A DNA stretch of 64,000 nt. It comes from Caldifarciminota bacterium. Its GTDB lineage: Bacteria; Hydrothermota; Hydrothermia; LBFQ01; DSFT01. The notes under the pieces are model-generated. The model was not told the origin of the DNA. It did not search any database and saw nothing but the letters and a program-made list of their open reading frames with translations. The translations under genes were made by a program, and so were the position numbers. Where the stretch lies: positions 36,035 to 100,034 of the forward strand of contig JANXBH010000004.1 in the NCBI GenBank assembly GCA_025060695.1, in the 5' to 3' direction. Positions 1 to 64,000 of the stretch are shown piece by piece. Each line of letters begins with the position of its first letter. Positions within the stretch are counted from its first letter, which is position 1.

Positions 1-36
1 TATAAACAATACCAAAATGCTATAGGGGGTGGCAAT

Positions 37-1305
37 ATGCTGTTAAAGGAATTAAAACAGAAGAAACTTTCAGAACTATACGAAATAGCGAAGCAGATGA
101 ATATAGAAGGATATGAAAACTTGAAAAAGGAAGAGTTAATAAGAAAAATAATAGAAAACACTACAACTGAAGAGGGTCTCGTATTTAAGGAAGGTCTTTT
201 GGATATTATACCAGAAGGAGGATATGGATTTTTAAGACTACCTAGTCAAAACTTTCAGCAAAGCCCAGAAGACATCTATGTTTCTCCTGTTATTATAAAA
301 AAACATAAATTAAAAGAAGGGGATATGATTGCAGGATTTGTAAAAGTTCCAAAAGAAAATGAGAAATACCATTCACTTGTAAAAATAGAAACTATAAATG
401 ATGTAGAAGTAGACAAAATTATAGAAAGAAGAGAATTTGAAAAACTTACACCATTTTATCCAACACAAAAGATAAACCTTGAAATTCCTGGAGACGAAGA
501 CTTATCAAGAAGAATAATAGACTTATTTATTCCTATAGGAAAAGGACAAAGAGGATTAATTGTTTCACCACCAAGAGCAGGAAAAACTATACTTTTGCAA
601 AAAATTGCCCAAAGCATAGTAATAAATCATCCTGAAATTTACTTAATTATACTACTTATTGACGAGAGACCTGAAGAAGTAACTGATATGAAAAGACTTG
701 TCCCCGAAGCGGAGATTTACTATTCTACCTTTGACCAACCTGCAGAAAAACATGCATATATTGCGGATATAGTCCTTGAGAGAGCAAAAAGATTAGCAGA
801 AATGGGAAAAGATGTAGTAATACTATTAGATTCACTTACAAGATTTTCAAGAGCTCACAATGTAATAACACCGCACTCAGGAAGAACTATGACAGGTGGT
901 CTTGATGCAGCAGCATTAATAAAGCCTAAGAAATTCTTCGGTAGTGCAAGAAACCTTGAGGAAGGAGGAAGCCTTACGATTATTGCAACCGCATTAATAG
1001 AAACAGGGTCAAGAATGGACGATGTAATATATGAAGAATTTAAAGGAACAGGAAATATGGAAATAGTATTAGATAGAAGATTAGCTGATAGAAGAATTTT
1101 CCCTGCAATTGACTTAAATAAGAGCGGGACAAGAAGAGAAGAATTTTTATTATCTAAGGAAGTATTAGAGAAAGTTTGGACCTTAAGAAAGGCTATATCA
1201 AGTAAAGATCCAGTAGACGCTATGGAATTTTTAATAAATAAAATGAAAAGGACAAACTCAAATAAGGAATTTTTAGAGCTATTAGAAATGGAATTGAAAT
1301 TATAA
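37..1305 (+). CDS. rho: Transcription termination factor Rho
   Basis: Hexameric RNA-dependent ATPase/helicase that ends transcription of untranslated RNA. The 422-residue product has the Rho N-terminal helical domain (about 5-45), the cold-shock-like RNA-binding domain (about 50-120, with GYGFLR) and a RecA-type ATPase: Walker A SPPRAGKT at 177-184, DERPEEV at 210-216 and Walker B VVILLDSLTR at 260-269. Length is normal. The start is preceded by a GGGGGTG ribosome-binding site rather than the upstream -10 motif seen at most unit-leading genes here, so rho may be an internal gene of an operon that begins before the window. It ends one base from the convergent aminopeptidase. Identification is secure. 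Confidence 0.97.
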   Translation: MLLKELKQKKLSELYEIAKQMNIEGYENLKKEELIRKIIENTTTEEGLVFKEGLLDIIPEGGYGFLRLPSQNFQQSPEDIYVSPVIIKKHKLKEGDMIAGFVKVPKENEKYHSLVKIETINDVEVDKIIERREFEKLTPFYPTQKINLEIPGDEDLSRRIIDLFIPIGKGQRGLIVSPPRAGKTILLQKIAQSIVINHPEIYLIILLIDERPEEVTDMKRLVPEAEIYYSTFDQPAEKHAYIADIVLERAKRLAEMGKDVVILLDSLTRFSRAHNVITPHSGRTMTGGLDAAALIKPKKFFGSARNLEEGGSLTIIATALIETGSRMDDVIYEEFKGTGNMEIVLDRRLADRRIFPAIDLNKSGTRREEFLLSKEVLEKVWTLRKAISSKDPVDAMEFLINKMKRTNSNKEFLELLEMELKL

Positions 1306-1306
1306 A

Positions 1307-2659
1307 CTATTCACTCTCAAGAAAAACTTTATAAGCTTTATATGTCATAAATAAATCAGCCTTAGAGCTTATTTCAAAAGGTGAGTGCATGTTCAATATT
1401 GGAGGACCTACATCTATTATGTCCATTCCATATTCTGCTAAAAACATTGCAACAGTTCCTCCACCACCTTCATCCACTTTTCCTAAAATACCTGTTTGCC
1501 ATATAACACCATTTTTATTAAATAAATTCCTGATATACGATGTATATTCTGCACTTGCTTCACTTGCATAGTATTTCCCCCCACTTCCTGTATATTTTAC
1601 TATTGCTACACCATGACCTAGCTTTGCACTATTCTTTAAATCATCAACTTCCTTAAAGTTAGGATTTACTGCGCTTGTTACATCTGCTGAAATGGCTCTT
1701 GAATTGTATAGTGAAATTTCTACATCATATGGCTTAATATCTTCCTCCATTTCAAGAATTTTTTTAACTACTATTTCTAAAAATTTACTCTTTGCAGATG
1801 TATTTCCAAATGAGCCAATTTCTTCTCTATCTACAAATAGTAGTAAAATTGGATGTATATTCTCCTTTATATCCATAAGTGCTTTCAAAGAACAAAATAC
1901 ACATATTCTATCATCTTGACCATAACCACCTATCAAGCTTTTGTCTATTCCAACATCCCTTGCTTTAAATGCAGGGACAATTTCAATATCAGCAGAAACT
2001 AAATCTTCCTCCTCTATTTCATACTTTTCTTTTAAAATATGTAATGCATATTTTTTAATTTCCTCTTCCTTTTCACCATCCATAGGAACACTACCAAACA
2101 GCACATCAAGTTTTTCTCCTGGCAATGCTTCATCTATCGGCTTATTTCCCTGAACTTTTCTTGAAAGATGTGGAAGTAAATCTGCTATGGTAAATACAGG
2201 GTCATCATTATCCTCACCAATTACTATGTACTGCTTTCTACCATATTTATTCAATATAACGCCGTGAATTGCTAAAGGAATTGAAAACCACTGATATTTT
2301 TTTATTCCACCATAGTACTGAGTATCTAATAAAACCAACTCACTATCTTCATATATTGGTCTTGGTTTTAAGTCAATTCTTGGACTATCAATGTGAGATA
2401 CAATTATATTAAAGCCTCCTTTTTGACTTCTTACTCCCTTTTTATATAGTGCAACTATCCTTTCTTTGTCTGAAAATATAAGTTTTTCAGATTTATTACT
2501 AAATCCATCTTTATATCCATTTTCAAGAGCTACACTAGTTATATAATTTACAACCTCTCTTTCAGTTTTACAGAGATTTAAAAATCTCTTATATTCTTCC
2601 GCGAAATTATATATCTGTTCTTTTTCTTGCGAAGATACTTTTTTCCATATGTTATTCAT
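1307..2659 (-). CDS. M18 family aminopeptidase (aspartyl aminopeptidase-like)
   Basis: Cytosolic metallopeptidase removing N-terminal residues from peptides; M18 enzymes are di-zinc, dodecameric proteins. The 450-residue product shows the family blocks SHIDSPRIDLKPRP (metal His/Asp), VDREEIGSFG (catalytic Glu pair), AISADVTSAVNP (metal Asp) and a C-terminal NMHSPFEISSKAD (metal His). It resembles the variant annotated as probable M18 aminopeptidase 1 in clostridia and Thermotoga. No signal peptide. The ATG is set by a -10-like element nine bases upstream, with no room for a Shine-Dalgarno. It diverges from the methylmalonyl-CoA mutase gene across a 94-bp spacer. Confidence 0.93.
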   Translation of the reverse strand: MNNIWKKVSSQEKEQIYNFAEEYKRFLNLCKTEREVVNYITSVALENGYKDGFSNKSEKLIFSDKERIVALYKKGVRSQKGGFNIIVSHIDSPRIDLKPRPIYEDSELVLLDTQYYGGIKKYQWFSIPLAIHGVILNKYGRKQYIVIGEDNDDPVFTIADLLPHLSRKVQGNKPIDEALPGEKLDVLFGSVPMDGEKEEEIKKYALHILKEKYEIEEEDLVSADIEIVPAFKARDVGIDKSLIGGYGQDDRICVFCSLKALMDIKENIHPILLLFVDREEIGSFGNTSAKSKFLEIVVKKILEMEEDIKPYDVEISLYNSRAISADVTSAVNPNFKEVDDLKNSAKLGHGVAIVKYTGSGGKYYASEASAEYTSYIRNLFNKNGVIWQTGILGKVDEGGGGTVAMFLAEYGMDIIDVGPPILNMHSPFEISSKADLFMTYKAYKVFLESE

Positions 2660-2668
2660 AATTTGAAA

Positions 2669-2674
2669 ATTTTA
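2669..2674 (-). promoter_or_regulatory. -10-like element of the M18 aminopeptidase gene
   Basis: TAAAAT on the minus strand, ending 9 nt before the ATG at 2659. Predicts a leaderless transcript. No clear -35 hexamer was seen by eye. Confidence 0.6.
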
Positions 2675-2738
2675 AGGTCATTAAGAAAAAGGAGTAAAGC
2701 TTTAGCTACAAATTTGAAACTATAAAGTTAAAATCCCT

Positions 2739-2744
2739 TAAAAT
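2739..2744 (+). promoter_or_regulatory. -10-like element of the methylmalonyl-CoA mutase gene
   Basis: TAAAAT ending 9 nt before the ATG at 2754. A TTGAAA lies about 19 bp upstream and could act as a weak -35. No riboswitch-sized leader fits between this element and the start. Confidence 0.6.
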
Positions 2745-2753
2745 TTTGTTTTT

Positions 2754-4325
2754 ATGAAAGAATTAAGGAGAAAATTTCTAACTCCTTCAAACATAGAAAT
2801 AAAAGAAGTATACGACAAGGAAGATTTAGGTGAAATTCAAATAGAAAAGCCCGGCGAATTTCCATATACAAGGGGCATTCATAAAAATATGTATAGAGGA
2901 AGATTATGGACTATGAGACAATACTCTGGATTTGGTAGTGCGGAAGAAACAAATGAAAGATTTAAATACTTATTATTACAAGGACAAACAGGATTATCAA
3001 CAGCTTTTGATTTACCTACACAACTTGGATATGACCCAGACGAACCATTTAGTGAAGGAGAAATAGGAAAAACTGGAGTTTCAATTTCAAATCCAATAGA
3101 CATGGACATATTATTTAAAGATATTCCACTTGATGTAGTTTCAACATCTATGACTATAAATGCTACTGCAGGAATACTACTTGGTCTATATATTTATATC
3201 GCAAAACAAAGAAATATAGAAATAGAGAAACTTTCAGGAACTACTCAAAATGATATATTAAAGGAGTTTGCTGCAAGAGGAAATTATATTTATCCAATTG
3301 AACCTTCAGTTAGACTTGTAGGAGATATTATAGAGTTTTGTTCTAAATATCTTCCAAAGTGGAACCCTATATCTATTTCAGGATATCACTATAGAGAAGC
3401 AGGAGCAAATGCAGTTCAAGAGCTTGCATTTACATTTGCTGATGCAATAGCATATGTAGAGGAAGTATTAAGAAGAGGTATTGATGTTGACGAATTTGCA
3501 CCAAGACTCTCGTTCTTCTTTAATGGACATATATACTTCTTTGAAGAAATAGCAAAATTTAGAGCTGCAAGAAGAATATGGGCTAAGATTATGAAGTATA
3601 AATTTAAAGCAAAGAATGAAAATTCATTAAAACTTAGATTTCATACCCAAACCGCAGGTTCATCCCTAACAGCTCAAGAACCAGAGAATAACATAATAAG
3701 AACAACGATAGAAGCACTTGCAGCAGTCTTGGGTGGGACCCAAAGTCTTCACACTAATTCTTATGATGAAGCACTTGCACTTCCAACAGAAAAATCAGCA
3801 AGAATAGCACTAAGAACACAACAGATAATTGCATACGAAAGTGGGGTTGCGGATACCGTGGATCCTTTAGCAGGTAGTTACTTTGTAGAAAAATTAACAA
3901 ATGAAATAGAAGAAAAAGTTTGGGAATATCTTGAGAAAATAGAGAAAATGGGTGGTGCTGTTGAGTGCATTAAAAATGGATATTTTCAAAATGAAATAGC
4001 CGAAAGTTCTTATAGATATCAAAAGGAAATAGAAAGTCGAGAAAGATACATCATCGGAGTAAATATATTTAAAACTGAAGAAAATCAAAAAATTGAAATA
4101 TTTAGACTACCCGATGAAGTAGTTGAAAAAATCCTAAGGAGAGTAAAAGACTTTAAAGAAAATAGAAGTAAAGGTTATATCAGTGCACTTGAAGAATTAA
4201 AGAAAAAAGCTAAAACAAATGAAAACTTAATGGCATATATTATAAGAGCAATAGAAGAAAAAGCAACATTAGGTGAGATTTCACATGCTTTAAGAGAAGT
4301 TTGGGGTGAATATGATAGAATATGA
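2754..4325 (+). CDS. Methylmalonyl-CoA mutase, catalytic (substrate-binding) subunit
   Basis: Adenosylcobalamin-dependent interconversion of (R)-methylmalonyl-CoA and succinyl-CoA, linking propionate and odd-chain or branched carbon to the TCA cycle. The 523-residue protein carries only the TIM-barrel catalytic part: the N-terminal FPYTRGIHKNMYRGRLW and QYSGFG blocks and the conserved RFHTQTAGSSLTAQEP and GGTQSLHTNSYDEALALPT blocks are visible. The B12-binding Rossmann domain found at the C-terminus of long mutases is absent, as in archaeal-type split enzymes, and no separate small subunit lies in this window. Its stop overlaps the start of the PhnD-like lipoprotein gene (ATGA). Confidence 0.95.
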   Translation: MKELRRKFLTPSNIEIKEVYDKEDLGEIQIEKPGEFPYTRGIHKNMYRGRLWTMRQYSGFGSAEETNERFKYLLLQGQTGLSTAFDLPTQLGYDPDEPFSEGEIGKTGVSISNPIDMDILFKDIPLDVVSTSMTINATAGILLGLYIYIAKQRNIEIEKLSGTTQNDILKEFAARGNYIYPIEPSVRLVGDIIEFCSKYLPKWNPISISGYHYREAGANAVQELAFTFADAIAYVEEVLRRGIDVDEFAPRLSFFFNGHIYFFEEIAKFRAARRIWAKIMKYKFKAKNENSLKLRFHTQTAGSSLTAQEPENNIIRTTIEALAAVLGGTQSLHTNSYDEALALPTEKSARIALRTQQIIAYESGVADTVDPLAGSYFVEKLTNEIEEKVWEYLEKIEKMGGAVECIKNGYFQNEIAESSYRYQKEIESRERYIIGVNIFKTEENQKIEIFRLPDEVVEKILRRVKDFKENRSKGYISALEELKKKAKTNENLMAYIIRAIEEKATLGEISHALREVWGEYDRI

Positions 4326-5149
4326 TATTTATAGTTCTCTTTATTCTTACATCTTGCAAGGAAAAGGAAGAGTTTATAATGGGTTATTATCCAAGTGCGG
4401 AAAGCGAAAAAGTAGTAGAAGATTTAAGTCCATTAGAAGAATACTTAGAAAAGAAACTCAATATAAAAATTAAACCATTTATAGCAACGGACTATACATC
4501 ACTTATTGAGGGTCTTTGCTCAGGGAAAATTGATGGTAGCTTTCTTTCGGCTTTGCCTTATGTAATTTCAAAGAGCAAGTGCAAAACAAAAATGATAGTT
4601 ACATCCTTAAGAAAAGATGGAACCATTTTCTATAAAACTTACTTTTTAGTAAACTTAAACAAACCATATAAAAACCTATATGACTTAAAGGGTAAAACTT
4701 GGGGAATTCCTGATATTGCATCCACAAGTGGATACTTATTCCCAGTCTTAAGAATGAATGAATTAGGTTTAAATCCTGATAAGGACTTTAAAAAGATACA
4801 GCTAAATACTCACGAAAATGTAATTATCGCGGTATATAATAATGAGATAGATTTTGGAACAATTTATTCAGATGCAAGAATAACACTAAAAGAAGAATAC
4901 CCAGATATTTTTGAAAAAACAAAAGTAATAGATAGCATAGGACCAATACCAAATGATGGTTTTGTAGTATCTTCAAGAGTAAATGAAAATTTAATTAAAG
5001 GACTAAAGGAAGCATTCCTGTCTATAAATAGCGATACAAATATATTAAACAGACTTAAAAAGTATGGATGGTATGGAGTGGTTGAAACGAACGACAGTAT
5101 ATATAATTTAGTGGAAAAGCTATATTTTGAGGTTTTAAAAGGCAAGTAA
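4322..5149 (+). CDS. PhnD-like phosphate/phosphonate ABC transporter substrate-binding lipoprotein
   Basis: Periplasmic binding protein of the PhnD/TauA-like fold, with PhnD-family features such as GYYPSAES, DYTSLIEGL, KIDGSFLSALPYV and LYDLKGKTWGIPDIASTSGYLFP. The N-terminus is a lipobox, LTSC, giving a Cys at residue 12 after an unusually short stretch without any Lys or Arg. A TAG two codons upstream in frame excludes a longer signal. No permease or ATPase gene is adjacent, so its partner transporter, or a sensing role, is unknown. Translationally coupled to the mutase gene; the convergent BtuF-like gene ends 3 bp away. Substrate is not predictable from sequence. Confidence 0.8.
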   Translation: MIFIVLFILTSCKEKEEFIMGYYPSAESEKVVEDLSPLEEYLEKKLNIKIKPFIATDYTSLIEGLCSGKIDGSFLSALPYVISKSKCKTKMIVTSLRKDGTIFYKTYFLVNLNKPYKNLYDLKGKTWGIPDIASTSGYLFPVLRMNELGLNPDKDFKKIQLNTHENVIIAVYNNEIDFGTIYSDARITLKEEYPDIFEKTKVIDSIGPIPNDGFVVSSRVNENLIKGLKEAFLSINSDTNILNRLKKYGWYGVVETNDSIYNLVEKLYFEVLKGK

Positions 5150-5152
5150 ATT

Positions 5153-5977
5153 TTATAAGATATCCTCTAATTTTTTCTTTATATATGGCAGAACCTCAGT
5201 AATAAAACTTGGACCATAATGAGCTATATAATCACCGGGTGTTAAAATAATTCTACTTTCCTTAACTGCCCTTAGTTCTCCAAGACCAATACTAATGTAT
5301 CTTTGAATCACTTCATCAAGAGTCGGTTTTTTTATTCTTTCAGCTTTCGGTTCATATATAATAATATCAGGGTCTATAAGTTTTACTTCTTCATAATTTG
5401 GGAAAAAGTAGCTTTGTCTTTCATTAATAAATATATTTTCAAGACCCAATATAAATAAGCCATGAGTAATGTATGAATTTGAGCCAAATGTAATCTCAGG
5501 TGCAAGGTCAATTTCAGCAAAGTATTTGGCTTTGATACTGTCCACTTTTAACTTATTTAAAATTTCAAGTAAACCCATAGTTTTCTCGTAAGCGATTTTT
5601 GAAATAGAAAACAGATTTCCAATTCTTATGATATTATCTAATATATCAAACACACTATTTGCAAGTTTTGTAGTAAATATCACAAACCCTGAGTTTATTA
5701 AATCTTCATATACTTTTCTTTGAACTCCAGATGTAGTTAAAACAACTTGTGGATTTAAACTTTTTAAAAGCTCCATATTTATTTTTAAATATCCTCCAAG
5801 TTTTGGTTTATTTCTTGCTTCCTTTGGTCTATAACAGTATGCACTCACTCCCACAACCCTTTCAAAAAGACCAAGAAAGTCCAATATATCAGTAATATCC
5901 GGTGCAAGCGAAACCACCCTCTCTATCTTATCCTTAATCTCAAATTCTACATTTAAAAATTCATTATAGAATTTCAT
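5153..5977 (-). CDS. BtuF-like (helical-backbone) cobalamin/Fe-siderophore-binding protein without signal peptide
   Basis: 274 residues of the periplasmic binding protein fold used by BtuF/FhuD: RVVSLAPDITDILDFLG at the start, VVGVSAYCYRP, LLKSLNPQVVLTT and a C-terminal AVKESRIILTPGDYIAHYGPS block. It lacks a hydrophobic N-terminus, so it appears cytosolic. Orphan BtuF-like proteins of this kind are often annotated as cobalamin-binding. It overlaps the upstream SARP-type regulator gene by 4 bp and lies convergent to the B12-dependent mutase unit, which suggests a link to B12 status. That link is an inference from context. No ABC permease is present nearby. Confidence 0.72.
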   Translation of the reverse strand: MKFYNEFLNVEFEIKDKIERVVSLAPDITDILDFLGLFERVVGVSAYCYRPKEARNKPKLGGYLKINMELLKSLNPQVVLTTSGVQRKVYEDLINSGFVIFTTKLANSVFDILDNIIRIGNLFSISKIAYEKTMGLLEILNKLKVDSIKAKYFAEIDLAPEITFGSNSYITHGLFILGLENIFINERQSYFFPNYEEVKLIDPDIIIYEPKAERIKKPTLDEVIQRYISIGLGELRAVKESRIILTPGDYIAHYGPSFITEVLPYIKKKLEDIL

Positions 5978-7968
5978 TTCAGCGCTTTTTCAATATAGCC
6001 ATTCCAAAAATCAATTCTATCATTCAAACCTTTCTGTTTAATCAAGTCCAAAAGCCTATTAAAAACTTTACTATCAAGATTTCTAAATAGCGAGCTTTCC
6101 AAATACGCAATAGCTAAATTTTCCATATTTTTCTTTATTAGCAAATCGGATAGAAGTAATATACCCTGAGAGAAAAGCTGTTTTAATCTTTCTCTTTCCG
6201 TATATATCCATTCCTCGTATAAATCGCCCTCAAGCAAGTCAGCACTATATAAATTAAATGCATGGATAATTTTAGATATTGAAGTTTCAGTCTCTTTATA
6301 ATATAGCGATATAGCGGACTTTATGGAATTTTCAAAATCTTGAATATCAATATAAAATCTTTCATCAGTAAAAAATCCATAGCTTCCTCCTGAACTTTTA
6401 ATAACATCACCATCTACAAGTATTTTCCTTATATTACTAACTATGGTATGTAGTTTTTGAGTAGCTTTTCTTTTGTCATCCTCTGACCATAAATCCTCAA
6501 ATATTCTTTCCTTTGGTATAAATTTATCTCTGTTTATTAGAAAATATTTAAAAACTCTTAAATTAATCGGCCTATCAAAGTCATCTTCGTATAAAGTTTT
6601 ACCACTTATAATAATCTTCAACTTACCAAACGCATATATTTCGTATTTCAATATCTTCTTTAGTCTTGTTAAAATTTTTACACTTTTAATTTTATCAATC
6701 CTTTGAAGCAAGTCATAGTCATCCATATATTCGTAAATATCCTTAATTTTAAAATCTTCTTCAAGATGGAACTTAACTATAAATTTCTTGAAGTTCTCAG
6801 AAACTTCTTTATTTCTTTCAACATACATTCTTATTACTGGTTTTATACTTTCAATAATTTCCCTATCTATGGTTTGATATAAAATTTCCTCATTTTCAAT
6901 TATCTTCAAAAATTCTTCATAAGCTTCATCTAATCTTTTACCGATAGCAAGCAAATAGCACTTATATATCATTGCTGACATTTTTTGATATTTAGATTTT
7001 GACATATTTATAACTTTTTGAATAAGGTTTATTGCTTCCTCTAAATTACCCTTCTTTTCCAGCAAAAATACCTTTGAAAATAGAAACTTTGCATTCTCCC
7101 TTCTTGATATTGATACTAATTTTTCATATTCATTTATCATATTTTGTGCCTTTTCCAATTGATTGTTTTTTAAGTAGTAAGAAATCAAGTAGTTTAGTGC
7201 ATTAGTTTGATTTAAGTAATTGTTTGACATTTTAGCATAATCAAGAGCAGCTATTAAATCCTGAACATTTACAGTATTTTCATAGTGAGATACAAAATAT
7301 TTATATAGAAAATACCTTGAAAGTGCACTTAAAGAGCCAATTCTCTTTGAAATTTCGTATGCATAACTTAATCTTAAACGAGCTTCAGCAAATCGATAGC
7401 TCATAGCAAAAAATGCACTATTATACAAAATTAGTCCAAAGTAGTGGTTTAGATTACCATAGTTCTTTAGTTCAATTTCTAATCTAAGCAATATTTTCTT
7501 AAATTCTTCCTTCTCGTACATTACGTCTAAGTTCCTATAGTAAGTAGCATCCAATATGGACTTATATACAAACAAATTCTTACTTAGAGCAAAATTTACA
7601 GCATTGTTGTATACGTCTTCTATCTCTTGAATTCTTCCTAACCTTACGAGGACATTTATTAGTAAAATATAGCTTTCAAGCTTTATATAATCCAACACTC
7701 TATCTGATGAAACTACTTCATATAGTATTTTCATAGCTTTTAATTCATCTAATTGATTGTATGCAATATATCCCTCTACAAACATAAAGTTATAGTCATT
7801 TTTGTATTTATTTGCAATTATCTTACAACCATTAAAGTCATCTAAAAATAATAACAAACAGCACTTTACAATATCCGCTTCATAATCCTCTAAGTTATAA
7901 TTTCTTAAATTATTCAAAATTTCTCTATAATTTCCAACTTCAAATATTTGAGAGAACAAATTTTGCAT
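5974..7968 (-). CDS. TPR-containing SARP/BTAD-family transcriptional regulator
   Basis: 664 residues. The N-terminal ~440 are TPR-like helical repeats. From about 443 there is a winged-helix DNA-binding domain of the OmpR/SARP type (FGKLKIIISGK, RVFKYFLINRDKFIPKERI, LHTIVSNIRKIL), followed by a bacterial transcriptional activation domain (about 541-650, with DLLEGDLYEEWIYTERERL). Known SARP proteins carry the DNA-binding domain at the N-terminus; here it is C-terminal. Likely a cytosolic activator acting through protein partners. It shares a 22-bp divergent promoter with the TPR gene at 7991, so that gene, and itself, are its most likely targets. Downstream it is coupled to the BtuF-like gene. 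Confidence 0.82.
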   Translation of the reverse strand: MQNLFSQIFEVGNYREILNNLRNYNLEDYEADIVKCCLLLFLDDFNGCKIIANKYKNDYNFMFVEGYIAYNQLDELKAMKILYEVVSSDRVLDYIKLESYILLINVLVRLGRIQEIEDVYNNAVNFALSKNLFVYKSILDATYYRNLDVMYEKEEFKKILLRLEIELKNYGNLNHYFGLILYNSAFFAMSYRFAEARLRLSYAYEISKRIGSLSALSRYFLYKYFVSHYENTVNVQDLIAALDYAKMSNNYLNQTNALNYLISYYLKNNQLEKAQNMINEYEKLVSISRRENAKFLFSKVFLLEKKGNLEEAINLIQKVINMSKSKYQKMSAMIYKCYLLAIGKRLDEAYEEFLKIIENEEILYQTIDREIIESIKPVIRMYVERNKEVSENFKKFIVKFHLEEDFKIKDIYEYMDDYDLLQRIDKIKSVKILTRLKKILKYEIYAFGKLKIIISGKTLYEDDFDRPINLRVFKYFLINRDKFIPKERIFEDLWSEDDKRKATQKLHTIVSNIRKILVDGDVIKSSGGSYGFFTDERFYIDIQDFENSIKSAISLYYKETETSISKIIHAFNLYSADLLEGDLYEEWIYTERERLKQLFSQGILLLSDLLIKKNMENLAIAYLESSLFRNLDSKVFNRLLDLIKQKGLNDRIDFWNGYIEKALK

Positions 7969-7975
7969 ATTACTT

Positions 7976-7981
7976 TAAAAT
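7976..7981 (+). promoter_or_regulatory. -10-like element of the TPR gene (bidirectional promoter)
   Basis: TAAAAT ending 9 nt before the ATG at 7991. It sits inside the near-palindrome CTTTAAAATTTTAAGG (7973-7988) that occupies most of a 22-bp divergent spacer. Confidence 0.6.
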
Positions 7982-7985
7982 TTTA
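7980..7985 (-). promoter_or_regulatory. -10-like element of the SARP-type regulator gene (bidirectional promoter)
   Basis: TAAAAT read on the minus strand, 11 nt before the ATG at 7968. It overlaps the plus-strand element by two bases, so both directions use the same melted region. Confidence 0.55.
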
Positions 7986-7990
7986 AGGCT

Positions 7991-9973
7991 ATGATACTAA
8001 TATTTACATTACAAATTATTACAAACAAAGAACCTCTAAGACCTTTTAAGGATACTTATGTAAATCCGAATAATCCATATGTTCAAATAGACAAACTATA
8101 TTATCAAGGTAAATTCTCTGAATCAGCAAGCTTATATGAAAAAGAATTACCAAGAGCATATACTGATGAGCAAAAATTTAGAACACTTTCAGGACTTGCT
8201 TGGAGTTATATTGGTATTGGGAGATTTCTTGAAGCTGCGGACTACTTTGAAAGAGCATCAGTTCTTGCAAAACAACCTAATCAACAGCTTGAAATAAAAT
8301 TAGGTGTTTCATTTGTTTGGCTTTTTTCAAGGAGATTTGATAGAGCACTACAAAATGTAGAACTTGCAAAAAGTATATACATAACTGATAAAGAAGGATT
8401 AGCACAACTACACTTTTTAGAAGCTTGTATATTCTGGGAAAGTGGAAATAGAAATAGAGCTGAACAAAAATTCAACGAAGTTTTTAACAATTATCCAAAT
8501 ACACTATGGGGACAAAAGAGCTTATTGGTATTAGCAAAGGCATATATTCAAAGTGGTGAACAACAAAAGGGCATAGAATATTTAAATAAAGTAATTGAAA
8601 GGGCGAAGGACGAGGAAATAATAAGTCAAGCATCTTTATTACTATTTGATATACACATGAATGCAGGCAAGGTTGATGAAGCAATTGAAGCACTAACGAA
8701 AGTTATAGAAAATTCACCAAATACAGAAGTTTCACGACAAGCTGAAGCAAGAATAGCACAAATAGCTGAACAATATAGAAGCAGATTAATTACAAATGAT
8801 CATCTTCTAAGTAAAAGTAGAACTGCAGCCGTATTTATATTATACAATCCAGGTATAAGGGCATATTATAATAAGGACTACTTTACAGCAAAACCGCTAT
8901 TAGAAAAGTTTATAAAATTATATCCAGAAGATACACTATCACAAAGGGTTGCTATACCACTTTCAGCTATATACATAGATGAGAAGGAACTTCAAAAAGC
9001 GATAGATGTATTAAAATTAGTAAATTTAAATAGACTTGATAAGGAAAATCTTGAAACTGCACAATATTTCCTTGCTACTTCCTATTTAGGTATTTCAGAC
9101 TTTCAAAATGCTGCATTTTATTATTCTAAACTCTTAAATTCACAAAAATTTTCAAAAGAAGCAGAACAAAAACTATTAGCAATACTAAATCAATATCCAG
9201 AATATGTAAACTATTTACCATCAACTCATCCATTCTACAATAGAATATCTGCTATATCTTCTTTAAAAGCAGGTGATACACTTGGAGCTATAAATAGTTT
9301 AGAAAGATATCTTTCAAGCAATCCTAATGATACTATTGCACTTTTATCAATTATAGACCTTTCGTATAAGAAAAAAGACTACAATAGAACATTAAAATAT
9401 GCAAAACAGTATATAAGCAAAAATCTTCAAACAAATAGAGATATAATACTCTATATTGCAGGAGCAAGTGCGTATTCATTAAATTACTATGGAGAAGCAC
9501 TTGAATATTGGGACGAACTTTTAGCAAGTTATTCAAATAGTCAATTTTATGAAAGAGCTCTAAACTTCTCAAGACAACTATTAACTGAGAGACCAGAACT
9601 ATTTTCGTTAAATTTAAAAAGTCAGGCATTGCTAAAAGAAAAAGAATATCAAAAAGTTTATGATTTATTTAAGAGAAAAATGTATAACGAAGTAATAAAT
9701 GCACTCGCTAACGATAACTCTGAACAAGCATTACTATTAAAATCTCAAAGTTATTTAAATTTAAAGGACTATCAAAATGCATATCTTCATATTTCAAGGA
9801 TTACAAAAGAAACACCTGAAATAGCTTTTATAAAGGCTGAAGCACTTTTTGGGATGAACAAACTAAGAGACGCCTACATTTACTATAAAAAAGCATTAGA
9901 ATCACAAAATCCACAAATACAAAACATAAGTCAATTAAGAATACAACAACTTGAAGCAAAAGGAATAAAATGA
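7991..9973 (+). CDS. Exported TPR-repeat protein
   Basis: 660 residues, almost entirely tetratricopeptide-type helical repeats (for example KLYYQGKFSESASLYEKEL, LLLFDIHMNAGKVDEAIEAL, IYIDEKELQKAIDVLKLV), resembling periplasmic CpoB/BamD-type scaffolds. The N-terminus MILIFTLQII is hydrophobic but only about 10 residues long and has no basic residue. A TAA five codons upstream in frame, inside the promoter element, shows it cannot be longer. Overlaps rlmN by 4 bp and heads a TPR-rlmN-tilS unit. Its divergent neighbour is a TPR-containing regulator with which it shares its promoter. Specific role unknown. Confidence 0.75.
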   Translation: MILIFTLQIITNKEPLRPFKDTYVNPNNPYVQIDKLYYQGKFSESASLYEKELPRAYTDEQKFRTLSGLAWSYIGIGRFLEAADYFERASVLAKQPNQQLEIKLGVSFVWLFSRRFDRALQNVELAKSIYITDKEGLAQLHFLEACIFWESGNRNRAEQKFNEVFNNYPNTLWGQKSLLVLAKAYIQSGEQQKGIEYLNKVIERAKDEEIISQASLLLFDIHMNAGKVDEAIEALTKVIENSPNTEVSRQAEARIAQIAEQYRSRLITNDHLLSKSRTAAVFILYNPGIRAYYNKDYFTAKPLLEKFIKLYPEDTLSQRVAIPLSAIYIDEKELQKAIDVLKLVNLNRLDKENLETAQYFLATSYLGISDFQNAAFYYSKLLNSQKFSKEAEQKLLAILNQYPEYVNYLPSTHPFYNRISAISSLKAGDTLGAINSLERYLSSNPNDTIALLSIIDLSYKKKDYNRTLKYAKQYISKNLQTNRDIILYIAGASAYSLNYYGEALEYWDELLASYSNSQFYERALNFSRQLLTERPELFSLNLKSQALLKEKEYQKVYDLFKRKMYNEVINALANDNSEQALLLKSQSYLNLKDYQNAYLHISRITKETPEIAFIKAEALFGMNKLRDAYIYYKKALESQNPQIQNISQLRIQQLEAKGIK

Positions 9974-10989
9974 ATAAAAATTTAAAAAGCTTTACATTAA
10001 GACAACTTGGAGAAATTGTAGAAAAGCCATACAATAGTATTCAAATATATAGATGGATATGGAAAAAAGGAGTAGATAGAATTGAAGAATTTAGCGATAT
10101 TTCAAAGAGATTAAGAAAAAAGCTAATAGATGAGGGATATTTTGTAGGAAATATAGGGGAAAAATTTAGAATAAATTCAAGTGATGGAAGTGTCAAGTTC
10201 GTATTTGAAGATGGATACGAAGCGGTATATATGCCTGAAAAAAATAGAAATACGGTCTGTGTTTCAAGTCAACTTGGATGTAATTTAAAATGTAAATTTT
10301 GTGCAACCGGACTTTTAGGTTTTAGAAGAAATTTAATGGCATGGGAAATAGCAGACCAAGTCTTACAAATTTCAAAGAAACTAAATAAAAAAATTACTAA
10401 TGTAGTTTTTATGGGAATGGGAGAGCCACTTTTAAATTTTGAAAATGTAAAACAAGCAATAAGAATCATGACATCGCATATAGGATTAAATATAGGTGCA
10501 AAACACATTACTATTTCAACAAGCGGAATAGTTCCAAAGATTTACGAACTTGCAAATTTTGATAGAAGAGTAAAATTAGCAATATCACTCCACTCTGCAA
10601 TAGAAGAAAAAAGAATAAAAATTATGCCAATAGCAAAAGCTTATAGTCTTAGAGAAATTAAAGAAGCACTAATTTACTACTTAGAAAAACAAAGATTGAG
10701 AATAACTATTGAATACATACACTTAAAAGGATTTAATGACACAGATGAAGACATTTACGAACTAAGGAAATTTATTAGAGGTATTGATTGTAAAATTAAT
10801 ATAATTCCTTATAACAAAGTTGATTATTTTGACTGGGAGGCACCAAATGAGGAAGATGTTTATAATTTTTACGATAAATTAAAGAAAATATTAGATAATG
10901 TAGTAATTACGATTAGATGGTCTAAAGGAAGAGATATTTATGGAGCATGTGGACAGCTTGGATATCAGCTCGTTCATAACGCAAAATGA
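9970..10989 (+). CDS. rlmN: 23S rRNA (adenine-2503-C2)-methyltransferase RlmN
   Basis: Radical-SAM enzyme that methylates A2503 of 23S rRNA and, in some bacteria, A37 of tRNAs. The 339 residues include the iron-sulfur motif C104-X3-C108-X2-C111 and the mechanistic cysteine near the C-terminus (C327 in YGACGQLG). The opening FTLRQLGEIVEKPYNSIQIYRW and the MGMGEPLLNFENV block are typical. Coupled to the upstream TPR gene by ATGA and overlapping tilS downstream; an rRNA-tRNA modification pairing makes functional sense. Confidence 0.96.
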   Translation: MNKNLKSFTLRQLGEIVEKPYNSIQIYRWIWKKGVDRIEEFSDISKRLRKKLIDEGYFVGNIGEKFRINSSDGSVKFVFEDGYEAVYMPEKNRNTVCVSSQLGCNLKCKFCATGLLGFRRNLMAWEIADQVLQISKKLNKKITNVVFMGMGEPLLNFENVKQAIRIMTSHIGLNIGAKHITISTSGIVPKIYELANFDRRVKLAISLHSAIEEKRIKIMPIAKAYSLREIKEALIYYLEKQRLRITIEYIHLKGFNDTDEDIYELRKFIRGIDCKINIIPYNKVDYFDWEAPNEEDVYNFYDKLKKILDNVVITIRWSKGRDIYGACGQLGYQLVHNAK

Positions 10990-12259
10990 TAAAATACTAA
11001 TAGCATTCTCCGGTGGTCCTGATTCAGTATTTTTAGTAAAGAAACTATTGGAACTAAAAGAAAAAATAAATTTTGAAATAGGTATATGCTATATAAATCA
11101 CATGTTAAGAAACGAGGCATACGAAGAAGAAATATGGATAAGAAATTTTGCAAAAAACTACAACTTAAAGTGCTATATAAAAAGAGCGAATGTTTTAGAA
11201 TATTCTAAAAAGAAAAAAATCTCAATAGAAACTGCAGGTAGGATTTTAAGATATAAAATTTTAAAAAAAATTTCAAAAAGAGAAAATTACAATAAAATTG
11301 CAACTGCTCATCATTTAGATGATGCATTTGAAACTTTCATATTAAATAGTATCAGAGGAAGTGGAATTTTAGGAATACTGCTAAAACCAAGAAGAAAAAA
11401 TATTATAAGACCTATAATGTTATACTCAAAGCATGAGATACTAAGCTCACTATCCCCCAGTGAATACTTAATAGATAAAACCAACTTTGAAATTCACTAC
11501 TCAAGAAATTATATAAGAAACGAAGTAGTTAGTAAAATTAGAGAAAAATTCCCTAATTACATATTTGGCTTTAGAAAGACCTATTTAAATTTATTAGCAA
11601 TATACAATAGGATTGAGAGTGAAATGAAGAAAATTTACAAAAACTCTATAGTTTTTAGTTCAAGGGATATAAAGGTTTTTAAGAGAAAAGAATTCCTATC
11701 TTTAAATAGCGAAAAAGTAAAAACTTTCTTTTCAAAAATTATAAAAGAACCAAAGTATGAGCATTTGGAGAATATTTCAAAAATCATTAAAAGTGGAGGG
11801 AAAATTAATATTTCTAAAAACTACTTTTTTGAAGTAAGAGAAAAAATCATAGGAATATACAAAAAACCCTTAGCTTTTAGATATTTAATTTACATATATC
11901 CAAAGGAACAAATAATTTACTTAGATGAACTTAACATAAATGTAAGCATATCCGAAAAACCAGTTATAAAGGAATTTACACTAAACTTCGACCTATATAA
12001 GATATCTTCACCTATAGTAATTAGAAAAAGGAAAAAGGGAGATAGAGTTGGAAATAAGAAATTAAAAGAAATACTTATAAACTATAAGGTGCCGAATTTT
12101 TTAAAAGACTTCTTGCCAGTAGTTCAAAAAGAAGATAGAATTATTTTAGCAATAGAACCCTATGTTGAAAATGCAAGAAGATATCTTATAATTGAATTCT
12201 TATTTAAAAAGAATTATACGGAACTATTTAGGGAAATTTTTAAAGCGTCAATTACATAA
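10940..12259 (+). CDS. tilS: tRNA(Ile)-lysidine synthetase
   Basis: ATP-dependent ligation of lysine to C34 of the CAU-anticodon isoleucine tRNA so that it reads AUA, a codon used heavily in this AT-rich genome. The N-type ATP-pyrophosphatase loop SGGPDS is at residues 24-29, and TAHHLDDAFETFILNSIRGSG is the family signature. Length 439 is normal and includes the C-terminal domain (PIVIRKRKKGDRVGNKKLKEI). The ATG lies 50 bp inside rlmN; an in-frame TTG at 10958 is an alternative start. The 3' end overlaps the convergent DegT aminotransferase gene by 46 bp. Confidence 0.94.
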   Translation: MEHVDSLDISSFITQNDKILIAFSGGPDSVFLVKKLLELKEKINFEIGICYINHMLRNEAYEEEIWIRNFAKNYNLKCYIKRANVLEYSKKKKISIETAGRILRYKILKKISKRENYNKIATAHHLDDAFETFILNSIRGSGILGILLKPRRKNIIRPIMLYSKHEILSSLSPSEYLIDKTNFEIHYSRNYIRNEVVSKIREKFPNYIFGFRKTYLNLLAIYNRIESEMKKIYKNSIVFSSRDIKVFKRKEFLSLNSEKVKTFFSKIIKEPKYEHLENISKIIKSGGKINISKNYFFEVREKIIGIYKKPLAFRYLIYIYPKEQIIYLDELNINVSISEKPVIKEFTLNFDLYKISSPIVIRKRKKGDRVGNKKLKEILINYKVPNFLKDFLPVVQKEDRIILAIEPYVENARRYLIIEFLFKKNYTELFREIFKASIT

Positions 12260-13329
12260 GACATATCTTCATTACTCATACTTGGATAAAAAGGCAAACT
12301 TAAAGCATGCTCCGATATCCAAAGAGCATTTTTAAATTCGCTTTTATTGTATTTAAAATTTTCTCTATAAAACTTTAAAAGTGGTATAGGTTTTGGATAA
12401 TGAATTGAAACTTCTACTTGCATATCATTTAGTTTCTTTATTATTTCATTTCTATTTTCTATGAAAATTATAAAAAGATGATATGCACTCTTACCATATA
12501 TTTTGGGCATTTTAATAGAAAGTTTTTCAAGTTCACCTTTATATTTTTCATAAATTTGCCTTCTTCTTTCCCATAGTTTATCAATCCTTTTTAATTGTGA
12601 AATAAGCATTGCACTTTGAAAATTTGTTAAGTTGTATTTCCAACCAAGTAGCTCCATATCATATAGAATCTTATCCTTTCTCCTATCTAACCCATGAAGT
12701 CTTAGTAATTTTAATTTATCAAGATAATTACTATCATTAAAAACAATTGCACCCCCCTCTCCACAAGTTATATTTTTAGTTGCATAAAAGCTAAAGCAAG
12801 CAAAATCACCAAAGCCCGGTTTATATCCATCACGTTCCCCCTCTATACAATGAGCACTATCTTCAATAAGATAAAATCCATATTTTTCCTTTAAATACAA
12901 TAAATCCTTCGGAGATACCATTTGACCATATAAATGAACTACTATTACCACCCTAATCTTACTATCCTTTTTTAATTTATCCTCTAACATGTTTAAATCT
13001 ATTAAACCTGTTTCTCTATCTACGTCTACAAAAACTATTTCCCTTTTAGCCATTAAAACAGCGTTAGCAGTTGCCATAAATGACATTGCAGGAACTATCA
13101 CTTTTTCATCCGGTTTTAAGTTTAGAGCTAATATTGAAAGATGTAATCCAGCAGTACAGCTATTAACAGTTAAACAATAATTTACGCCTAAATATTTGGA
13201 AAACATACTTTCAAATTCTTCGTTTTTTTCTGCTGTTGTTAAATTCGGAGAATTTAGAACTTTTACTACTTCTTGAATATCTTCTTCATTTAGAGAATGT
13301 CTATAGAATGGAACTTTATAGCTTCTCAC
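12214..13329 (-). CDS. DegT/DnrJ/EryC1/StrS family PLP-dependent aminotransferase
   Basis: Sugar aminotransferase family that aminates nucleotide-linked keto-sugars for surface polysaccharide or glycolipid synthesis. In 371 residues: VNSCTAGLHLSILAL (cofactor phosphate site), PAMSFMATANA, EDSAHCIEG and the Schiff-base lysine K185 in FYATKNITCGEGG. Last gene of a minus-strand unit with the secreted protein and HIT gene, overlapping the HIT gene by 14 bp. The exact sugar substrate is not predictable. UDP-glucose dehydrogenase, mannose-1-phosphate guanylyltransferase and glycosyltransferases elsewhere in the window fit a role in glycan building. Confidence 0.9.
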   Translation of the reverse strand: MRSYKVPFYRHSLNEEDIQEVVKVLNSPNLTTAEKNEEFESMFSKYLGVNYCLTVNSCTAGLHLSILALNLKPDEKVIVPAMSFMATANAVLMAKREIVFVDVDRETGLIDLNMLEDKLKKDSKIRVVIVVHLYGQMVSPKDLLYLKEKYGFYLIEDSAHCIEGERDGYKPGFGDFACFSFYATKNITCGEGGAIVFNDSNYLDKLKLLRLHGLDRRKDKILYDMELLGWKYNLTNFQSAMLISQLKRIDKLWERRRQIYEKYKGELEKLSIKMPKIYGKSAYHLFIIFIENRNEIIKKLNDMQVEVSIHYPKPIPLLKFYRENFKYNKSEFKNALWISEHALSLPFYPSMSNEDMSYVIDALKISLNSSV

Positions 13330-13804
13330 TTAGCTTTTTCTTTAGCTTATTATAAGTATCTTCTAAGCCTTCAGGTATTACTTTAGTATTTGATATAATT
13401 GGCATAAAGTTCGTATCACCTGACCACCTTGGAACTACATGAATATGTATGTGCTCTTCAATACCTGCACCTGCTATTTTTCCAAGATTCATTCCTATAT
13501 TAAATCCATGAGGCTTATATACACTTTCAAGAATTCTAATAGATAAATCCAAAAGTCCTGTAATATCAATCCACTCATCATTATTTAAATCACTTATCTT
13601 AGAAGTATGCTTATATGGTGCAACCATGACATGACCTGTATTATATGGAAATAAGTTCAATATAATAAAAGCATACCTTGACTTATATAAAACTAAATTT
13701 TCTACTGATGGTTCTTCTTTTGATTTTTCACAAAATATACACTTGTTTTGACTATTCACACTTTCAATATATTTGAATCTCCAAGGTGCCCATAGTATAT
13801 ACAT
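13316..13804 (-). CDS. HIT family protein (nucleotide hydrolase/phosphorylase)
   Basis: 162 residues with the histidine triad H118-I-H120-I-H122-VVPRW, a CIFC pair at 22-25 that probably binds zinc, and the N-terminal LWAPWRFKYI typical of the AP4A phosphorylase-like HIT group. HIT proteins hydrolyse or phosphorolyse nucleotide-ribosyl phosphates such as diadenosine tetraphosphate or AMP-lysine. The start overlaps the stop of the upstream secreted-protein gene. Family is sure; substrate is inferred. Confidence 0.93.
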   Translation of the reverse strand: MYILWAPWRFKYIESVNSQNKCIFCEKSKEEPSVENLVLYKSRYAFIILNLFPYNTGHVMVAPYKHTSKISDLNNDEWIDITGLLDLSIRILESVYKPHGFNIGMNLGKIAGAGIEEHIHIHVVPRWSGDTNFMPIISNTKVIPEGLEDTYNKLKKKLSEKL

Positions 13805-15954
13805 TACCTTGGTCTTATTCTAAAAACCACTTTATTTCTTGTTTTACCATTAACAGTAATTGCAACTAAGTAAATACCAGGTTTTAACTTGGAAGTATTG
13901 TAAAATACTAATCCCTTTTTCGTTGTATAATTTCTCTCGTAGTATATTCTATCTATGTATCTTCCCACATCATCATATAGATAGATATAAATGTTATCAC
14001 TTTCGTCTTTAATATTAAACGCAAAGTGAAGTATTTCTCCCTTTGCAAGGTCTTTCTTATTTACAACAATTTCATCACTATCAGTTATATAAATATCATT
14101 TTCCTTACCAGGTGTACCATTTATAGTTGCAGATGGTCCCCAAGCACTTCTTGTCCAGCCCCTCTCATCTTTACTTACTCTAATAGTCGTATAAGGATGT
14201 CTTCCTCCCCAATATGAATCGTACCATAGTGAATCCACCGCAAAACCCATCTCAGTAGATATAACCATAGGTTGTTGAGAATTTAAGTAGGTCCACTTTG
14301 GAAGCGCAATGCAATTACTTAAGTTATATCTTTGACAGATATTATTTTGAAAAGTATCGTATACAAAAACAAAAATACCATTTGGCTCCAATTCAATATT
14401 CGGAAAGACAGAACTTGTATAGATATTAACACCAGAATAACTCTTTACAAATAAATTTCCAATATTTACCTTATAGGGACAGAAATTCTTAATTTCTATA
14501 AATTCTTCAACTGTTGGAAAATCATCAAATTCATTTATAAGAACACAGCTAAAGCCGTTAGGATATGGAAGTCTAAACTTAATTAAATTTGTATCATTGT
14601 TATATACTATGCCAAGAACAGCGTTATAAAAGCCCCTCTCTAAACTATTTAGTCTAATCATAAATTGAAAGCTATCAACATTAAAAATAGTAGTATCAAA
14701 ATTCAAATTAGATACAGAAAATAAGAGTTTTACGTCGGAATTTGGATTAAACTTTTTTCTAAACTTAAATGTTATACCATCACCGTACCCATAGTTTATC
14801 TTTTCAAGTCTATATGGAAAGTCATGGATATACACACTATCAGCATATATTCTATACTCTCCAAATTCATATACCAAAACTCCCCACACTGAAACAATAT
14901 CATTTTCCTGCAAGTTTTGAACGTTATATTTTGATAAGTATGCACTTAAATTACCGTTTTTTATAGTATACCTATAATTATGAGAAGCATCCACTATAAC
15001 AGCTTTTCTTATGAAAATATATACACCTTCATATCTTTCGGCAGTAGTTGGACTTGAAGAACTAATAGAGTCAGTTATAAGTGTATCAACTTTAAATGAA
15101 ACATTCTGAGAAATAACTTGAATATTTGGATTTGTAATCTCAGTATATTTGTAGTATTCTTTCACTACACCACTAACTATGACTGAATCTCCTTTAGAAT
15201 ACCCTGCAATATTTGTAGTATAAACATAAATTCCAGAATAAGGACCACCGTTTTTCATTTTAATGTGAAAACCTCTTCCATTATATTTACCCACTTCAGC
15301 AATAATACCTGTTGTAGTTATCGTTTGCCCAGAAAATATAGAACTATCAGTATTTGGATAAACAGCTTTTTGAATACTATCTATCGGAATATATGAAGGA
15401 GGAGGATTTCCTTGTTTTATACCAACGAAAATAGAGTCTATATTGAAATATGAATTAGAACTAACAGTTGCATTTGTATTATCTATGAATATCCATCTTA
15501 TGTATATAGATAAGTTTTGATATGAGGAGACATCAAATTGAACCTTTTTATTCTGATTATTTGCATTTGTAAAGAGTGTAGTTGAATCCCATACTATGAG
15601 GTTATTCCAATTATTTCCATCTGTTGATATTTGAACTTTTATGGTATCAGTGCTCCTAAACCTCGTATCAAACTGACCTCCAACCGATGGAAGTCTATAG
15701 TAAAATGAAAAAACTATGGTATCATATGGATTTACTGAAGGTAAATTTATTAATGGTGTTTGAAGTATTGCAGTTCCCACTTCAGATGATGTTTGTGCTA
15801 TTTGAATACCTGCAGATGCACTACCAAAAACTACTCCGCTTGTTCTTCTTACCCACTTTGTATTTCTTGTTCCTACATTTTGCCAATTAGAAGGTGGAAA
15901 ATTGGGAGATTCAAAGTCTTCATAAAAAAATTGAAAAACAAAAATTGTTAGCAT
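13804..15954 (-). CDS. Secreted multidomain protein with lamin-tail domain and type-IX-like C-terminal sorting domain
   Basis: 716 residues. In order: a short hydrophobic N-terminus (MLTIFVFQFF); a choice-of-anchor/MAM-like beta domain (about 12-175); an OB-fold-like region (about 190-380, with GIIAEVGKYNGRGFHI and SKGDSVIVSGVV); a lamin-tail-like domain (about 475-610, with NEFDDFPTVEEFIEIKN); and a C-terminal beta domain ending in KLKPGIYLVAITVNGK and RIRPR that resembles Por-type sorting domains. TAG lies two codons before the ATG, so the ~10-residue hydrophobic segment is the whole possible signal. OB plus lamin-tail arrangements are frequent in extracellular nucleases, but no nuclease domain is seen here. 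First gene of a unit with HIT and DegT. Confidence 0.75.
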   Translation of the reverse strand: MLTIFVFQFFYEDFESPNFPPSNWQNVGTRNTKWVRRTSGVVFGSASAGIQIAQTSSEVGTAILQTPLINLPSVNPYDTIVFSFYYRLPSVGGQFDTRFRSTDTIKVQISTDGNNWNNLIVWDSTTLFTNANNQNKKVQFDVSSYQNLSIYIRWIFIDNTNATVSSNSYFNIDSIFVGIKQGNPPPSYIPIDSIQKAVYPNTDSSIFSGQTITTTGIIAEVGKYNGRGFHIKMKNGGPYSGIYVYTTNIAGYSKGDSVIVSGVVKEYYKYTEITNPNIQVISQNVSFKVDTLITDSISSSSPTTAERYEGVYIFIRKAVIVDASHNYRYTIKNGNLSAYLSKYNVQNLQENDIVSVWGVLVYEFGEYRIYADSVYIHDFPYRLEKINYGYGDGITFKFRKKFNPNSDVKLLFSVSNLNFDTTIFNVDSFQFMIRLNSLERGFYNAVLGIVYNNDTNLIKFRLPYPNGFSCVLINEFDDFPTVEEFIEIKNFCPYKVNIGNLFVKSYSGVNIYTSSVFPNIELEPNGIFVFVYDTFQNNICQRYNLSNCIALPKWTYLNSQQPMVISTEMGFAVDSLWYDSYWGGRHPYTTIRVSKDERGWTRSAWGPSATINGTPGKENDIYITDSDEIVVNKKDLAKGEILHFAFNIKDESDNIYIYLYDDVGRYIDRIYYERNYTTKKGLVFYNTSKLKPGIYLVAITVNGKTRNKVVFRIRPR

Positions 15955-15961
15955 ATCCTAA

Positions 15962-15967
15962 ATTTTA
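15962..15967 (-). promoter_or_regulatory. -10-like element of the secreted-protein/HIT/DegT unit
   Basis: TAAAAT on the minus strand, 7 nt before the ATG at 15954, in the full CTTTAAAATTT context. Confidence 0.62.
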
Positions 15968-15987
15968 AAGTAAATTAAATTTAGGTT

Positions 15988-15993
15988 TAAAAT
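15988..15993 (+). promoter_or_regulatory. -10-like element of fabD
   Basis: TAAAAT ending 8 nt before the ATG at 16002. It is divergent from the element at 15962-15967 with only 20 bp between the two hexamers. Confidence 0.6.
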
Positions 15994-16001
15994 TTGTAAA
16001 T

Positions 16002-16883
16002 ATGAAAACAACCTTTATGTTCCCTGGACAAGGTTCTCAATATGTAGGCATGGGAAAGGAATTATATGATAATTACGATATTGCAAAAGAGGTCTTTAAG
16101 AAAGTAAAGAATATTTTAGGTGATAACTTTTTAGAAATGGTATTTTATGGTAGTAATGAAGAATTAACTAAAACGGAAAATGCACAGCCTGCTATATATG
16201 CAGTATCAGTAGCTTCCTTAGAAGTAATAAGAGACAAAAATTTATATAGTGCGGATATTTGCTTTGGTCATAGTCTGGGAGAATTTACAGCTTTATATTG
16301 TTCGGGCGTATTTAGTTTTGAATATGGACTAAAACTAACAAGAATTAGAGGAGAGATTATGTCAAGTGCAAAAAAAGGTTCTATGGCAGCAGTAATTGGG
16401 TTAGATGAAACGAAATTAAAAGAAATAATCTCAAAATACGACAATTTGGTAATTGCAAACTACAACTCGCCTGAGCAACTTGTAATATCAGGAGATATTA
16501 ATGAACTAAAAACAGTAGTAGAAGAAATTAAAAACCATGCAAAACGAGTAATTCAACTAAATGTATCGGGGGCATTCCATTCACCATTAATGGAAGAAGC
16601 ATCAAGGGAATTTTCAAAATATATAAAAAAGGAAGAATTAAACGAACCCAAAATACCAATTATTTCAAATTCAACAGGAGAGATAGTATACAATTTAGAT
16701 AGTCTATATGAGGCACTAATTAAACAATTAAGAAGTCCCGTTCTATTTACAAAAATGGTAGATAATGCATTTAAGTTCGGTGTAAGAAAATTTATAGAAA
16801 TAGGACCTTCAAAAGTTCTTTCAGGATTAGTAAAAAGAATACTAAAAGACTATGAAATTGAGATACTTAATTTTGGTTCTTAG
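16002..16883 (+). CDS. fabD: Malonyl-CoA:ACP transacylase FabD
   Basis: Transfers malonate from CoA to acyl carrier protein to start type II fatty acid synthesis. 293 residues with the N-terminal FPGQGSQYVGMGKEL, nucleophile S91 in GHSLGE and partner H193 in GAFHSPLM. Length normal. No other fab genes are adjacent; accA lies about 24 kb away. The 3' end overlaps the following lipoprotein gene by 32 bp. Confidence 0.96.
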   Translation: MKTTFMFPGQGSQYVGMGKELYDNYDIAKEVFKKVKNILGDNFLEMVFYGSNEELTKTENAQPAIYAVSVASLEVIRDKNLYSADICFGHSLGEFTALYCSGVFSFEYGLKLTRIRGEIMSSAKKGSMAAVIGLDETKLKEIISKYDNLVIANYNSPEQLVISGDINELKTVVEEIKNHAKRVIQLNVSGAFHSPLMEEASREFSKYIKKEELNEPKIPIISNSTGEIVYNLDSLYEALIKQLRSPVLFTKMVDNAFKFGVRKFIEIGPSKVLSGLVKRILKDYEIEILNFGS

Positions 16884-17850
16884 TTTCATATCGTGTAGTG
16901 AAGACAATGAAGAGCCTAAGTATATAGAGAGTGATAAAATACTCATAGCATTTCAAAATACAAGGAAAGTATACTATTTTTTAGAAGATAGTCAAAAATT
17001 CTACTTTCTATTCAATAGTGGAGATGTTCCTAATCAATTTATTTTAGGAAACAATGAAATTTTTCTAATAAACTCAGGAGGATTTACTGGCTCTCCATCA
17101 ATACAAAGATACGACCTTAAAAACAATAGTTTAAGTACATTCCCACTGGATAATGCACTAAATCCGCTATTTGGTGTATACGATAATGAAAAAATATACT
17201 TTACTGATTTTGGCAAATATTATTCCGAAAAAATTTACATTTTTAAGAACCAACTAATAGATAGTCTGGCAGTTTCAAATAGACCTATAGATATAAAACT
17301 ATGTGCTAATTTTTTAATAGTCTCTACAAATGGTATGAGAAGTGATTATTCATACGATACCATTTCCAAGGTTTTTAAAATTTCAAAGAATTTACAGAAA
17401 ATAGACAGTCTAATAGTATTTCCAGGTGCTTCTAATATAGAAGTTATAGGAGATATTGTATTTTTGGTATCTACAGGTATATATAATCAAACACCTGCAA
17501 GGATTTATAAGATAGATTGCCTAAACTTTAAAAAAATTGACAGCATTACTATTTCAAGGAATATATATTCATCTGGTGTAAGCTCGGAATATTTAATTCT
17601 TGGTAGTTGGGACGGTTGGATCTATGTTCTAAATCATAACTTAACTATACTTGACAGTTTTAAAATTTCACATAGTATAAATTTCATACATAGTTTTGAA
17701 AACAAATTTTATATCGCAGTAAATGGATTCTCACATAACCCTAACTACTTGATTATTTATAGTCCTTTTGTAAAAGCAGATAGTTTTAAATTTTCAGACG
17801 AGGACTTAGGAATAGGTCCTATATTTTATCTAAAACAGTTTATACAATAG
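16852..17850 (+). CDS. Predicted lipoprotein with beta-propeller fold
   Basis: 332 residues with a lipoprotein signal containing K2 and R4 and a Cys at residue 15 (SFISC). The mature part is made of repeated short strands of the pattern seen in YncE/SMP-30-like propellers (KIYFTDFGKYYSEKIYIFKN, EYLILGSWDGWIYVLN). No catalytic motif recognised. Translation start lies inside fabD, indicating coupling. The 3' end overlaps the convergent UbiA gene by 21 bp. Function unknown; ligand binding or scaffolding in the periplasm is the usual role for such folds. Confidence 0.7.
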   Translation: MKLRYLILVLSFISCSEDNEEPKYIESDKILIAFQNTRKVYYFLEDSQKFYFLFNSGDVPNQFILGNNEIFLINSGGFTGSPSIQRYDLKNNSLSTFPLDNALNPLFGVYDNEKIYFTDFGKYYSEKIYIFKNQLIDSLAVSNRPIDIKLCANFLIVSTNGMRSDYSYDTISKVFKISKNLQKIDSLIVFPGASNIEVIGDIVFLVSTGIYNQTPARIYKIDCLNFKKIDSITISRNIYSSGVSSEYLILGSWDGWIYVLNHNLTILDSFKISHSINFIHSFENKFYIAVNGFSHNPNYLIIYSPFVKADSFKFSDEDLGIGPIFYLKQFIQ

Positions 17851-18828
17851 TTCAAAGAACAAGCCAAGTATAAATAGATAACCAAACTTCTTATTATGGT
17901 CAAACGCAAAGGCTACATACCAAAGCGGCCAAGCGCTTTCAGGATAATTTTCAGGTCTCTCAGATGGTTTCGGCTTAAGATAGACCAATAGAACTCTACT
18001 AAAGAACCAATATAAACCTAAAAGCGTGACTAACATCGTAAACTTGAAAAATCCAACCATCACCAGATAGACAACAAGAATATATTGAAGTAGCATTATT
18101 ATGATATTTATAATTCTCGCATTTTTCTCCCCTACTATTACAGGAAAAGTCCGAATACCCTTTGATTTATCCTCATGATATTTATCTATATGTTTTCCAA
18201 AGAGAACACTTGTAGCTCCAAGACTATATACAAAACTCATTAAAATAACACTTAAATTCCACTCATTTGCAACTACATAGTATCCACCACCAATCATCAA
18301 AGGTCCCCAAACTATCAAAACACTTGGCTCTCCAAGCCCAATATACTTTAAAGGATAAGTATAAAATAAAACAAAGAAAGAACCAATAAGAACAAGAATA
18401 AGAGCAACTATACCTTTTGTAATAATAAAGTAAAGTGCCACCGCTAATGCCAAAATACCAGTAATAACAACATACTTTAAAAATTCATCCTTTGACATTA
18501 AACCATGCTCCAAAACATGCGGTCCATACTTCGCCCTAAAGTAATTATCTTTATCTACTCCCTTAATATAATCAGTATAGTCATTTAACATATTATTCAA
18601 AGCATGTGCCAAAACTAAACCTATAGTCAACATTACCCAGTCCAAGAGATTGAACTTATTATTTAAATAAGCAAGAATAGCAACTATAATAGCTGGAATT
18701 ATTGTAATTACGAACACTGCAGATCTTGTAAGAACTAACCATTTAGATATAAAATCGAGCTTCTGCCACTCCTCTTTTTCTATTCTTGGTATTACTTTAA
18801 GCGCTTTTATCCAAAATGTTATGTTCAT
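17830..18828 (-). CDS. UbiA-family prenyltransferase (MenA-like)
   Basis: Membrane-embedded aromatic prenyltransferase family. 332 residues, about 8-9 membrane helices. First Asp motif NNMLNDYTDYIKGVD and second motif HIDKYHEDKSKGIRTFP match the Mg-diphosphate sites. The overall layout is closest to 1,4-dihydroxy-2-naphthoate prenyltransferases, so menaquinone synthesis is a reasonable guess, but no men genes are nearby. The start is set by a -10-like element 9 nt upstream. Single gene, divergent from the UDP-glucose dehydrogenase gene. Confidence 0.8.
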   Translation of the reverse strand: MNITFWIKALKVIPRIEKEEWQKLDFISKWLVLTRSAVFVITIIPAIIVAILAYLNNKFNLLDWVMLTIGLVLAHALNNMLNDYTDYIKGVDKDNYFRAKYGPHVLEHGLMSKDEFLKYVVITGILALAVALYFIITKGIVALILVLIGSFFVLFYTYPLKYIGLGEPSVLIVWGPLMIGGGYYVVANEWNLSVILMSFVYSLGATSVLFGKHIDKYHEDKSKGIRTFPVIVGEKNARIINIIIMLLQYILVVYLVMVGFFKFTMLVTLLGLYWFFSRVLLVYLKPKPSERPENYPESAWPLWYVAFAFDHNKKFGYLFILGLFFELLYKLF

Positions 18829-18837
18829 ATTAATGAA

Positions 18838-18843
18838 ATTTTA
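18838..18843 (-). promoter_or_regulatory. -10-like element of the UbiA-family gene
   Basis: TAAAAT on the minus strand, 9 nt before the ATG at 18828, in full CTTTAAAATTT context. Confidence 0.6.
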
Positions 18844-18874
18844 AAGTTAAAAAATTTTTCAAAATATAGAACTA

Positions 18875-18880
18875 TAAAAT
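18875..18880 (+). promoter_or_regulatory. -10-like element of the UDP-glucose dehydrogenase gene
   Basis: TATAAAAT context; TAAAAT ends 7 nt before the ATG at 18888. This favours that ATG over the in-frame GTG at 18885. Confidence 0.6.
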
Positions 18881-18887
18881 TTCAGTG

Positions 18888-20186
18888 ATGAAAATCGGAG
18901 TAATAGGTCTTGGATATGTAGGGCTTACAACAGCACTATCACTTGCAAAGCTTGGATTTAAGGTATATGGGAATGATAAGGATAAAGAGAAAATGGAAAA
19001 ATTAAAAAATGGTATTTGTCCCATATATGAACCGGGCTTGGATGAACTATTAGTTGAAATGAAAGAAAAAGGAAATATTGAGTTTATTGACAATATTTCA
19101 GAAACTATAAGAATTTCGGATGTAATTTTCATATGTGTTGGGACACCAACAAATGAAGATGGCTCACCTGATTTAAGCCAAGTAGAGGAAGTTAGTAGAA
19201 TAATTGCGGAAAATTTAAATGGATATAAACTGATAGTTGAAAAGTCAACAGTTCCCGTTCAAACCGCACAATGGATTAAAAGAACGATAAAGTTATATTC
19301 TCATGAAAATGCTCATTTTGATGTTGCAAGTAATCCAGAGTTTTTAAGAGAGGGGTCAGCTTTATATGACACCTTTAATCCTGACAGAATAGTAATCGGA
19401 GTAGAAAGTGAAAGAGCAAAGGAAATATTACTAAAAATATACGAGAAAATAAATGCACCAAAACTCATTGTAGATGTAAATACTGCAGAAATAATTAAAC
19501 ATGCATCAAATGCATTTTTAGCTATGAAAATATCGTTTATAAACATGGTTTCAGACTTATGCGAAAAAACAGGAGCGGATATTAAGAAGGTTGCGGAAGG
19601 TATAGGATATGATAGAAGAATAGGAAGAGAGTTTTTAAGTGCAGGAGTAGGATATGGGGGCTATTGTCTTCCAAAGGACATAAGAGCATTTTATTATATA
19701 GGAAAAATTCACAATTTGGACTTTTCTCTACTTGAATTAGTAGAAAGAATAAACAATTCAAGAATAGATAGACTAATGGAGAAATTGAAAAAAGCTCTTT
19801 GGCATCTAAAAAATAAGAAAATTGCAATATGGGGGCTATCTTTTAAGCCTAATACAGACGATATAAGAGAAGCACCAAGTATTAAGATTGTAAAAAGGTT
19901 AATAAATGAAGAAGCAATTATTAGTGCATATGACCCGAAAGCGATGGAAAACTTTAAAAAAATCTTTCAGAATATTCAATATGGCAAAGATAAATACGAA
20001 GTATTAAAAGATGCACACGCATTAGTTATATTAACTGAGTGGGATGAATTTAAAAGTATAGATATTCAAACCATTAAAAAACTGATGAGAACATATATTA
20101 TAGTAGATGGAAGAAATATATTTGATTGCGAAATATTTAGAGGTCAGAATATTGAATACTATCCAATTGGTAGAACTTGTATTTAA
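18888..20186 (+). CDS. UDP-glucose 6-dehydrogenase family protein
   Basis: NAD-dependent oxidation of a UDP-hexose (glucose, or N-acetylmannosamine in relatives) to the uronate for surface polysaccharide. 432 residues: N-terminal Rossmann GxGYVG (7-12), PIYEPGLDELL, the catalytic cysteine C260 in GYGGYCLPKD, and C-terminal IWGLSFKPNTDDIREAPS. The usual Ser and Phe flanking the cysteine are Tyr and Leu here. Lies between a divergent UbiA gene and rplT, which has its own promoter, so it is probably monocistronic. Confidence 0.9.
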   Translation: MKIGVIGLGYVGLTTALSLAKLGFKVYGNDKDKEKMEKLKNGICPIYEPGLDELLVEMKEKGNIEFIDNISETIRISDVIFICVGTPTNEDGSPDLSQVEEVSRIIAENLNGYKLIVEKSTVPVQTAQWIKRTIKLYSHENAHFDVASNPEFLREGSALYDTFNPDRIVIGVESERAKEILLKIYEKINAPKLIVDVNTAEIIKHASNAFLAMKISFINMVSDLCEKTGADIKKVAEGIGYDRRIGREFLSAGVGYGGYCLPKDIRAFYYIGKIHNLDFSLLELVERINNSRIDRLMEKLKKALWHLKNKKIAIWGLSFKPNTDDIREAPSIKIVKRLINEEAIISAYDPKAMENFKKIFQNIQYGKDKYEVLKDAHALVILTEWDEFKSIDIQTIKKLMRTYIIVDGRNIFDCEIFRGQNIEYYPIGRTCI

Positions 20187-20193
20187 TATACTT

Positions 20194-20199
20194 TAAAAT
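20194..20199 (+). promoter_or_regulatory. -10-like element of rplT-pheS
   Basis: TAAAAT ending 9 nt before the rplT ATG at 20209. Only 22 bp separate the ugd-like stop and rplT, so no L20 leader autoregulatory structure can fit upstream. Confidence 0.58.
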
Positions 20200-20208
20200 T
20201 CTCAAACT

Positions 20209-20565
20209 ATGCGAGTAAAAACCGGATTTGTAAGAAGAAGAAAGCATAAAAAAATTTTAAAATTAGCAAAAGGTTATTATTTGTCAAAATCAAAGGTTTT
20301 TAGAAGAGCAAACGAACAAGTAATCAGATCATTATATTATTCTTATATACATAGAAAAGAGAGAAAAAGAGACTTCAGAAAGCTGTGGATTATGAGAATA
20401 AATGCAGCAGTAAGAGAATTTGGTTTAAACTATTCAAGATTCATACATGCTCTTAGAAAATTAAATATAAATTTAAATAGAAAAGTTCTATCTGAAATGG
20501 CAATAAATGAACCAGAAGCCTTCAAGAAAATTGTAGAACAGGCAAAAATCGCAATAAATGCATAA
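20209..20565 (+). CDS. rplT: 50S ribosomal protein L20
   Basis: 118 residues, the standard size, beginning MRVKTGFVRRRKHKKILKLAKGY with the basic extension that threads 23S rRNA and a C-terminal globular part (LSEMAINEPEAFKKIVEQAK). Essential for early 50S assembly. Its usual upstream partners infC and rpmI are absent here. It overlaps pheS by 8 bp. Confidence 0.97.
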   Translation: MRVKTGFVRRRKHKKILKLAKGYYLSKSKVFRRANEQVIRSLYYSYIHRKERKRDFRKLWIMRINAAVREFGLNYSRFIHALRKLNINLNRKVLSEMAINEPEAFKKIVEQAKIAINA

Positions 20566-21529
20566 TTTAGATGAGATAAAATTAATTGCAATAGAAGAGT
20601 TAAAAAAAATCAAAACTATAGAAGAACTATATGAAATAAAGTCAAAGTACTTAGGTAAAGAAGGTATTATTACAAAACGGTTAAAAACTCTTAGGGATTT
20701 AAGTATAGAAGAGAGAAGAATCTTAGGGAGTAAACTAAATGAAATAAAGGAATTATTAGAAAACGAGTTTGAAATGAAAAAAGAAGAAATAGAAGAAGGA
20801 GGAGAAATTAAATACGATATTACTCTTGTCGGTTATAAGAGGGAATTTGGTAATATTCATCCAATAACAAGAGTATATAGAGAAATAGTTGATATTTTTA
20901 AAAGTATGGGCTTTAGTATTGAAGAAGGTCCAGAAGTAGAAAGTGATTGGTATAACTTTACAGCATTAAACATACCTAAATATCATCCCGCAAGAGACAT
21001 GCAAGATACTTTTTATTTAGAAAATGGAAAATTACTAAGAACACATACATCTCCAATTCAAATTAGAACTATGGAAAAGAAAAAACCACCAATTAGAATA
21101 GTTGCACCCGGAAGAGTTTTCAGAAGAGATGAAATAGATAGCACGCATTCTCCCGTTTTTCATCAACTTGAAGGTCTTTATGTAGATAAGTCAGTTTCAA
21201 TTTCAGACTTAAAAGGAACATTAGAAAGTTTTATATATAACTTATTTTCAAAAGATATAAAAATTAAATTTAGACCTTCATATTTCCCATTTACAGAACC
21301 AAGTTTAGAAGTTTTGATTTACAAAAATAATAGATGGCTTGAGATACTTGGGGCGGGCATAGTCCATCCAAAAGTTTTAGAAAATTGCAATATAGATAGT
21401 AAAGTATATAAAGGTTTTGCATTTGGACTTGGAATAGAAAGAATAGCTATGATAAAATACAATATTAATGATATTAGACTTTTCTATGAAAACGATATTA
21501 GGTTCTTAAAACAAATAAAAGGAGGTTAA
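20558..21529 (+). CDS. pheS: Phenylalanine-tRNA ligase alpha subunit
   Basis: Catalytic subunit of the class IIc alpha2-beta2 PheRS. 323 residues: N-terminal coiled coil (about 1-85), then the class II core with HPITRVYREI, GFSIEEGPEVESDWYNF, LRTHTSPIQIRTM (motif 2 region), FHQLEGLYVD and the motif 3 region GFAFGLGIERIAMI. The beta-subunit gene pheT does not follow, unlike the common pheST arrangement. Coupled to rplT by overlap. Confidence 0.96.
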   Translation: MHNLDEIKLIAIEELKKIKTIEELYEIKSKYLGKEGIITKRLKTLRDLSIEERRILGSKLNEIKELLENEFEMKKEEIEEGGEIKYDITLVGYKREFGNIHPITRVYREIVDIFKSMGFSIEEGPEVESDWYNFTALNIPKYHPARDMQDTFYLENGKLLRTHTSPIQIRTMEKKKPPIRIVAPGRVFRRDEIDSTHSPVFHQLEGLYVDKSVSISDLKGTLESFIYNLFSKDIKIKFRPSYFPFTEPSLEVLIYKNNRWLEILGAGIVHPKVLENCNIDSKVYKGFAFGLGIERIAMIKYNINDIRLFYENDIRFLKQIKGG

Positions 21530-21533
21530 AACT

Positions 21534-22673
21534 ATGAGAAAGCTGATACTACTTCTTAGTATAATCGTTCTTTCTTGTGCTCCACAAAAAGCAAAAATTA
21601 TGGTAGCACTTCCGTTAGAAGGGTCTGGATTATCATATGGTTTGGATGCAAGGGACGGTATAAATCTTGCAGTATTGAACTTAGGTGAAAAGAATATACA
21701 ATTTTCTTATTGTGATACTGAAGGAAATGCGGATAAATTCGTAGAATGTTATGAAAAAGCTAAGAAAGAAGGTGCTAATTTTGTAATTGGTCCAATACTT
21801 ACAAGAGAAATAAACGAAAAAGCAATAGAACTAATAAATAAATATAAAATCCCTGTAATTAGTCCCTCTATATCCACAGATGAAATATTCAATAAAAGTG
21901 AATACATATTTGCGGTAGCAGCATCAAACTCGATTATAGCCTCAAATTTAGCATTCGTCCTAAACTCAGCAAACATAAGGGAAGTTATAATTGTATTAGA
22001 CCCTAATAGCGAATATTCCAAAGATATAACTGAAAGAGAAAAAAAAGCTTTTGAGAAATTCAATATAAAAGTTGTAGATGAGGTTAACTTTAGAAACTCC
22101 AGAAGTGATCTAATAAACGACCTAAAGGCATCAATAGCAAAGTTTTCCAAACCTCAAGCAAAAAGAGGGAAAGAACAGGCAGAAATTAAAAATGCTATTA
22201 TTTTAAATATATATGCGGTGGATTTGGATAAAATTTTATTAGATATAAGGAACGAATTAAAATACACAGGAGTTTTAGCAGGTCCAGATGCTTGGGATGA
22301 AGTAAAAGAGAAAACCCAACCTATTTCTGGAGAAAACTTTTACATAGCTCATTTCTTTCCTTTAGAAAATCAAAAAACCACTGAATTTACCAAACAATAC
22401 GAGTCTCAATTCAAAAAATTACCCTCTTCTTGGTCCGCACTAAGTTATGACGCAATGAGCATGTTAATAAATGCCATTAGAGAAGCAAAAGCTGTTGAAA
22501 CACAAAGAATTATACTAAGAATGAAGTATCAAGATTATGAAGGACTAACAGGAAGAATAACCTATGGAGGAGATAATAGACCTGATAATAAATCTGTAGT
22601 TGTCATAAAATATAGTGGAGATACAAAGGGTTTTCTCAGAAGAACTAACGTCGCAGGTACTTACGCTCAATAG
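21534..22673 (+). CDS. LivK-like ABC transporter substrate-binding lipoprotein
   Basis: 379 residues of the type I periplasmic binding fold (branched-chain amino acid/amide family): KIMVALPLEGSGLSYGLDAR, FVIGPILTREINEKAIELIN, YKIPVISPSIS and SWSALSYDAMSMLINAIREA. The signal has R2 K3 and a lipobox Cys at residue 15 (VLSC). A strong AAAGGAGG Shine-Dalgarno 7 nt upstream marks it as an internal operon gene after pheS. No permease or ATPase gene is adjacent. A GC-rich hairpin spans its stop codon. Confidence 0.82.
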   Translation: MRKLILLLSIIVLSCAPQKAKIMVALPLEGSGLSYGLDARDGINLAVLNLGEKNIQFSYCDTEGNADKFVECYEKAKKEGANFVIGPILTREINEKAIELINKYKIPVISPSISTDEIFNKSEYIFAVAASNSIIASNLAFVLNSANIREVIIVLDPNSEYSKDITEREKKAFEKFNIKVVDEVNFRNSRSDLINDLKASIAKFSKPQAKRGKEQAEIKNAIILNIYAVDLDKILLDIRNELKYTGVLAGPDAWDEVKEKTQPISGENFYIAHFFPLENQKTTEFTKQYESQFKKLPSSWSALSYDAMSMLINAIREAKAVETQRIILRMKYQDYEGLTGRITYGGDNRPDNKSVVVIKYSGDTKGFLRRTNVAGTYAQ

Positions 22674-22688
22674 GGGCCTTGCCCCTAT
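22670..22688 (+). terminator. GC-rich hairpin at stop/start junction
   Basis: Perfect 8-bp inverted repeat ATAGGGGC / GCCCCTAT with a 3-nt loop. It contains the TAG stop of the LivK-like gene (22671-22673) and the first two bases of the next gene's ATG (22687). There is no T-tract after it, so it may be an attenuator or a start-codon-sequestering element rather than a classic terminator. Confidence 0.5.
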
Positions 22689-23460
22689 GGAAATAATTGG
22701 AAAACTTGAAGACGGTTCTGATAGAGTATTTTATAGAGTAAAAGTAAAAAATCAAACCTACATACTATTAAGAGAAAAAAAGAGGTATAGGTTTGAGAAC
22801 TATATAAAAATAAGCTCAATACTTTATCCATTTTCACCAAAAATATTCAGTATAAACGAAACTAATATGGAAATTCTGATGGAAGATTTAGGAGATTTGA
22901 GCTTATTTGAATATGTAAAAAAGTACAAGGATTACAAGATATACTTTAAAATAATTGATTTTCTAAAAGAAATACAAAACATAAACACAAAACTACCAGA
23001 ATTTGACCAAGAACATCTAATACACGAAATTAACTACTTCTTAGAATATAATCCCGAATATGAAACTTATCGTGATTTTCTATATGAAAATGCCAAATTA
23101 GTTTCAGAATTTGAAAAGTGTTTTATGCATAGAGATTTTCAATCAAGAAATATAGTTATAAAAGATGGTAAAATCAGAGTAATAGATTTTCAAAATGCAC
23201 ATATTGGACCAAAGTTATACGACTTAACGAGTTTACTTATGGACCCCTATGTAAACTTAGATTATAAGTCAATTAGAGAATATTTTAATTATTACAACGA
23301 TGAATATGAAAAATTTTTAAGAGTTTCTATACAAAGAACTGCACAGGTTTGTGCAGCGTATAAAAAACTATCAAAAACTAAAGAATTTTTTAAGCAGTTT
23401 ATTTCTATAGCTTTAGACAGATTCAAACATCTTATTAGTTTTTACTTTAAAATTTCATAG
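22687..23460 (+). CDS. Aminoglycoside-phosphotransferase-fold small-molecule kinase (probable sugar kinase)
   Basis: 257 residues counted from the ATG at 22687; an open frame extends upstream into the LivK gene but reads an unrelated sequence. Catalytic loop HRDFQSRN and metal motif DFQNAHIGPKLYDLTSLL are the APH/choline-kinase signatures. The gene directly before manC recalls the AmgK-MurU pairing, where an anomeric sugar kinase feeds a nucleotidyltransferase. By analogy it may make a hexose 1-phosphate for ManC, which is inference. Resistance to aminoglycosides is not implied. Confidence 0.75.
   Translation: MEIIGKLEDGSDRVFYRVKVKNQTYILLREKKRYRFENYIKISSILYPFSPKIFSINETNMEILMEDLGDLSLFEYVKKYKDYKIYFKIIDFLKEIQNINTKLPEFDQEHLIHEINYFLEYNPEYETYRDFLYENAKLVSEFEKCFMHRDFQSRNIVIKDGKIRVIDFQNAHIGPKLYDLTSLLMDPYVNLDYKSIREYFNYYNDEYEKFLRVSIQRTAQVCAAYKKLSKTKEFFKQFISIALDRFKHLISFYFKIS
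23448..23453 (+). promoter_or_regulatory. -10-like element of manC, inside the preceding coding sequence
   Basis: TAAAAT formed by the last codons of the upstream kinase gene, 8 nt before the TTG start at 23462, in perfect CTTTAAAATTT context. Confidence 0.5.
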
Positions 23461-23461
23461 T

Positions 23462-24475
23462 TTGAAAACTATATCCATTATATTAGCAGGGGGGAAAGGC
23501 GAAAGATTTTGGCCAATATCAAGAAGAAACAAACCAAAGCAACTTTTAGATATATTTACAGGAAAACCACTAATTTTAGAAGCATACGAAAGGGCAAAAA
23601 AAATTGGTGAAGTATTCATTATAACAACAAAGGATATAGAAGAACCTATAAGGGAATTAACAAATGATGATAATATAATTTCAGAGCCTACTACAAAAAA
23701 TACAGCACCTGCAATATATTATGCTATAAACGAAATAAAAAATTTACGGGATGAAGATATTATTGTTATTCAGACAGCAGACCATATTATTGGCAATATT
23801 CCTACCTTTATGAAAAATATAAACTTAGGAATTGAGGTGGCAAAAAAAGACTATATCGTTGTTTTTGGAATTGTTCCTAATAGACCTGAAACTGGTTTTG
23901 GATATATTGAGATAAGTGGAGAAGTTTATAAAAATGTCTATAAAGTAATAAAGTTCCACGAAAAACCTTCAATAGAAAAAGCAATGGAATATATAAGTAA
24001 AGGTAATTTTTATTGGAATTCTGGAATGTTTATATTTAAAAAATCAGTTATTTTAGATGCATATGAAACTTACGCAAAGGATATCGTATTGGCATATAGA
24101 AGGTCAAGAAATATTCAGGAATTCTACCATGTAGTAAATAATATATCTATTGACCATGCTATTATGGAAAAGGTTCGAAATTTAGCACTTATAAGAGCGG
24201 AATTTTATTGGGAAGATGCTGGTTCATATATTTCACTTGAGAGCTTATTTAAAAAGGATGAAAATGGAAATATAGTCATAGGGGATGCGGTTTTGATAGA
24301 TGTAAAAAACTGTATAATTATATCAAAGGATGGTATTTGTGCAGTTTATGGTATAGAAAACTCAATAATTGTAAAAACATTTGATAGCACATTAGTTATT
24401 CCAAAATCAAAGGCTCAGAATGTAAAAGAAATAGTAGAATTATTGAAGAAACTAAAATTAGATAAGTATTTATGA
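23462..24475 (+). CDS. manC: Mannose-1-phosphate guanylyltransferase
   Basis: Makes GDP-mannose from mannose 1-phosphate and GTP for glycans or compatible solutes. 337 residues, nucleotidyltransferase domain only: GGKGERFWPISRRNKPKQ (10-27), EPTTKNTAPAI, QTADHII, FHEKP and NFYWNSGMFIFK. The phosphomannose isomerase domain of long ManC proteins is missing. The start is TTG, the only canonical start near the conserved N-terminus, one base after the kinase stop. Overlaps kup by 4 bp. Confidence 0.92.
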   Translation: MKTISIILAGGKGERFWPISRRNKPKQLLDIFTGKPLILEAYERAKKIGEVFIITTKDIEEPIRELTNDDNIISEPTTKNTAPAIYYAINEIKNLRDEDIIVIQTADHIIGNIPTFMKNINLGIEVAKKDYIVVFGIVPNRPETGFGYIEISGEVYKNVYKVIKFHEKPSIEKAMEYISKGNFYWNSGMFIFKKSVILDAYETYAKDIVLAYRRSRNIQEFYHVVNNISIDHAIMEKVRNLALIRAEFYWEDAGSYISLESLFKKDENGNIVIGDAVLIDVKNCIIISKDGICAVYGIENSIIVKTFDSTLVIPKSKAQNVKEIVELLKKLKLDKYL

Positions 24476-26286
24476 AAAAATTTTTATCTGACATATACAA
24501 ACCTTTGGGCATAGTTTTCGGTGATATTGGTACAAGTCCAATATATACACTATCTTTAATAATTCTACTAATTGAAAATTCAAATAAGGAGAACATTTTT
24601 GGAATAATATCGTTGATATTTTGGTCAATGTTGGTAATGGTTTCTATACAGTATGCATTTCTTTCAATGCGCTTTAGCATAAGAGGAGAAGGGGGGAAAA
24701 TTATTTTATATGAGCATATTTCAAGAAGTATAAAGAATACGAAAGTTATTTTGACTTCAAAAATTTTGCTTTTTATAGGAATAGCATTTTTTATAGGAGA
24801 TGGCATTATCACACCATCTATAAGTATTCTTAGTGCAGTTGAAGGAATAAAAGTAATAAAAATATTTGAAAATATATCTCAAATGTTTATAGTAATAATT
24901 GCTATTTTTATAGCTTTTCTTCTATTTAGTATTCAAAAAGGAGGAGTTGATAAAATTTATCAACTTTTCAGCCCAATTATACTACTCTGGTTTTCCACAC
25001 TTTCTATATTGGGAATAATATACATACTAAAATATCCAGCTATTATACTTGCACTAAATCCAGTATATGGAATTGAATTTTTACTAAGTAATGGATTGAA
25101 AGGCTTTCTTGTCCTATCACTCGTTATTTTAGCAGTTACAGGAGGTGAAGCACTATATTCAGATATGGGACATCTTGGCAAAGAACCAATTAGAAATTCC
25201 TGGTTCTTTTTCGTATTCCCTTCACTTACTATAAACTATCTTGGTCAAGGAGCCTATGCTATAATAAATCCTACTTCTAAAAGCATTCTCTTCGAAATGG
25301 CAAATTCTATTTTTAATGAATTTTATTTTATTTTTCTAATAATTACCATATTGGCTACGATTATAGCATCTCAAGCAATGATTAGTGCTATGTTTTCTAT
25401 ATTTTTCCAGATGGGGAATATAGGCATATTTCCAAGAATAAGGTTTTTCCATACTTCAAGACATCTATATGGTCAAATATATTCTGGATTTATAAATTGG
25501 AGTTTGTTCCTTTGTATAATTTTAGTTCTTTTACTATTTCAAACAACCGAAAAAATAGGCCATGCTTATGGTCTTTCAGTATCAATGACTATGCTTATAA
25601 CAAGTATATTTCTTATAATTTTACACATACATAGAAATGAATTACTTTTAGCTTCACTTTCATTTTTAGTCTTTATCTTTGACTTAGCATTTGTTATTGC
25701 ATCTTTTTCTAAGGTTCTTGAAGGAGGGTATATTTCATTAATAGTTGCTATTTTTGTGCTATTTGTAATTATAAACTACATACAAGGACAAAAGCGAGTA
25801 TATGAAGCACTCGAGCCAATAGATTTTAAGGAGTTTGAAATATTATTCAATAATGCATATGAAAACTCAAATAAGATAAAAGGAACTGCTGTTTTTCTTG
25901 TCAGGGACTATAGAAAAGTCCCTCCATATGTAGTAAGTGTCATGTTCAACCAAGGTATAATATACGAGAGAAATGTCTTTTTATCTCTTGTAAAAAAAGA
26001 TGAACCTTTTGGTATTAAATATGGTTTTGAAAAAGAACTACTTGATGGTCTTGACTTGTTCAAAATAGAGTATGGATATATGGAATTTTTAGATGTTGAG
26101 AAGATATTAAATAATGCAGGTATAAACGAAAAAGTGATTTTCTATGGAGTAGAGGATATCATAACTAACAAGTGGTTTTATAAGATATTTTCTTTTATTA
26201 AAAGTATTTCTCCAAGTTTTGATAGATTCTATCACTTTCCTACAAATAAAATGCATGGTGTAATTAGCAGAGTTAATCTTGATTGA
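24472..26286 (+). CDS. kup: KUP/HAK/KT family potassium uptake protein
   Basis: Secondary (proton-coupled) K+ transporter of the inner membrane. 604 residues with the hallmark GIVFGDIGTSPIYTL at 13-27, about 12 membrane helices and a short hydrophilic C-terminal domain. The GDIGTSP block and SIRGEGG loop are well conserved. Coupled to manC by ATGA. Its 3' end overlaps the convergent McrB-like gene by 14 bp. Confidence 0.93.
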   Translation: MKKFLSDIYKPLGIVFGDIGTSPIYTLSLIILLIENSNKENIFGIISLIFWSMLVMVSIQYAFLSMRFSIRGEGGKIILYEHISRSIKNTKVILTSKILLFIGIAFFIGDGIITPSISILSAVEGIKVIKIFENISQMFIVIIAIFIAFLLFSIQKGGVDKIYQLFSPIILLWFSTLSILGIIYILKYPAIILALNPVYGIEFLLSNGLKGFLVLSLVILAVTGGEALYSDMGHLGKEPIRNSWFFFVFPSLTINYLGQGAYAIINPTSKSILFEMANSIFNEFYFIFLIITILATIIASQAMISAMFSIFFQMGNIGIFPRIRFFHTSRHLYGQIYSGFINWSLFLCIILVLLLFQTTEKIGHAYGLSVSMTMLITSIFLIILHIHRNELLLASLSFLVFIFDLAFVIASFSKVLEGGYISLIVAIFVLFVIINYIQGQKRVYEALEPIDFKEFEILFNNAYENSNKIKGTAVFLVRDYRKVPPYVVSVMFNQGIIYERNVFLSLVKKDEPFGIKYGFEKELLDGLDLFKIEYGYMEFLDVEKILNNAGINEKVIFYGVEDIITNKWFYKIFSFIKSISPSFDRFYHFPTNKMHGVISRVNLD

Positions 26287-27949
26287 ATTTACTGTCTATA
26301 AAATTCAATACATAATTATAATCTTTCTCTGATAGTAAGCTACGCAGTACTGGAAGTATTTTACGTTGTATAACATCCTTTAAATCATTAGGTTCTACAA
26401 GAAAGTAGCTATGCCCAATTAAAAATTCTTCTCCAAGCCTTTTTGAAATAATGTTGTCATTTATCTCTTTAAAAAATTCCCTTATTCTTTCTAAATATTT
26501 ATCCTCATAGCCCTTTTCCCGATAGAACTTTTCAATAACATTGAAATCAGGAGCAAATTTTATAAAAATAAATCTCCTTCTTAACGCTATATCAAGTGCA
26601 TGAACACTTCTATCGGCCGTATTCATAGTTCCAATAATATAAACATTTTCGGGAATTACAAAACTTTCTGAAGAATATGGCAAAATAACTGGATTATTTC
26701 TATATTCAAGAGCATATAGAAGTTCACCAAAAACTTGAATAATATTAGCCCTACTTATTTCATCTAAAATTACTACAAACTTTTTCGAAGGATTTTCAAG
26801 AGCTCTCTTACAGATTTTCTTAAATATACCATCCTTGATATAAAAACCTCCATCTTGATGGGGTCTTATACCTTCTAAAAATTCTTCATAGCTATAACTT
26901 GGATGTAGCTGAACTATGTAGTAATTTCTTGGAGCTATTTCGTTTGCAACTTTTATAGCCATATAAGTTTTCCCTGTACCCGGAGGTCCATAAAATATTA
27001 CATTCTTATATTTTTCTAATAATTCCGCATACTCAGACTTAGTTTTAATAATAACTGATATCTCTAAAGTAAGAAACTTTTCAATTTCTTTGTTTACAAG
27101 TTCCAAATTATCTTCAAATACATGCATTATACCAAGCGACCAGTTAGGTAAATATGGGTCATTTTCATAACTTTTAATAGTTCCATCTGAATAATCACTA
27201 TTGCAAGCATAGAAATTTAGTACATATTGCTGGCTTTTATTTATATAATTATCTGAAATATTCGTTTTTGGTCTAAAATGCAATAAATAACCAACCCTAT
27301 CGTATATTCTTGAAAGAAACAAGGCTCCCTCTTCAATTTCAGCGTATAGCCTTTCATACCCAATTATAGGTTTAAATCTCAAAGTAGTAGCTAACTCAAG
27401 CTCAGATAGAAACTTTTTTAACTTACTTTCAAGGTCTATTGCAAAGAACTTTAAAGTCTGCAATATTCTAAAATTCTTAAAAATCTCCCTATTTACCTTG
27501 TTTGAATAGAATATTTCAATAATAAGAGTTTTATTCTCAAATACATCACTTGGAAATAAGGTTCTTTCAAAAAATTCTTCTAAATTACCATTTTCAAATT
27601 TCCTACCATTTAAGTAAAATATAGATATATCGTCCTTATAAGGCTGGATAGTTCTTAAAAACTTGTATTTATCAGTTTTATAAGTATATCTTAAAAATGG
27701 TTTTTGAGATATAGGAAAATTTCTCATATCTGAAAATCTATAGTATCCTCTAAAAAGACCTTTTTCATCAAGTTCTAAAATAAAAACAGGTAGCAAGTGT
27801 GGATAAGTTTTATCCACTAACATTAGTTTATGTTTATTTTTTACAAATTTGTGTATAATTTTGTAGTTAAGAATATCTATTTCATCAGTATCAGTTTTAA
27901 TTGGTTGTTCTATGAGTTCCTCCAATGCTTGAAAAATTCTTTCTCTCAT
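26273..27949 (-). CDS. McrB-like AAA+ ATPase, orphan (no McrC)
   Basis: 558 residues. The C-terminal half is a McrB-type NTPase: Walker A GPPGTGKT at 321-328, Walker B VVILDEI at 392-398, and the family signature GTMNTADRS at 440-448, followed by ALDIALRRRF. In modification-dependent restriction, McrB translocates DNA with the nuclease McrC, but no mcrC or nuclease gene is next to it. The N-terminal ~300 residues are not a DNA-binding domain I recognise. It begins directly after the glyA stop (TAG-ATG abutting) and is thus in an operon with a housekeeping gene. A defence role is possible but unproven; a chaperone-like MoxR/McrB role is the alternative. Confidence 0.8.
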   Translation of the reverse strand: MRERIFQALEELIEQPIKTDTDEIDILNYKIIHKFVKNKHKLMLVDKTYPHLLPVFILELDEKGLFRGYYRFSDMRNFPISQKPFLRYTYKTDKYKFLRTIQPYKDDISIFYLNGRKFENGNLEEFFERTLFPSDVFENKTLIIEIFYSNKVNREIFKNFRILQTLKFFAIDLESKLKKFLSELELATTLRFKPIIGYERLYAEIEEGALFLSRIYDRVGYLLHFRPKTNISDNYINKSQQYVLNFYACNSDYSDGTIKSYENDPYLPNWSLGIMHVFEDNLELVNKEIEKFLTLEISVIIKTKSEYAELLEKYKNVIFYGPPGTGKTYMAIKVANEIAPRNYYIVQLHPSYSYEEFLEGIRPHQDGGFYIKDGIFKKICKRALENPSKKFVVILDEISRANIIQVFGELLYALEYRNNPVILPYSSESFVIPENVYIIGTMNTADRSVHALDIALRRRFIFIKFAPDFNVIEKFYREKGYEDKYLERIREFFKEINDNIISKRLGEEFLIGHSYFLVEPNDLKDVIQRKILPVLRSLLSEKDYNYVLNFIDSKFNQD

Positions 27950-29197
27950 CTACAGTAATACTCTATAAAATGGAAATTGGTTAGTCAGTTCCTTAACTAA
28001 GCCTTTTGCCCAAGATTTTGTCCTATCATCTTGGTTTTTTATAACTTTTGCTATGATTTTTCCAACAAGTCTTAACTCCTCCTCTTTCATTCCTCTTGTG
28101 GTTAAAATAGGTGTTCCTATTCTAATACCACTTGTAACTGTTGGCTTTTGGGGATCAAATGGTATTGTGTTTTTATTAACTGTTATTCCTACTTCTTCAA
28201 GCAATTTCTCTGCTTCCTTTCCAGTAATACCTAAATTTCTTAAATCTACTAAAACTAAATGGTTATCCGTTCCTCCTGACACTAATCTAAGACCTTCCTC
28301 CATTAAGCTTTCAGCGAGAGCCTTAGAATTCTTCACTATTTGCATTGCATACTCCTTAAATTCGGCTTTCATTGCCTCCTTAAATGCAACCGCTTTTGAA
28401 GCTATAACGTGCATAAATGGACCACCTTGAATACCCGGAAATACATTTTTATCTATCTTTTGAGAAATCTCTTGGTTATTAGTTAATATCATACCACCTC
28501 TTGGACCCCTTAGCGTCTTATGCGTAGTAGTAGTAATAACGTGAGCATAATCTTTTGGAGATGGATGGACATTGCCAACTATTAGACCTGCTATATGAGC
28601 TATATCAGCCATAAAGTATGCATTTACCTCATCCGCAATTTCTCTAAATTTTGCCCAATCAATAATTCTTGGATAGGAAGAATAACCTGCTATAATTAAT
28701 TTTGGCTTATACTCCCTTGCAAGCTTATAAACTAAATCAAAGTCAATAGTTTCGGAATTAGGATTTACACCGTAGTAAATTACATTATAAAACTTTCCAG
28801 AAAAGCTTACCTTTGCTCCATGGCTTAAATGACCTCCATGAGAAAGTTCCATAGATAGGATAGTATCACCAACTTCTAAAAGCGAAAAATAAACCGCCAT
28901 ATTAGCTTGACTACCTGAGTGAGGTTGAACGTTGACATATTTAATATCAAATAATATTTTTGCTCTTTCTTGAGCTAATATTTCAGCTTGGTCAACAAAT
29001 TCACAACCACCATAATATCTCCTATTAGGATAACCTTCCGCATATTTATTATTTAAAGGCGTTGCCATAGTTAATAAAACAGCCAAAGAAGGATAATTTT
29101 CAGATGCTATCATTTCAAGTGTTTCCTCTTGCCTTTTAATTTCACCAATAATAACCTCATATATTTGAGGGTCTAACCTTTTAATTATTTCATACAT
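27950..29197 (-). CDS. glyA: Serine hydroxymethyltransferase
   Basis: PLP enzyme converting serine and tetrahydrofolate to glycine and methylene-THF. 415 residues with [43 protein letters not shown] and the cofactor lysine K227 in [14 protein letters not shown]. The start is set by a -10-like element 7 nt upstream. Divergent from degP across 41 bp, and followed without spacing by the McrB-like gene. Confidence 0.97.
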
Positions 29198-29204
29198 AAT
29201 AAAA

Positions 29205-29210
29205 ATTTTA
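29205..29210 (-). promoter_or_regulatory. -10-like element of glyA
   Basis: TAAAAT on the minus strand, 7 nt before the glyA ATG at 29197. Faces away from the degP element with 14 bp between the hexamers. Confidence 0.62.
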
Positions 29211-29224
29211 AAGTTTTTTCACTT

Positions 29225-29230
29225 TAAAAT
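29225..29230 (+). promoter_or_regulatory. -10-like element of degP
   Basis: TAAAAT in perfect CTTTAAAATTT context, 8 nt before the degP ATG at 29239. The position of any -35 would overlap the glyA promoter. Confidence 0.62.
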
Positions 29231-29238
29231 TTGAAACT

Positions 29239-30696
29239 ATGAGAAAAAAACTTTTAATAGTCGCATCCCTTATTGGACTTGGCATAGCTGTTGGGATGTT
29301 GATTAGTTCAAATTTAAATATTTTCAACAAAGCGGTAGCACAAAGTCAAACAATTCAAACACCACAAAAAGTTCTATCAGAAATACAAGTTGGATTTACA
29401 CAAATAGCAGAAGCAGCTATTCCAAGTGTAGTTAATATATCAGCAATTGGAAGAACAACAAGAAGAACACCAAGCGAATTTGAAGAACTTTTTAGGAGAT
29501 TCTTTGGAGAGGAGTTTGAATTTCCATTTCCTGAAGTACCAAGAAGTAGTTTAGGTTCTGGTTTCATATTTAGAAAAGAGGGGAAAACCTATTATGTAAT
29601 GACAAACCACCACGTTATAAAGAATGGAGATAAAATTAAAATAACCCTGAGTGATGGGACTAACATAGAAAACGTAAAAGTAGTAGGAGCGGACCCAAGA
29701 ACTGATATAGCGGTATTGAAATTTGAAAGTAGTAAAGATATACCTGTATTAAAACTTGGAAATTCAGATGAGGTAAGAGTTGGGCAGTGGGTAATTGCTA
29801 TTGGAAGCCCATTTGGACTATCTTCAACCGTCACAGTAGGAGTAATAAGCTCTATTCATAGGAAAAACATAGCTTTGCCAGAAGGACCAGATTATCAAGA
29901 CTTTTTACAAACTGACGCAGCAATCAACCCCGGTAATAGCGGAGGTCCTTTGCTTAATATAAATGGAGAAGTAATAGGAGTTAATACCGCAATAGCAACA
30001 CCAACAGGCGTATTTGCAGGCATAGGCTTTGCAGTGCCTATAAACCTTGCAAAGAATATTACAGAACAACTAATAACAAAAGGTACAATAGAAAGAGGTT
30101 ATCTTGGTATAAGGATTCAAGATGTAACACCAGAATTAGCTCAGGCAATAGGACTACCAGAGCAAGGTGGTGCATTAGTAAATCAAGTTATAAAAGGTGA
30201 AGCAGCTGACAAAGCAGGAATAAGGGAAGGTGATATAATTCTTGAAGTAGATAAGAGAAAAATAAAGGATGCAAATGATTTAAGATTATATATAGGTTCA
30301 TTGCCACCAGGAAAAGAAGTTGAGTTAAAGATATATAGGGATAAAAAATATATAACTATTAAGGCAAAACTTGGGAAAATGCCTGAAAAGATATCTCAAA
30401 TACCAAGTGAAAGAGAAAGTGAAACTACTAGTTCAGATACAGCTACATGGCTTGGCATGACAGTAACAGAAAAAAATAATAGAGTAGTAGTAATAAACTC
30501 ACAAGATAAAGCGCTTGAAATAGGCATAAGACCAGGAGATGTTATTATAAAGATAGGAGATATTGCCATAAATTCACTGAGAGACTTTATTGAAGCAAAA
30601 AAAAGATACGAAAAATCAGATAGACCTATTTTAATAGTAGTAGAAAATGGAGGAATTAAGAGATTCCTTGCTATAACACCTATACAGACTCAATGA
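29239..30696 (+). CDS. degP: DegP/HtrA periplasmic serine protease
   Basis: Envelope quality-control protease/chaperone. 485 residues: ordinary signal peptide (R2 K3 K4, hydrophobic core to about 25), trypsin-like domain with H125 (TNHHV), D156 (PRTDIAVL) and S234 (NPGNSGGP), then two PDZ domains (about 280-370 and 400-480). The signal is of normal length, unlike several other exported proteins here. Coupled to the heme A synthase gene by a 4-bp overlap. Confidence 0.95.
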   Translation: MRKKLLIVASLIGLGIAVGMLISSNLNIFNKAVAQSQTIQTPQKVLSEIQVGFTQIAEAAIPSVVNISAIGRTTRRTPSEFEELFRRFFGEEFEFPFPEVPRSSLGSGFIFRKEGKTYYVMTNHHVIKNGDKIKITLSDGTNIENVKVVGADPRTDIAVLKFESSKDIPVLKLGNSDEVRVGQWVIAIGSPFGLSSTVTVGVISSIHRKNIALPEGPDYQDFLQTDAAINPGNSGGPLLNINGEVIGVNTAIATPTGVFAGIGFAVPINLAKNITEQLITKGTIERGYLGIRIQDVTPELAQAIGLPEQGGALVNQVIKGEAADKAGIREGDIILEVDKRKIKDANDLRLYIGSLPPGKEVELKIYRDKKYITIKAKLGKMPEKISQIPSERESETTSSDTATWLGMTVTEKNNRVVVINSQDKALEIGIRPGDVIIKIGDIAINSLRDFIEAKKRYEKSDRPILIVVENGGIKRFLAITPIQTQ

Positions 30697-31481
30697 AAAA
30701 ACTTCTAATTACCACTATTATTTTTACAATTGGTTTATTAGTTTTAGGAGTAATCACCTCAGCATTTGGAGCATGTTTAGGTTGCCCAGACTGGCCACTT
30801 TGTTATGGTAGTGTTTTACCACCCGAAACATTTACAGCAAAGCTTGAATATTATCACAGACTACTTGCAGCGATAGTTGGTATAATGTCAATAACTATAG
30901 GAATATTACTTTATAGAACTCAAAAACTCCTTTCTATAGCCTTAATCTTTCTAATAGTTTCACAAGTTTTAATTGGCGGATTAACGGTTATTTTGAAAAT
31001 GCCATTTATAGTTTCTATGGCACATACCATATTTGGAATTTTAACTTATATAGCACTTATTATGTTATTTAAGGGAAATTATAAATTTCAAAATAATTTA
31101 TGGCTTACTATATTCTTGCTAATACTTATATACTACATCTGGGATGGAGTAGTAGAAAAAACAGCATCACAGCTTGCATGCGAAGATATATTTTGTTTAT
31201 CTTCTGACCTTAGTAATCCAAAAGTTTTAATCCAACTTATATACAAACTAATAGGTATTTCAATAATTATTACCTCAATAATTTCACTAAAAGAATTTTC
31301 TATTGATAAGTTAGCATTCGTACTTCTGGCAATATCAATATTCATCTCAAATATCTTAATAGTAAAAAGTCTCCTTAGCGTTTCAATGGTAGTTTTGCAC
31401 TATATTCTTCTTCTATCCGCATTAACTATAAGTTTGTTTAAATCAATAAAGACAGATAGCCTAGAAACATCAAAAGTTTAA
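30693..31481 (+). CDS. ctaA: CtaA/COX15-family heme A synthase
   Basis: Oxidises the C8 methyl of heme O to make heme A for cytochrome oxidase. 262 residues, eight membrane helices, with CLGCPDWPLCYG, E52 and H55 in LEYYHR, and H111 in SMAHTIFGIL. In the C-terminal bundle H236 (VVLHY) is present, but the third conserved His (normally in an LxHR-type motif) is Tyr184 in LIQLIYKLIG. A loop cysteine pair (C163, C168) is kept. Activity is plausible from the intact N-terminal half; the C-terminal heme site looks altered. The 3' end overlaps the convergent UbiA gene by 44 bp. Confidence 0.86.
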   Translation: MKKLLITTIIFTIGLLVLGVITSAFGACLGCPDWPLCYGSVLPPETFTAKLEYYHRLLAAIVGIMSITIGILLYRTQKLLSIALIFLIVSQVLIGGLTVILKMPFIVSMAHTIFGILTYIALIMLFKGNYKFQNNLWLTIFLLILIYYIWDGVVEKTASQLACEDIFCLSSDLSNPKVLIQLIYKLIGISIIITSIISLKEFSIDKLAFVLLAISIFISNILIVKSLLSVSMVVLHYILLLSALTISLFKSIKTDSLETSKV

Positions 31482-32166
31482 GAAGTTTCGAAAACAACCA
31501 TTCATTTAAAAAAGCAAAGATATACATAAATATTAAAATTGATGAGACTATACTATATGCAATAAATTCTTTTTTACTTACTACAATTGAAGAAACGACT
31601 AACAAAAGAACAAGAAAAATAGCTATTAATTTTGCAAGAAATATAGTTCTTTGCTTACCTAAAAAAATAGCTATTGTCCTTCTATATCCAAAGTCATAAC
31701 TATAATCAAGATAACTTTTTACAATTTCTCTTTCAAGATTAAAGAAAAAGGAGAATAAAATAAGCAGGAAAAGTTCAAACTTAAAGCCAAATGCGAAACC
31801 TAAGCTCAATACCCCTATACTAATTACTAAACTTGTAATTATAAAGCCGTATGGTTTTTTACTTGAAAAGGAATTATAAAAATAAATCAAAATAGCCATA
31901 ACTACAAACAATAAAAAAACCACGAAATTTATAAACATTGAAGTAATTAGACTAATTAGTAAAATGGAAAAAATTAAGGAAGGATGTAGAACTATCCTTT
32001 TCTTGCCCTTATTTATGTCAATTTCCCTATCAAAATAGTCATTTTGGAAGTTAGCAAACAGGATAAGAAAAATTGAAGAAATGATAAATAGTATTGAGTT
32101 TTTATCTATGTCAGTTGAATAAAAAAGAACTAAAGCTACAAGAATTAGTATATTTAAAAATCTCAA
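31438..32166 (-). CDS. UbiA-family prenyltransferase, short form
   Basis: 242 residues, about 7-8 membrane helices, with the first Asp motif NDYFDREIDINKGKK and a second-site region LEREIVKSYLDYSYDFGYRR, closest in look to geranylgeranylglyceryl-phosphate-synthase-like or other UbiA-like lipid prenyltransferases. Location opposite ctaA raises heme O synthase as an option, but the motifs fit that less well. The start codon is TTG (no ATG near the conserved start). It lies 12 nt after a GC-rich hairpin that follows the giant secreted-protein gene, so expression may depend on read-through. Confidence 0.68.
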   Translation of the reverse strand: MRFLNILILVALVLFYSTDIDKNSILFIISSIFLILFANFQNDYFDREIDINKGKKRIVLHPSLIFSILLISLITSMFINFVVFLLFVVMAILIYFYNSFSSKKPYGFIITSLVISIGVLSLGFAFGFKFELFLLILFSFFFNLEREIVKSYLDYSYDFGYRRTIAIFLGKQRTIFLAKLIAIFLVLLLVVSSIVVSKKEFIAYSIVSSILIFMYIFAFLNEWLFSKLLKLLMFLGYLSLLI

Positions 32167-32178
32167 GAAGTTAGTTTA

Positions 32179-32198
32179 TAGCCCCCGGAAGGGGGCTA
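32179..32198 (-). terminator. GC-rich hairpin after the giant secreted-protein gene
   Basis: 8-bp inverted repeat TAGCCCCC / GGGGGCTA with a 4-nt loop, 5 nt after the stop of the minus-strand gene ending at 32204. No T-run follows on that strand, so termination efficiency is uncertain. Confidence 0.5.
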
Positions 32199-32203
32199 AT
32201 TAT

Positions 32204-35200
32204 CTATTTTACAATTATAGTCTTAAATTCCTTAGTTAAATTATCAACCCTAGCTCTTATTAGATATGGACCTTTTGGTAAACTACCTAAGTCAAATCTG
32301 ACATAACCTGCCTTGTAGTTTGAATTTATACCAAAAACTAATCTACCTGAAATGTTATATACCTCAAGGGAAATTTTTGCCTCTACTGGGAGAGCGAAAG
32401 TTAATACATTATTATTATATACAATATCAAATTTCTTTGGAATATCAACTAAACTTACTGCTACAATAGGTATCTTAGTTGTATCAGTTATTCTTACATT
32501 AGTAGACTCATCAGCAACTTTGAAATAGAAGAATAAAGTGTCATTAGCCATTAATCCAGTTATACTAAGATTATAAACAAAAGTATCAGGATTAATTACG
32601 TTATCTTTAGACTTGGATAACCATGAATTTAGTAAGGTTCTATAGTAAATCGTATCGTATTTGATAGGTGAGAAATCTTGAAATACTGCTTTTACCTGAG
32701 TATTTAGATTAGGACCAACTATATTGAAGTTAAATGTATCCGCATAAATCTTTCTTGGAGCTCTAATATCATAAATAGTAAAAGCTGAAACATATGGAGA
32801 TGAGCCAGCAGTATAGTTTGCTCTAATTCTATAATATTTAACATATTCGCTATCAGATGGCAATATGTGTTTATAAGTAGTAGTGTTTATATTTGCTATA
32901 GTTGCTATTACTGACCAATTGTTATTATCAGATGAATATTCAACTTGATATGATTGAAATGCTAAAATTTGATTATCATTTTTCTTTAATAAAGCTGGTG
33001 GATTCCATACTAATACTACGCTATCCAAGTCCCTATAACTAACTTGAAAGTTAAGAGGTGCATTTAAAACGTCATATTCATATACAAGCTTTGAGGTATT
33101 GGAAGTATTCGCTGGACCATATACACCGTAGTTCAATTTATGTGCTGTAAAGTATACTTCAAATGAATCTTTCTTATAACTTGCAGGCTCATTTACAGGT
33201 ATTGCAATATGGAAAAAGTATCCGTCTGAATTAGATGAGTCATAGACCGCTTGAACTTTAGTCCAAGAACCGACGCCAAAAGGCCTATAGTATCCATATA
33301 CTCTTAAATCTGAAGCACTTGATATACTTGGATCATTTACTCTTACTACTGCTTTAAATATGTCAGGTGAACTTCCATCCACTGCTAAGTTATATGAACT
33401 ATTGTATGCTTGAACTTCATTTAAGCAAGTAGAAACAGGAATAAAGTTATGTATTCTTCTAAATATAGTATCTACTCTTGTCTGTCCATCTGCATCATAA
33501 GTTGCAACGTAGTTTATAGCAAATGAACCAAAAATTGAATAATATCCTATTCCATTGTAAAATACACTTGCAATTGAAGGATTAGCAGGATTAGCAATAG
33601 TTGAGTCTCCATTCTTCACATACAATATAGCAACTGATGTATTCTCGTCTCCTGCTGGATGAACTCTAATATCATCAGGATATACATCGTTTGTATAAAT
33701 TTGATAAGTCATATCTCCAAAAATTGGTCTATTAGTTATTCCAAGTATTGTATCTGAAACATCCGATGCACCAGTCCAATCATCACTTACGTATCTAAAG
33801 TGTAAATAGTTTCTTGTAAATATAGTGTCTCTATCAGTTGCACCTGACCTATCGTGGAAATATCCAAAGTCATTTCCAAACCATACTAATGATTTCCTAT
33901 TAGCACAAGTTCCAAGGTCTAAATAAGCTCTTATCTTATTTCTTTTTAAAGCACTTGTGGAGTTTTGATGCCAATATATTCTGTCCCAAAGCCTTAGAGA
34001 ATCTAACCATACTAAGGAATCTGGTGGAAGTAATAAATCAGGTTGTAAGTCTATATTATTTCTGAAAAATGCAAATCTTATTCTTTCTTCATCTATAAAT
34101 TCTCTTTTCTGAGCAAATTTTGCTGTCGGCATTATATTATATATATACCAATTATTCGGAGCACCTGAAGGAATATAATTAACAAGATTAGAAGCATCTG
34201 TACATTTAATATAGTAATTTCCTCTCAAACCTCTATCAGTATGAGGTATAATATAAACGAATGTATCTGGATAAATGTTTGGATTTGCATCACTTAAAGT
34301 CATATTGTATTCAGTAAATGGTCCACTTGGTGAATTTCCTTCCTGATTTGGATTTATAACATATCTATAACCAACTTGACAACTTACATTTGGTAAATTT
34401 TCGGGATCACTTGCAATTATCCTAATTGTATCAGGAATACCATTATAGAAATGATAAACAGCTCCTTTTAAAAGAGAAATAGAAGGTGGTAAATCTCTTA
34501 CCGTTGCTCCAACTGTTGCAAAATCATCTACATATAGTCTTAAAGCATTACGTGCCTTATATCTTATAGCAACATATACAGTATCATTAACTACAGCATT
34601 AACAGGTCCTCTTAAGTCATATGCTGTATAAATATAAGGTGTTCCAGTTGTCCCTGTTCTTGGATATTTGGTATCTAATCTTATTCCTGAGTTTATAAAA
34701 TCAGAAGGTGTTGGTGGATTTGCCTGATTGTTCCATTTTATAATATAAACATCGAACGAGTCAATAAAACCTGTCGATTGTGAAAGATACCAAAAGCTAA
34801 TTATACTCGGTGAAATGTATATTCTTGGAGACCTCAAATAAGCATAACCCGTAGTACTTCCTGTTTCAGTATATGCAAACCCTGCGCATGCTGTTGTAGT
34901 TTCAGTAAATGGACATGCACTAGTCCTCCTTTGCCATCTTCTCGTAGTAGTTGAAGTGGTTGTGTCATATCCTGCACTTAAAAATATAGTACCTGCAGTC
35001 CAGCTTTCAAGCAAGAAAGTATATTGATCATCTATAATGCTAAGTGAGTCAATATTAAAATAGTTAATTGCAGCATCTGCTGTTGACTTGTTATCATAAA
35101 ATGCAAATCTTATATGAGTAAGATTTTGTGGAACAGATAAAGTTACCCAAACAGGATTAGTGTTTGCTGCACCATCCCATTGCCAAATTCTAGTCCAAGT

Positions 35201-35689
35201 TGCACCACCATCTGTTGAGATTTCAAGATTCAAGGAATCACCTGTATTCATATTAGTAGCTGTAGAGGTTCTATACGCAAATCTTATTTGAGGATTACTT
35301 AAAGAGACATTCCGTATTATAAGACCTGGTGTCACAAGCCAGTCATTATTAGTAAGAGCATCACCTTCATATAGCACTGAAGCACAAGCAGGAGCAGTTC
35401 TACAGTTAGTAGTATATCTTATCCACATTTGAGTGCCATTATCTTGATTATATACACTCCATCCTGCTGGTGGAAATGCTGTTCCAGTAAAGCTTTCATT
35501 TAGTGGAGAGCTTAGTATAGAAAAGTCATGGTTGGGTTTATAGTATATTTGATATTGTGGTTGAAGGTTCGTTCTGTACTCAATTTCTCTACCTTCTATT
35601 TTCTGGGATTTTATACACTCTGACCTCTTTTCTAAATCAGATATACCCGCACACACATCGTTTAGTTTAGATATTAGCAAAATTTCCAT
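32204..35689 (-). CDS. Giant secreted beta-rich protein with type-IX-like C-terminal sorting domain
   Basis: 1161 residues. Two choice-of-anchor-J/MAM-like domains (about 60-220 and 225-400, each with FPPAGW or DSFDVYI-type strands and paired cysteines), several Ig-like beta regions, a fibronectin type III-like domain (about 880-980, with LDSVVLVWNPP) and a C-terminal sorting domain (SLEVYNISGRLVF, LPKGPYLIRARV). Cell-surface or extracellular. The N-terminus is odd: after MEILLIS it turns hydrophilic, and TAG two codons upstream excludes an extension, so no normal signal peptide can be drawn. A GGGAGGAG ribosome-binding site precedes the ATG, and a TAAAAT lies just before that. Confidence 0.76.
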   Translation of the reverse strand: MEILLISKLNDVCAGISDLEKRSECIKSQKIEGREIEYRTNLQPQYQIYYKPNHDFSILSSPLNESFTGTAFPPAGWSVYNQDNGTQMWIRYTTNCRTAPACASVLYEGDALTNNDWLVTPGLIIRNVSLSNPQIRFAYRTSTATNMNTGDSLNLEISTDGGATWTRIWQWDGAANTNPVWVTLSVPQNLTHIRFAFYDNKSTADAAINYFNIDSLSIIDDQYTFLLESWTAGTIFLSAGYDTTTSTTTRRWQRRTSACPFTETTTACAGFAYTETGSTTGYAYLRSPRIYISPSIISFWYLSQSTGFIDSFDVYIIKWNNQANPPTPSDFINSGIRLDTKYPRTGTTGTPYIYTAYDLRGPVNAVVNDTVYVAIRYKARNALRLYVDDFATVGATVRDLPPSISLLKGAVYHFYNGIPDTIRIIASDPENLPNVSCQVGYRYVINPNQEGNSPSGPFTEYNMTLSDANPNIYPDTFVYIIPHTDRGLRGNYYIKCTDASNLVNYIPSGAPNNWYIYNIMPTAKFAQKREFIDEERIRFAFFRNNIDLQPDLLLPPDSLVWLDSLRLWDRIYWHQNSTSALKRNKIRAYLDLGTCANRKSLVWFGNDFGYFHDRSGATDRDTIFTRNYLHFRYVSDDWTGASDVSDTILGITNRPIFGDMTYQIYTNDVYPDDIRVHPAGDENTSVAILYVKNGDSTIANPANPSIASVFYNGIGYYSIFGSFAINYVATYDADGQTRVDTIFRRIHNFIPVSTCLNEVQAYNSSYNLAVDGSSPDIFKAVVRVNDPSISSASDLRVYGYYRPFGVGSWTKVQAVYDSSNSDGYFFHIAIPVNEPASYKKDSFEVYFTAHKLNYGVYGPANTSNTSKLVYEYDVLNAPLNFQVSYRDLDSVVLVWNPPALLKKNDNQILAFQSYQVEYSSDNNNWSVIATIANINTTTYKHILPSDSEYVKYYRIRANYTAGSSPYVSAFTIYDIRAPRKIYADTFNFNIVGPNLNTQVKAVFQDFSPIKYDTIYYRTLLNSWLSKSKDNVINPDTFVYNLSITGLMANDTLFFYFKVADESTNVRITDTTKIPIVAVSLVDIPKKFDIVYNNNVLTFALPVEAKISLEVYNISGRLVFGINSNYKAGYVRFDLGSLPKGPYLIRARVDNLTKEFKTIIVK

Positions 35690-35748
35690 AAGCTATCTCC
35701 TCCCATTTTACTGTAAAAATCAAACCATCTATAATTAAAACTTTTACC

Positions 35749-35898
35749 CTAAAATTTTAAAGCACGTAAAGCACCATTTTTAACATCATTCTCAATTAAT
35801 CGCAAAATTAGTTGTTCCACATTTAAAGCTTGTTTTGGTTCTGCCAATGTGCAGTCCACAGAACAATTTGGATAAATAAACTCCAATTTATTATACAA
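35749..35898 (-). CDS. Possible small protein, 49 residues
   Basis: Open frame from a TTG start with AAAGGAG 7 nt upstream and a palindromic -10-like element before that. The product has two cysteines (NCSVDC, residues 11-16) and an amphipathic C-terminal half (VEQLILRLIENDVKNGALRA). It uses CGA and CGT arginine codons, rare in neighbouring genes. It ends 60 bp before the giant secreted-protein start, on the same strand. No family recognised. It could instead be a decayed gene fragment. Confidence 0.35.
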   Translation of the reverse strand: MYNKLEFIYPNCSVDCTLAEPKQALNVEQLILRLIENDVKNGALRALKF

Positions 35899-35908
35899 TT
35901 TAAAACTC

Positions 35909-35924
35909 CTTTAAAATTTTAAAG
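35909..35924. promoter_or_regulatory. Perfect palindromic bidirectional promoter between tRNA-Leu and the small ORF
   Basis: CTTTAAAATTTTAAAG is a perfect 16-bp palindrome with a -10-like TAAAAT on each strand (35912-35917 plus, 35916-35921 minus). The tRNA begins 10 nt after the plus-strand hexamer. Confidence 0.55.
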
Positions 35925-35927
35925 CAT

Positions 35928-36010
35928 GCGGGAGTGGCGGAATTGGCAGACGCGCCAGATTTAGGATCTGGTCCCGATAAGGGGTGAGGGTTCAACTCCC
36001 TCCTCCCGCA
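35928..36010 (+). tRNA. tRNA-Leu (anticodon TAG)
   Basis: 83-nt class II tRNA. Acceptor GCGGGAG pairs with CTCCCGC; discriminator A at 36010. The anticodon stem CCAGA/TCTGG encloses the loop TTTAGGA, giving anticodon TAG. A long variable arm and a T-arm with GGTTCAACTCC are present. CCA is not encoded. A protein gene starts one nucleotide after the discriminator base. Confidence 0.96.
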
Positions 36011-36011
36011 T

Positions 36012-36635
36012 CTGAAACTTGTAATTTTTGACTTTGATGGGACTATATTTGACACATCACTTGGTTTAACACTCTCTATAAACGAACTATTAAGAAGATA
36101 TAAACTGCTTGAACTAAACTCTAAAGAAGTAAAAAAGATTATCGGTGGCGGTATAGAACTAACCTTAAGAAGGATTTTTAATGAAAACTTCAAAGAGGAA
36201 TTAATAGAAGAATTTAATGAAGTTTACAAGAATTTCATGCATGAAGGACTTAAACCATACGACAATGTAATTAATGTGATAGAAAAACTTAAAAAAGAGA
36301 AAGGTTTCATTGTAGTAATTTATACAAACAAATCAAAAAACTTTGTAATTGATATCTTAAGAAAGTTCAACATATTAGAATTTTTTGATGAAATTATAAC
36401 TATTGATGATGGATTTAAAAAACCAGATAAGGAAGCTATTGACTATTTAGAAAGGACATACAATATAAAAAAAGAGAATATGTATATTATCGGAGATAGT
36501 GAGTTTGACATACAAACAGCAAAAATTTCAGGTATTAAGAGTATTTTCGTAAATTGGGGATTTGGAGAAAATATTGGAGCAGACTTTGAAGTTAATGAAC
36601 CTTATGAGATATACGAAATACTAAATTCAAAATAG
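36012..36635 (+). CDS. HAD-family phosphatase (phosphoglycolate-phosphatase-like), non-canonical CTG start
   Basis: 207 residues from a CTG at 36012. Motif I DFDGT at 7-11, motif II threonine in VIYTNKS, motif III lysine in FKKPDKEA and motif IV IIGDSEFD make a complete HAD hydrolase with a helical cap, like Gph/PGP. In this frame there is no ATG, GTG or TTG between a TGA inside the tRNA and 36237, and starting at 36237 would delete motif I and the cap. CTG gives the textbook opening MKLVIFDFDGT; ATT at 36024 is a less likely alternative. Only 1 nt separates it from tRNA-Leu, implying a tRNA-mRNA co-transcript. Overlaps convergent holA by 44 bp. Confidence 0.85.
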   Translation: MKLVIFDFDGTIFDTSLGLTLSINELLRRYKLLELNSKEVKKIIGGGIELTLRRIFNENFKEELIEEFNEVYKNFMHEGLKPYDNVINVIEKLKKEKGFIVVIYTNKSKNFVIDILRKFNILEFFDEIITIDDGFKKPDKEAIDYLERTYNIKKENMYIIGDSEFDIQTAKISGIKSIFVNWGFGENIGADFEVNEPYEIYEILNSK

Positions 36636-37518
36636 AAATTTTATCTCTATGAAAGGTTTTATAACTTCTATCAACTAAGAGTGATAAGTACAATAGCTCA
36701 ATTAAATCATTTTTTTCTAATTTTTTGGTAATTTTTGATAGGGAATGTTTAAAAAGCGAAGGCTTTACTAATTCATACGTGTTCTCTGCTATATATATCA
36801 TGTTCAATATTGTCCTTAATATGTACATATTAAGCTCAAGAGGAGCTATTTCTTTTACTAATTTTAAGATTTCATCAAAATTGCCCTTTTCTAAGTAGTT
36901 TATAAAACTATAGACTTTCAGATTTTCACTCTTAGATAGAATAAGTTCTAAGTTCTCAGAACCTGCTAAGTAAATTTTTTCTACTTCATTATTGCAGCTT
37001 GATAGGTCCTTCGGTAAATTTCTAAACAAGTAATCCATTTGCTCTGCACTTAGCATTAGATTTAACTTATTTAACCTTTTAATTATCCACTTCTTTTTTT
37101 CCCCTTCAGTTAGATACGGCATTAAAACTAACGTGTATTTATCTGATTTTGACAAGTTCTTCCCAATAAATTCTTCCACAACTTTATTCAATTTCTTTAA
37201 GTCTTCTTCATAAAAATCTAAGCTTGAATATAAAATCACCTTTTTATTTTTTAATTTTAGAATTTCTTTCCACTTTTTTAATTTTTCAAAATTCCTAATA
37301 ATTGCCAATTTCCCCTTTTTACTAAATAAGCTACTCTGATTAAAAAACTCAACTATTTTATCTATACTTATCTCATCACCCCAAAATGTCCTCGTTTCAT
37401 AGTCTATAAATTTTTCTCTAATAGCTCTTATTGGATAATCCTCAGGTCCAATTAGAATAAAGACTTCCTCGTCCTTATATTTATCAAATTTCTTTAAAAA
37501 TTCAATATGAGTTAGCAT
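36592..37518 (-). CDS. holA: DNA polymerase III delta subunit
   Basis: Clamp-loader subunit that opens the beta sliding clamp. 308 residues of the HolA type: N-terminal VFILIGPEDYPIRAIREKFI, the SLFSKKGKLAIIRNFEKLK block and a C-terminal helical collar (LELNMYILRTILNMIYIAE). Divergent at sequence level, as usual for HolA, but the segment order is clear. Start overlaps the LVIVD gene by 17 bp. Last gene of the minus-strand run. Confidence 0.82.
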   Translation of the reverse strand: MLTHIEFLKKFDKYKDEEVFILIGPEDYPIRAIREKFIDYETRTFWGDEISIDKIVEFFNQSSLFSKKGKLAIIRNFEKLKKWKEILKLKNKKVILYSSLDFYEEDLKKLNKVVEEFIGKNLSKSDKYTLVLMPYLTEGEKKKWIIKRLNKLNLMLSAEQMDYLFRNLPKDLSSCNNEVEKIYLAGSENLELILSKSENLKVYSFINYLEKGNFDEILKLVKEIAPLELNMYILRTILNMIYIAENTYELVKPSLFKHSLSKITKKLEKNDLIELLYLSLLVDRSYKTFHRDKISILNLVFRISHKVH

Positions 37519-38476
37519 AAATGATTAAGCCATTTCTTGATGCGGAAAGTATATAATTACCTTGAACTATTAAATCAAATATTACGTCGTTATTGTATTC
37601 AGGAGCTCTATATCTTGCAACTTCACTTTCTAAAATAGTTTTCCTACCAAGTCTAAACTCATTTTCAACCCTATCCAAATCAAAAACTCTAATTCCACCC
37701 TTACCTGCAGCAAGGTGTAGATAATTACCTCTTAAATATAGACCAAGTGCTTCACCAATTCCAACATATCTGATAATCGGTTTTATGTCCTTTATATTAG
37801 AAACATCAAAAACATATAGACCATTTTTTCCTACAGCTAAATATGCTCTATTGTTATGATATCTGACAGCTATAGCAAAAGTAGTATCACCAAGAGAGTA
37901 TGAATTTAGCATTTTTATATTCTTAATATTTGAAATATCTAAAACTACTAAACCTGCAGGTCCATCTGCAACATATGCATAGTTTCCAACCACGTGTATT
38001 CCTCGTGCAAAACCAGGTGTATCAAAAAAGGAGACCATTTTAGGTTGTTTTGGGTTAGATATGTCATATATAGTTATGCCTGCTTCCGCATCCGCTAAAA
38101 AAAGATAATTTTCTCTAATATCCAAGAATACCGCCGAATCTCTTGAAGGCACTTGAGAAACTACCTGAGCTGTATATGGGTCAGTAATATCTATAACTAT
38201 TAAACCTTCTTTTCCACCCGCCACATATAAATAATTTCCACTTACTTTAAGACCTACGGGCATACCTTCTAATTTAATTTCAGGCGCAGCACCTAATTGC
38301 TTTACTTCAGAAAAATCTATAATATATATACTTTTAAGTGAACTCAAATATGCATAGTTTCCCTTAACATCAATACCTACGATGGGTTTTAACGACTTCC
38401 ACCTTGATACAAATTTTATATTTAAACTATCGCCAAACCTTAAACTATCTGTCTGAAGAATTATAAAAAAGAGCAT
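37502..38476 (-). CDS. Exported LVIVD-repeat beta-propeller protein
   Basis: 324 residues with about seven repeats of the LVIVD type (GNYAYLSSLKSIYIIDFS, GNYLYVAGGKEGLIVIDIT, GNYAYVADGPAGLVVLDIS, NRAYLAVGKNGLYVFDVS). Such repeats form surface or periplasmic propellers of unknown ligand. The only possible export signal is MLFFIILQ, 8 residues without charge; TAA six codons upstream in frame limits it. The promoter element overlaps the 3' end of tkt. Followed by holA with overlap. Confidence 0.78.
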   Translation of the reverse strand: MLFFIILQTDSLRFGDSLNIKFVSRWKSLKPIVGIDVKGNYAYLSSLKSIYIIDFSEVKQLGAAPEIKLEGMPVGLKVSGNYLYVAGGKEGLIVIDITDPYTAQVVSQVPSRDSAVFLDIRENYLFLADAEAGITIYDISNPKQPKMVSFFDTPGFARGIHVVGNYAYVADGPAGLVVLDISNIKNIKMLNSYSLGDTTFAIAVRYHNNRAYLAVGKNGLYVFDVSNIKDIKPIIRYVGIGEALGLYLRGNYLHLAAGKGGIRVFDLDRVENEFRLGRKTILESEVARYRAPEYNNDVIFDLIVQGNYILSASRNGLIIYANSY

Positions 38477-38482
38477 AAATAA

Positions 38483-38488
38483 ATTTTA
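38483..38488 (-). promoter_or_regulatory. -10-like element of the LVIVD gene
   Basis: TAAAAT on the minus strand, 6 nt before the ATG at 38476, overlapping the tkt stop region. Confidence 0.55.
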
Positions 38489-40453
38489 AAGTTTAGATAA
38501 AATCCTAAAGGCAATCTTCTTAGGTGTAAATCCAAAATGCTCAAATAAATCTTTATAATGCCCCGATTTACCAAACTCGTTCATGCTTATCTTTAAACCA
38601 TCTATACCTATAAACTCCTCCCAACCAAAACCACTTAGTGCTTCAACTGATACTCTCAAAACATTACTTAAATTCTTTCCGAGAATGTAGTTTCTATAGT
38701 CTTCACTTTGACTTTTAAATAATTCAAAGGATACAACATTTACTAATCTACATCTTATTCCAATTCCTCTTAGTATTTCACATGCCTTCATACTTGGATA
38801 TACCTCTGAACCACTTGCATAAATTATTACCTCAGGACTTTCATCTTCTAATATAACATATGCACCATATACTAATTTCTCTACATCTAATCCTTCTATA
38901 ATTGGGACGTTTTGACGAGTTAAAATCAAAGCTATTGGACCTTTTTTATAATTTATAGCAAATTCCATAGCTTTAACCGTTTCATTAGCATCTGCTGGTC
39001 TTAAGACTATTAAATTTGGAATACTCCTTAAACCTGCAAGCTGTTCAATAGGTTGATGAGTTGGTCCATCCTCTCCAAGTCCAATAGAATCGTGAGTAAA
39101 AATGTAAATAACAGGAAGTTTCATAAATGCAGATAGCCTAATTGATGGCTTCATGTAGTCTGAAAAAATAAGAAATGTCCCACAAAACGCCCTAAGACCA
39201 TATAAAGCAATACCATTTACTATGCTTCCCATTGCGTGTTCTCTCACTCCAAAGTGAATATTTTTACCTAAGGGATTATCCTTTAGAAAGTCTCCAAGTT
39301 TTGGGACAAATGTTTTATTAGAGGTGCTTAAATCTGCAGAGCCACCAATTAAAAAATCCAAATCTTCCCAAATAGTTTCCAATACTTTACCAAATGCATT
39401 CCTTGTCGCAGTTTCATCGTTAAATCTTACATTCCTAAGCTTTTGAAATACTTTCTCTTCAATTCTTTTTTCTAAAAATATATTGAACTTTTTCTCCATT
39501 TCGGGATACTCTCTAAAATATTCTTTAAGTAATAAGTTCCATTCTCTCTCTAATTTTTCTCCTTCCTCTAACTTCCTTCTTGTCCAATTTAAAACTTCAT
39601 CTGGCACTTCAAAAGGTTTATATTTCCAATTGAAGAATTTTCTTGCATATTCAATCTCCTCTTTTCCAAGTGGTTCTCCGTGGGCTTTCTCACTATTTGC
39701 CTTTCTAGTTCCATAACCTATAATACTTTTAACCTCAATAAATTTAGGCTTATCCTTTACTTTTAGTGCTAAATTTATCTTACTCTCAATTTCCTCTATA
39801 TTATTGATATCCTCAATACTAAAAACTTCCCAATTGAATGCCCTAAATCTCATCTTTACATCTTCACTCCAAGTTAAATCAGTTCTTCCATCAATTGTAA
39901 TTCCATTATTGTCCCAAAATACAATCAGATTATTTAAATTAAAATGACCTGCTAAGGAACATGCTTCATAACTAATACCTTCCATTAAATCACCATCACT
40001 TACAATTACAAATATGTTGTGATTGAATATTTTATAATTTTCCTTATTAAAATAAGCGCTCAAATACTTATAAGCTATAGCCATACCTACCGAATTAGCT
40101 AAGCCCTGTCCAAGTGGTCCAGTTGTCGTTTCCACACCTATATCCAAATCGTATTCTGGATGACCTGGAGTTTTACTACCTAACTTTCTAAAATTTTTTA
40201 TATCCTCAATACTTAGGTCATATCCATAGAGATACAAAAGTGAATATAGTAGCATGCTTGCATGACCACAGGATAAAATAAATCTATCTCTATTTAACCA
40301 TCTTGGATTTTTAGGATTAAATTTTAAGAATCTATCAAATATAATATAGCCTAAAGGAGCAAGAGCAAGTGGTGTGCCAGGATGCCCGCTCTTTGCCTCC
40401 TCTACCGCATCAATAGATAAAAATCTAATAGTATTAATTACAAGCTCATCCAT
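38486..40453 (-). CDS. tkt: Transketolase
   Basis: Thiamine-diphosphate enzyme moving two-carbon units in the pentose phosphate pathway. Full-length, 655 residues from the ATG at 40453 (a TTG at 40459 is in frame): N-terminal AKSGHPGTPLALAPLGY, TPGHPEYD, TTGPLGQGL, the diphosphate motif GDGDLMEG-like SDGDLMEGISYEA, and the central Pyr domain with FGVREHAMG and HDSIGLGEDGPTHQP. The start overlaps the accA stop by 8 bp. Confidence 0.96.
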   Translation of the reverse strand: MDELVINTIRFLSIDAVEEAKSGHPGTPLALAPLGYIIFDRFLKFNPKNPRWLNRDRFILSCGHASMLLYSLLYLYGYDLSIEDIKNFRKLGSKTPGHPEYDLDIGVETTTGPLGQGLANSVGMAIAYKYLSAYFNKENYKIFNHNIFVIVSDGDLMEGISYEACSLAGHFNLNNLIVFWDNNGITIDGRTDLTWSEDVKMRFRAFNWEVFSIEDINNIEEIESKINLALKVKDKPKFIEVKSIIGYGTRKANSEKAHGEPLGKEEIEYARKFFNWKYKPFEVPDEVLNWTRRKLEEGEKLEREWNLLLKEYFREYPEMEKKFNIFLEKRIEEKVFQKLRNVRFNDETATRNAFGKVLETIWEDLDFLIGGSADLSTSNKTFVPKLGDFLKDNPLGKNIHFGVREHAMGSIVNGIALYGLRAFCGTFLIFSDYMKPSIRLSAFMKLPVIYIFTHDSIGLGEDGPTHQPIEQLAGLRSIPNLIVLRPADANETVKAMEFAINYKKGPIALILTRQNVPIIEGLDVEKLVYGAYVILEDESPEVIIYASGSEVYPSMKACEILRGIGIRCRLVNVVSFELFKSQSEDYRNYILGKNLSNVLRVSVEALSGFGWEEFIGIDGLKISMNEFGKSGHYKDLFEHFGFTPKKIAFRILSKL

Positions 40454-41381
40454 ATACAATTCCTACCCTTCTATATTTTTCATATCTTAGCTTTAAAATC
40501 TCGTCTATATCTAAATTCTTAAGAAAATATAACTGCTCTATTATATGCTCTTTTAAGTTTTTATACATTTCCTTTGGTTGCCAATGAGCACCACCTAATG
40601 GTTCCTTTACTATTCCATCAATTACTCCAAGTTCAAGTAAATCCCTTGCCGTTAATTTTAAAATATCTGCTGCTTTTTCTGCTTTACTTGCATCTCTAAA
40701 TAGAATGGAAGCACATCCCTCAGGGGATATGACTGAATAAATACTATACTCAAGGGCAAAAACCCTATCAGCAGCTGCTATAGCAAGTGCACCACCACTA
40801 CCACCCTCACCTATAATATACGAAATTGTTGGAGTCTTAATTGATAACATTTTCATTATAGAATAAGCAATAGCTGAAAACTGACCCCTTTCTTCTGCAC
40901 CAATTCCGGGATAAGCACCAGGCGTATCTACAAATGTAATTATAGGTAGTTTTAGCTTTTCTGCCAAATCCATAATTCTCATACCTTTTCTATAACCTTC
41001 AGGATGCGGCATACCAAAATTCCTCTCAATTTTTTCATTAGTAGTTTTTCCCTTTTCTTGAGCTATGAAAGCAATTGAGAATTTATCAATTTTTCCAATA
41101 CCTACAATAATAGCACTATCATCTGAGAAAAGTCTATCGCCATGAAGCTCTAAAAATTCATCTAATACGTTATTTAGATAATCTAAAGACTTAGGTCTAT
41201 CTTGATGTCTTGCTATTTGAACTATCTGCCATCTTGTTAAATTACTATATATTTCTTCCTTTAATTTCTCCGCTTCTTTCTTTAGTCTATCTACACTATC
41301 TTTTAACGAAGGGTTAGTTTCAAGCTCCCTTATTTTCTCTAAAATATCGTATAAAGGCTTTTCAAAATCAAGGGGTCTCAT
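40446..41381 (-). CDS. accA: Acetyl-CoA carboxylase carboxyltransferase subunit alpha
   Basis: Transfers carboxyl from carboxybiotin to acetyl-CoA, the committed step of fatty acid synthesis, together with AccD. 311 residues from the ATG at 41381, giving MRPLDFEKPLYDILEKI like other AccA N-termini (in-frame GTG 41390 and TTG 41387 lie just upstream). Signatures: RHQDRPKSLDY, FGMPHPEGYRKGMR, PGAYPGIGAEERGQ and GEGGSGGALAI. accD is not in the window. Overlaps both neighbours. Confidence 0.96.
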   Translation of the reverse strand: MRPLDFEKPLYDILEKIRELETNPSLKDSVDRLKKEAEKLKEEIYSNLTRWQIVQIARHQDRPKSLDYLNNVLDEFLELHGDRLFSDDSAIIVGIGKIDKFSIAFIAQEKGKTTNEKIERNFGMPHPEGYRKGMRIMDLAEKLKLPIITFVDTPGAYPGIGAEERGQFSAIAYSIMKMLSIKTPTISYIIGEGGSGGALAIAAADRVFALEYSIYSVISPEGCASILFRDASKAEKAADILKLTARDLLELGVIDGIVKEPLGGAHWQPKEMYKNLKEHIIEQLYFLKNLDIDEILKLRYEKYRRVGIVYG

Positions 41382-42132
41382 AGGCAACACTTATAGTATT
41401 TGTAAAATTTAGATAGTTTGGAATATAAGCCTTATATCCTATAGTTAGCTTTTTATACTTTAGACGAAATAATGTAGAGATTTTGGAATAGTCATAGTCA
41501 GGAGTATAAACAATTCCAAGCGCTAAATTTTCTAATCCATATTCAAAACCTATGAATTTTTCAAATTTGTAATATCTATTTATTCCCGAAATAAAGCTAA
41601 ATTTATTAAGCTGAAGATTAATTCCTAATGATAAAATAGATGGAAGTTCTAATTGATTTGCTGAAAAAAGCTTTTTAAAACTAAAGTTCTCAAGCATAAA
41701 CATAAATTTCAACCTCTCAAAAACATTAATATTAGAAAATATGGACAAAAATGGTGAAGATTTTATTTCATCTAACACTCTATTTTCATAGTAGCCCAAG
41801 GAAAAACCCATAGAAACATTTTTTTCAACCTGAAAACTCTTGCCAATGGAAGTATAAATGGAAAAGGGAGAAAAACTTAAAAAATTTTCATCACTTGGAA
41901 TATCACTTTGATAATTAAATTTACCAAAGTCATAATATCTTAGATTAAACCCGAAACCCCTATAACCTATGAATATACTATAAATTTTACTATCAACAAG
42001 CCAAAAATTTATTGAGCTGATTATTGTAGACTTTTCTCCTAAAATAGAGATATTGGACTGCAAGTCAATTAGTCTGTTAGGAAAGGTATTTATTTCTATC
42101 CAAGTTTCATTTAAACATACTATAAATATCAT
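41368..42132 (-). CDS. Predicted outer-membrane beta-barrel protein (PorV/PorQ-like)
   Basis: 254 residues of alternating aromatic/hydrophobic strands (SIFIGYRGFGFNLRYYDFGK, VSMGFSLGYYENRV, LSLGINLQLNKFSFISGINR, LTIGYKAYIPNYLNF) typical of an outer-membrane barrel of about 12 strands, resembling the PorV/PorQ group of type-IX-associated proteins. The N-terminus MIFIVCLN is the only hydrophobic lead. Overlaps parB by 4 bp (ATGA). Assignment to a named family is tentative. Confidence 0.6.
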   Translation of the reverse strand: MIFIVCLNETWIEINTFPNRLIDLQSNISILGEKSTIISSINFWLVDSKIYSIFIGYRGFGFNLRYYDFGKFNYQSDIPSDENFLSFSPFSIYTSIGKSFQVEKNVSMGFSLGYYENRVLDEIKSSPFLSIFSNINVFERLKFMFMLENFSFKKLFSANQLELPSILSLGINLQLNKFSFISGINRYYKFEKFIGFEYGLENLALGIVYTPDYDYSKISTLFRLKYKKLTIGYKAYIPNYLNFTNTISVAYETP

Positions 42133-42953
42133 AAACCCAACCTTTTTAAAAAGTTTTCAAATTCGTCCCTATTTTTAAAGTCTAAAATAAGTTTTAATCT
42201 TCTTCTTGTCACTTTCAACTCTGCTTTTAAACCTATATTTTTAAATAATTTTTCAGAAATTTCTCTTGACAAACTCTCATTTTCTTCTAATTTTTTATCC
42301 TTAGGAGATAACATCTTTTCTAACTGCCTAACACTTATTCCTTCTTCTATAATCCTCATTGCCATTTCTTCCTGCTCTTTAAAATCACTTATTCTTAGTA
42401 ATACTCTTGCGTGTCCCTCAGTAATTTTATTTTCTCTTAAAAGTTCTAAGACTTTTTCACTTAAATTTAGTAGTCTTATCGTATTAGTTATTGTTGCCCT
42501 ATCCTTTCCTACAATTTGCGCTATTTCATTTTGAGTAAAACCGAATTTTTCAATAAGCTGTTTATATGCTAATGCTTCTTCAATAGGATTTAAGTCCTCC
42601 CTTTGCAAGTTTTCGACTAATGCTAATTGTAGCATTTCGGAATCTTCTAACTCCTTTACAATAGCCGGAATTTTTGTAAGACCAGCTATTCTACTTGCTC
42701 TCCATCTCCTCTCTCCCGCAACGATTTGATATTTATCTTCAGATATCTGCCTTACAATTATAGGCTGTAATAAGCCATTAGACTTTATAGATTCTGCAAG
42801 CTCTCTTAGTTCTTGTTCTGAAAAGCTTCTTCTCGGTTGATAGGGATTTGGTTCAATTAATTCAATATCAATTAGTTGTAAATTCTCTAAGGTATCACCT
42901 CCCGGAAGTATAGCAGCTAAACCCCTCCCAAGACCTCTAAGTTTCTTACTCAT
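42129..42953 (-). CDS. parB: Chromosome partitioning protein ParB
   Basis: CTP-dependent DNA clamp that loads at parS and spreads, aiding origin segregation. 274 residues: N-terminal MSKKLRGLGRGLAAIL (ParA-contacting), NPYQPRR, box II GERRWRA at 80-86, LVENLQREDLNPIEEA, and the HTH region GFTQNEIAQIVGKDRATITN. Overlaps parA by 4 bp; a parS-like site lies just upstream of parA. Confidence 0.96.
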   Translation of the reverse strand: MSKKLRGLGRGLAAILPGGDTLENLQLIDIELIEPNPYQPRRSFSEQELRELAESIKSNGLLQPIIVRQISEDKYQIVAGERRWRASRIAGLTKIPAIVKELEDSEMLQLALVENLQREDLNPIEEALAYKQLIEKFGFTQNEIAQIVGKDRATITNTIRLLNLSEKVLELLRENKITEGHARVLLRISDFKEQEEMAMRIIEEGISVRQLEKMLSPKDKKLEENESLSREISEKLFKNIGLKAELKVTRRRLKLILDFKNRDEFENFLKRLGL

Positions 42954-43726
42954 ACCCTTACCTCCCTTCTTGCAAATCTATTTATTATTTCCTTTGCTAA
43001 ATTTTTATACGCAATTGCACCAACTGATAGTGGATCAAATATAACTCCCGGAATACCATAACTTGGAGCTTCAGCTAACCTTATACTTCTGGGAATTATA
43101 GTTTGAAAGACCATTTCTTTAAATATTCTTCTTATCTCCTCCTCTACCTGTTCAGAAAGCTTCGTTCGCTTATCATACATAGTTATTAAAAAACCTAAAA
43201 GTTTTAATTTCGGATTTATGGTTCTTCTAACATAGTGTACTGTCTCTAATAGTTGTGCAACCCCCTCCAATGCATAGTATTCTGCCTGAACAGGTATTAA
43301 AACATACTCAGCAGATGAAAGAATTAATATTGTTAAAGTCCCAAGAGAAGGAGGTGCATCTATAAATATATAGTCGTAGTTTTGAGAAATGCTCTCTAAG
43401 ATATTTTTTAAAGTTAATTCCCAATTAGGCTTTCCCCTTAATTCAGTATCTACTCCTATTAAATCAGGTGAAGACGGTAATAAGTCCAGTTTTGCATTTT
43501 CAACTTTAATCAATACATCCTCAATAGTTGCCTTACCTATAAGTAGATGATATAGATTTTTAGCATTTCTTCTATTTATTCCAAAACCACTAGAAGCATT
43601 TGCTTGTGCATCGCCGTCTACTACTAAGACTCTCAAATCTTCAAGTGCTATAGCAGTCGACAGATTCACCACAGTAGTTGTTTTACCAACACCACCTTTC
43701 TGATTAACAACTGCGACTTTTATCAT
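42950..43726 (-). CDS. parA: Chromosome partitioning ATPase ParA (Soj)
   Basis: Deviant Walker A ATPase that forms DNA-bound gradients moving ParB-parS complexes. 258 residues with KGGVGKTTT at 10-18, VDGDAQANASSG, and the Walker B region YIFIDAPPSLGTLT. Preceded by a canonical TATAAT 7 nt before the ATG and, further upstream, a parS-like palindrome. Confidence 0.96.
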   Translation of the reverse strand: MIKVAVVNQKGGVGKTTTVVNLSTAIALEDLRVLVVDGDAQANASSGFGINRRNAKNLYHLLIGKATIEDVLIKVENAKLDLLPSSPDLIGVDTELRGKPNWELTLKNILESISQNYDYIFIDAPPSLGTLTILILSSAEYVLIPVQAEYYALEGVAQLLETVHYVRRTINPKLKLLGFLITMYDKRTKLSEQVEEEIRRIFKEMVFQTIIPRSIRLAEAPSYGIPGVIFDPLSVGAIAYKNLAKEIINRFARREVRV

Positions 43727-43733
43727 GGCGAAA

Positions 43734-43739
43734 ATTATA
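43734..43739 (-). promoter_or_regulatory. -10 element (TATAAT) of parA
   Basis: Exact consensus TATAAT on the minus strand, 7 nt before the parA ATG. This case supports reading the TAAAAT hexamers elsewhere as -10 elements. It overlaps the last codons of the upstream glycosyltransferase gene. Confidence 0.68.
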
Positions 43740-44823
43740 AAGCTATAGTTTCATGTGAAACCATTTCTTTTATTTTTAAAAAATTCATACTTTCTTTTTG
43801 ATATGACAAATTAGACATAAAATAGTTAAGAACTGATGGATTTTGTATAATAAACTCTGTATATCTAACGAGTTGTTTAAAATTTTTCGCAATAAATCCA
43901 AGACCATGCTCTTTTATAAATCTTTCATTACCTTCCTCTTGACCAGGCAAGCTTTTATAGTAAATCGCAGGAGTTTTAGTATATATTAGTTCAGTTAAAT
44001 TTAAACCACCTGCTTTTGCAACTGAAAAATCACACAAAAACATAAGTTTGTGAATATCTTCAGTAAAGCCAAACAGTTTAAAATCATATGTATTTAAATC
44101 TATAAAAACCTCCTGTAGCTTTTCGTAGTTCTTCTCATTCCTTCCTGCAATAACAAGAAAGTATAATTTTTTACTAAACATTTTTATATATTTTATTGCA
44201 TCCCTTAGTGGTAGAACACTATTAGAACCAAGATTTAATAGAACTATTAAATTTTTAGTATGAATATTAAACTCCCTTCTTAGTGCATTTTTGTCTATTT
44301 CTTCTAAAAATCCTTTTCTTAAAGGAATTCCAGTAATCATGTAGTTTGATGATTTAAGGTCTTTGACAGAATACTCAGAGGGCAAAAAATACATATCTAC
44401 AAAGTTATTTATCCAAATTGGATGAACTTCATAATCTGTTATACATACGAATAGTTTTGTACTTTTATTTTCAAGTTTATACTTTGCCCCATAGAGTGTA
44501 GAGAGAAAATGTGTAGAAATTATAATGTCTGGTCTATAATTTTCAAGTATACTATATACTTTCTTATTTATGAACGAAGTAAGTATAGATTTTATTATAT
44601 TCAGCCTTGTAATGGGATTATAATAAATTAGTCTCCATAGAAAGTGCGAATGCTTGCTCATCCAGATATAAAACTTCGATGTTATTTTCTCAATATATCC
44701 ACCTTTTTCAACAATATCCAATAACAAAACATCATTACTATTCCCTATCATCTGTTCTATTGCTTTTGATGCAATTAAGTGCCCTGTCCCGTAATTTGCA
44801 GTGATAATAAGAATTTTCTTCAA
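43735..44823 (-). CDS. MGDG-synthase-like (GT28) glycosyltransferase
   Basis: 362 residues from a TTG at 44823 giving MKKILIITANYGTGHLIAS, the expected opening of monogalactosyldiacylglycerol-synthase/UgtP-type enzymes. Other marks: DIIISTHFLS, VCITDYEVHPIW, MITGIPLRKGF and the donor-site region SVAKAGGLNLTELIYTKTP. Likely glycosylates a membrane lipid. A longer open frame starts inside the tRNA but reads the tRNA sequence. The TTG lies 2 nt after the tRNA-Val 3' end. Its final codons encode the parS-like site. Confidence 0.83.
   Translation of the reverse strand: MKKILIITANYGTGHLIASKAIEQMIGNSNDVLLLDIVEKGGYIEKITSKFYIWMSKHSHFLWRLIYYNPITRLNIIKSILTSFINKKVYSILENYRPDIIISTHFLSTLYGAKYKLENKSTKLFVCITDYEVHPIWINNFVDMYFLPSEYSVKDLKSSNYMITGIPLRKGFLEEIDKNALRREFNIHTKNLIVLLNLGSNSVLPLRDAIKYIKMFSKKLYFLVIAGRNEKNYEKLQEVFIDLNTYDFKLFGFTEDIHKLMFLCDFSVAKAGGLNLTELIYTKTPAIYYKSLPGQEEGNERFIKEHGLGFIAKNFKQLVRYTEFIIQNPSVLNYFMSNLSYQKESMNFLKIKEMVSHETIAL
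43747..43762. promoter_or_regulatory. parS-like centromere site
   Basis: AGTTTCATGTGAAACC matches 13 of 16 positions of the consensus TGTTTCACGTGAAACA. It lies 21-36 bp upstream of the parA ATG, within the C-terminal codons of the glycosyltransferase and in the position of the parA -35 region, so bound ParB would be expected to repress parA. Confidence 0.78.
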
Positions 44824-44825
44824 AA

Positions 44826-44898
44826 TGGGCAGTGGAGGATTCGAACCTCCGACCTCTCGCATGTCAAACGAGCGCTCTAACCCCTGAGCTAACTGCCC
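44826..44898 (-). tRNA. tRNA-Val (anticodon GAC)
   Basis: 73-nt tRNA. Acceptor GGGCAGT/ACTGCCC, discriminator A at 44826, anticodon loop TTGACAT giving GAC, T-loop TTCGAAT with the GGAGG/CCTCC stem. CCA not encoded. Two bases after it the glycosyltransferase TTG begins. Confidence 0.96.
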
Positions 44899-44909
44899 GA
44901 AGTAATGAA

Positions 44910-44915
44910 ATTTTA
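44910..44915 (-). promoter_or_regulatory. -10-like element of tRNA-Val and the downstream minus-strand unit
   Basis: TAAAAT in CTTTAAAATTT context on the minus strand, 11 nt before the tRNA 5' end. It would drive the tRNA and, by read-through, the glycosyltransferase gene. Confidence 0.58.
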
Positions 44916-44958
44916 AAGTGTTAGTTTTCTTTATTTAGGATTAAACGAAAAATAACTT

Positions 44959-44964
44959 TAAAAT
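44959..44964 (+). promoter_or_regulatory. -10-like element of the histidine kinase gene
   Basis: TAAAAT in CTTTAAAATTT context, 9 nt before the ATG at 44974. Confidence 0.6.
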
Positions 44965-44973
44965 TTTTTTGTA

Positions 44974-46074
44974 ATGCCTTTTCTTATTCAACTATTTCTT
45001 ATCATCTCATTTTCTGTAATAGTGATTTCATCTTATGTAATGTCAAGTATTACAATATCAAAAATTAGAAATGAGATTAGAAACTATAGTTTTGTTCTCG
45101 CCAAGTCTTTAAGTTCAGCTCTTATCTCTGGCTCTGAAGATATTGAAAATATCATATCAAGTATTCCATTTGGCATAATAATTACAGATGATAAGGATAG
45201 AATAAGGTTTTATGCTAATTTAGAAGTAAATGATAAAGTCGAAGAATTAAAGGAAAAACTGAAAAAACAGAAGCAATATGCTGAAATAAAGTACGAAAAT
45301 TTTAACATTGGTAGAATATACTACTTAGAGCCCACATCTATAATCTACCTTACTATACTACCATATATTTTAGCAATTATAACTCTTGGAACCTTTTTTA
45401 TTATTGTCTTAGCTTTGAGAAATGCTTACAAGTATGAGCATGAGAAGTTCTACTCTACATTTGCAAAGGGGCTTGCTCATCAGATGGGAACACCAATATC
45501 GTCATTAGTAGCAAATATCGAATTATTAAAAAAAGGAGAAGATAGATTCTCTCAAATTCAGGATGATATAAATAAGATTTCATCAATATTAAAAAGATTT
45601 TCAAAAATCGGAAGCTCAATTAATTTACAAGAGGTTAGTATAGAAGAAGTTATTCTTAATGCATACAAAAATTTAGAAGGCAAGCTTAGAAGAAATCTTC
45701 AGCTAAATATCTCTGGCAATTGTAAAGTAATGGGAGATATTGAACTTTTAGAGTGGGTTTTTGAAAATTTAATTAAAAATAGTTATGAGGCAAATAGCAC
45801 TAAAATAGAATTTAAGGTTTCTGAAAATAAATATTTTTGCATTATAGACGTTATAGATAATGGAGTTGGTATTAGTAATAGCATTAGAAGGAAAATTTTT
45901 TCAGATAGTATAACTACGAAAAGCAAAGGATGGGGTATCGGACTTTTACTTTCAAACAGAATAATTAGAATGCATAGAGGTAAGATAAAACTTTTGGAAA
46001 GTGTAAAGGGAATGACTACATTTAGAATCTTACTACCTAAAGTTAGCACCCACGAAAACCGTAATCACTTCTAA
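44974..46074 (+). CDS. Membrane sensor histidine kinase (orphan)
   Basis: 366 residues. Membrane helix about 5-27, small PAS-like sensor region (about 60-115, SIPFGIIITDDKDRIRFYAN), second helix about 125-148, then the kinase core: phospho-acceptor H169 in LAHQMGTPISSL, N box ENLIKNSYEA, G1 DNGVGIS and G2 GWGIGLLLSNRII. The H box has Gln-Met-Gly in place of the usual Glu-Leu-Lys after His, a variant seen in Bacteroidetes/Chlorobi-like kinases. No response regulator gene is adjacent and it appears monocistronic. Signal unknown. Confidence 0.9.
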   Translation: MPFLIQLFLIISFSVIVISSYVMSSITISKIRNEIRNYSFVLAKSLSSALISGSEDIENIISSIPFGIIITDDKDRIRFYANLEVNDKVEELKEKLKKQKQYAEIKYENFNIGRIYYLEPTSIIYLTILPYILAIITLGTFFIIVLALRNAYKYEHEKFYSTFAKGLAHQMGTPISSLVANIELLKKGEDRFSQIQDDINKISSILKRFSKIGSSINLQEVSIEEVILNAYKNLEGKLRRNLQLNISGNCKVMGDIELLEWVFENLIKNSYEANSTKIEFKVSENKYFCIIDVIDNGVGISNSIRRKIFSDSITTKSKGWGIGLLLSNRIIRMHRGKIKLLESVKGMTTFRILLPKVSTHENRNHF

Positions 46075-46100
46075 GGGGAAGCGAATATTTTGTATAAACT

Positions 46101-47234
46101 CTAATACTCTTCCTTTCTAATAAAATATAAGGCAATAAGAAAGAAGAAAACATTTGGAAACCACATCGCAATAGCTCCATTTATCATACCCTTCTTTGCA
46201 AGTTCTTCGCCACCTATTAGAAAAATATAGTATATTGTAAATATCACAAAGGATATACCTAAAGCGGTTCCAAATCCTCCTCTTCTTACAATTGAAGATA
46301 TTGGTGCGGAAAGCATAACAAATACAATTGCTGCAAATGGAAGAGAAAATTTTTTATTTATCTCAACAAGAATTTGATTTACACGAGTTTTTAGGTATTT
46401 TTTTAGTTCCACATCTGACGCCTTTTTATATTCCTCCTTTTTCCTTTTATATTCATCAAGCAATTGCCTTATATTCATTTCCCTATCACTTCTAAAATCT
46501 CTTTCTCTTATCTGCATGCTAATATCAAGCTTGATTATTACTTCATAATTCTTAAAGTTTATGACTCTATACTTATTTACAAAACCATCTAAAAATTGAT
46601 GCATCTGACCATTTATTAGGTTAAACACAAGAATACTATCTTGAAAACTTTGAATATAACCTTCCTTTGCTGTAAGAAATGTTTTTCCATAGTCAGAAAC
46701 ATCATAGATTCTAACATCTTCAATGTACGATGTTCTATCATCTTTATTTCTCACATATAACTTGTAATTTCCTACCTCATTAAAGACACCTGCTTTTATT
46801 TGAGCAATAGGTCGCTTAATATAGATATCTATCAATAGGTTCTTAAACTTGTGATTAGACTCAGGTAAAATCCTATCATTAAACCATACCATAAAAATAA
46901 ATACGAAAATTGCAAAAATCAGAGGCCCCAACATTAGTCTTTTTAGACTAATACCGCAAGACTTACATGCGATAATCTCAAAATTTTGTGATAAATTGCC
47001 AAAAACTATAAGACTTGCAATTAGTACGGACATTGGGACAGATAGTGCCAATAAAAATGGCAAGGCATATAGGAACAGCTTTAGAACAATTTCGAATGGA
47101 ACTCCTTTCTTTATTAATAAATCCATCAAATCAAATATTTTATCCAAAAGCAAAACAGTTGTAATGACTAAAATTGAACCAAGAAATGGTAAGACATGCA
47201 GTCCAATTATGTATAAATCTAACTTTCTTAGCAT
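46101..47234 (-). CDS. LptF/LptG-family lipopolysaccharide export permease
   Basis: 377 residues from the ATG at 47234 (TGATG overlap with the gene before; a TTG three bases earlier is in frame). YjgP/YjgQ topology: three N-terminal helices, a beta-jellyroll periplasmic domain (about 130-270) and three C-terminal helices, with LDLYIIGLHVLPFLGS at the start and PFAAIVFVMLSAPISSIVRRGGFG. Works with LptB to extract LPS or a related glycolipid. Which paralogue (F or G) cannot be decided. Last gene of the FHA-TPR-permease unit. Confidence 0.88.
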   Translation of the reverse strand: MLRKLDLYIIGLHVLPFLGSILVITTVLLLDKIFDLMDLLIKKGVPFEIVLKLFLYALPFLLALSVPMSVLIASLIVFGNLSQNFEIIACKSCGISLKRLMLGPLIFAIFVFIFMVWFNDRILPESNHKFKNLLIDIYIKRPIAQIKAGVFNEVGNYKLYVRNKDDRTSYIEDVRIYDVSDYGKTFLTAKEGYIQSFQDSILVFNLINGQMHQFLDGFVNKYRVINFKNYEVIIKLDISMQIRERDFRSDREMNIRQLLDEYKRKKEEYKKASDVELKKYLKTRVNQILVEINKKFSLPFAAIVFVMLSAPISSIVRRGGFGTALGISFVIFTIYYIFLIGGEELAKKGMINGAIAMWFPNVFFFLIALYFIRKEEY

Positions 47235-47935
47235 CAATTGCCACTCATTATTTTCATTATTCCTCTCCTAGCCCACTTATTATTTGGGTCTATTGCTTGC
47301 ATTTGATAAAAATAATTTAATGCAGATTGCCTATCACCTCTATTTAGGGCATCATTAGCCATTATTTCTAGTTCGGCTAACTTTTTATATTTTTGTGCAA
47401 CTTGGTCATTTGGATTATTTTTTAAGATTTCGTTTGCTAATTGAATAGTTTTATTTAAGTCATGCATATCTTCGTATGCTTGCTGAACTGCAAGAGCACC
47501 ACTTATGGAAAATCCACCACCTATTTCAGAGCCAATTTTAGGAATATCAATATTACCTATATTTACATCAACTTTTATATCAGTGGGATTGGATTTTTTT
47601 TCTTCTTTTTGAACTTGAGGTGTTTCACTAACTTGCGGAGGCTGTGGAAGTTGAGACAAGTTAGTTGGGGTATCTGGGCTCAATTCTACCTTTGATATTT
47701 TACTTTGTGTAGTATCAGTTTTTACCTTTTTAGGTAGGGTATCTAAATTTTTTTGTTTTTGTTGAATAGTATCTTCCTTCGTATAATTAGGTAATTCCAG
47801 TTTTTTTCTTATATCTACGACTTCTTTGTTAGTTTCATCTTTTTGACTCTTTATGAAAGCATTATAGACATAAATGCCTCCCACGACTATAACTATACTT
47901 TGCAGGATAACTAAGAGTATAAGCAATCGTTTCAT
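47234..47935 (-). CDS. Membrane-anchored protein with C-terminal TPR module
   Basis: 233 residues: a single N-terminal helix (about 3-27), a low-complexity Pro/Gln/Lys/Thr linker (about 35-115) and a C-terminal TPR pair (about 150-233). The last ~80 residues are clearly paralogous to the C-terminus of the neighbouring FHA protein (HDLNKTIQLANEIL compared with HNLDKTIRIATSIL). Overlaps both neighbours by 1-4 bp. Function unknown. Confidence 0.7.
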   Translation of the reverse strand: MKRLLILLVILQSIVIVVGGIYVYNAFIKSQKDETNKEVVDIRKKLELPNYTKEDTIQQKQKNLDTLPKKVKTDTTQSKISKVELSPDTPTNLSQLPQPPQVSETPQVQKEEKKSNPTDIKVDVNIGNIDIPKIGSEIGGGFSISGALAVQQAYEDMHDLNKTIQLANEILKNNPNDQVAQKYKKLAELEIMANDALNRGDRQSALNYFYQMQAIDPNNKWARRGIMKIMSGN

Positions 47936-49635
47936 TTTCCGAGCCTAGATAGTGCCTGCTTTGCCCAGCTATTTCCTGGGTCCAATTTTAAAATTTCTTC
48001 CCAAATTGCTATTGCTTCTTGCTTTTTACCTTGTCTTTCATATGCAATTGCTTGCTTTTCTTTCTGTGCTAATCTTAAATAATACTTTGCCTTTACATTG
48101 TTTGGGTCATTTTGAAGTATGGACGTTGCTATTCTTATGGTTTTATCTAAGTTATGCTCTTTTTCATAGGCATTTATCAGGTTTTTAGTTTCATCTAATG
48201 TAATTTCTAAGCTAATTTCAGGAACTATTGTTTTTTCAAGATCTATTAAACTGATATTTGGAACTTCCACTTTAATTTTGGATTCAAGTGATGTTTTTTG
48301 TTCTTCTACTTTCGTTTTTTCTTCCTTTTTCTCAACCTTTGGTTTTATTTCTTTGAGAGTAGCAAGTTTTGTTTCAATTTCCTTGGGTGTTGTTTTTTTC
48401 CTTTGCGAGGTTAAAATTATATTTCTTAGTTCCAATAACTGGGGATGATCTGGAACTCTACTTAATGCCAAATTCAAAACATCAAGAGCTTCCTTCACTT
48501 TTCCTTGTTCAAATAAGGTTTTTGCTTCTGAATAGTTTTGTTGAATAAGAGTAGTTATTAAAACTTTATCATATAGGCTATTTACGTATCTATCCTCTTG
48601 TAATATTTTTATAGCATTTTCAAGATAAGATAAGGCTGAAAGGTAATTTTCATTTTTTATTTCAGTTTCCGCTTTTTGAACATCTTTCCATGCACTAAGG
48701 TGTTTTTCTACAATTGGTTTAAGTTCATTTATTTTTTGGTCGTTTTTCTTTATTTTTTCTGCTTGTAATATCTCGTTTTTTGCTCTCTCCAGTGCATTAA
48801 CTTTACTTTCAGTTAGTTCAAGTTGAGCTACTAAAGGAATTGTTGAACTAACCGAATTTATTAGATTATTATATCTATTCTCTTGCTGAACTCTAAAGAA
48901 CCAAATACCAAGAGCAATTATTATTATAAATATTAAAGATAGAATACCATAAACGTAAACAGGAACTCCTTTTGATTTATATATTTCAGTTTCAGGCTTT
49001 TCTTTTGGATTAACAAAAAGAATTCTCGTTTTTCCTATTAAAATTTCATCACCACTATGTAATGGCGTAATTTTGGTAATAACTTTTCCGTTTACAAGAG
49101 TGGGATTTTTACCTCCAATATCTTCAATTTCATATTTATCGTCAAATACATATATTTTAGCCTGTTTTCTTGAAACAAACTGGTCATCTATTTTATAATC
49201 CGCTTCCTCTCCTCTTCCTATAATACCTGTCTTTTCAATCTCTATTATTTTACCTGCATCTGAACCTGAAATTATCTTCAAGTATGGTACTTCGGTTTTC
49301 TCTATGTCTATAAACTGCGTAGGCTGGCTCTTTGCTAAAATCTCCTCCTTTGAAACTACAAACTCTATTTTTGCAAGCTGAAATTCAATTTCCCCTGCTT
49401 TAAAGCTTTCTCCTTCTTTCAACTTAAACTCTCCAATTATTTCTTTCTCGTTATAAACTACTTTTGAATTTGCTTTCAAAAAGACTTCTTTTTCATTATA
49501 ACCCAAAACTATCAGATGATTTTCACTTAGACTTACATCAGTAAAATCACCCTTTTCCCTTGATATAACGAAGGGAACTTCCTTTATTTTTAATAACTCT
49601 TCTTTTTCGTTCCTTTTTATAATAAAAATTATCAT
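47932..49635 (-). CDS. FHA-domain protein with transmembrane helix and TPR module
   Basis: 567 residues. A degenerate first FHA-like region (about 1-95), a canonical FHA domain (about 115-215: IGRGEEADYKIDD, VSRKQAKI, NPTLVNGK, LHSGDEILIGK), a membrane helix (about 225-247), a helical/TPR segment and a C-terminal TPR pair like that of the next gene. FHA domains bind phosphothreonine, implying a Ser/Thr kinase elsewhere in the genome. Co-transcribed with the TPR anchor and LptF/G-type permease, suggesting phospho-signalling at the envelope (inference). Confidence 0.85.
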   Translation of the reverse strand: MIIFIIKRNEKEELLKIKEVPFVISREKGDFTDVSLSENHLIVLGYNEKEVFLKANSKVVYNEKEIIGEFKLKEGESFKAGEIEFQLAKIEFVVSKEEILAKSQPTQFIDIEKTEVPYLKIISGSDAGKIIEIEKTGIIGRGEEADYKIDDQFVSRKQAKIYVFDDKYEIEDIGGKNPTLVNGKVITKITPLHSGDEILIGKTRILFVNPKEKPETEIYKSKGVPVYVYGILSLIFIIIIALGIWFFRVQQENRYNNLINSVSSTIPLVAQLELTESKVNALERAKNEILQAEKIKKNDQKINELKPIVEKHLSAWKDVQKAETEIKNENYLSALSYLENAIKILQEDRYVNSLYDKVLITTLIQQNYSEAKTLFEQGKVKEALDVLNLALSRVPDHPQLLELRNIILTSQRKKTTPKEIETKLATLKEIKPKVEKKEEKTKVEEQKTSLESKIKVEVPNISLIDLEKTIVPEISLEITLDETKNLINAYEKEHNLDKTIRIATSILQNDPNNVKAKYYLRLAQKEKQAIAYERQGKKQEAIAIWEEILKLDPGNSWAKQALSRLGK

Positions 49636-49644
49636 AACTATAAA

Positions 49645-49650
49645 ATTTTA
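49645..49650 (-). promoter_or_regulatory. -10-like element of the FHA-TPR-permease unit
   Basis: TAAAAT on the minus strand, 9 nt before the ATG at 49635. Confidence 0.58.
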
Positions 49651-49663
49651 AAGCTATATAAAC

Positions 49664-52498
49664 TTAAAACTCCCTTAATAAGTGTTGGTAAAACTCAATA
49701 AGTCTGTTCTTGGTATTAGCATCCATTTCCATTCTCTGAATACTTCTCAAGATTTCTATAATTTTTTGCCTATAAATCATATTCTCTGAAATTTTTGGCT
49801 CTTCGTACTTCACATTCTCAGGTCTTTGTGCTTCAAATTTCTCAATTTTTTCTCTTGATTTTAGACCAGTCCAAGCATCAAGCAGTTTATGCATTATTTC
49901 CCTTTGTTTTTCTATAATTCTCCTATCAATTCTCTTTTTATCTGAAATTTCCTTTTCTAAGTCATCTATTTGTTTTTCAATTTCTCTTAGTTTTTCACTA
50001 TATTTATCGCCCTGTCCTACTTTTTCCATTCCTTCCCTTATGCCCTGTATGAATTTTCTTAACATCTCTTGTTGTGCAAGAAACTCCTTTAGCAAGTTAT
50101 CTGACAGCTGTTGATTATTCATAGACTCCATCTTAGATAGCATTTCGGACATTTTCCTTAACATTTCAGAATAACCACTTGAAGAGCTTGACTGTGAAAC
50201 CTCATTTTGGATATTGTATAGTTTTAAGATTGCTTCTAAAACTTCTTTCTTTTCTATATTTTTATATTCCTTTGCCCTTTTATAATCATTATATCTATAT
50301 CTTAGTAATACTTCCTGTGCATTTTCAAGTGCCATATATAAATTTGCTTTTACATCCATAGTAATTAAAAAATTCAAGGTGGAAAGTTCCTCAAAGTCTC
50401 TAATTGATAGCTTTATTGCATTGATAATGGATTTTTGCTCTTCCTCATCTTTAGTATTTTGATTTTGTGATATAAATATAAGGCTTCTTCTTAAGGCTTC
50501 TATTTTCTTTATAATTTCTTCTTTTCTACTTTGAACTAACTGTTTCTGTAAATTTTCTATAGCTTGAGCAAGATTCATTATGTCTTGTGCATTTGATTTA
50601 CATTCTCCTGATGAATTAGGCCAACTCTCTTTTATTGTTTCTGACTTTTTAATAGTTCTATCTAAGTCCTTTTGAATATCCTTTAAACTATCTGAAAATG
50701 GCTGTTCTATAGTTTTTGATATATCATCTAAGTCTTTTTTTACTTCACTTAAGTCCTTTGTAACTTGAGACTGTTGTTCCTTTGATTTAACATTTTCCTG
50801 CTTTTGAGAAATTTCTTTCAATTTTTGAGAAATCTCCTTTAATTTTTGTTCTTCGTAGAACTTTCTTAGAGTTTTCTCAGTTGCTTTTAGACTACTCTTT
50901 AATTTCTCAATATCTATTTTCACATTTTCCAATTGCTTTCTAATTTCTTCCTTATTTACTTTTTCTAAAGCTTTTTGAATTTTATTTAGAAGTTGTTTTA
51001 GTTCATCGTTTAGTATTTTTTGATATAGTTCTGAAATTTTACTGAGTTGTTCTTGTAGTTCAGGGTCAAGCTGTAGCTTACTCGTGGTCTCATCTATCTG
51101 ATTTTTTATCTCCTCCATCTCCTTTTGAATATTTATAAGTTCTTTGCTAATGTTTTCTAAACTTTCGGTATTTTTTAGTTTCCTTAGTTCTTCAGCTAAA
51201 TCATCTATCTTATTTTTTATATCTTCAATTTTATCCTGACTTTTAGCTATACCTTGATTTGAAAATTCCATTTGTTCCGCAAGTGTTGGAAACCTTACGG
51301 TAATGAAATCGCTACTTTTTTGACCTTTTAGATCAATTGCACTTAAATATATCTTTAACTCATCACCGGGAAGTAGCCTTAAATTACTCAAGTCAACTTC
51401 CTGCATTATTGTATCCTTTATAGGACTATCTGGCTTACTTAAAAGAACTATACTATCATTCAATGAAATTTCCACTCTTTTTAGACCGTAGTCATCCGTT
51501 GAGATTCCAAATATTAATATCTTATAGTCTTCTGGAAGATAAACTAATCCTTTAGGATAGAGAATTTCTACGTAGGGCGGATTATCTTTAATGGCAGTAA
51601 TTTTTATAGTATTCGGATACTTATAGAATTTTTTAGATTTATGAAGATATAGTGGAAAAGAAGTATCAGTATTGAGTTTAAAATGAGTTCTATTAAAGGG
51701 TTTAACAGAGTCTGCATCTGAAAATATATGAATTTCTATATCGCTTCCTTCTAATGCAGTAATTTCGTAAGTATTTTTGAAGCTCTGTTTTAAATTCAGA
51801 TATGGAGTTTTTACGCGAATTATTAAAGAGTCAATTGAGGGTCTTTTAAAAACCTTAAATTTAAATATATCATTCCCATGGAATTTAAGTTTATAAATAT
51901 TTTCATCTAAATTCCTAATTGTATCTTCTTTTTGGGATAGGGCATTTAATTTGGTTATTCTGTTTGTAGGAACTAAGACAATTTCTTCATCTATAAGACT
52001 TAGGTTATTAAATTTTAAAATTACATCTTCTCCCAAAAAATACTCATCATTACCACTTACTATAACCTTTCTTTCATAATTGCCATAATTCGCCAAATAA
52101 AGTTTTTTTCTTATACTTACTGAAGCAATAAGTAAAAAAAGCGATAATACGAAAATTATTAAATATTCAAACTTAGGTCTATAGATAAGGAAAGGGTTTA
52201 ACTTACTAAAAGGTATTTTGTTGCTTAGGGATTTTAGTTTTAGTTCAACATATGTAATTAGTGCTTCCTTTAGTTCTTTATATCTAAACTCATATAGCCA
52301 GGCAATCTCTTTATCATTTAAGTATTTCAGGGATTTTATGATATATAGTAAAAAAACAATAGATGAAAGCAAATATACTACGTTTAACTTTATGGGATAT
52401 ATTGCTATTAGAAATAGGGCAAGTGTTAGGGAAAGAATAAAAGCTTCTAAGATTTTTATGAAAAATAAATAAATCTTTGCAATAATAATTTTTACCAT
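49664..52498 (-). CDS. DUF4175-like membrane protein with long coiled coils
   Basis: 944 residues. Two to three N-terminal membrane helices (within about 1-135, with a further one near 112-130), a beta-rich extracytoplasmic region (about 140-410, including DNPPYVEILYPKG and DDYGLKRVEISLND), then a very long Lys/Glu/Gln coiled coil (about 420-940). This order matches DUF4175-type proteins of Bacteroidetes-like and alphaproteobacterial genomes, whose role is unknown. It has its own promoter after a hairpin that ends the preceding unit. Confidence 0.72.
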   Translation of the reverse strand: MVKIIIAKIYLFFIKILEAFILSLTLALFLIAIYPIKLNVVYLLSSIVFLLYIIKSLKYLNDKEIAWLYEFRYKELKEALITYVELKLKSLSNKIPFSKLNPFLIYRPKFEYLIIFVLSLFLLIASVSIRKKLYLANYGNYERKVIVSGNDEYFLGEDVILKFNNLSLIDEEIVLVPTNRITKLNALSQKEDTIRNLDENIYKLKFHGNDIFKFKVFKRPSIDSLIIRVKTPYLNLKQSFKNTYEITALEGSDIEIHIFSDADSVKPFNRTHFKLNTDTSFPLYLHKSKKFYKYPNTIKITAIKDNPPYVEILYPKGLVYLPEDYKILIFGISTDDYGLKRVEISLNDSIVLLSKPDSPIKDTIMQEVDLSNLRLLPGDELKIYLSAIDLKGQKSSDFITVRFPTLAEQMEFSNQGIAKSQDKIEDIKNKIDDLAEELRKLKNTESLENISKELINIQKEMEEIKNQIDETTSKLQLDPELQEQLSKISELYQKILNDELKQLLNKIQKALEKVNKEEIRKQLENVKIDIEKLKSSLKATEKTLRKFYEEQKLKEISQKLKEISQKQENVKSKEQQSQVTKDLSEVKKDLDDISKTIEQPFSDSLKDIQKDLDRTIKKSETIKESWPNSSGECKSNAQDIMNLAQAIENLQKQLVQSRKEEIIKKIEALRRSLIFISQNQNTKDEEEQKSIINAIKLSIRDFEELSTLNFLITMDVKANLYMALENAQEVLLRYRYNDYKRAKEYKNIEKKEVLEAILKLYNIQNEVSQSSSSSGYSEMLRKMSEMLSKMESMNNQQLSDNLLKEFLAQQEMLRKFIQGIREGMEKVGQGDKYSEKLREIEKQIDDLEKEISDKKRIDRRIIEKQREIMHKLLDAWTGLKSREKIEKFEAQRPENVKYEEPKISENMIYRQKIIEILRSIQRMEMDANTKNRLIEFYQHLLREF

Positions 52499-52505
52499 AA
52501 ATTAA

Positions 52506-52511
52506 ATTTTA
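52506..52511 (-). promoter_or_regulatory. -10-like element of the DUF4175-like gene
   Basis: TAAAAT in CTTTAAAATTT context on the minus strand, 7 nt before the ATG at 52498. Confidence 0.6.
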
Positions 52512-52525
52512 AAGCTTAACTACTA

Positions 52526-52543
52526 CCCCGTTCTAAAACGGGG
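52526..52543 (-). terminator. GC-rich hairpin after the SBBP-repeat gene
   Basis: 7-bp inverted repeat CCCCGTT / AACGGGG with a 4-nt loop, 8 nt after the gene stop. No T-run follows; the next promoter begins 14 nt later. A candidate transcript 3' end. Confidence 0.5.
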
Positions 52544-52551
52544 AAACGAAA

Positions 52552-54729
52552 TTAAAGTTTTAGATATTTTACAAGTTCACCAATTCTAATTTTTATGATA
52601 TATCCGCCTTTTAAACTTAATTCAAAACTATACTCTCCCGGCAATAAATAGCCTAATGACTTAGATAAAACCAATCTTCCGTCTAAACTGAAAACCTCAA
52701 AACCTACATAGTTTGAATTATCTAAATTAAATACTATTTTACTCTCTTTATAATACACTTTCTCACTTCTCTTATTTTCGTAATCCTTGTATGGAACATC
52801 ATGAAAGATTACAAATCCATCGTAGGCATTTAGCATAGGTCCATAAATATACTTAGAAGAACAACCATTACATATGAAATTACTTCCAAAAACCGTATAA
52901 CCTCCTATATAGGTCACACCACCCCAACCCTCAACCAAACAGGATGCAAAGTCATTATCTGAACCTGTGTATATATAAGTTCTATAAAAGCTCGATAAAT
53001 TGTTACTAAGAGTAACAAGAAATGCATCAGTCTGTCCAGAACCTGAAGTTGTCCCATAAATTGTCTGATTAGGTGTAAAAGTAGAAGAGTTTTGAGTATA
53101 ACCGACCGCATATAGAAACTGAGAATTTTTATTTATATGCACTCCCCTAACCGCCTCGCTGTCTACTAAACTACCCAAAATTGCTGTTTTAAATGTTAAT
53201 AAATTATTATCTAATTTTACGACAAATGCATCTTTGTTATTGATACTTCCATAAGTATATTTATTAGGACAATTGAAGCAAGTAAAATCTGATGAATTTT
53301 TTGTTGAACCACCTATAAATATATCATTTAAACTATCTCTTGCGATTGTATATGAGTAATCATCCATAGAACTAGCTAATATTACAGTTGCTATGTGATT
53401 ATTTAATGATTGATTTAGTTTTGTAACAAATGCATCATTATTTCCACCTGTACCAATAAGTACTCTATTTGGAGCAAAATTTATATAACTATTAGTCCAG
53501 CCTGTTATAAATACGTTTGTATTTTTATCCAAAATAATGGACCTTGCTATATCATCGCCATTTGAAGCTACTAAAGCAAGAACTTGATTAGCTATAATGT
53601 TAGTATCTAAAGAAATTACAAATGCATCTTTATTTCCTAATGTTCCAAATACATTTGAAGTTAAATTAGTAAAATTTTGGGAATTTGAAGTATAACCAAT
53701 TATATAAACTTTTCCTCCTTTTAAATCTAAATCAAATGCTTCATCATCCATAGGACTAGAAAAAATAACAACTCTTAATAAATTTGTTATTCCATTATCA
53801 AGTTTTGCTAAAAATGCATCCTTACCTCCTGGAGTACCAAATATATTAGATGGTTGAGTGGCAAAACTATCACCTCTTTCCGTATATCCAACGACATAAA
53901 TATCACCATTACTATCTAATTCAACACCATAAGCGCATTCGCTAGCATTAGGGACACTACCTATAAAGCTCGTATGAATGTGAGTATTTAAAGTACTATT
54001 TAGTTTTACAATAAATACATCATAAAATCCTGCTCCCACTCCACCGAAGTTACTTTGAGGACTAACACTAAAACCAGCAGAACCATTAGTGCAACCTACA
54101 GCAAAGATGCTATTACTCACATTATCATAAGCCAAGTCAACTACAAAGTCATTGTGAGCACTAACTAACATAGCAACAATTGGATCTATAATTAGAGTAT
54201 TATTTTTATCATATTCACCAATATTATAGGTTATTTCATTACCACTGATAACAGGCACTATCTTAACTTCCTTAGTTCCTTCATAAGCTTTAACATCTGA
54301 AATTACTACATTATCCAAGTATATGCTGTTATTTTTTTGGACGGGTTGTTTGTTTGAAACAATAACAATTTTTGATGGATCTCCTCCTTTCTTTACTTCA
54401 AAGTAGAATTCAAATCTATTATTATTCAAACCGTTTATCACCATATTTATACTATCATAAATATTTCTAAATCTCAGGCTTCTATAGGATTTTGCTTGAA
54501 CTGACCCTTTCATAAAGTAAGAAAATGCACCTTCTTGATATTGAGGTTCTATAAGGTAGTCATATGCATCTTTTAGATAGATATTGAGAGAACCTATATT
54601 TATTGAGTTATCTTTGTTTACCATTATACCACTGAGCGTATAGTATAGGATGTTATCATCTACCTGACCCTTGTTTTCAATGAAAAGATTTTTCTGTAGG
54701 CCGAAGCCTACTAAGATTAACATTAGCAT
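52552..54729 (-). CDS. Secreted SBBP-repeat (beta-propeller) protein with type-IX-like C-terminal domain
   Basis: 725 residues from the ATG at 54729. The N-terminal domain opens with FIENKGQ, typical of SBBP-repeat proteins. Then about six to seven repeats of roughly 65 residues (about 190-630) share GGNDAFVTKL-type and IFITGWT-type strands. The C-terminal sorting-like domain contains VGFEVFSLDGRLVLSK and LLPGEYSFELSLKGGY. From this ATG the signal is MLMLILVGFGLQ, short and uncharged. A CTG at 54771 with AGGAG 9 nt upstream is in frame and would add 14 residues and a lysine, making a normal signal, so the start is uncertain. Confidence 0.78.
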   Translation of the reverse strand: MLMLILVGFGLQKNLFIENKGQVDDNILYYTLSGIMVNKDNSINIGSLNIYLKDAYDYLIEPQYQEGAFSYFMKGSVQAKSYRSLRFRNIYDSINMVINGLNNNRFEFYFEVKKGGDPSKIVIVSNKQPVQKNNSIYLDNVVISDVKAYEGTKEVKIVPVISGNEITYNIGEYDKNNTLIIDPIVAMLVSAHNDFVVDLAYDNVSNSIFAVGCTNGSAGFSVSPQSNFGGVGAGFYDVFIVKLNSTLNTHIHTSFIGSVPNASECAYGVELDSNGDIYVVGYTERGDSFATQPSNIFGTPGGKDAFLAKLDNGITNLLRVVIFSSPMDDEAFDLDLKGGKVYIIGYTSNSQNFTNLTSNVFGTLGNKDAFVISLDTNIIANQVLALVASNGDDIARSIILDKNTNVFITGWTNSYINFAPNRVLIGTGGNNDAFVTKLNQSLNNHIATVILASSMDDYSYTIARDSLNDIFIGGSTKNSSDFTCFNCPNKYTYGSINNKDAFVVKLDNNLLTFKTAILGSLVDSEAVRGVHINKNSQFLYAVGYTQNSSTFTPNQTIYGTTSGSGQTDAFLVTLSNNLSSFYRTYIYTGSDNDFASCLVEGWGGVTYIGGYTVFGSNFICNGCSSKYIYGPMLNAYDGFVIFHDVPYKDYENKRSEKVYYKESKIVFNLDNSNYVGFEVFSLDGRLVLSKSLGYLLPGEYSFELSLKGGYIIKIRIGELVKYLKL

Positions 54730-54817
54730 AACTTTACAAATAGGAGGATAATTACCTGAGACAATACTCAGATAAGAATTCTCCTAAAATTTGTATAATT
54801 TTAAAATTTTAAAGCCT

Positions 54818-54823
54818 TAAAAT
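54818..54823 (+). promoter_or_regulatory. -10-like element of the TPR-MFS-GT2 unit
   Basis: TAAAAT ending 9 nt before the ATG at 54833. A second, palindromic TTTTAAAATTTTAAAG lies at 54799-54814 and could serve the opposite strand. Confidence 0.57.
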
Positions 54824-54832
54824 TTCTTGTTT

Positions 54833-55813
54833 ATGCTAATTTTTATTCTTAGTTTAGAGAATGAGGATTCTCTTCTTGTAGAAGCCATGTATCTTGGACT
54901 TAATGAATACTATACTCAATCCTTCTCTCTTATTAATAAAGTCTTGGAAATGTATCCTACTTCTATAAAAGCATATTTACTAAAAGCATTAATCTTGGAT
55001 TATAGAATGGATGACTTTGGTAGTAATATAGGGGAAAATGAATTTTTTGAAAGTATAGATAAAGTCATAGAGTTAGCTTCTCCATTGCTACAGTCTGATA
55101 GAAGAGATGAAGGTTATTTTTTCCTTGGCTGTGCGTATGCACTTAGGGCATTTAGATATGGTAAAAAAGGCATATACGCACCTATATTAAATGATATAAT
55201 TAATGGACTAGACTATTTAGAAAAGGCTCTCAGTTTAAATAATAATCTTTACGACGCATATCTTCTGCTTGGTATATATAACTATGCAACGGATAGATTT
55301 CCTGGATTTGTGAAGTTCATATTAAGAACAGGAGACACTAAGAAAAGAAAGAGATTAGGTATTGAACAACTTGAAATGGCAAGTCAAAATGCTAAATATG
55401 TAAAGGACTTAGCAAAATACGCACTTTTAGAGATATACTACAGAGAGAGGATGTATGAAAAGGCATATAGTATAGGAAAGGAATTAGTAAAAAAATATGA
55501 TCATTCAAGAAACATTAGATGGATTTATGGAAAGAGTCTAAGAGCATTAGGTTATTGGGAGGAAGCAAGAGTGGTATATGAGGATTTACTATATTTAATT
55601 TTAGATGCAAGGGATTTTGATAAATATCAAATAGCATTAGCAAGTTATTTTACAGCTCAGTGTTATTATACTCTTGGTAAATACGAAGAAGCATATAATT
55701 TTGCAAATTTTGCTTACGTAGTAATTTTAGAAAACTTAGATATTAAGGAAATTAGAAGGTTAAAAAATAGAGTAGAAACACTAATGAATAATGCACTAAG
55801 ATACAAACAATGA
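54833..55813 (+). CDS. TPR-containing protein, probably exported
   Basis: 326 residues from the ATG at 54833 (a TTG at 54827 is in frame). The N-terminus MLIFILSL is an 8-residue uncharged hydrophobic lead; TAA five codons upstream stops any extension. The body is helical repeats (GLNEYYTQSFSLINKVLEMY, YDAYLLLGIYNYATDRFP, CYYTLGKYEEAYNFANFAY). Overlaps the MFS gene by 4 bp. Function unknown. Confidence 0.7.
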   Translation: MLIFILSLENEDSLLVEAMYLGLNEYYTQSFSLINKVLEMYPTSIKAYLLKALILDYRMDDFGSNIGENEFFESIDKVIELASPLLQSDRRDEGYFFLGCAYALRAFRYGKKGIYAPILNDIINGLDYLEKALSLNNNLYDAYLLLGIYNYATDRFPGFVKFILRTGDTKKRKRLGIEQLEMASQNAKYVKDLAKYALLEIYYRERMYEKAYSIGKELVKKYDHSRNIRWIYGKSLRALGYWEEARVVYEDLLYLILDARDFDKYQIALASYFTAQCYYTLGKYEEAYNFANFAYVVILENLDIKEIRRLKNRVETLMNNALRYKQ

Positions 55814-57066
55814 AATCCTTAAAGGATAAAAATCTATTTTTACTTACAACTGCACAGAGTATTTCGCTATTTGGAGACAGGTTAAATAATATGGCTTTAC
55901 TTGGAATACTTGGTTCGTATTATTCTCAATCAACTTTCGTTTTTTCAGGTCTTGCTATGTTTATTACACTTCCATCTATACTATTTTCTCCAATTTCAGG
56001 TATAATTTCTGACAAGTTCAATAGAAAGAAAATTATGATTATTATTGAAATACTTAGGGCTATAATTGTTGCAAGTATTCCATTTATCTTTTTAAATTTG
56101 AAGAACATACTCGCTGTCTATTTTATGATTTTTTTACTATATTCGCTAACTATTTTATTTAATAATGCAAAAATGGCTTCCATACCTGACATGGTAAAAA
56201 ATGTATATACTGCTAACGCTTTTTTAAATATAACGGGAAGACTATCTATAGCTATTGGCATTCTATTTGGAGGAATAGTTGTAGATTTAAGTATTTGGAA
56301 GAATTTTAATATAGAAGGCTGGCAAGCAGCATTTTATATTGACGCTATAACTTATATCTTATCAGCTACTTTAATACTTTTCATTACTGTGGAAAGTAGA
56401 AATAGCTCTAAGATTGAATTTTCTGAAATTATTGAAAAAGAAAGAAGTTTTTTTAGAGGACTATTTGAGGACTTTAAGTTTGGTTTAAATTATGTAAAAA
56501 ATGATATTAAACTTTTCTTTGTTTTTAAGTGTTTAATTTTGACCATGTTAGTTATTTCTATAAGTTATAACATTTATCTTCCGTATTTTCAGCAAAATCT
56601 TGGATTTGGAACAAAGGGTATAGGTATAACTGGTCTTTTTGTAGGAATAGGATTACTTGTAGGTTCGTTAATATTTCCTACGATTGTAAAAAAATTTGGG
56701 GAAATTAAAATTATTACATATTCGCACTTTATAATATCTGCTATGTTTATAGTTTCAATATTTATAAAAGAGCTATTTGTCCTACTTATGCTATTTTTTG
56801 TAGGTGGAATTTTTCTTTCTTTACTTCTAATGTCATATGATACATTTATACAAAGCTTTTATGAAAATAGTATTAGAGGGAGATTATTCTCATTTAAGGA
56901 ATTTCTATGGTCAACTTCATTTCTATTATTTGTTTTTTTGCTTGGAACACTTGGAGAATTTTTAAAATTATTTTTTAATTTTGAAAGAGCAATAAAGATT
57001 ATAATTCTTACATCCGGTTTGATTATAATATTTTTAAACTTTAGCTTTTACAGGCAAGTAAGATGA
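55810..57066 (+). CDS. Major facilitator superfamily transporter (DHA3-like)
   Basis: 418 residues with about 12 membrane helices. The opening NLFLLTTAQSISLFGDRLNNMALLG and the loop GIISDKFNRKKIMIIIEILR match MFS_3/enterobactin-exporter-type proteins. Substrate unknown. Translationally coupled to the TPR gene before and the glycosyltransferase after, so it may export a glycosylated lipid or a related product (inference). Confidence 0.85.
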   Translation: MKSLKDKNLFLLTTAQSISLFGDRLNNMALLGILGSYYSQSTFVFSGLAMFITLPSILFSPISGIISDKFNRKKIMIIIEILRAIIVASIPFIFLNLKNILAVYFMIFLLYSLTILFNNAKMASIPDMVKNVYTANAFLNITGRLSIAIGILFGGIVVDLSIWKNFNIEGWQAAFYIDAITYILSATLILFITVESRNSSKIEFSEIIEKERSFFRGLFEDFKFGLNYVKNDIKLFFVFKCLILTMLVISISYNIYLPYFQQNLGFGTKGIGITGLFVGIGLLVGSLIFPTIVKKFGEIKIITYSHFIISAMFIVSIFIKELFVLLMLFFVGGIFLSLLLMSYDTFIQSFYENSIRGRLFSFKEFLWSTSFLLFVFLLGTLGEFLKLFFNFERAIKIIILTSGLIIIFLNFSFYRQVR

Positions 57067-58106
57067 TAAAAATTCTAACACTAATAATACTTTTCTATCA
57101 TATAGTTGCTATGATTTTCGTAATTTTTAAGTTTCTTAGTATTGGAAAGTTAAAAATAAGGTCTGCAAAATATAAGAGAGTTTCTATTCTTATCCCGGCA
57201 AGAAATGAAGAAGAAAATTTACCGAAATTACTAAATTCTCTTATCGATTTAAACTATGAAAACTATGAGGTATTAGTATACGATGACCTATCGGAAGATA
57301 GGACATATGAAGTGGCAAAGAGGTTTGAAAATGAAAAAATAAAGGTCATTAAAGGAAATAATAAGCCAACAGGATGGATTGGTAAGAACTATGCACTATT
57401 TAATTTGGTAAATTATGCAAGCGGAGATATTTTGCTATTTTTAGATGCTGATGTCATTATAAAAGATAAAGATATTTTAAGAAAAATTTCCTCTATCATT
57501 GAAAATAATGTAATTATTACGGGATTTGGTAAAATTGAAGGAAGTGGAAGGTCCGTTCTTTCAGTTATTCCCTTTTTATTTTCTCAGTTTCCTCTAAATG
57601 CAGGTGTAAATGGTCAGTTCTGGGCAATATTGAAGGAAGACTATAGAAAATATAACTTACATTTTATCTTCAGAGATGAAGTTTTGGAAGATGTAAAAAT
57701 TGGGTTCTTTTTATTCTTTAAGGGTTTTAAGATTAAGTTTTATGACCTTACAAGTGTTTTTAGTGTTAGTATGTATAAGAATATTTCCGATTTTATTGAA
57801 GGTCTTACAAAGAATTCCTTTAGTTTTTTTGGGAAAAAACTTACACCAATTGCGGTATCTCTATACTTTGTATTCTTTCTATTGCCATTTTTATTTATAT
57901 TTAAGAGAGATTTTTTTGTAATATCTTGCATAATACTTATAAACAAGCTTCTATCTGATATAAAGCATGGATTTTCTATTTTACATACGATTTTAGCACC
58001 GTTTGAAATTTTAGTTTTCGGAGCTATTATATTAAGGTCATGGTTTTTTGCAATTAGAAGAGAAATTTATTGGAAAGGTAGAAAAATATATCTTTATTCC
58101 TTATAA
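57063..58106 (+). CDS. Family 2 glycosyltransferase, membrane-associated
   Basis: 347 residues. N-terminal membrane helix (about 1-25), a GT-A domain with SILIPARNEEENLPKLL, VYDDLSEDRT and the metal motif FLDADVI, then DEVLEDVKIGFFLFFKG and C-terminal membrane helices (about 260-300). It most resembles CrtQ/hopanoid-type GT2 enzymes acting on membrane lipids. Last gene of the TPR-MFS-GT2 unit, converging on the enoyl-CoA hydratase family gene with a 3-bp gap. Confidence 0.85.
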   Translation: MIKILTLIILFYHIVAMIFVIFKFLSIGKLKIRSAKYKRVSILIPARNEEENLPKLLNSLIDLNYENYEVLVYDDLSEDRTYEVAKRFENEKIKVIKGNNKPTGWIGKNYALFNLVNYASGDILLFLDADVIIKDKDILRKISSIIENNVIITGFGKIEGSGRSVLSVIPFLFSQFPLNAGVNGQFWAILKEDYRKYNLHFIFRDEVLEDVKIGFFLFFKGFKIKFYDLTSVFSVSMYKNISDFIEGLTKNSFSFFGKKLTPIAVSLYFVFFLLPFLFIFKRDFFVISCIILINKLLSDIKHGFSILHTILAPFEILVFGAIILRSWFFAIRREIYWKGRKIYLYSL

Positions 58107-58109
58107 AAA

Positions 58110-58886
58110 TTATTTACCCTTAAATTCAGGCTTTCTTTTTTCAAGAAAGGCTCTTATCCCCTCTTTAAAATCTTCACTTTTTCCGAGTACTTCTTGATAT
58201 TGTGCTTCTAATTCCAAAACTTCAATTAGAGTTAATTCCTCTATTTTATTTAATAACCTTTTAGAAATACCGTAAGCCTTTGTCGGTCCATTTGCTATTT
58301 TAATTGAAAATTCTAAAATTTCTTTCTCAAATACTTCATCTTCAACTACTCTATTTACTATACCAAGCTCAAGTGCTTTTTGACTATCAAGAACTTCGTT
58401 AGTCCAAAGAATTTCAAGAGTCTTTGAAATTCCTATTAACTTTACTAAAAAATACGAACTTCCTGAGTCAGTTATTAATCCTATGTTCGAAAATGCCAAA
58501 GTAAATTTTGAGCTTTTTTTTGCAATTCTGATATCTCCCGCAAGGGCAAGTGAAATACCCGCACCAGCACAAGTTCCATTTATTCCTACAATAATGGGCT
58601 TTTCAAGCTGTTTCATTTTCAAAATGAGAGGATTATAATAATTTACTAAATGGTCGTAAAATGAAAAACTTTCAAAATTTTCAATATCTTTTAAATCTTG
58701 ACCTGAACAAAAACCCTTTCCCTCACCTGTAAGTAATACAGTTCTAATACTATTATCCTTTTGTGCATCTGAAAATGCCTGATATAATTCAGAGAGCATT
58801 CTTTTATTTATGGCATTTAAGCTTTCAGGTCTATTTAGTTTTATTACAAGCAAATTGTCCAACTTTTCAAGTTTTATAGTTTCCAT
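58110..58886 (-). CDS. Enoyl-CoA hydratase/isomerase family protein (PaaG-like)
   Basis: 258 residues of the crotonase fold: GEGKGFCSGQDLKDI, oxyanion-hole region GTCAGAGISLALAGDIRIA and GLITDSGSSYFLVKLIG. The Asp in that last block and the lack of the usual two catalytic Glu residues resemble PaaG-type isomerases of phenylacetate catabolism, though no paa genes are near. Could also serve in fatty acid oxidation. Monocistronic, with its own -10-like element. Confidence 0.85.
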   Translation of the reverse strand: METIKLEKLDNLLVIKLNRPESLNAINKRMLSELYQAFSDAQKDNSIRTVLLTGEGKGFCSGQDLKDIENFESFSFYDHLVNYYNPLILKMKQLEKPIIVGINGTCAGAGISLALAGDIRIAKKSSKFTLAFSNIGLITDSGSSYFLVKLIGISKTLEILWTNEVLDSQKALELGIVNRVVEDEVFEKEILEFSIKIANGPTKAYGISKRLLNKIEELTLIEVLELEAQYQEVLGKSEDFKEGIRAFLEKRKPEFKGK

Positions 58887-58894
58887 ACAGCTAA

Positions 58895-58900
58895 ATTTTA
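58895..58900 (-). promoter_or_regulatory. -10-like element of the enoyl-CoA hydratase family gene
   Basis: TAAAAT in CTTTAAAATTT context on the minus strand, 8 nt before the ATG at 58886. Divergent from the element at 58920. Confidence 0.6.
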
Positions 58901-58919
58901 AAGTTAGTGCTATTAACTT

Positions 58920-58925
58920 TAAACT
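58920..58925 (+). promoter_or_regulatory. -10-like element (TAAACT) of the TPR-nadD unit
   Basis: TAAACT, a one-base variant in the same CTTTAAA context, ending 7 nt before the ATG at 58933. Confidence 0.5.
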
Positions 58926-58932
58926 TTTGAGA

Positions 58933-59634
58933 ATGTTTATATTACTTTATATGGATTTGCCAACTGATCCAAAAGCACTATATGAACTTGGTTTAAATGC
59001 ATACAATAGGAAAAACTATAAAGAAGCAGAAAAAATATTTAAAAGACTAATTTATTCAACCTCACCCAACGAATATACTGACGATGCCCAGTACTTTTTA
59101 GCATTAGTGTATTTTCAAAGAAAACAATATGACCTATCAAAGAGTGAAGTGGAATTTTTTGTGAGAAACTATAGAAATAGCGAATTTTATCCCGATGCCT
59201 TAATTTTACTTTCAAGAATATACTACGAAACTCACAAGAACATACATAGAGACATATCTGAAATAAACAAGGCAATAGAAATAATAAATAGAGTAAAAAA
59301 CCTTTATCCTGATTATAACAGTAAAGCAGATAGTATATTGTATCTTATTAGAAAATTACTTGCAGATAAAATTTTAATTTCCGCAAATGTTTATAGGAAT
59401 TTAGAAAAAAAGAGAGCAGAAGCGATATATCTTGAGTACTATTTAAAAAACTATGGTGATATTAATCCTGACTCAGTAGCACTCAGATTACTTGAGATAT
59501 ACGATGAACTAAATGAAAGAGAAAAGATAATTAAGTTAACCGATATTATACTTCAAGAAAGTTTTCCAAGTTGGCTAAAGAAATTAGCAATGGAAAAAAG
59601 AGAAAAGTATGGCAATAGCGATAGTAGGAGGTAG
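58933..59634 (+). CDS. BamD/CpoB-like TPR protein
   Basis: 233 residues from the ATG at 58933; the open frame continues upstream but into the promoter region. Repeats such as ALYELGLNAYNRKNYKEAEK and AQYFLALVYFQRKQYDLSKS and the spacing of NYRNSEFYPDALILLSRIYY resemble BamD or CpoB periplasmic proteins. The N-terminal MFILLYM is too short for a classical signal. An in-frame TTG two codons upstream would add only Met-Arg. Overlaps nadD by 26 bp. Confidence 0.68.
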   Translation: MFILLYMDLPTDPKALYELGLNAYNRKNYKEAEKIFKRLIYSTSPNEYTDDAQYFLALVYFQRKQYDLSKSEVEFFVRNYRNSEFYPDALILLSRIYYETHKNIHRDISEINKAIEIINRVKNLYPDYNSKADSILYLIRKLLADKILISANVYRNLEKKRAEAIYLEYYLKNYGDINPDSVALRLLEIYDELNEREKIIKLTDIILQESFPSWLKKLAMEKREKYGNSDSRR

Positions 59635-60181
59635 ATTTGATCCAATTCACATAGGACACTTAATAGTTGCACAGGATATATTGGAAATTCTAAAAGTTAA
59701 TAAAGTTGTTTTTTTATTAAGTCATAATCCTCCACATAAACCTGTATTTTCAAGCTTTGAAGATAGATACAACATGATAAAGTTATCTATAGAGAATTTT
59801 GAGAAATTTGAAGTTTGGGATATTGAGAGAAAACTAAATTTAGAAAAAAGTTATACTTATCTTATTTTGATAGAAATTTTAAAGTTCGTAAAGGAAGAGA
59901 TATTCCTTGTTATTGGTTCAGATGAGTTTGAGAATTTTAAAAATTGGTATAGATACGAAGATATTTTAAAAATAGTAAAGTTAGCGGTAGTTCAAAGACC
60001 TGAAAATCCATATAGTTATTCCTCTGATATTGTTGATAGGGTGATTATGATAAAAAATAGAATAATCCAAGTTTCATCTTCTGAAATTAGGAAAAGAATA
60101 AGAAAAAATATGGAATTTAGATTTTTAGTTCCATACAGGGTTTATGAGTATATAGTGGAAAAGAAGTTATATGTTCATTAG
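59609..60181 (+). CDS. nadD: Nicotinate-nucleotide adenylyltransferase
   Basis: Adenylates nicotinate mononucleotide in NAD synthesis. 190 residues with GGRFDPIHIGH at 7-17 (HxGH motif), SHNPPHKP, GSDEFENFKNWYRYEDI and the C-terminal VSSSEIRKRI. Length normal. Overlaps the preceding TPR gene and, at its 3' end, the convergent ROK kinase gene by 15 bp. Confidence 0.95.
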   Translation: MAIAIVGGRFDPIHIGHLIVAQDILEILKVNKVVFLLSHNPPHKPVFSSFEDRYNMIKLSIENFEKFEVWDIERKLNLEKSYTYLILIEILKFVKEEIFLVIGSDEFENFKNWYRYEDILKIVKLAVVQRPENPYSYSSDIVDRVIMIKNRIIQVSSSEIRKRIRKNMEFRFLVPYRVYEYIVEKKLYVH

Positions 60182-60976
60182 TGCAAAGTATCCTCCAATT
60201 AAACTTGCATACTCTCCAAGCTCAGATTTTTTAACAACTACATTTCCCTTTACATTCAAGAAATTCTTAAATACATCAAATGCATTAGATACACCTCCAC
60301 CAATTACTATAACCTCGGGATCAAATATGCAAACTAAGTTATTTATCAAAATTGATAGTTTCTCAGAAAACCATTTCCAAAACTCAACTGCCCTACTATC
60401 ATTTCTCAATGCTAAATTGTAGATTTCATTTGCACTTAGTTTTTTCCCAAATACATTTTCAAAATACCGCGGAAAATAACTTTCTCCAATATATGCCTCG
60501 ATACAGCCTAATTTTCCGCAATTGCAAAGAGCACCATCTTGAACTACTGTAATATGACCTATCTCACCTGCTCCACCCTTTCCTTTATACAGCTTACCAC
60601 CAATTACTATTCCACCACCAACCCCTGTCCCAAGTGTAATACCAATTACATTCTCATAGTTTTTTAAATTCGCGTATTCACCCAAGGTAAATAAATTTGC
60701 ATCATTATCTATGACTATTCTTTTATCTGTGTTAATCTTTAGTTCTCTTTCTTGATAGGTCTTTAAGTTAGGAGCAAAGAGTATTTTGTTTTCTTTTACT
60801 ACCCCCGCAAAACCAATTGATATTGCGTCATGTTCAAAACTATTAATTATTCTATTTATCTGTTCTTCCAAATTATACTTATCTGTTCTTTCCTTTTTAA
60901 AATACAATACTTTGTAGTTTTCAACTATTCCATATTTTAAATTTGTTCCACCTATATCAAAGCAAAGGGCTTTCAT
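60167..60976 (-). CDS. ROK-family sugar kinase (glucokinase-like)
   Basis: 269 residues from the ATG at 60976, which overlaps the stop of the TonB receptor gene (TGATG). The longer upstream open frame is the receptor's other reading frame. Phosphate-1 motif FDIGGTNLKYG at 6-16, GITLGTGVGGGIVI, EIGHITV and the zinc motif CNCGKLGCIEAY mark a ROK hexokinase. Coupling to an outer-membrane receptor suggests uptake and phosphorylation of a sugar, though the receptor's ligand is unknown. Confidence 0.92.
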   Translation of the reverse strand: MKALCFDIGGTNLKYGIVENYKVLYFKKERTDKYNLEEQINRIINSFEHDAISIGFAGVVKENKILFAPNLKTYQERELKINTDKRIVIDNDANLFTLGEYANLKNYENVIGITLGTGVGGGIVIGGKLYKGKGGAGEIGHITVVQDGALCNCGKLGCIEAYIGESYFPRYFENVFGKKLSANEIYNLALRNDSRAVEFWKWFSEKLSILINNLVCIFDPEVIVIGGGVSNAFDVFKNFLNVKGNVVVKKSELGEYASLIGGYFALMNI

Positions 60977-63168
60977 CAAAAGCCTTCCATTTCTTCTTCT
61001 CTTTGCTGAGGTTTTTGATACTTTCTTAACACCTGAAAATTGTATATCATAATAAATTGAATAGAAGGCCATTTGTTTTTTATTTCTTGAGTTTGATAGT
61101 AGTTAGTTCCTTGAACTTCTGACTTTATTCTGTTTGTTTTTAGAATATCTGAGAAATTTAAGACAAATACGAAGTTTCTATATAGAAATCTTAAACCCGC
61201 ATCAATATAGTAGTTTTGAGATATTTCACCTTGCCAACCTTTTCTGGGGCTATTGTATACACCTGTAAGTTGTAATACTAACAATCTTATTGTAGTTCTA
61301 AGATCATATGAAAAGTTTGAAGTTTTCTTATTTGAATATAAGTTCTGTTGGTATGTATTTATAGATGAGCTAAACTCCATAAACCTGCCTTTTTTAAAAT
61401 TAATTGAAAATTCAGAACCAAAAAATTCAGAAAATCCTAAATTTTCAGGGTATGTTATAAAGTAGTTATTTTCGTAAGTAGTAATTTCATCAATTGTATT
61501 TTCCACTTTTCTATAGTAAATACTTGCATCTGTATATGAAGTTTGAAGTCCTAATTCAATAGAGTTTGCATACTCAGGATTTAAGTTTGGATTTCCTCTT
61601 CTTTTTGATATCTGGTCTAATTGAACTTCAAATGGTTCTAACTGCCAAGGTCTTGGATGACTTATTCTTCTTGAGTAATTTAGATAGAATTGATATGTTT
61701 GAAAAAGCTTATAAGATATATTAAAAGATGGGAAGATGTCGTTATAGTCTTTTTCAAAATCTGCTATTTTTCTTTTTGTATTTTCAAACCTTAGACCAAG
61801 TTGATATTGAATCTTCTTATAGTTATTATTGTAGCTTGAGTATATACCGTTGGTAAATCTATAGAAATTTACAGAATAATTGCTTTTCAAGACATAAATA
61901 TTCTGTGTAGTATCATAGATATAGAATTTATATCTATCATCTCTGTTTATGATATTTCCCAAATAACCAAAAGCTAAATTCTTGTTATCAAAATCAAAGT
62001 TAAATCTATAGTTATTAACAGGACCTTCCTCTGTGCTCTTTGTAGCATTTATTATTTTATTATTTTCACTAATATCGGTATTATAGGATAGTTCATCAAT
62101 ACCCCTTGTAGAATATGAAAAACCTGAATTTATAAAATCCCTATTCCAACCTAAAAACAAAGATGCATTTAACCCACTCCTTCCTGAGAAAAAGTCTGTT
62201 CTATAATTGCTATTTCCCTCTGTATTAGTACTTCCGCCAAAATCAAAGTTCCAATGTGATAAACCACCTTCAAAACTTAAAATATCTTTTTTTGTAAGAT
62301 TATAGTCTAAATTCACTCTTATTCCATATGGGTTCGTATTTCTATACCCATCACCTGTTGTTTGGAAATTATTCCCAGATACTTCCCTTCTTATATTTAT
62401 ATCGTTTTTAAAATTGAAGTTATTATAATTTAATGATGTAGAGAATTTCAGTTTTTTGTTAGATATACCAAATATTAAGTTTGCACCGTAATTTTCAAAT
62501 GTTCCCAATCTTGCGTTAAAAGAATAGTTTAGACCTTCTTCCCTTGTAGTTTTTAGAACTATATTAATTATAGTATTTCCCTCTGCTTCGTATCTTGCTG
62601 ATGGGTTAGTTATAATCTCTATTCTATCAATTTGAGAAGAAGGAATTTGTTTTAGAGCATCGGATGGATCTAAAGCCGTAGGTCTTCCGTTTATGTAAAG
62701 TGTATAATTGTAAGAACCCCTTATTTGAATATTATCGTTATTATCTACACTAACGCCCGGGACATTTTTTAATATATCTAATGCAGTTGAGCCTATAGTT
62801 GTCAAATCTTCAGATGGTTTTATTACTCTCTTTCCTTGCTCGTAAGTAATTATAGGAGGTTGTGCAATTACTTGTTGTTCCTTTAAGATTATCCCTTTTG
62901 GTTTAATTTGAATATTTCCTAAGTCAAGGAAATTCTTATTTACTTCTACTTGTACTGTTTTTGTTTCATATCCCAAGTGGTCTATTTGTATTTTGTATAT
63001 TCCATATGGTAAATTTTCAATTTTTATATTGCCATTTTCATTACAATATCCGCCTGCTACTTTTGTTGTGTCTTTGTATACTATATATGCACAATAAGGA
63101 ACTGGGTTATTTTTTTCGTCTATAACATTTAAAGTTATGGTTGAAGATTGTAAGATAGTAAAAAGCAC
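60976..63168 (-). CDS. TonB-dependent outer-membrane receptor with carboxypeptidase-regulatory-like domain
   Basis: 730 residues: CarboxypepD-reg-like beta domain (about 10-90: LNVIDEKNNPVPYCAYIVY), plug (about 115-210: ALDILKNVPGVSVDNNDNIQIRG, INGRPTALDP, RIEIITNPSARYEAEG) and a 22-strand-type barrel with aromatic-rich strands. This is the outer-membrane-protein-beta-barrel variety common in Bacteroidota-like genomes. The start is GTG, and the only hydrophobic lead is MLFTILQ: TAA four codons upstream with no start codon between excludes a longer signal. The C-terminus ends EEEMEGF rather than the usual aromatic strand. Confidence 0.9.
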   Translation of the reverse strand: MLFTILQSSTITLNVIDEKNNPVPYCAYIVYKDTTKVAGGYCNENGNIKIENLPYGIYKIQIDHLGYETKTVQVEVNKNFLDLGNIQIKPKGIILKEQQVIAQPPIITYEQGKRVIKPSEDLTTIGSTALDILKNVPGVSVDNNDNIQIRGSYNYTLYINGRPTALDPSDALKQIPSSQIDRIEIITNPSARYEAEGNTIINIVLKTTREEGLNYSFNARLGTFENYGANLIFGISNKKLKFSTSLNYNNFNFKNDINIRREVSGNNFQTTGDGYRNTNPYGIRVNLDYNLTKKDILSFEGGLSHWNFDFGGSTNTEGNSNYRTDFFSGRSGLNASLFLGWNRDFINSGFSYSTRGIDELSYNTDISENNKIINATKSTEEGPVNNYRFNFDFDNKNLAFGYLGNIINRDDRYKFYIYDTTQNIYVLKSNYSVNFYRFTNGIYSSYNNNYKKIQYQLGLRFENTKRKIADFEKDYNDIFPSFNISYKLFQTYQFYLNYSRRISHPRPWQLEPFEVQLDQISKRRGNPNLNPEYANSIELGLQTSYTDASIYYRKVENTIDEITTYENNYFITYPENLGFSEFFGSEFSINFKKGRFMEFSSSINTYQQNLYSNKKTSNFSYDLRTTIRLLVLQLTGVYNSPRKGWQGEISQNYYIDAGLRFLYRNFVFVLNFSDILKTNRIKSEVQGTNYYQTQEIKNKWPSIQFIMIYNFQVLRKYQKPQQREEEMEGF

Positions 63169-63174
63169 AAAGAA

Positions 63175-63180
63175 ATTTTA
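63175..63180 (-). promoter_or_regulatory. -10-like element of the TonB receptor/ROK kinase unit
   Basis: TAAAAT in CTTTAAAATTT context on the minus strand, 6 nt before the GTG at 63168. Confidence 0.58.
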
Positions 63181-64000
63181 AAGTATTTGTAAAATACAAG
63201 TGGGTTTAATTGCAAACTGACAAGATTTATTAGTTTTTTCTCTTCTTTCCATTCTAAGTATTTTCTTTAGCTAATTGATTTTAATTTATCAAATTTAATT
63301 TTAACAATTTAGAAAACTAAATTATTGATTTTAAGTATTTTAGTTTTTGAATAATGGTAAAAAGCTTTATTTTATTATAAAAATCTCAATCTATTTCATT
63401 TCAACTTGATATTTTAAAAAATTGTTTTTTAATTGATTTACAATAATTTAATACAAAATTTATATTTTCTTAATTAATCACTTTAAGGTTGAAACATTTA
63501 TACTTTGAAGTTTTTCTAATTTGACAATATTTTTTAAACCTTATTTATAAAGGGCTTTAGATTAAATATCCAAATTAAATAAGAATTTTATCGGAAATAG
63601 CTAATCTGACACAATATTAGAAAATAGTTTATATCTTTATCTGCTGGATGTCAAGTGAAATATAAGAATTTTGTTTAGTGTTTAATTTATATAAATTAAA
63701 GCTAATAAAGACTACATCTTAATTATACCCTTTTCGGGAACCTACTTTCAAAATTTGGCCAAAAATAAAAGATACTTCATTATCAATTATTTAAATCAAA
63801 ATTTTCGGATTTTTCTATTTTAATAAGTTATTGATAATAAGATATTTTTGTTTTTAAATTTGTCAATTTATAGGTATAAAATTCTTCATTTCAGGAGGGG
63901 GGAGGGGGATTTCCGAAAAATGGAGTTGAAAAATTGAAATTTTGTACTTTAAACTTTTAGAACTTAAACATCTTGCTGTATGGATGTTAGTTAAAGGTTA
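63181..64000. other. Gene-free, very AT-rich terminal stretch
   Basis: Stops occur densely in all frames and no RNA gene or repeat array is visible. It is strongly A/T with homopolymer runs, and contains one purine tract, GGAGGGGGGAGGGGG at 63894-63908, exceptional in this genome. No full DnaA box (TTATNCACA) was found. It may be an intergenic or origin-like region, a leader of something beyond the window, or low-quality contig-end sequence. Confidence 0.5.

Follow-up and report, generated by a model that had tools for sequence, protein, structure and literature searches.

A tRNA-Leu gene abutting a HAD phosphatase gene, and a genome-wide layout suggestive of tRNA punctuation, in a Caldifarciminota bacterium

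The window analysed, a stretch of 64,000 nucleotides from the 1.5-Mb metagenome-assembled genome (G000) of an uncultured WOR-3 bacterium, carries on its forward strand a tRNA-Leu gene with the anticodon UAG at 35928–36010 (Rfam RF00005, 59 bits with Infernal). The gene was also detected by ARAGORN, whose span (35927–36012) is shifted by one base pair with respect to that of Rfam/Infernal. No CCA is encoded in this tRNA. Its discriminator, A36010, is followed by a spacer of 1 nt (T36011) and, on the same strand, by the gene of a PGP-like HAD-family phosphatase (36012–36635), with CTG at 36012–36014 as start and TAG at 36633–36635 as stop; the sequence 3' of the discriminator reads T, then CTG AAA CTT GTA ATT TTT GAC TTT GAT GGG ACT. 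The first-pass annotation had placed the discriminator at 36010 and the HAD frame from CTG 36012, and both positions were confirmed by the Rfam/Infernal placement and by the sequence. Its claim that no ATG, GTG or TTG occurs in the frame from a TGA inside the tRNA to position 36237 held as well: that TGA (35985–35987) lies nine codons upstream of the CTG, and the earliest such codon after it is ATG 36237. A start inside tRNA-Leu was ruled out by this in-frame stop, and for the other tRNA-linked genes described below it was ruled out by stops at varying places.

The product read from the CTG has 207 aa (LKLVIFDFDGT...) and contains a HAD_2 domain (Pfam E=2.2e-38; 132.6 bits against a gathering score of 23.8) with the catalytic residues expected (D7, D9, K137, D162, and D166). 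The motifs DFDGT, KPD, and GDS were conserved and their residues were invariant across three orthologs, as were K2, L3, and F6–T11. The domain and these motifs are common to HAD-IA phosphoglycolate phosphatase-type enzymes. The score obtained with the phosphoglycolate phosphatase equivalog model was 129.7 bits, under its curated cut-off of 225, and since the protein stayed under the curated cut-off of every specific HAD-IA model, no substrate was assigned. Comparison with the congener G001 gave a pN (0.22) far below pS (0.69), which indicated that the frame is a real, constrained gene and ruled out a pseudogene. The 3' ends of the HAD gene and of a convergent holA-like gene (36592–37518, minus strand) overlap by 44 nt (36592–36635), and the same overlap was observed in G001 (L005, 2081–2124).

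The relatives used for comparison were the congener G001, G002 from a sister genus, G005 from another family within the order, G018 from the same class, and G097 from the same phylum. The tRNA-Leu(UAG)–HAD pair is kept in three genomes of the family, the orthologous tRNA preceding the HAD gene on both L005 and L006, and the HAD proteins of G001 and G002 are 64% and 43% identical to that of the window. An assembly chimera was ruled out, as three genomes share the tRNA–HAD order and two share the convergent holA-like gene. In G001, the tRNA is followed by TT (2 nt) and then by ATG AAA CTT CTT; in G002, a 19-nt spacer, TTTCCTCTAAACTTTCCCC, precedes the ATG. The CTG of the window aligns with ATG in both. 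Conservation of the 1-nt spacing, which the first-pass annotation had put forward as a check, was not found among the orthologous loci (1 nt in G000, 2 nt in G001, and 19 nt in G002). Neither was its counterexample, a relative with ATG and a normal spacer, encountered in G001, where the ATG stands behind only 2 nt. The spacer of G002 contains a −10 element, TAAACT, 6 nt before the ATG, and constitutes the HAD gene's own leaderless promoter. The gene is, hence, tRNA-abutting in G000 and G001 and promoter-leaderless in G002, and it appears, from this comparison, to have switched between the two states. Since the G002 ortholog has its leaderless promoter in the spacer, the 3' end of the tRNA seems to take the place of a transcription start.

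The arrangement at tRNA-Leu is genome-wide and not local to the HAD locus. The 3' junctions of 41 tRNAs were inspected in each of G000 and G001; full reading extended to about 413 kb of G000 (about 28%), the remainder of that genome was covered by searches only, and similar parts of the relatives were analysed. In G000, a same-strand protein gene lies 0–9 nt after 25 of the 34 cluster-terminal tRNAs. In 21 of the 34, a frame with ATG or TTG as its first codon and a length of 48 codons or more starts 0–10 nt past the discriminator, and in four further cases (Leu-UAG, Tyr, His, and Val-UAC) the coding frame runs from CTG or ATA. As a control, frames diverging 0–10 nt from the 5' side of the same 34 tRNAs were sought, and none was found (0/34). 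Because the tRNA-Leu–HAD pair is kept in three genomes and 25/34 terminal tRNAs are alike, the layout is beyond chance. Furthermore, in alignments of G000 with G001, coding conservation begins at or beside the tRNA-linked start codons, and the profile HMMs, where available, agree on the N-termini: RdgB (from CTG), L31, L33, malate dehydrogenase, and the HMG-CoA lyase family (from TTG). Housekeeping genes are among those linked, such as rpmE, rpmG, rplS, ndk, and a PRPP synthetase gene, and murA, cmk, and purB in G005.

A second example lies in the window itself, where a tRNA-Val(GAC) gene (44826–44898, minus strand; ARAGORN and Rfam) is followed after 2 nt by the TTG start of a glycolipid glycosyltransferase-like gene (43738–44823, minus strand). 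Its product (MKKILI...) resembles diglucosyl diacylglycerol synthase (NCBIfam NF010135, 4e-54, below the cut-off), and the same TTG and spacing were found in G001. An exception was observed at tRNA-Ile in both species (region of L067:11769, and L167), where a hairpin-like leader (CCACAAAGTCGTGG and similar) is followed by a Shine-Dalgarno (SD)-led gene.

A −10-like promoter element, TTTAAAATT, is present at 35910–35918 (plus strand), 9 nt before the 5' end of tRNA-Leu, and the same element precedes tRNA 5' ends mostly by 6–16 nt, with a mode of 9. It also occurs before protein genes: TTTAAAATT showed a sharp peak 5–9 nt before ATG starts in G000 and G001, with fewer cases in G002, in keeping with the TAnnnT placement at this distance from ATG that marks leaderless promoters. 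As 5–9 nt is the spacing expected of a −10 box whose transcript starts at the start codon, this class was taken as one of leaderless promoters. SD-led genes are present as well, and the 16S rRNA ends with the usual CACCTCCTTT. Several tRNAs have as their promoter element CTTTAAAATTTTAAAG (window 35909–35924; L002 near 1598–1613), a 16-nt sequence that is perfectly palindromic and may act on both strands.

The tRNA-linked starts showed neither of these signals. No −10-like element was detected in the 24 nt before any of the 25 linked starts of G000 or in the 24 G001 rows, which agrees with the earlier claim that the junction is too tight to hold a promoter or ribosome-binding site. No convincing SD was found among the 25 G000 starts; GGAG was present only at tRNA-Cys, and belongs to the tRNA itself. 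When the gap from tRNA to start was 11–40 nt (n = 22), 15 spacers contained a −10-like element, 13 of these 5–10 nt before the start, and the rest had an SD (three) or neither (four, one of which crosses a neighbouring tRNA).

A bias of start codons was observed in the tRNA-abutting genes. In G000, 13 of 25 of these genes have a start with a pyrimidine first (TTG or CTG), compared with 12 of 97 promoter-leaderless genes (p=6e-5) and 4 of 39 SD-led genes (p=4e-4). The enrichment was replicated in G001 (11/23 against 8/105 and 3/30; p=2e-5), in a count that includes one duplicated locus twice and in which some of the TTG starts, assigned from a single species, are less secure. CTG starts were restricted to the tRNA-linked class, and those after tRNA-Tyr and tRNA-His, as well as ATA after tRNA-Val(UAC), were kept in both G000 and G001. 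The ATA is the apparent start of a glycosyltransferase gene (L068:15764–16426, plus strand, IKYIIIVPTYNE; L165:17868–18530, plus strand, IKYLIIIPTYNE); this codon is an extremely rare start in bacteria. RNA polymerase favours a purine as first base, and the pyrimidine bias fits an escape of processed 5' ends from this preference. It also fits an alternative in which weak starts damp the translation driven by strong tRNA promoters. The purine limit alone was insufficient as an explanation, because SD-led genes also have few pyrimidine-first starts.

Beyond the family, the layout was found in G005 at 16 of 28 tRNAs against 4 of 25 in the control (ATG only, 7 against 1), these counts being of mechanical frames, with ten genes checked by profile. 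The linked genes of G005 comprise those of MurA (TTG, +2), L33 (+3), L28 (+3), Cmk (GTG, +4), a glutamate racemase homologue (TTG, +6), PurB (+7), PdxT (+9), MnmA (+9), and a GatC-like frame (TTG, +0). The layout was weak in G002 (8/33 against 4/32) and not above controls in G018 (2/28) and G097 (3/31). Given its presence in G005 and the control-level counts in G018 and G097, the layout seems to be a trait of this order rather than of the phylum, on the few lineages sampled. A control set of diverse bacteria comprised only 14 tRNAs and is weak.

The enzymes of tRNA processing were also searched for. Most tRNA genes examined have no encoded CCA. An exonuclease trimming from the 3' end would degrade the mRNA, and CCA is generally not encoded, so an endonuclease is needed at the tRNA 3' end if the linked genes are expressed. 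At the curated cut-off, RNase Z was matched in 14/14 control genomes and in none of six WOR-3 genomes (G000–G003, G005, and G018); the candidates retrieved were generic MBL-fold proteins only. A search of the family for RNase E/G found none. The enzyme that would cut on the 3' side may be either a divergent form of RNase Z or a different nuclease. For the 5' side, HARP-type RNase P (TIGR03875) was present in each of the four family genomes, three of which were searched for class-A RNase P RNA with none detected; G005 has the class-A RNA and no HARP. The type of RNase P was apparently swapped within one order (HARP in G000, G001, and G002, against RNA in G005; L327–L331). The HARP gene shares a unit with tRNA-Lys and its abutting lipoprotein-like gene. 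Its frame is split at the same place, a run of nine A, in G000 (C22, L331:1515–2038, minus strand) and G001 (C105, L330:1506–2030, minus strand), with the sequences CTAAAAAAAAATC and TTAAAAAAAAACC, and is a single frame in G002; this pattern points to frameshifting of the programmed kind or to slippage during transcription.

At the level of sequence, the analysis established the layout together with how widely it occurs and is conserved, gaps too small for a promoter, terminator, or ribosome-binding site, a class of leaderless promoters, and a bias in start codons. Taken together, these make a bacterial tRNA punctuation, in which tRNA 3' maturation would release leaderless mRNAs, the best reading and a probable one. 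At the HAD locus, the AT-rich promoter before tRNA-Leu would drive the tRNA and the HAD gene as one transcription unit; RNase P, probably of the protein-only HARP type, would mature the tRNA 5' end, and an endonuclease would cut after A36010, at +1, to leave an mRNA beginning U-CUG-AAA. A ribosome accepting leaderless mRNA would then start at the CUG and yield Met-KLVIFDFDGT, with MKLVIFDFDGTIFDTSLGLTLSINELLR as the predicted N-terminal peptide. Throughout the genome, cleavage at the tRNA 3' end would make the linked mRNAs begin 0–9 nt from the start codon, as befits leaderless mRNAs.

The mechanism anticipated in the first-pass annotation gained support, in each part, from comparative sequence evidence. 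A single transcript for tRNA and mRNA is consistent with a gap of 0–9 nt, which fits neither promoter nor terminator, and with TTTAAAATT just upstream of most tRNAs. The proposed leaderless mRNA is in line with the clear leaderless-promoter class of the genome and with the G002 HAD ortholog, which lies 6 nt after such a −10. The CUG start is favoured by the ATG of G001 at that codon and by the CTG starts kept in two species after tRNA-Tyr and tRNA-His. On the other hand, CUG initiates leaderless mRNAs poorly in E. coli according to a review (PMC9031893), which counts against the model, as does the failure to find RNase Z in the six WOR-3 genomes or RNase E/G in the family; the 3' endonuclease is the weakest element of the mechanism.

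Several other explanations were weighed against tRNA punctuation. If the metagenome assembly carried a wrong base at 36012 and ATG were the true start, the tRNA–mRNA layout would still stand and only the non-AUG start would fall. Such an error would agree with the ATG at the aligned codon of G001, and this CTG is known from one metagenome assembly. Nevertheless, the CTG starts at tRNA-Tyr and tRNA-His and the ATA at tRNA-Val(UAC) are kept in two independently assembled species, so non-AUG starts do occur in just this setting, and such an error was judged quite unlikely. Even harder to credit is a shortened HAD protein starting at ATT 36024 or ATG 36237, the next possible initiators, of which the latter is the first standard start: either would lose the first strand or all of motif I (DFDGT), despite the invariance of K2, L3, and F6–T11, and this reading was held to be extremely improbable.

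A promoter for the HAD gene within the tRNA gene would place the mRNA 5' end by transcription and not by processing. The leaderless class puts its −10 only 5–9 nt before the start, and the G002 spacer has one. However, the GC-rich T-arm and acceptor stem fill the 24 nt preceding the start, where no −10-like element is present here or in any of the 25 linked cases, and the pyrimidine-first starts differ from those of promoter-made leaderless genes; an internal promoter was, hence, considered very unlikely. Passive genome compaction, after which read-through RNA would be cut but poorly translated, or else translated by reinitiation without special provision, is unlikely too. Compaction is suggested by the gaps between coding sequences, which are short as well (median 8 nt; 53% of 10 nt or less, overlaps included), and by the failure to find a nuclease for the 3' cut. 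Yet the linked housekeeping genes must be translated, there is no translation upstream of a tRNA-linked start to couple to, and a distinct spectrum of start codons is unexpected from compaction alone.

In animal mitochondria, tRNAs abut protein genes, and RNase P and RNase Z/ELAC2, by cutting the tRNAs out, set the mRNA 5' ends; the mRNAs are leaderless or nearly so, and non-AUG starts occur. The genome-wide abutment of tRNAs and protein genes (25/34, control 0/34) is like this punctuation. The bacterial case differs in being chromosomal, with individual tRNA promoters, ordinary leaderless promoters and SD-led genes alongside, a predicted cleavage, and no recognisable RNase Z. It would work like tRNA punctuation but was not classed as a member, because excision by RNase Z found no counterpart in the searches made. 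In E. coli, the tRNA–mRNA cotranscripts tyrU-tufB and secG-leuU are known; these are a few operons in which the protein genes retain normal leaders and SD sites. The proposed joining of tRNA and mRNA in one unit, parted by tRNA processing, resembles them, whereas the gap of 0–9 nt and a layout that is the rule in G000 do not. Bacterial leaderless mRNAs are well known (PMC9031893, PMC4633059). As in those of Deinococcus, mycobacteria, and Streptomyces, the start would lie at or near the 5' end without an SD, and promoter-made mRNAs of this kind are common in G000; unlike them, the linked mRNAs would owe their 5' ends to tRNA processing, and their starts are shifted to TTG, CTG, and ATA. No bacterial genome with tRNA-punctuated leaderless mRNAs was found in the open-access literature (subscription papers and preprints lay outside the scope). 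Checked by term, papers on Propionibacterium acnes and Streptomyces treat leaderless mRNAs and tRNA 3' processing separately, and in a mycobacterial paper tRNA punctuation occurs only within a reference on mitochondria. Leaderless translation and tRNA punctuation are known separately, the latter from organelles.

A broader proposal, to which we give even chances, is that of an order-wide third mode of expression beside leaderless promoters and SD. An unrecognised endonuclease would make leaderless mRNAs for essential genes, and their starts, chosen by position, would drift to UUG, CUG, and AUA, as no purine is required at such 5' ends for transcription initiation. Genes of this kind will be overlooked or truncated by standard gene callers, since there is no nearby ATG, GTG, or TTG and the start touches the tRNA. 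If true, the system would be a natural one in which to ask what a leaderless ribosome needs of the first codon, and it would imply a precise tRNA 3' endonuclease yet to be recognised. Moreover, directly abutting and often essential protein genes on most tRNA units would tie protein expression to tRNA supply in these bacteria.
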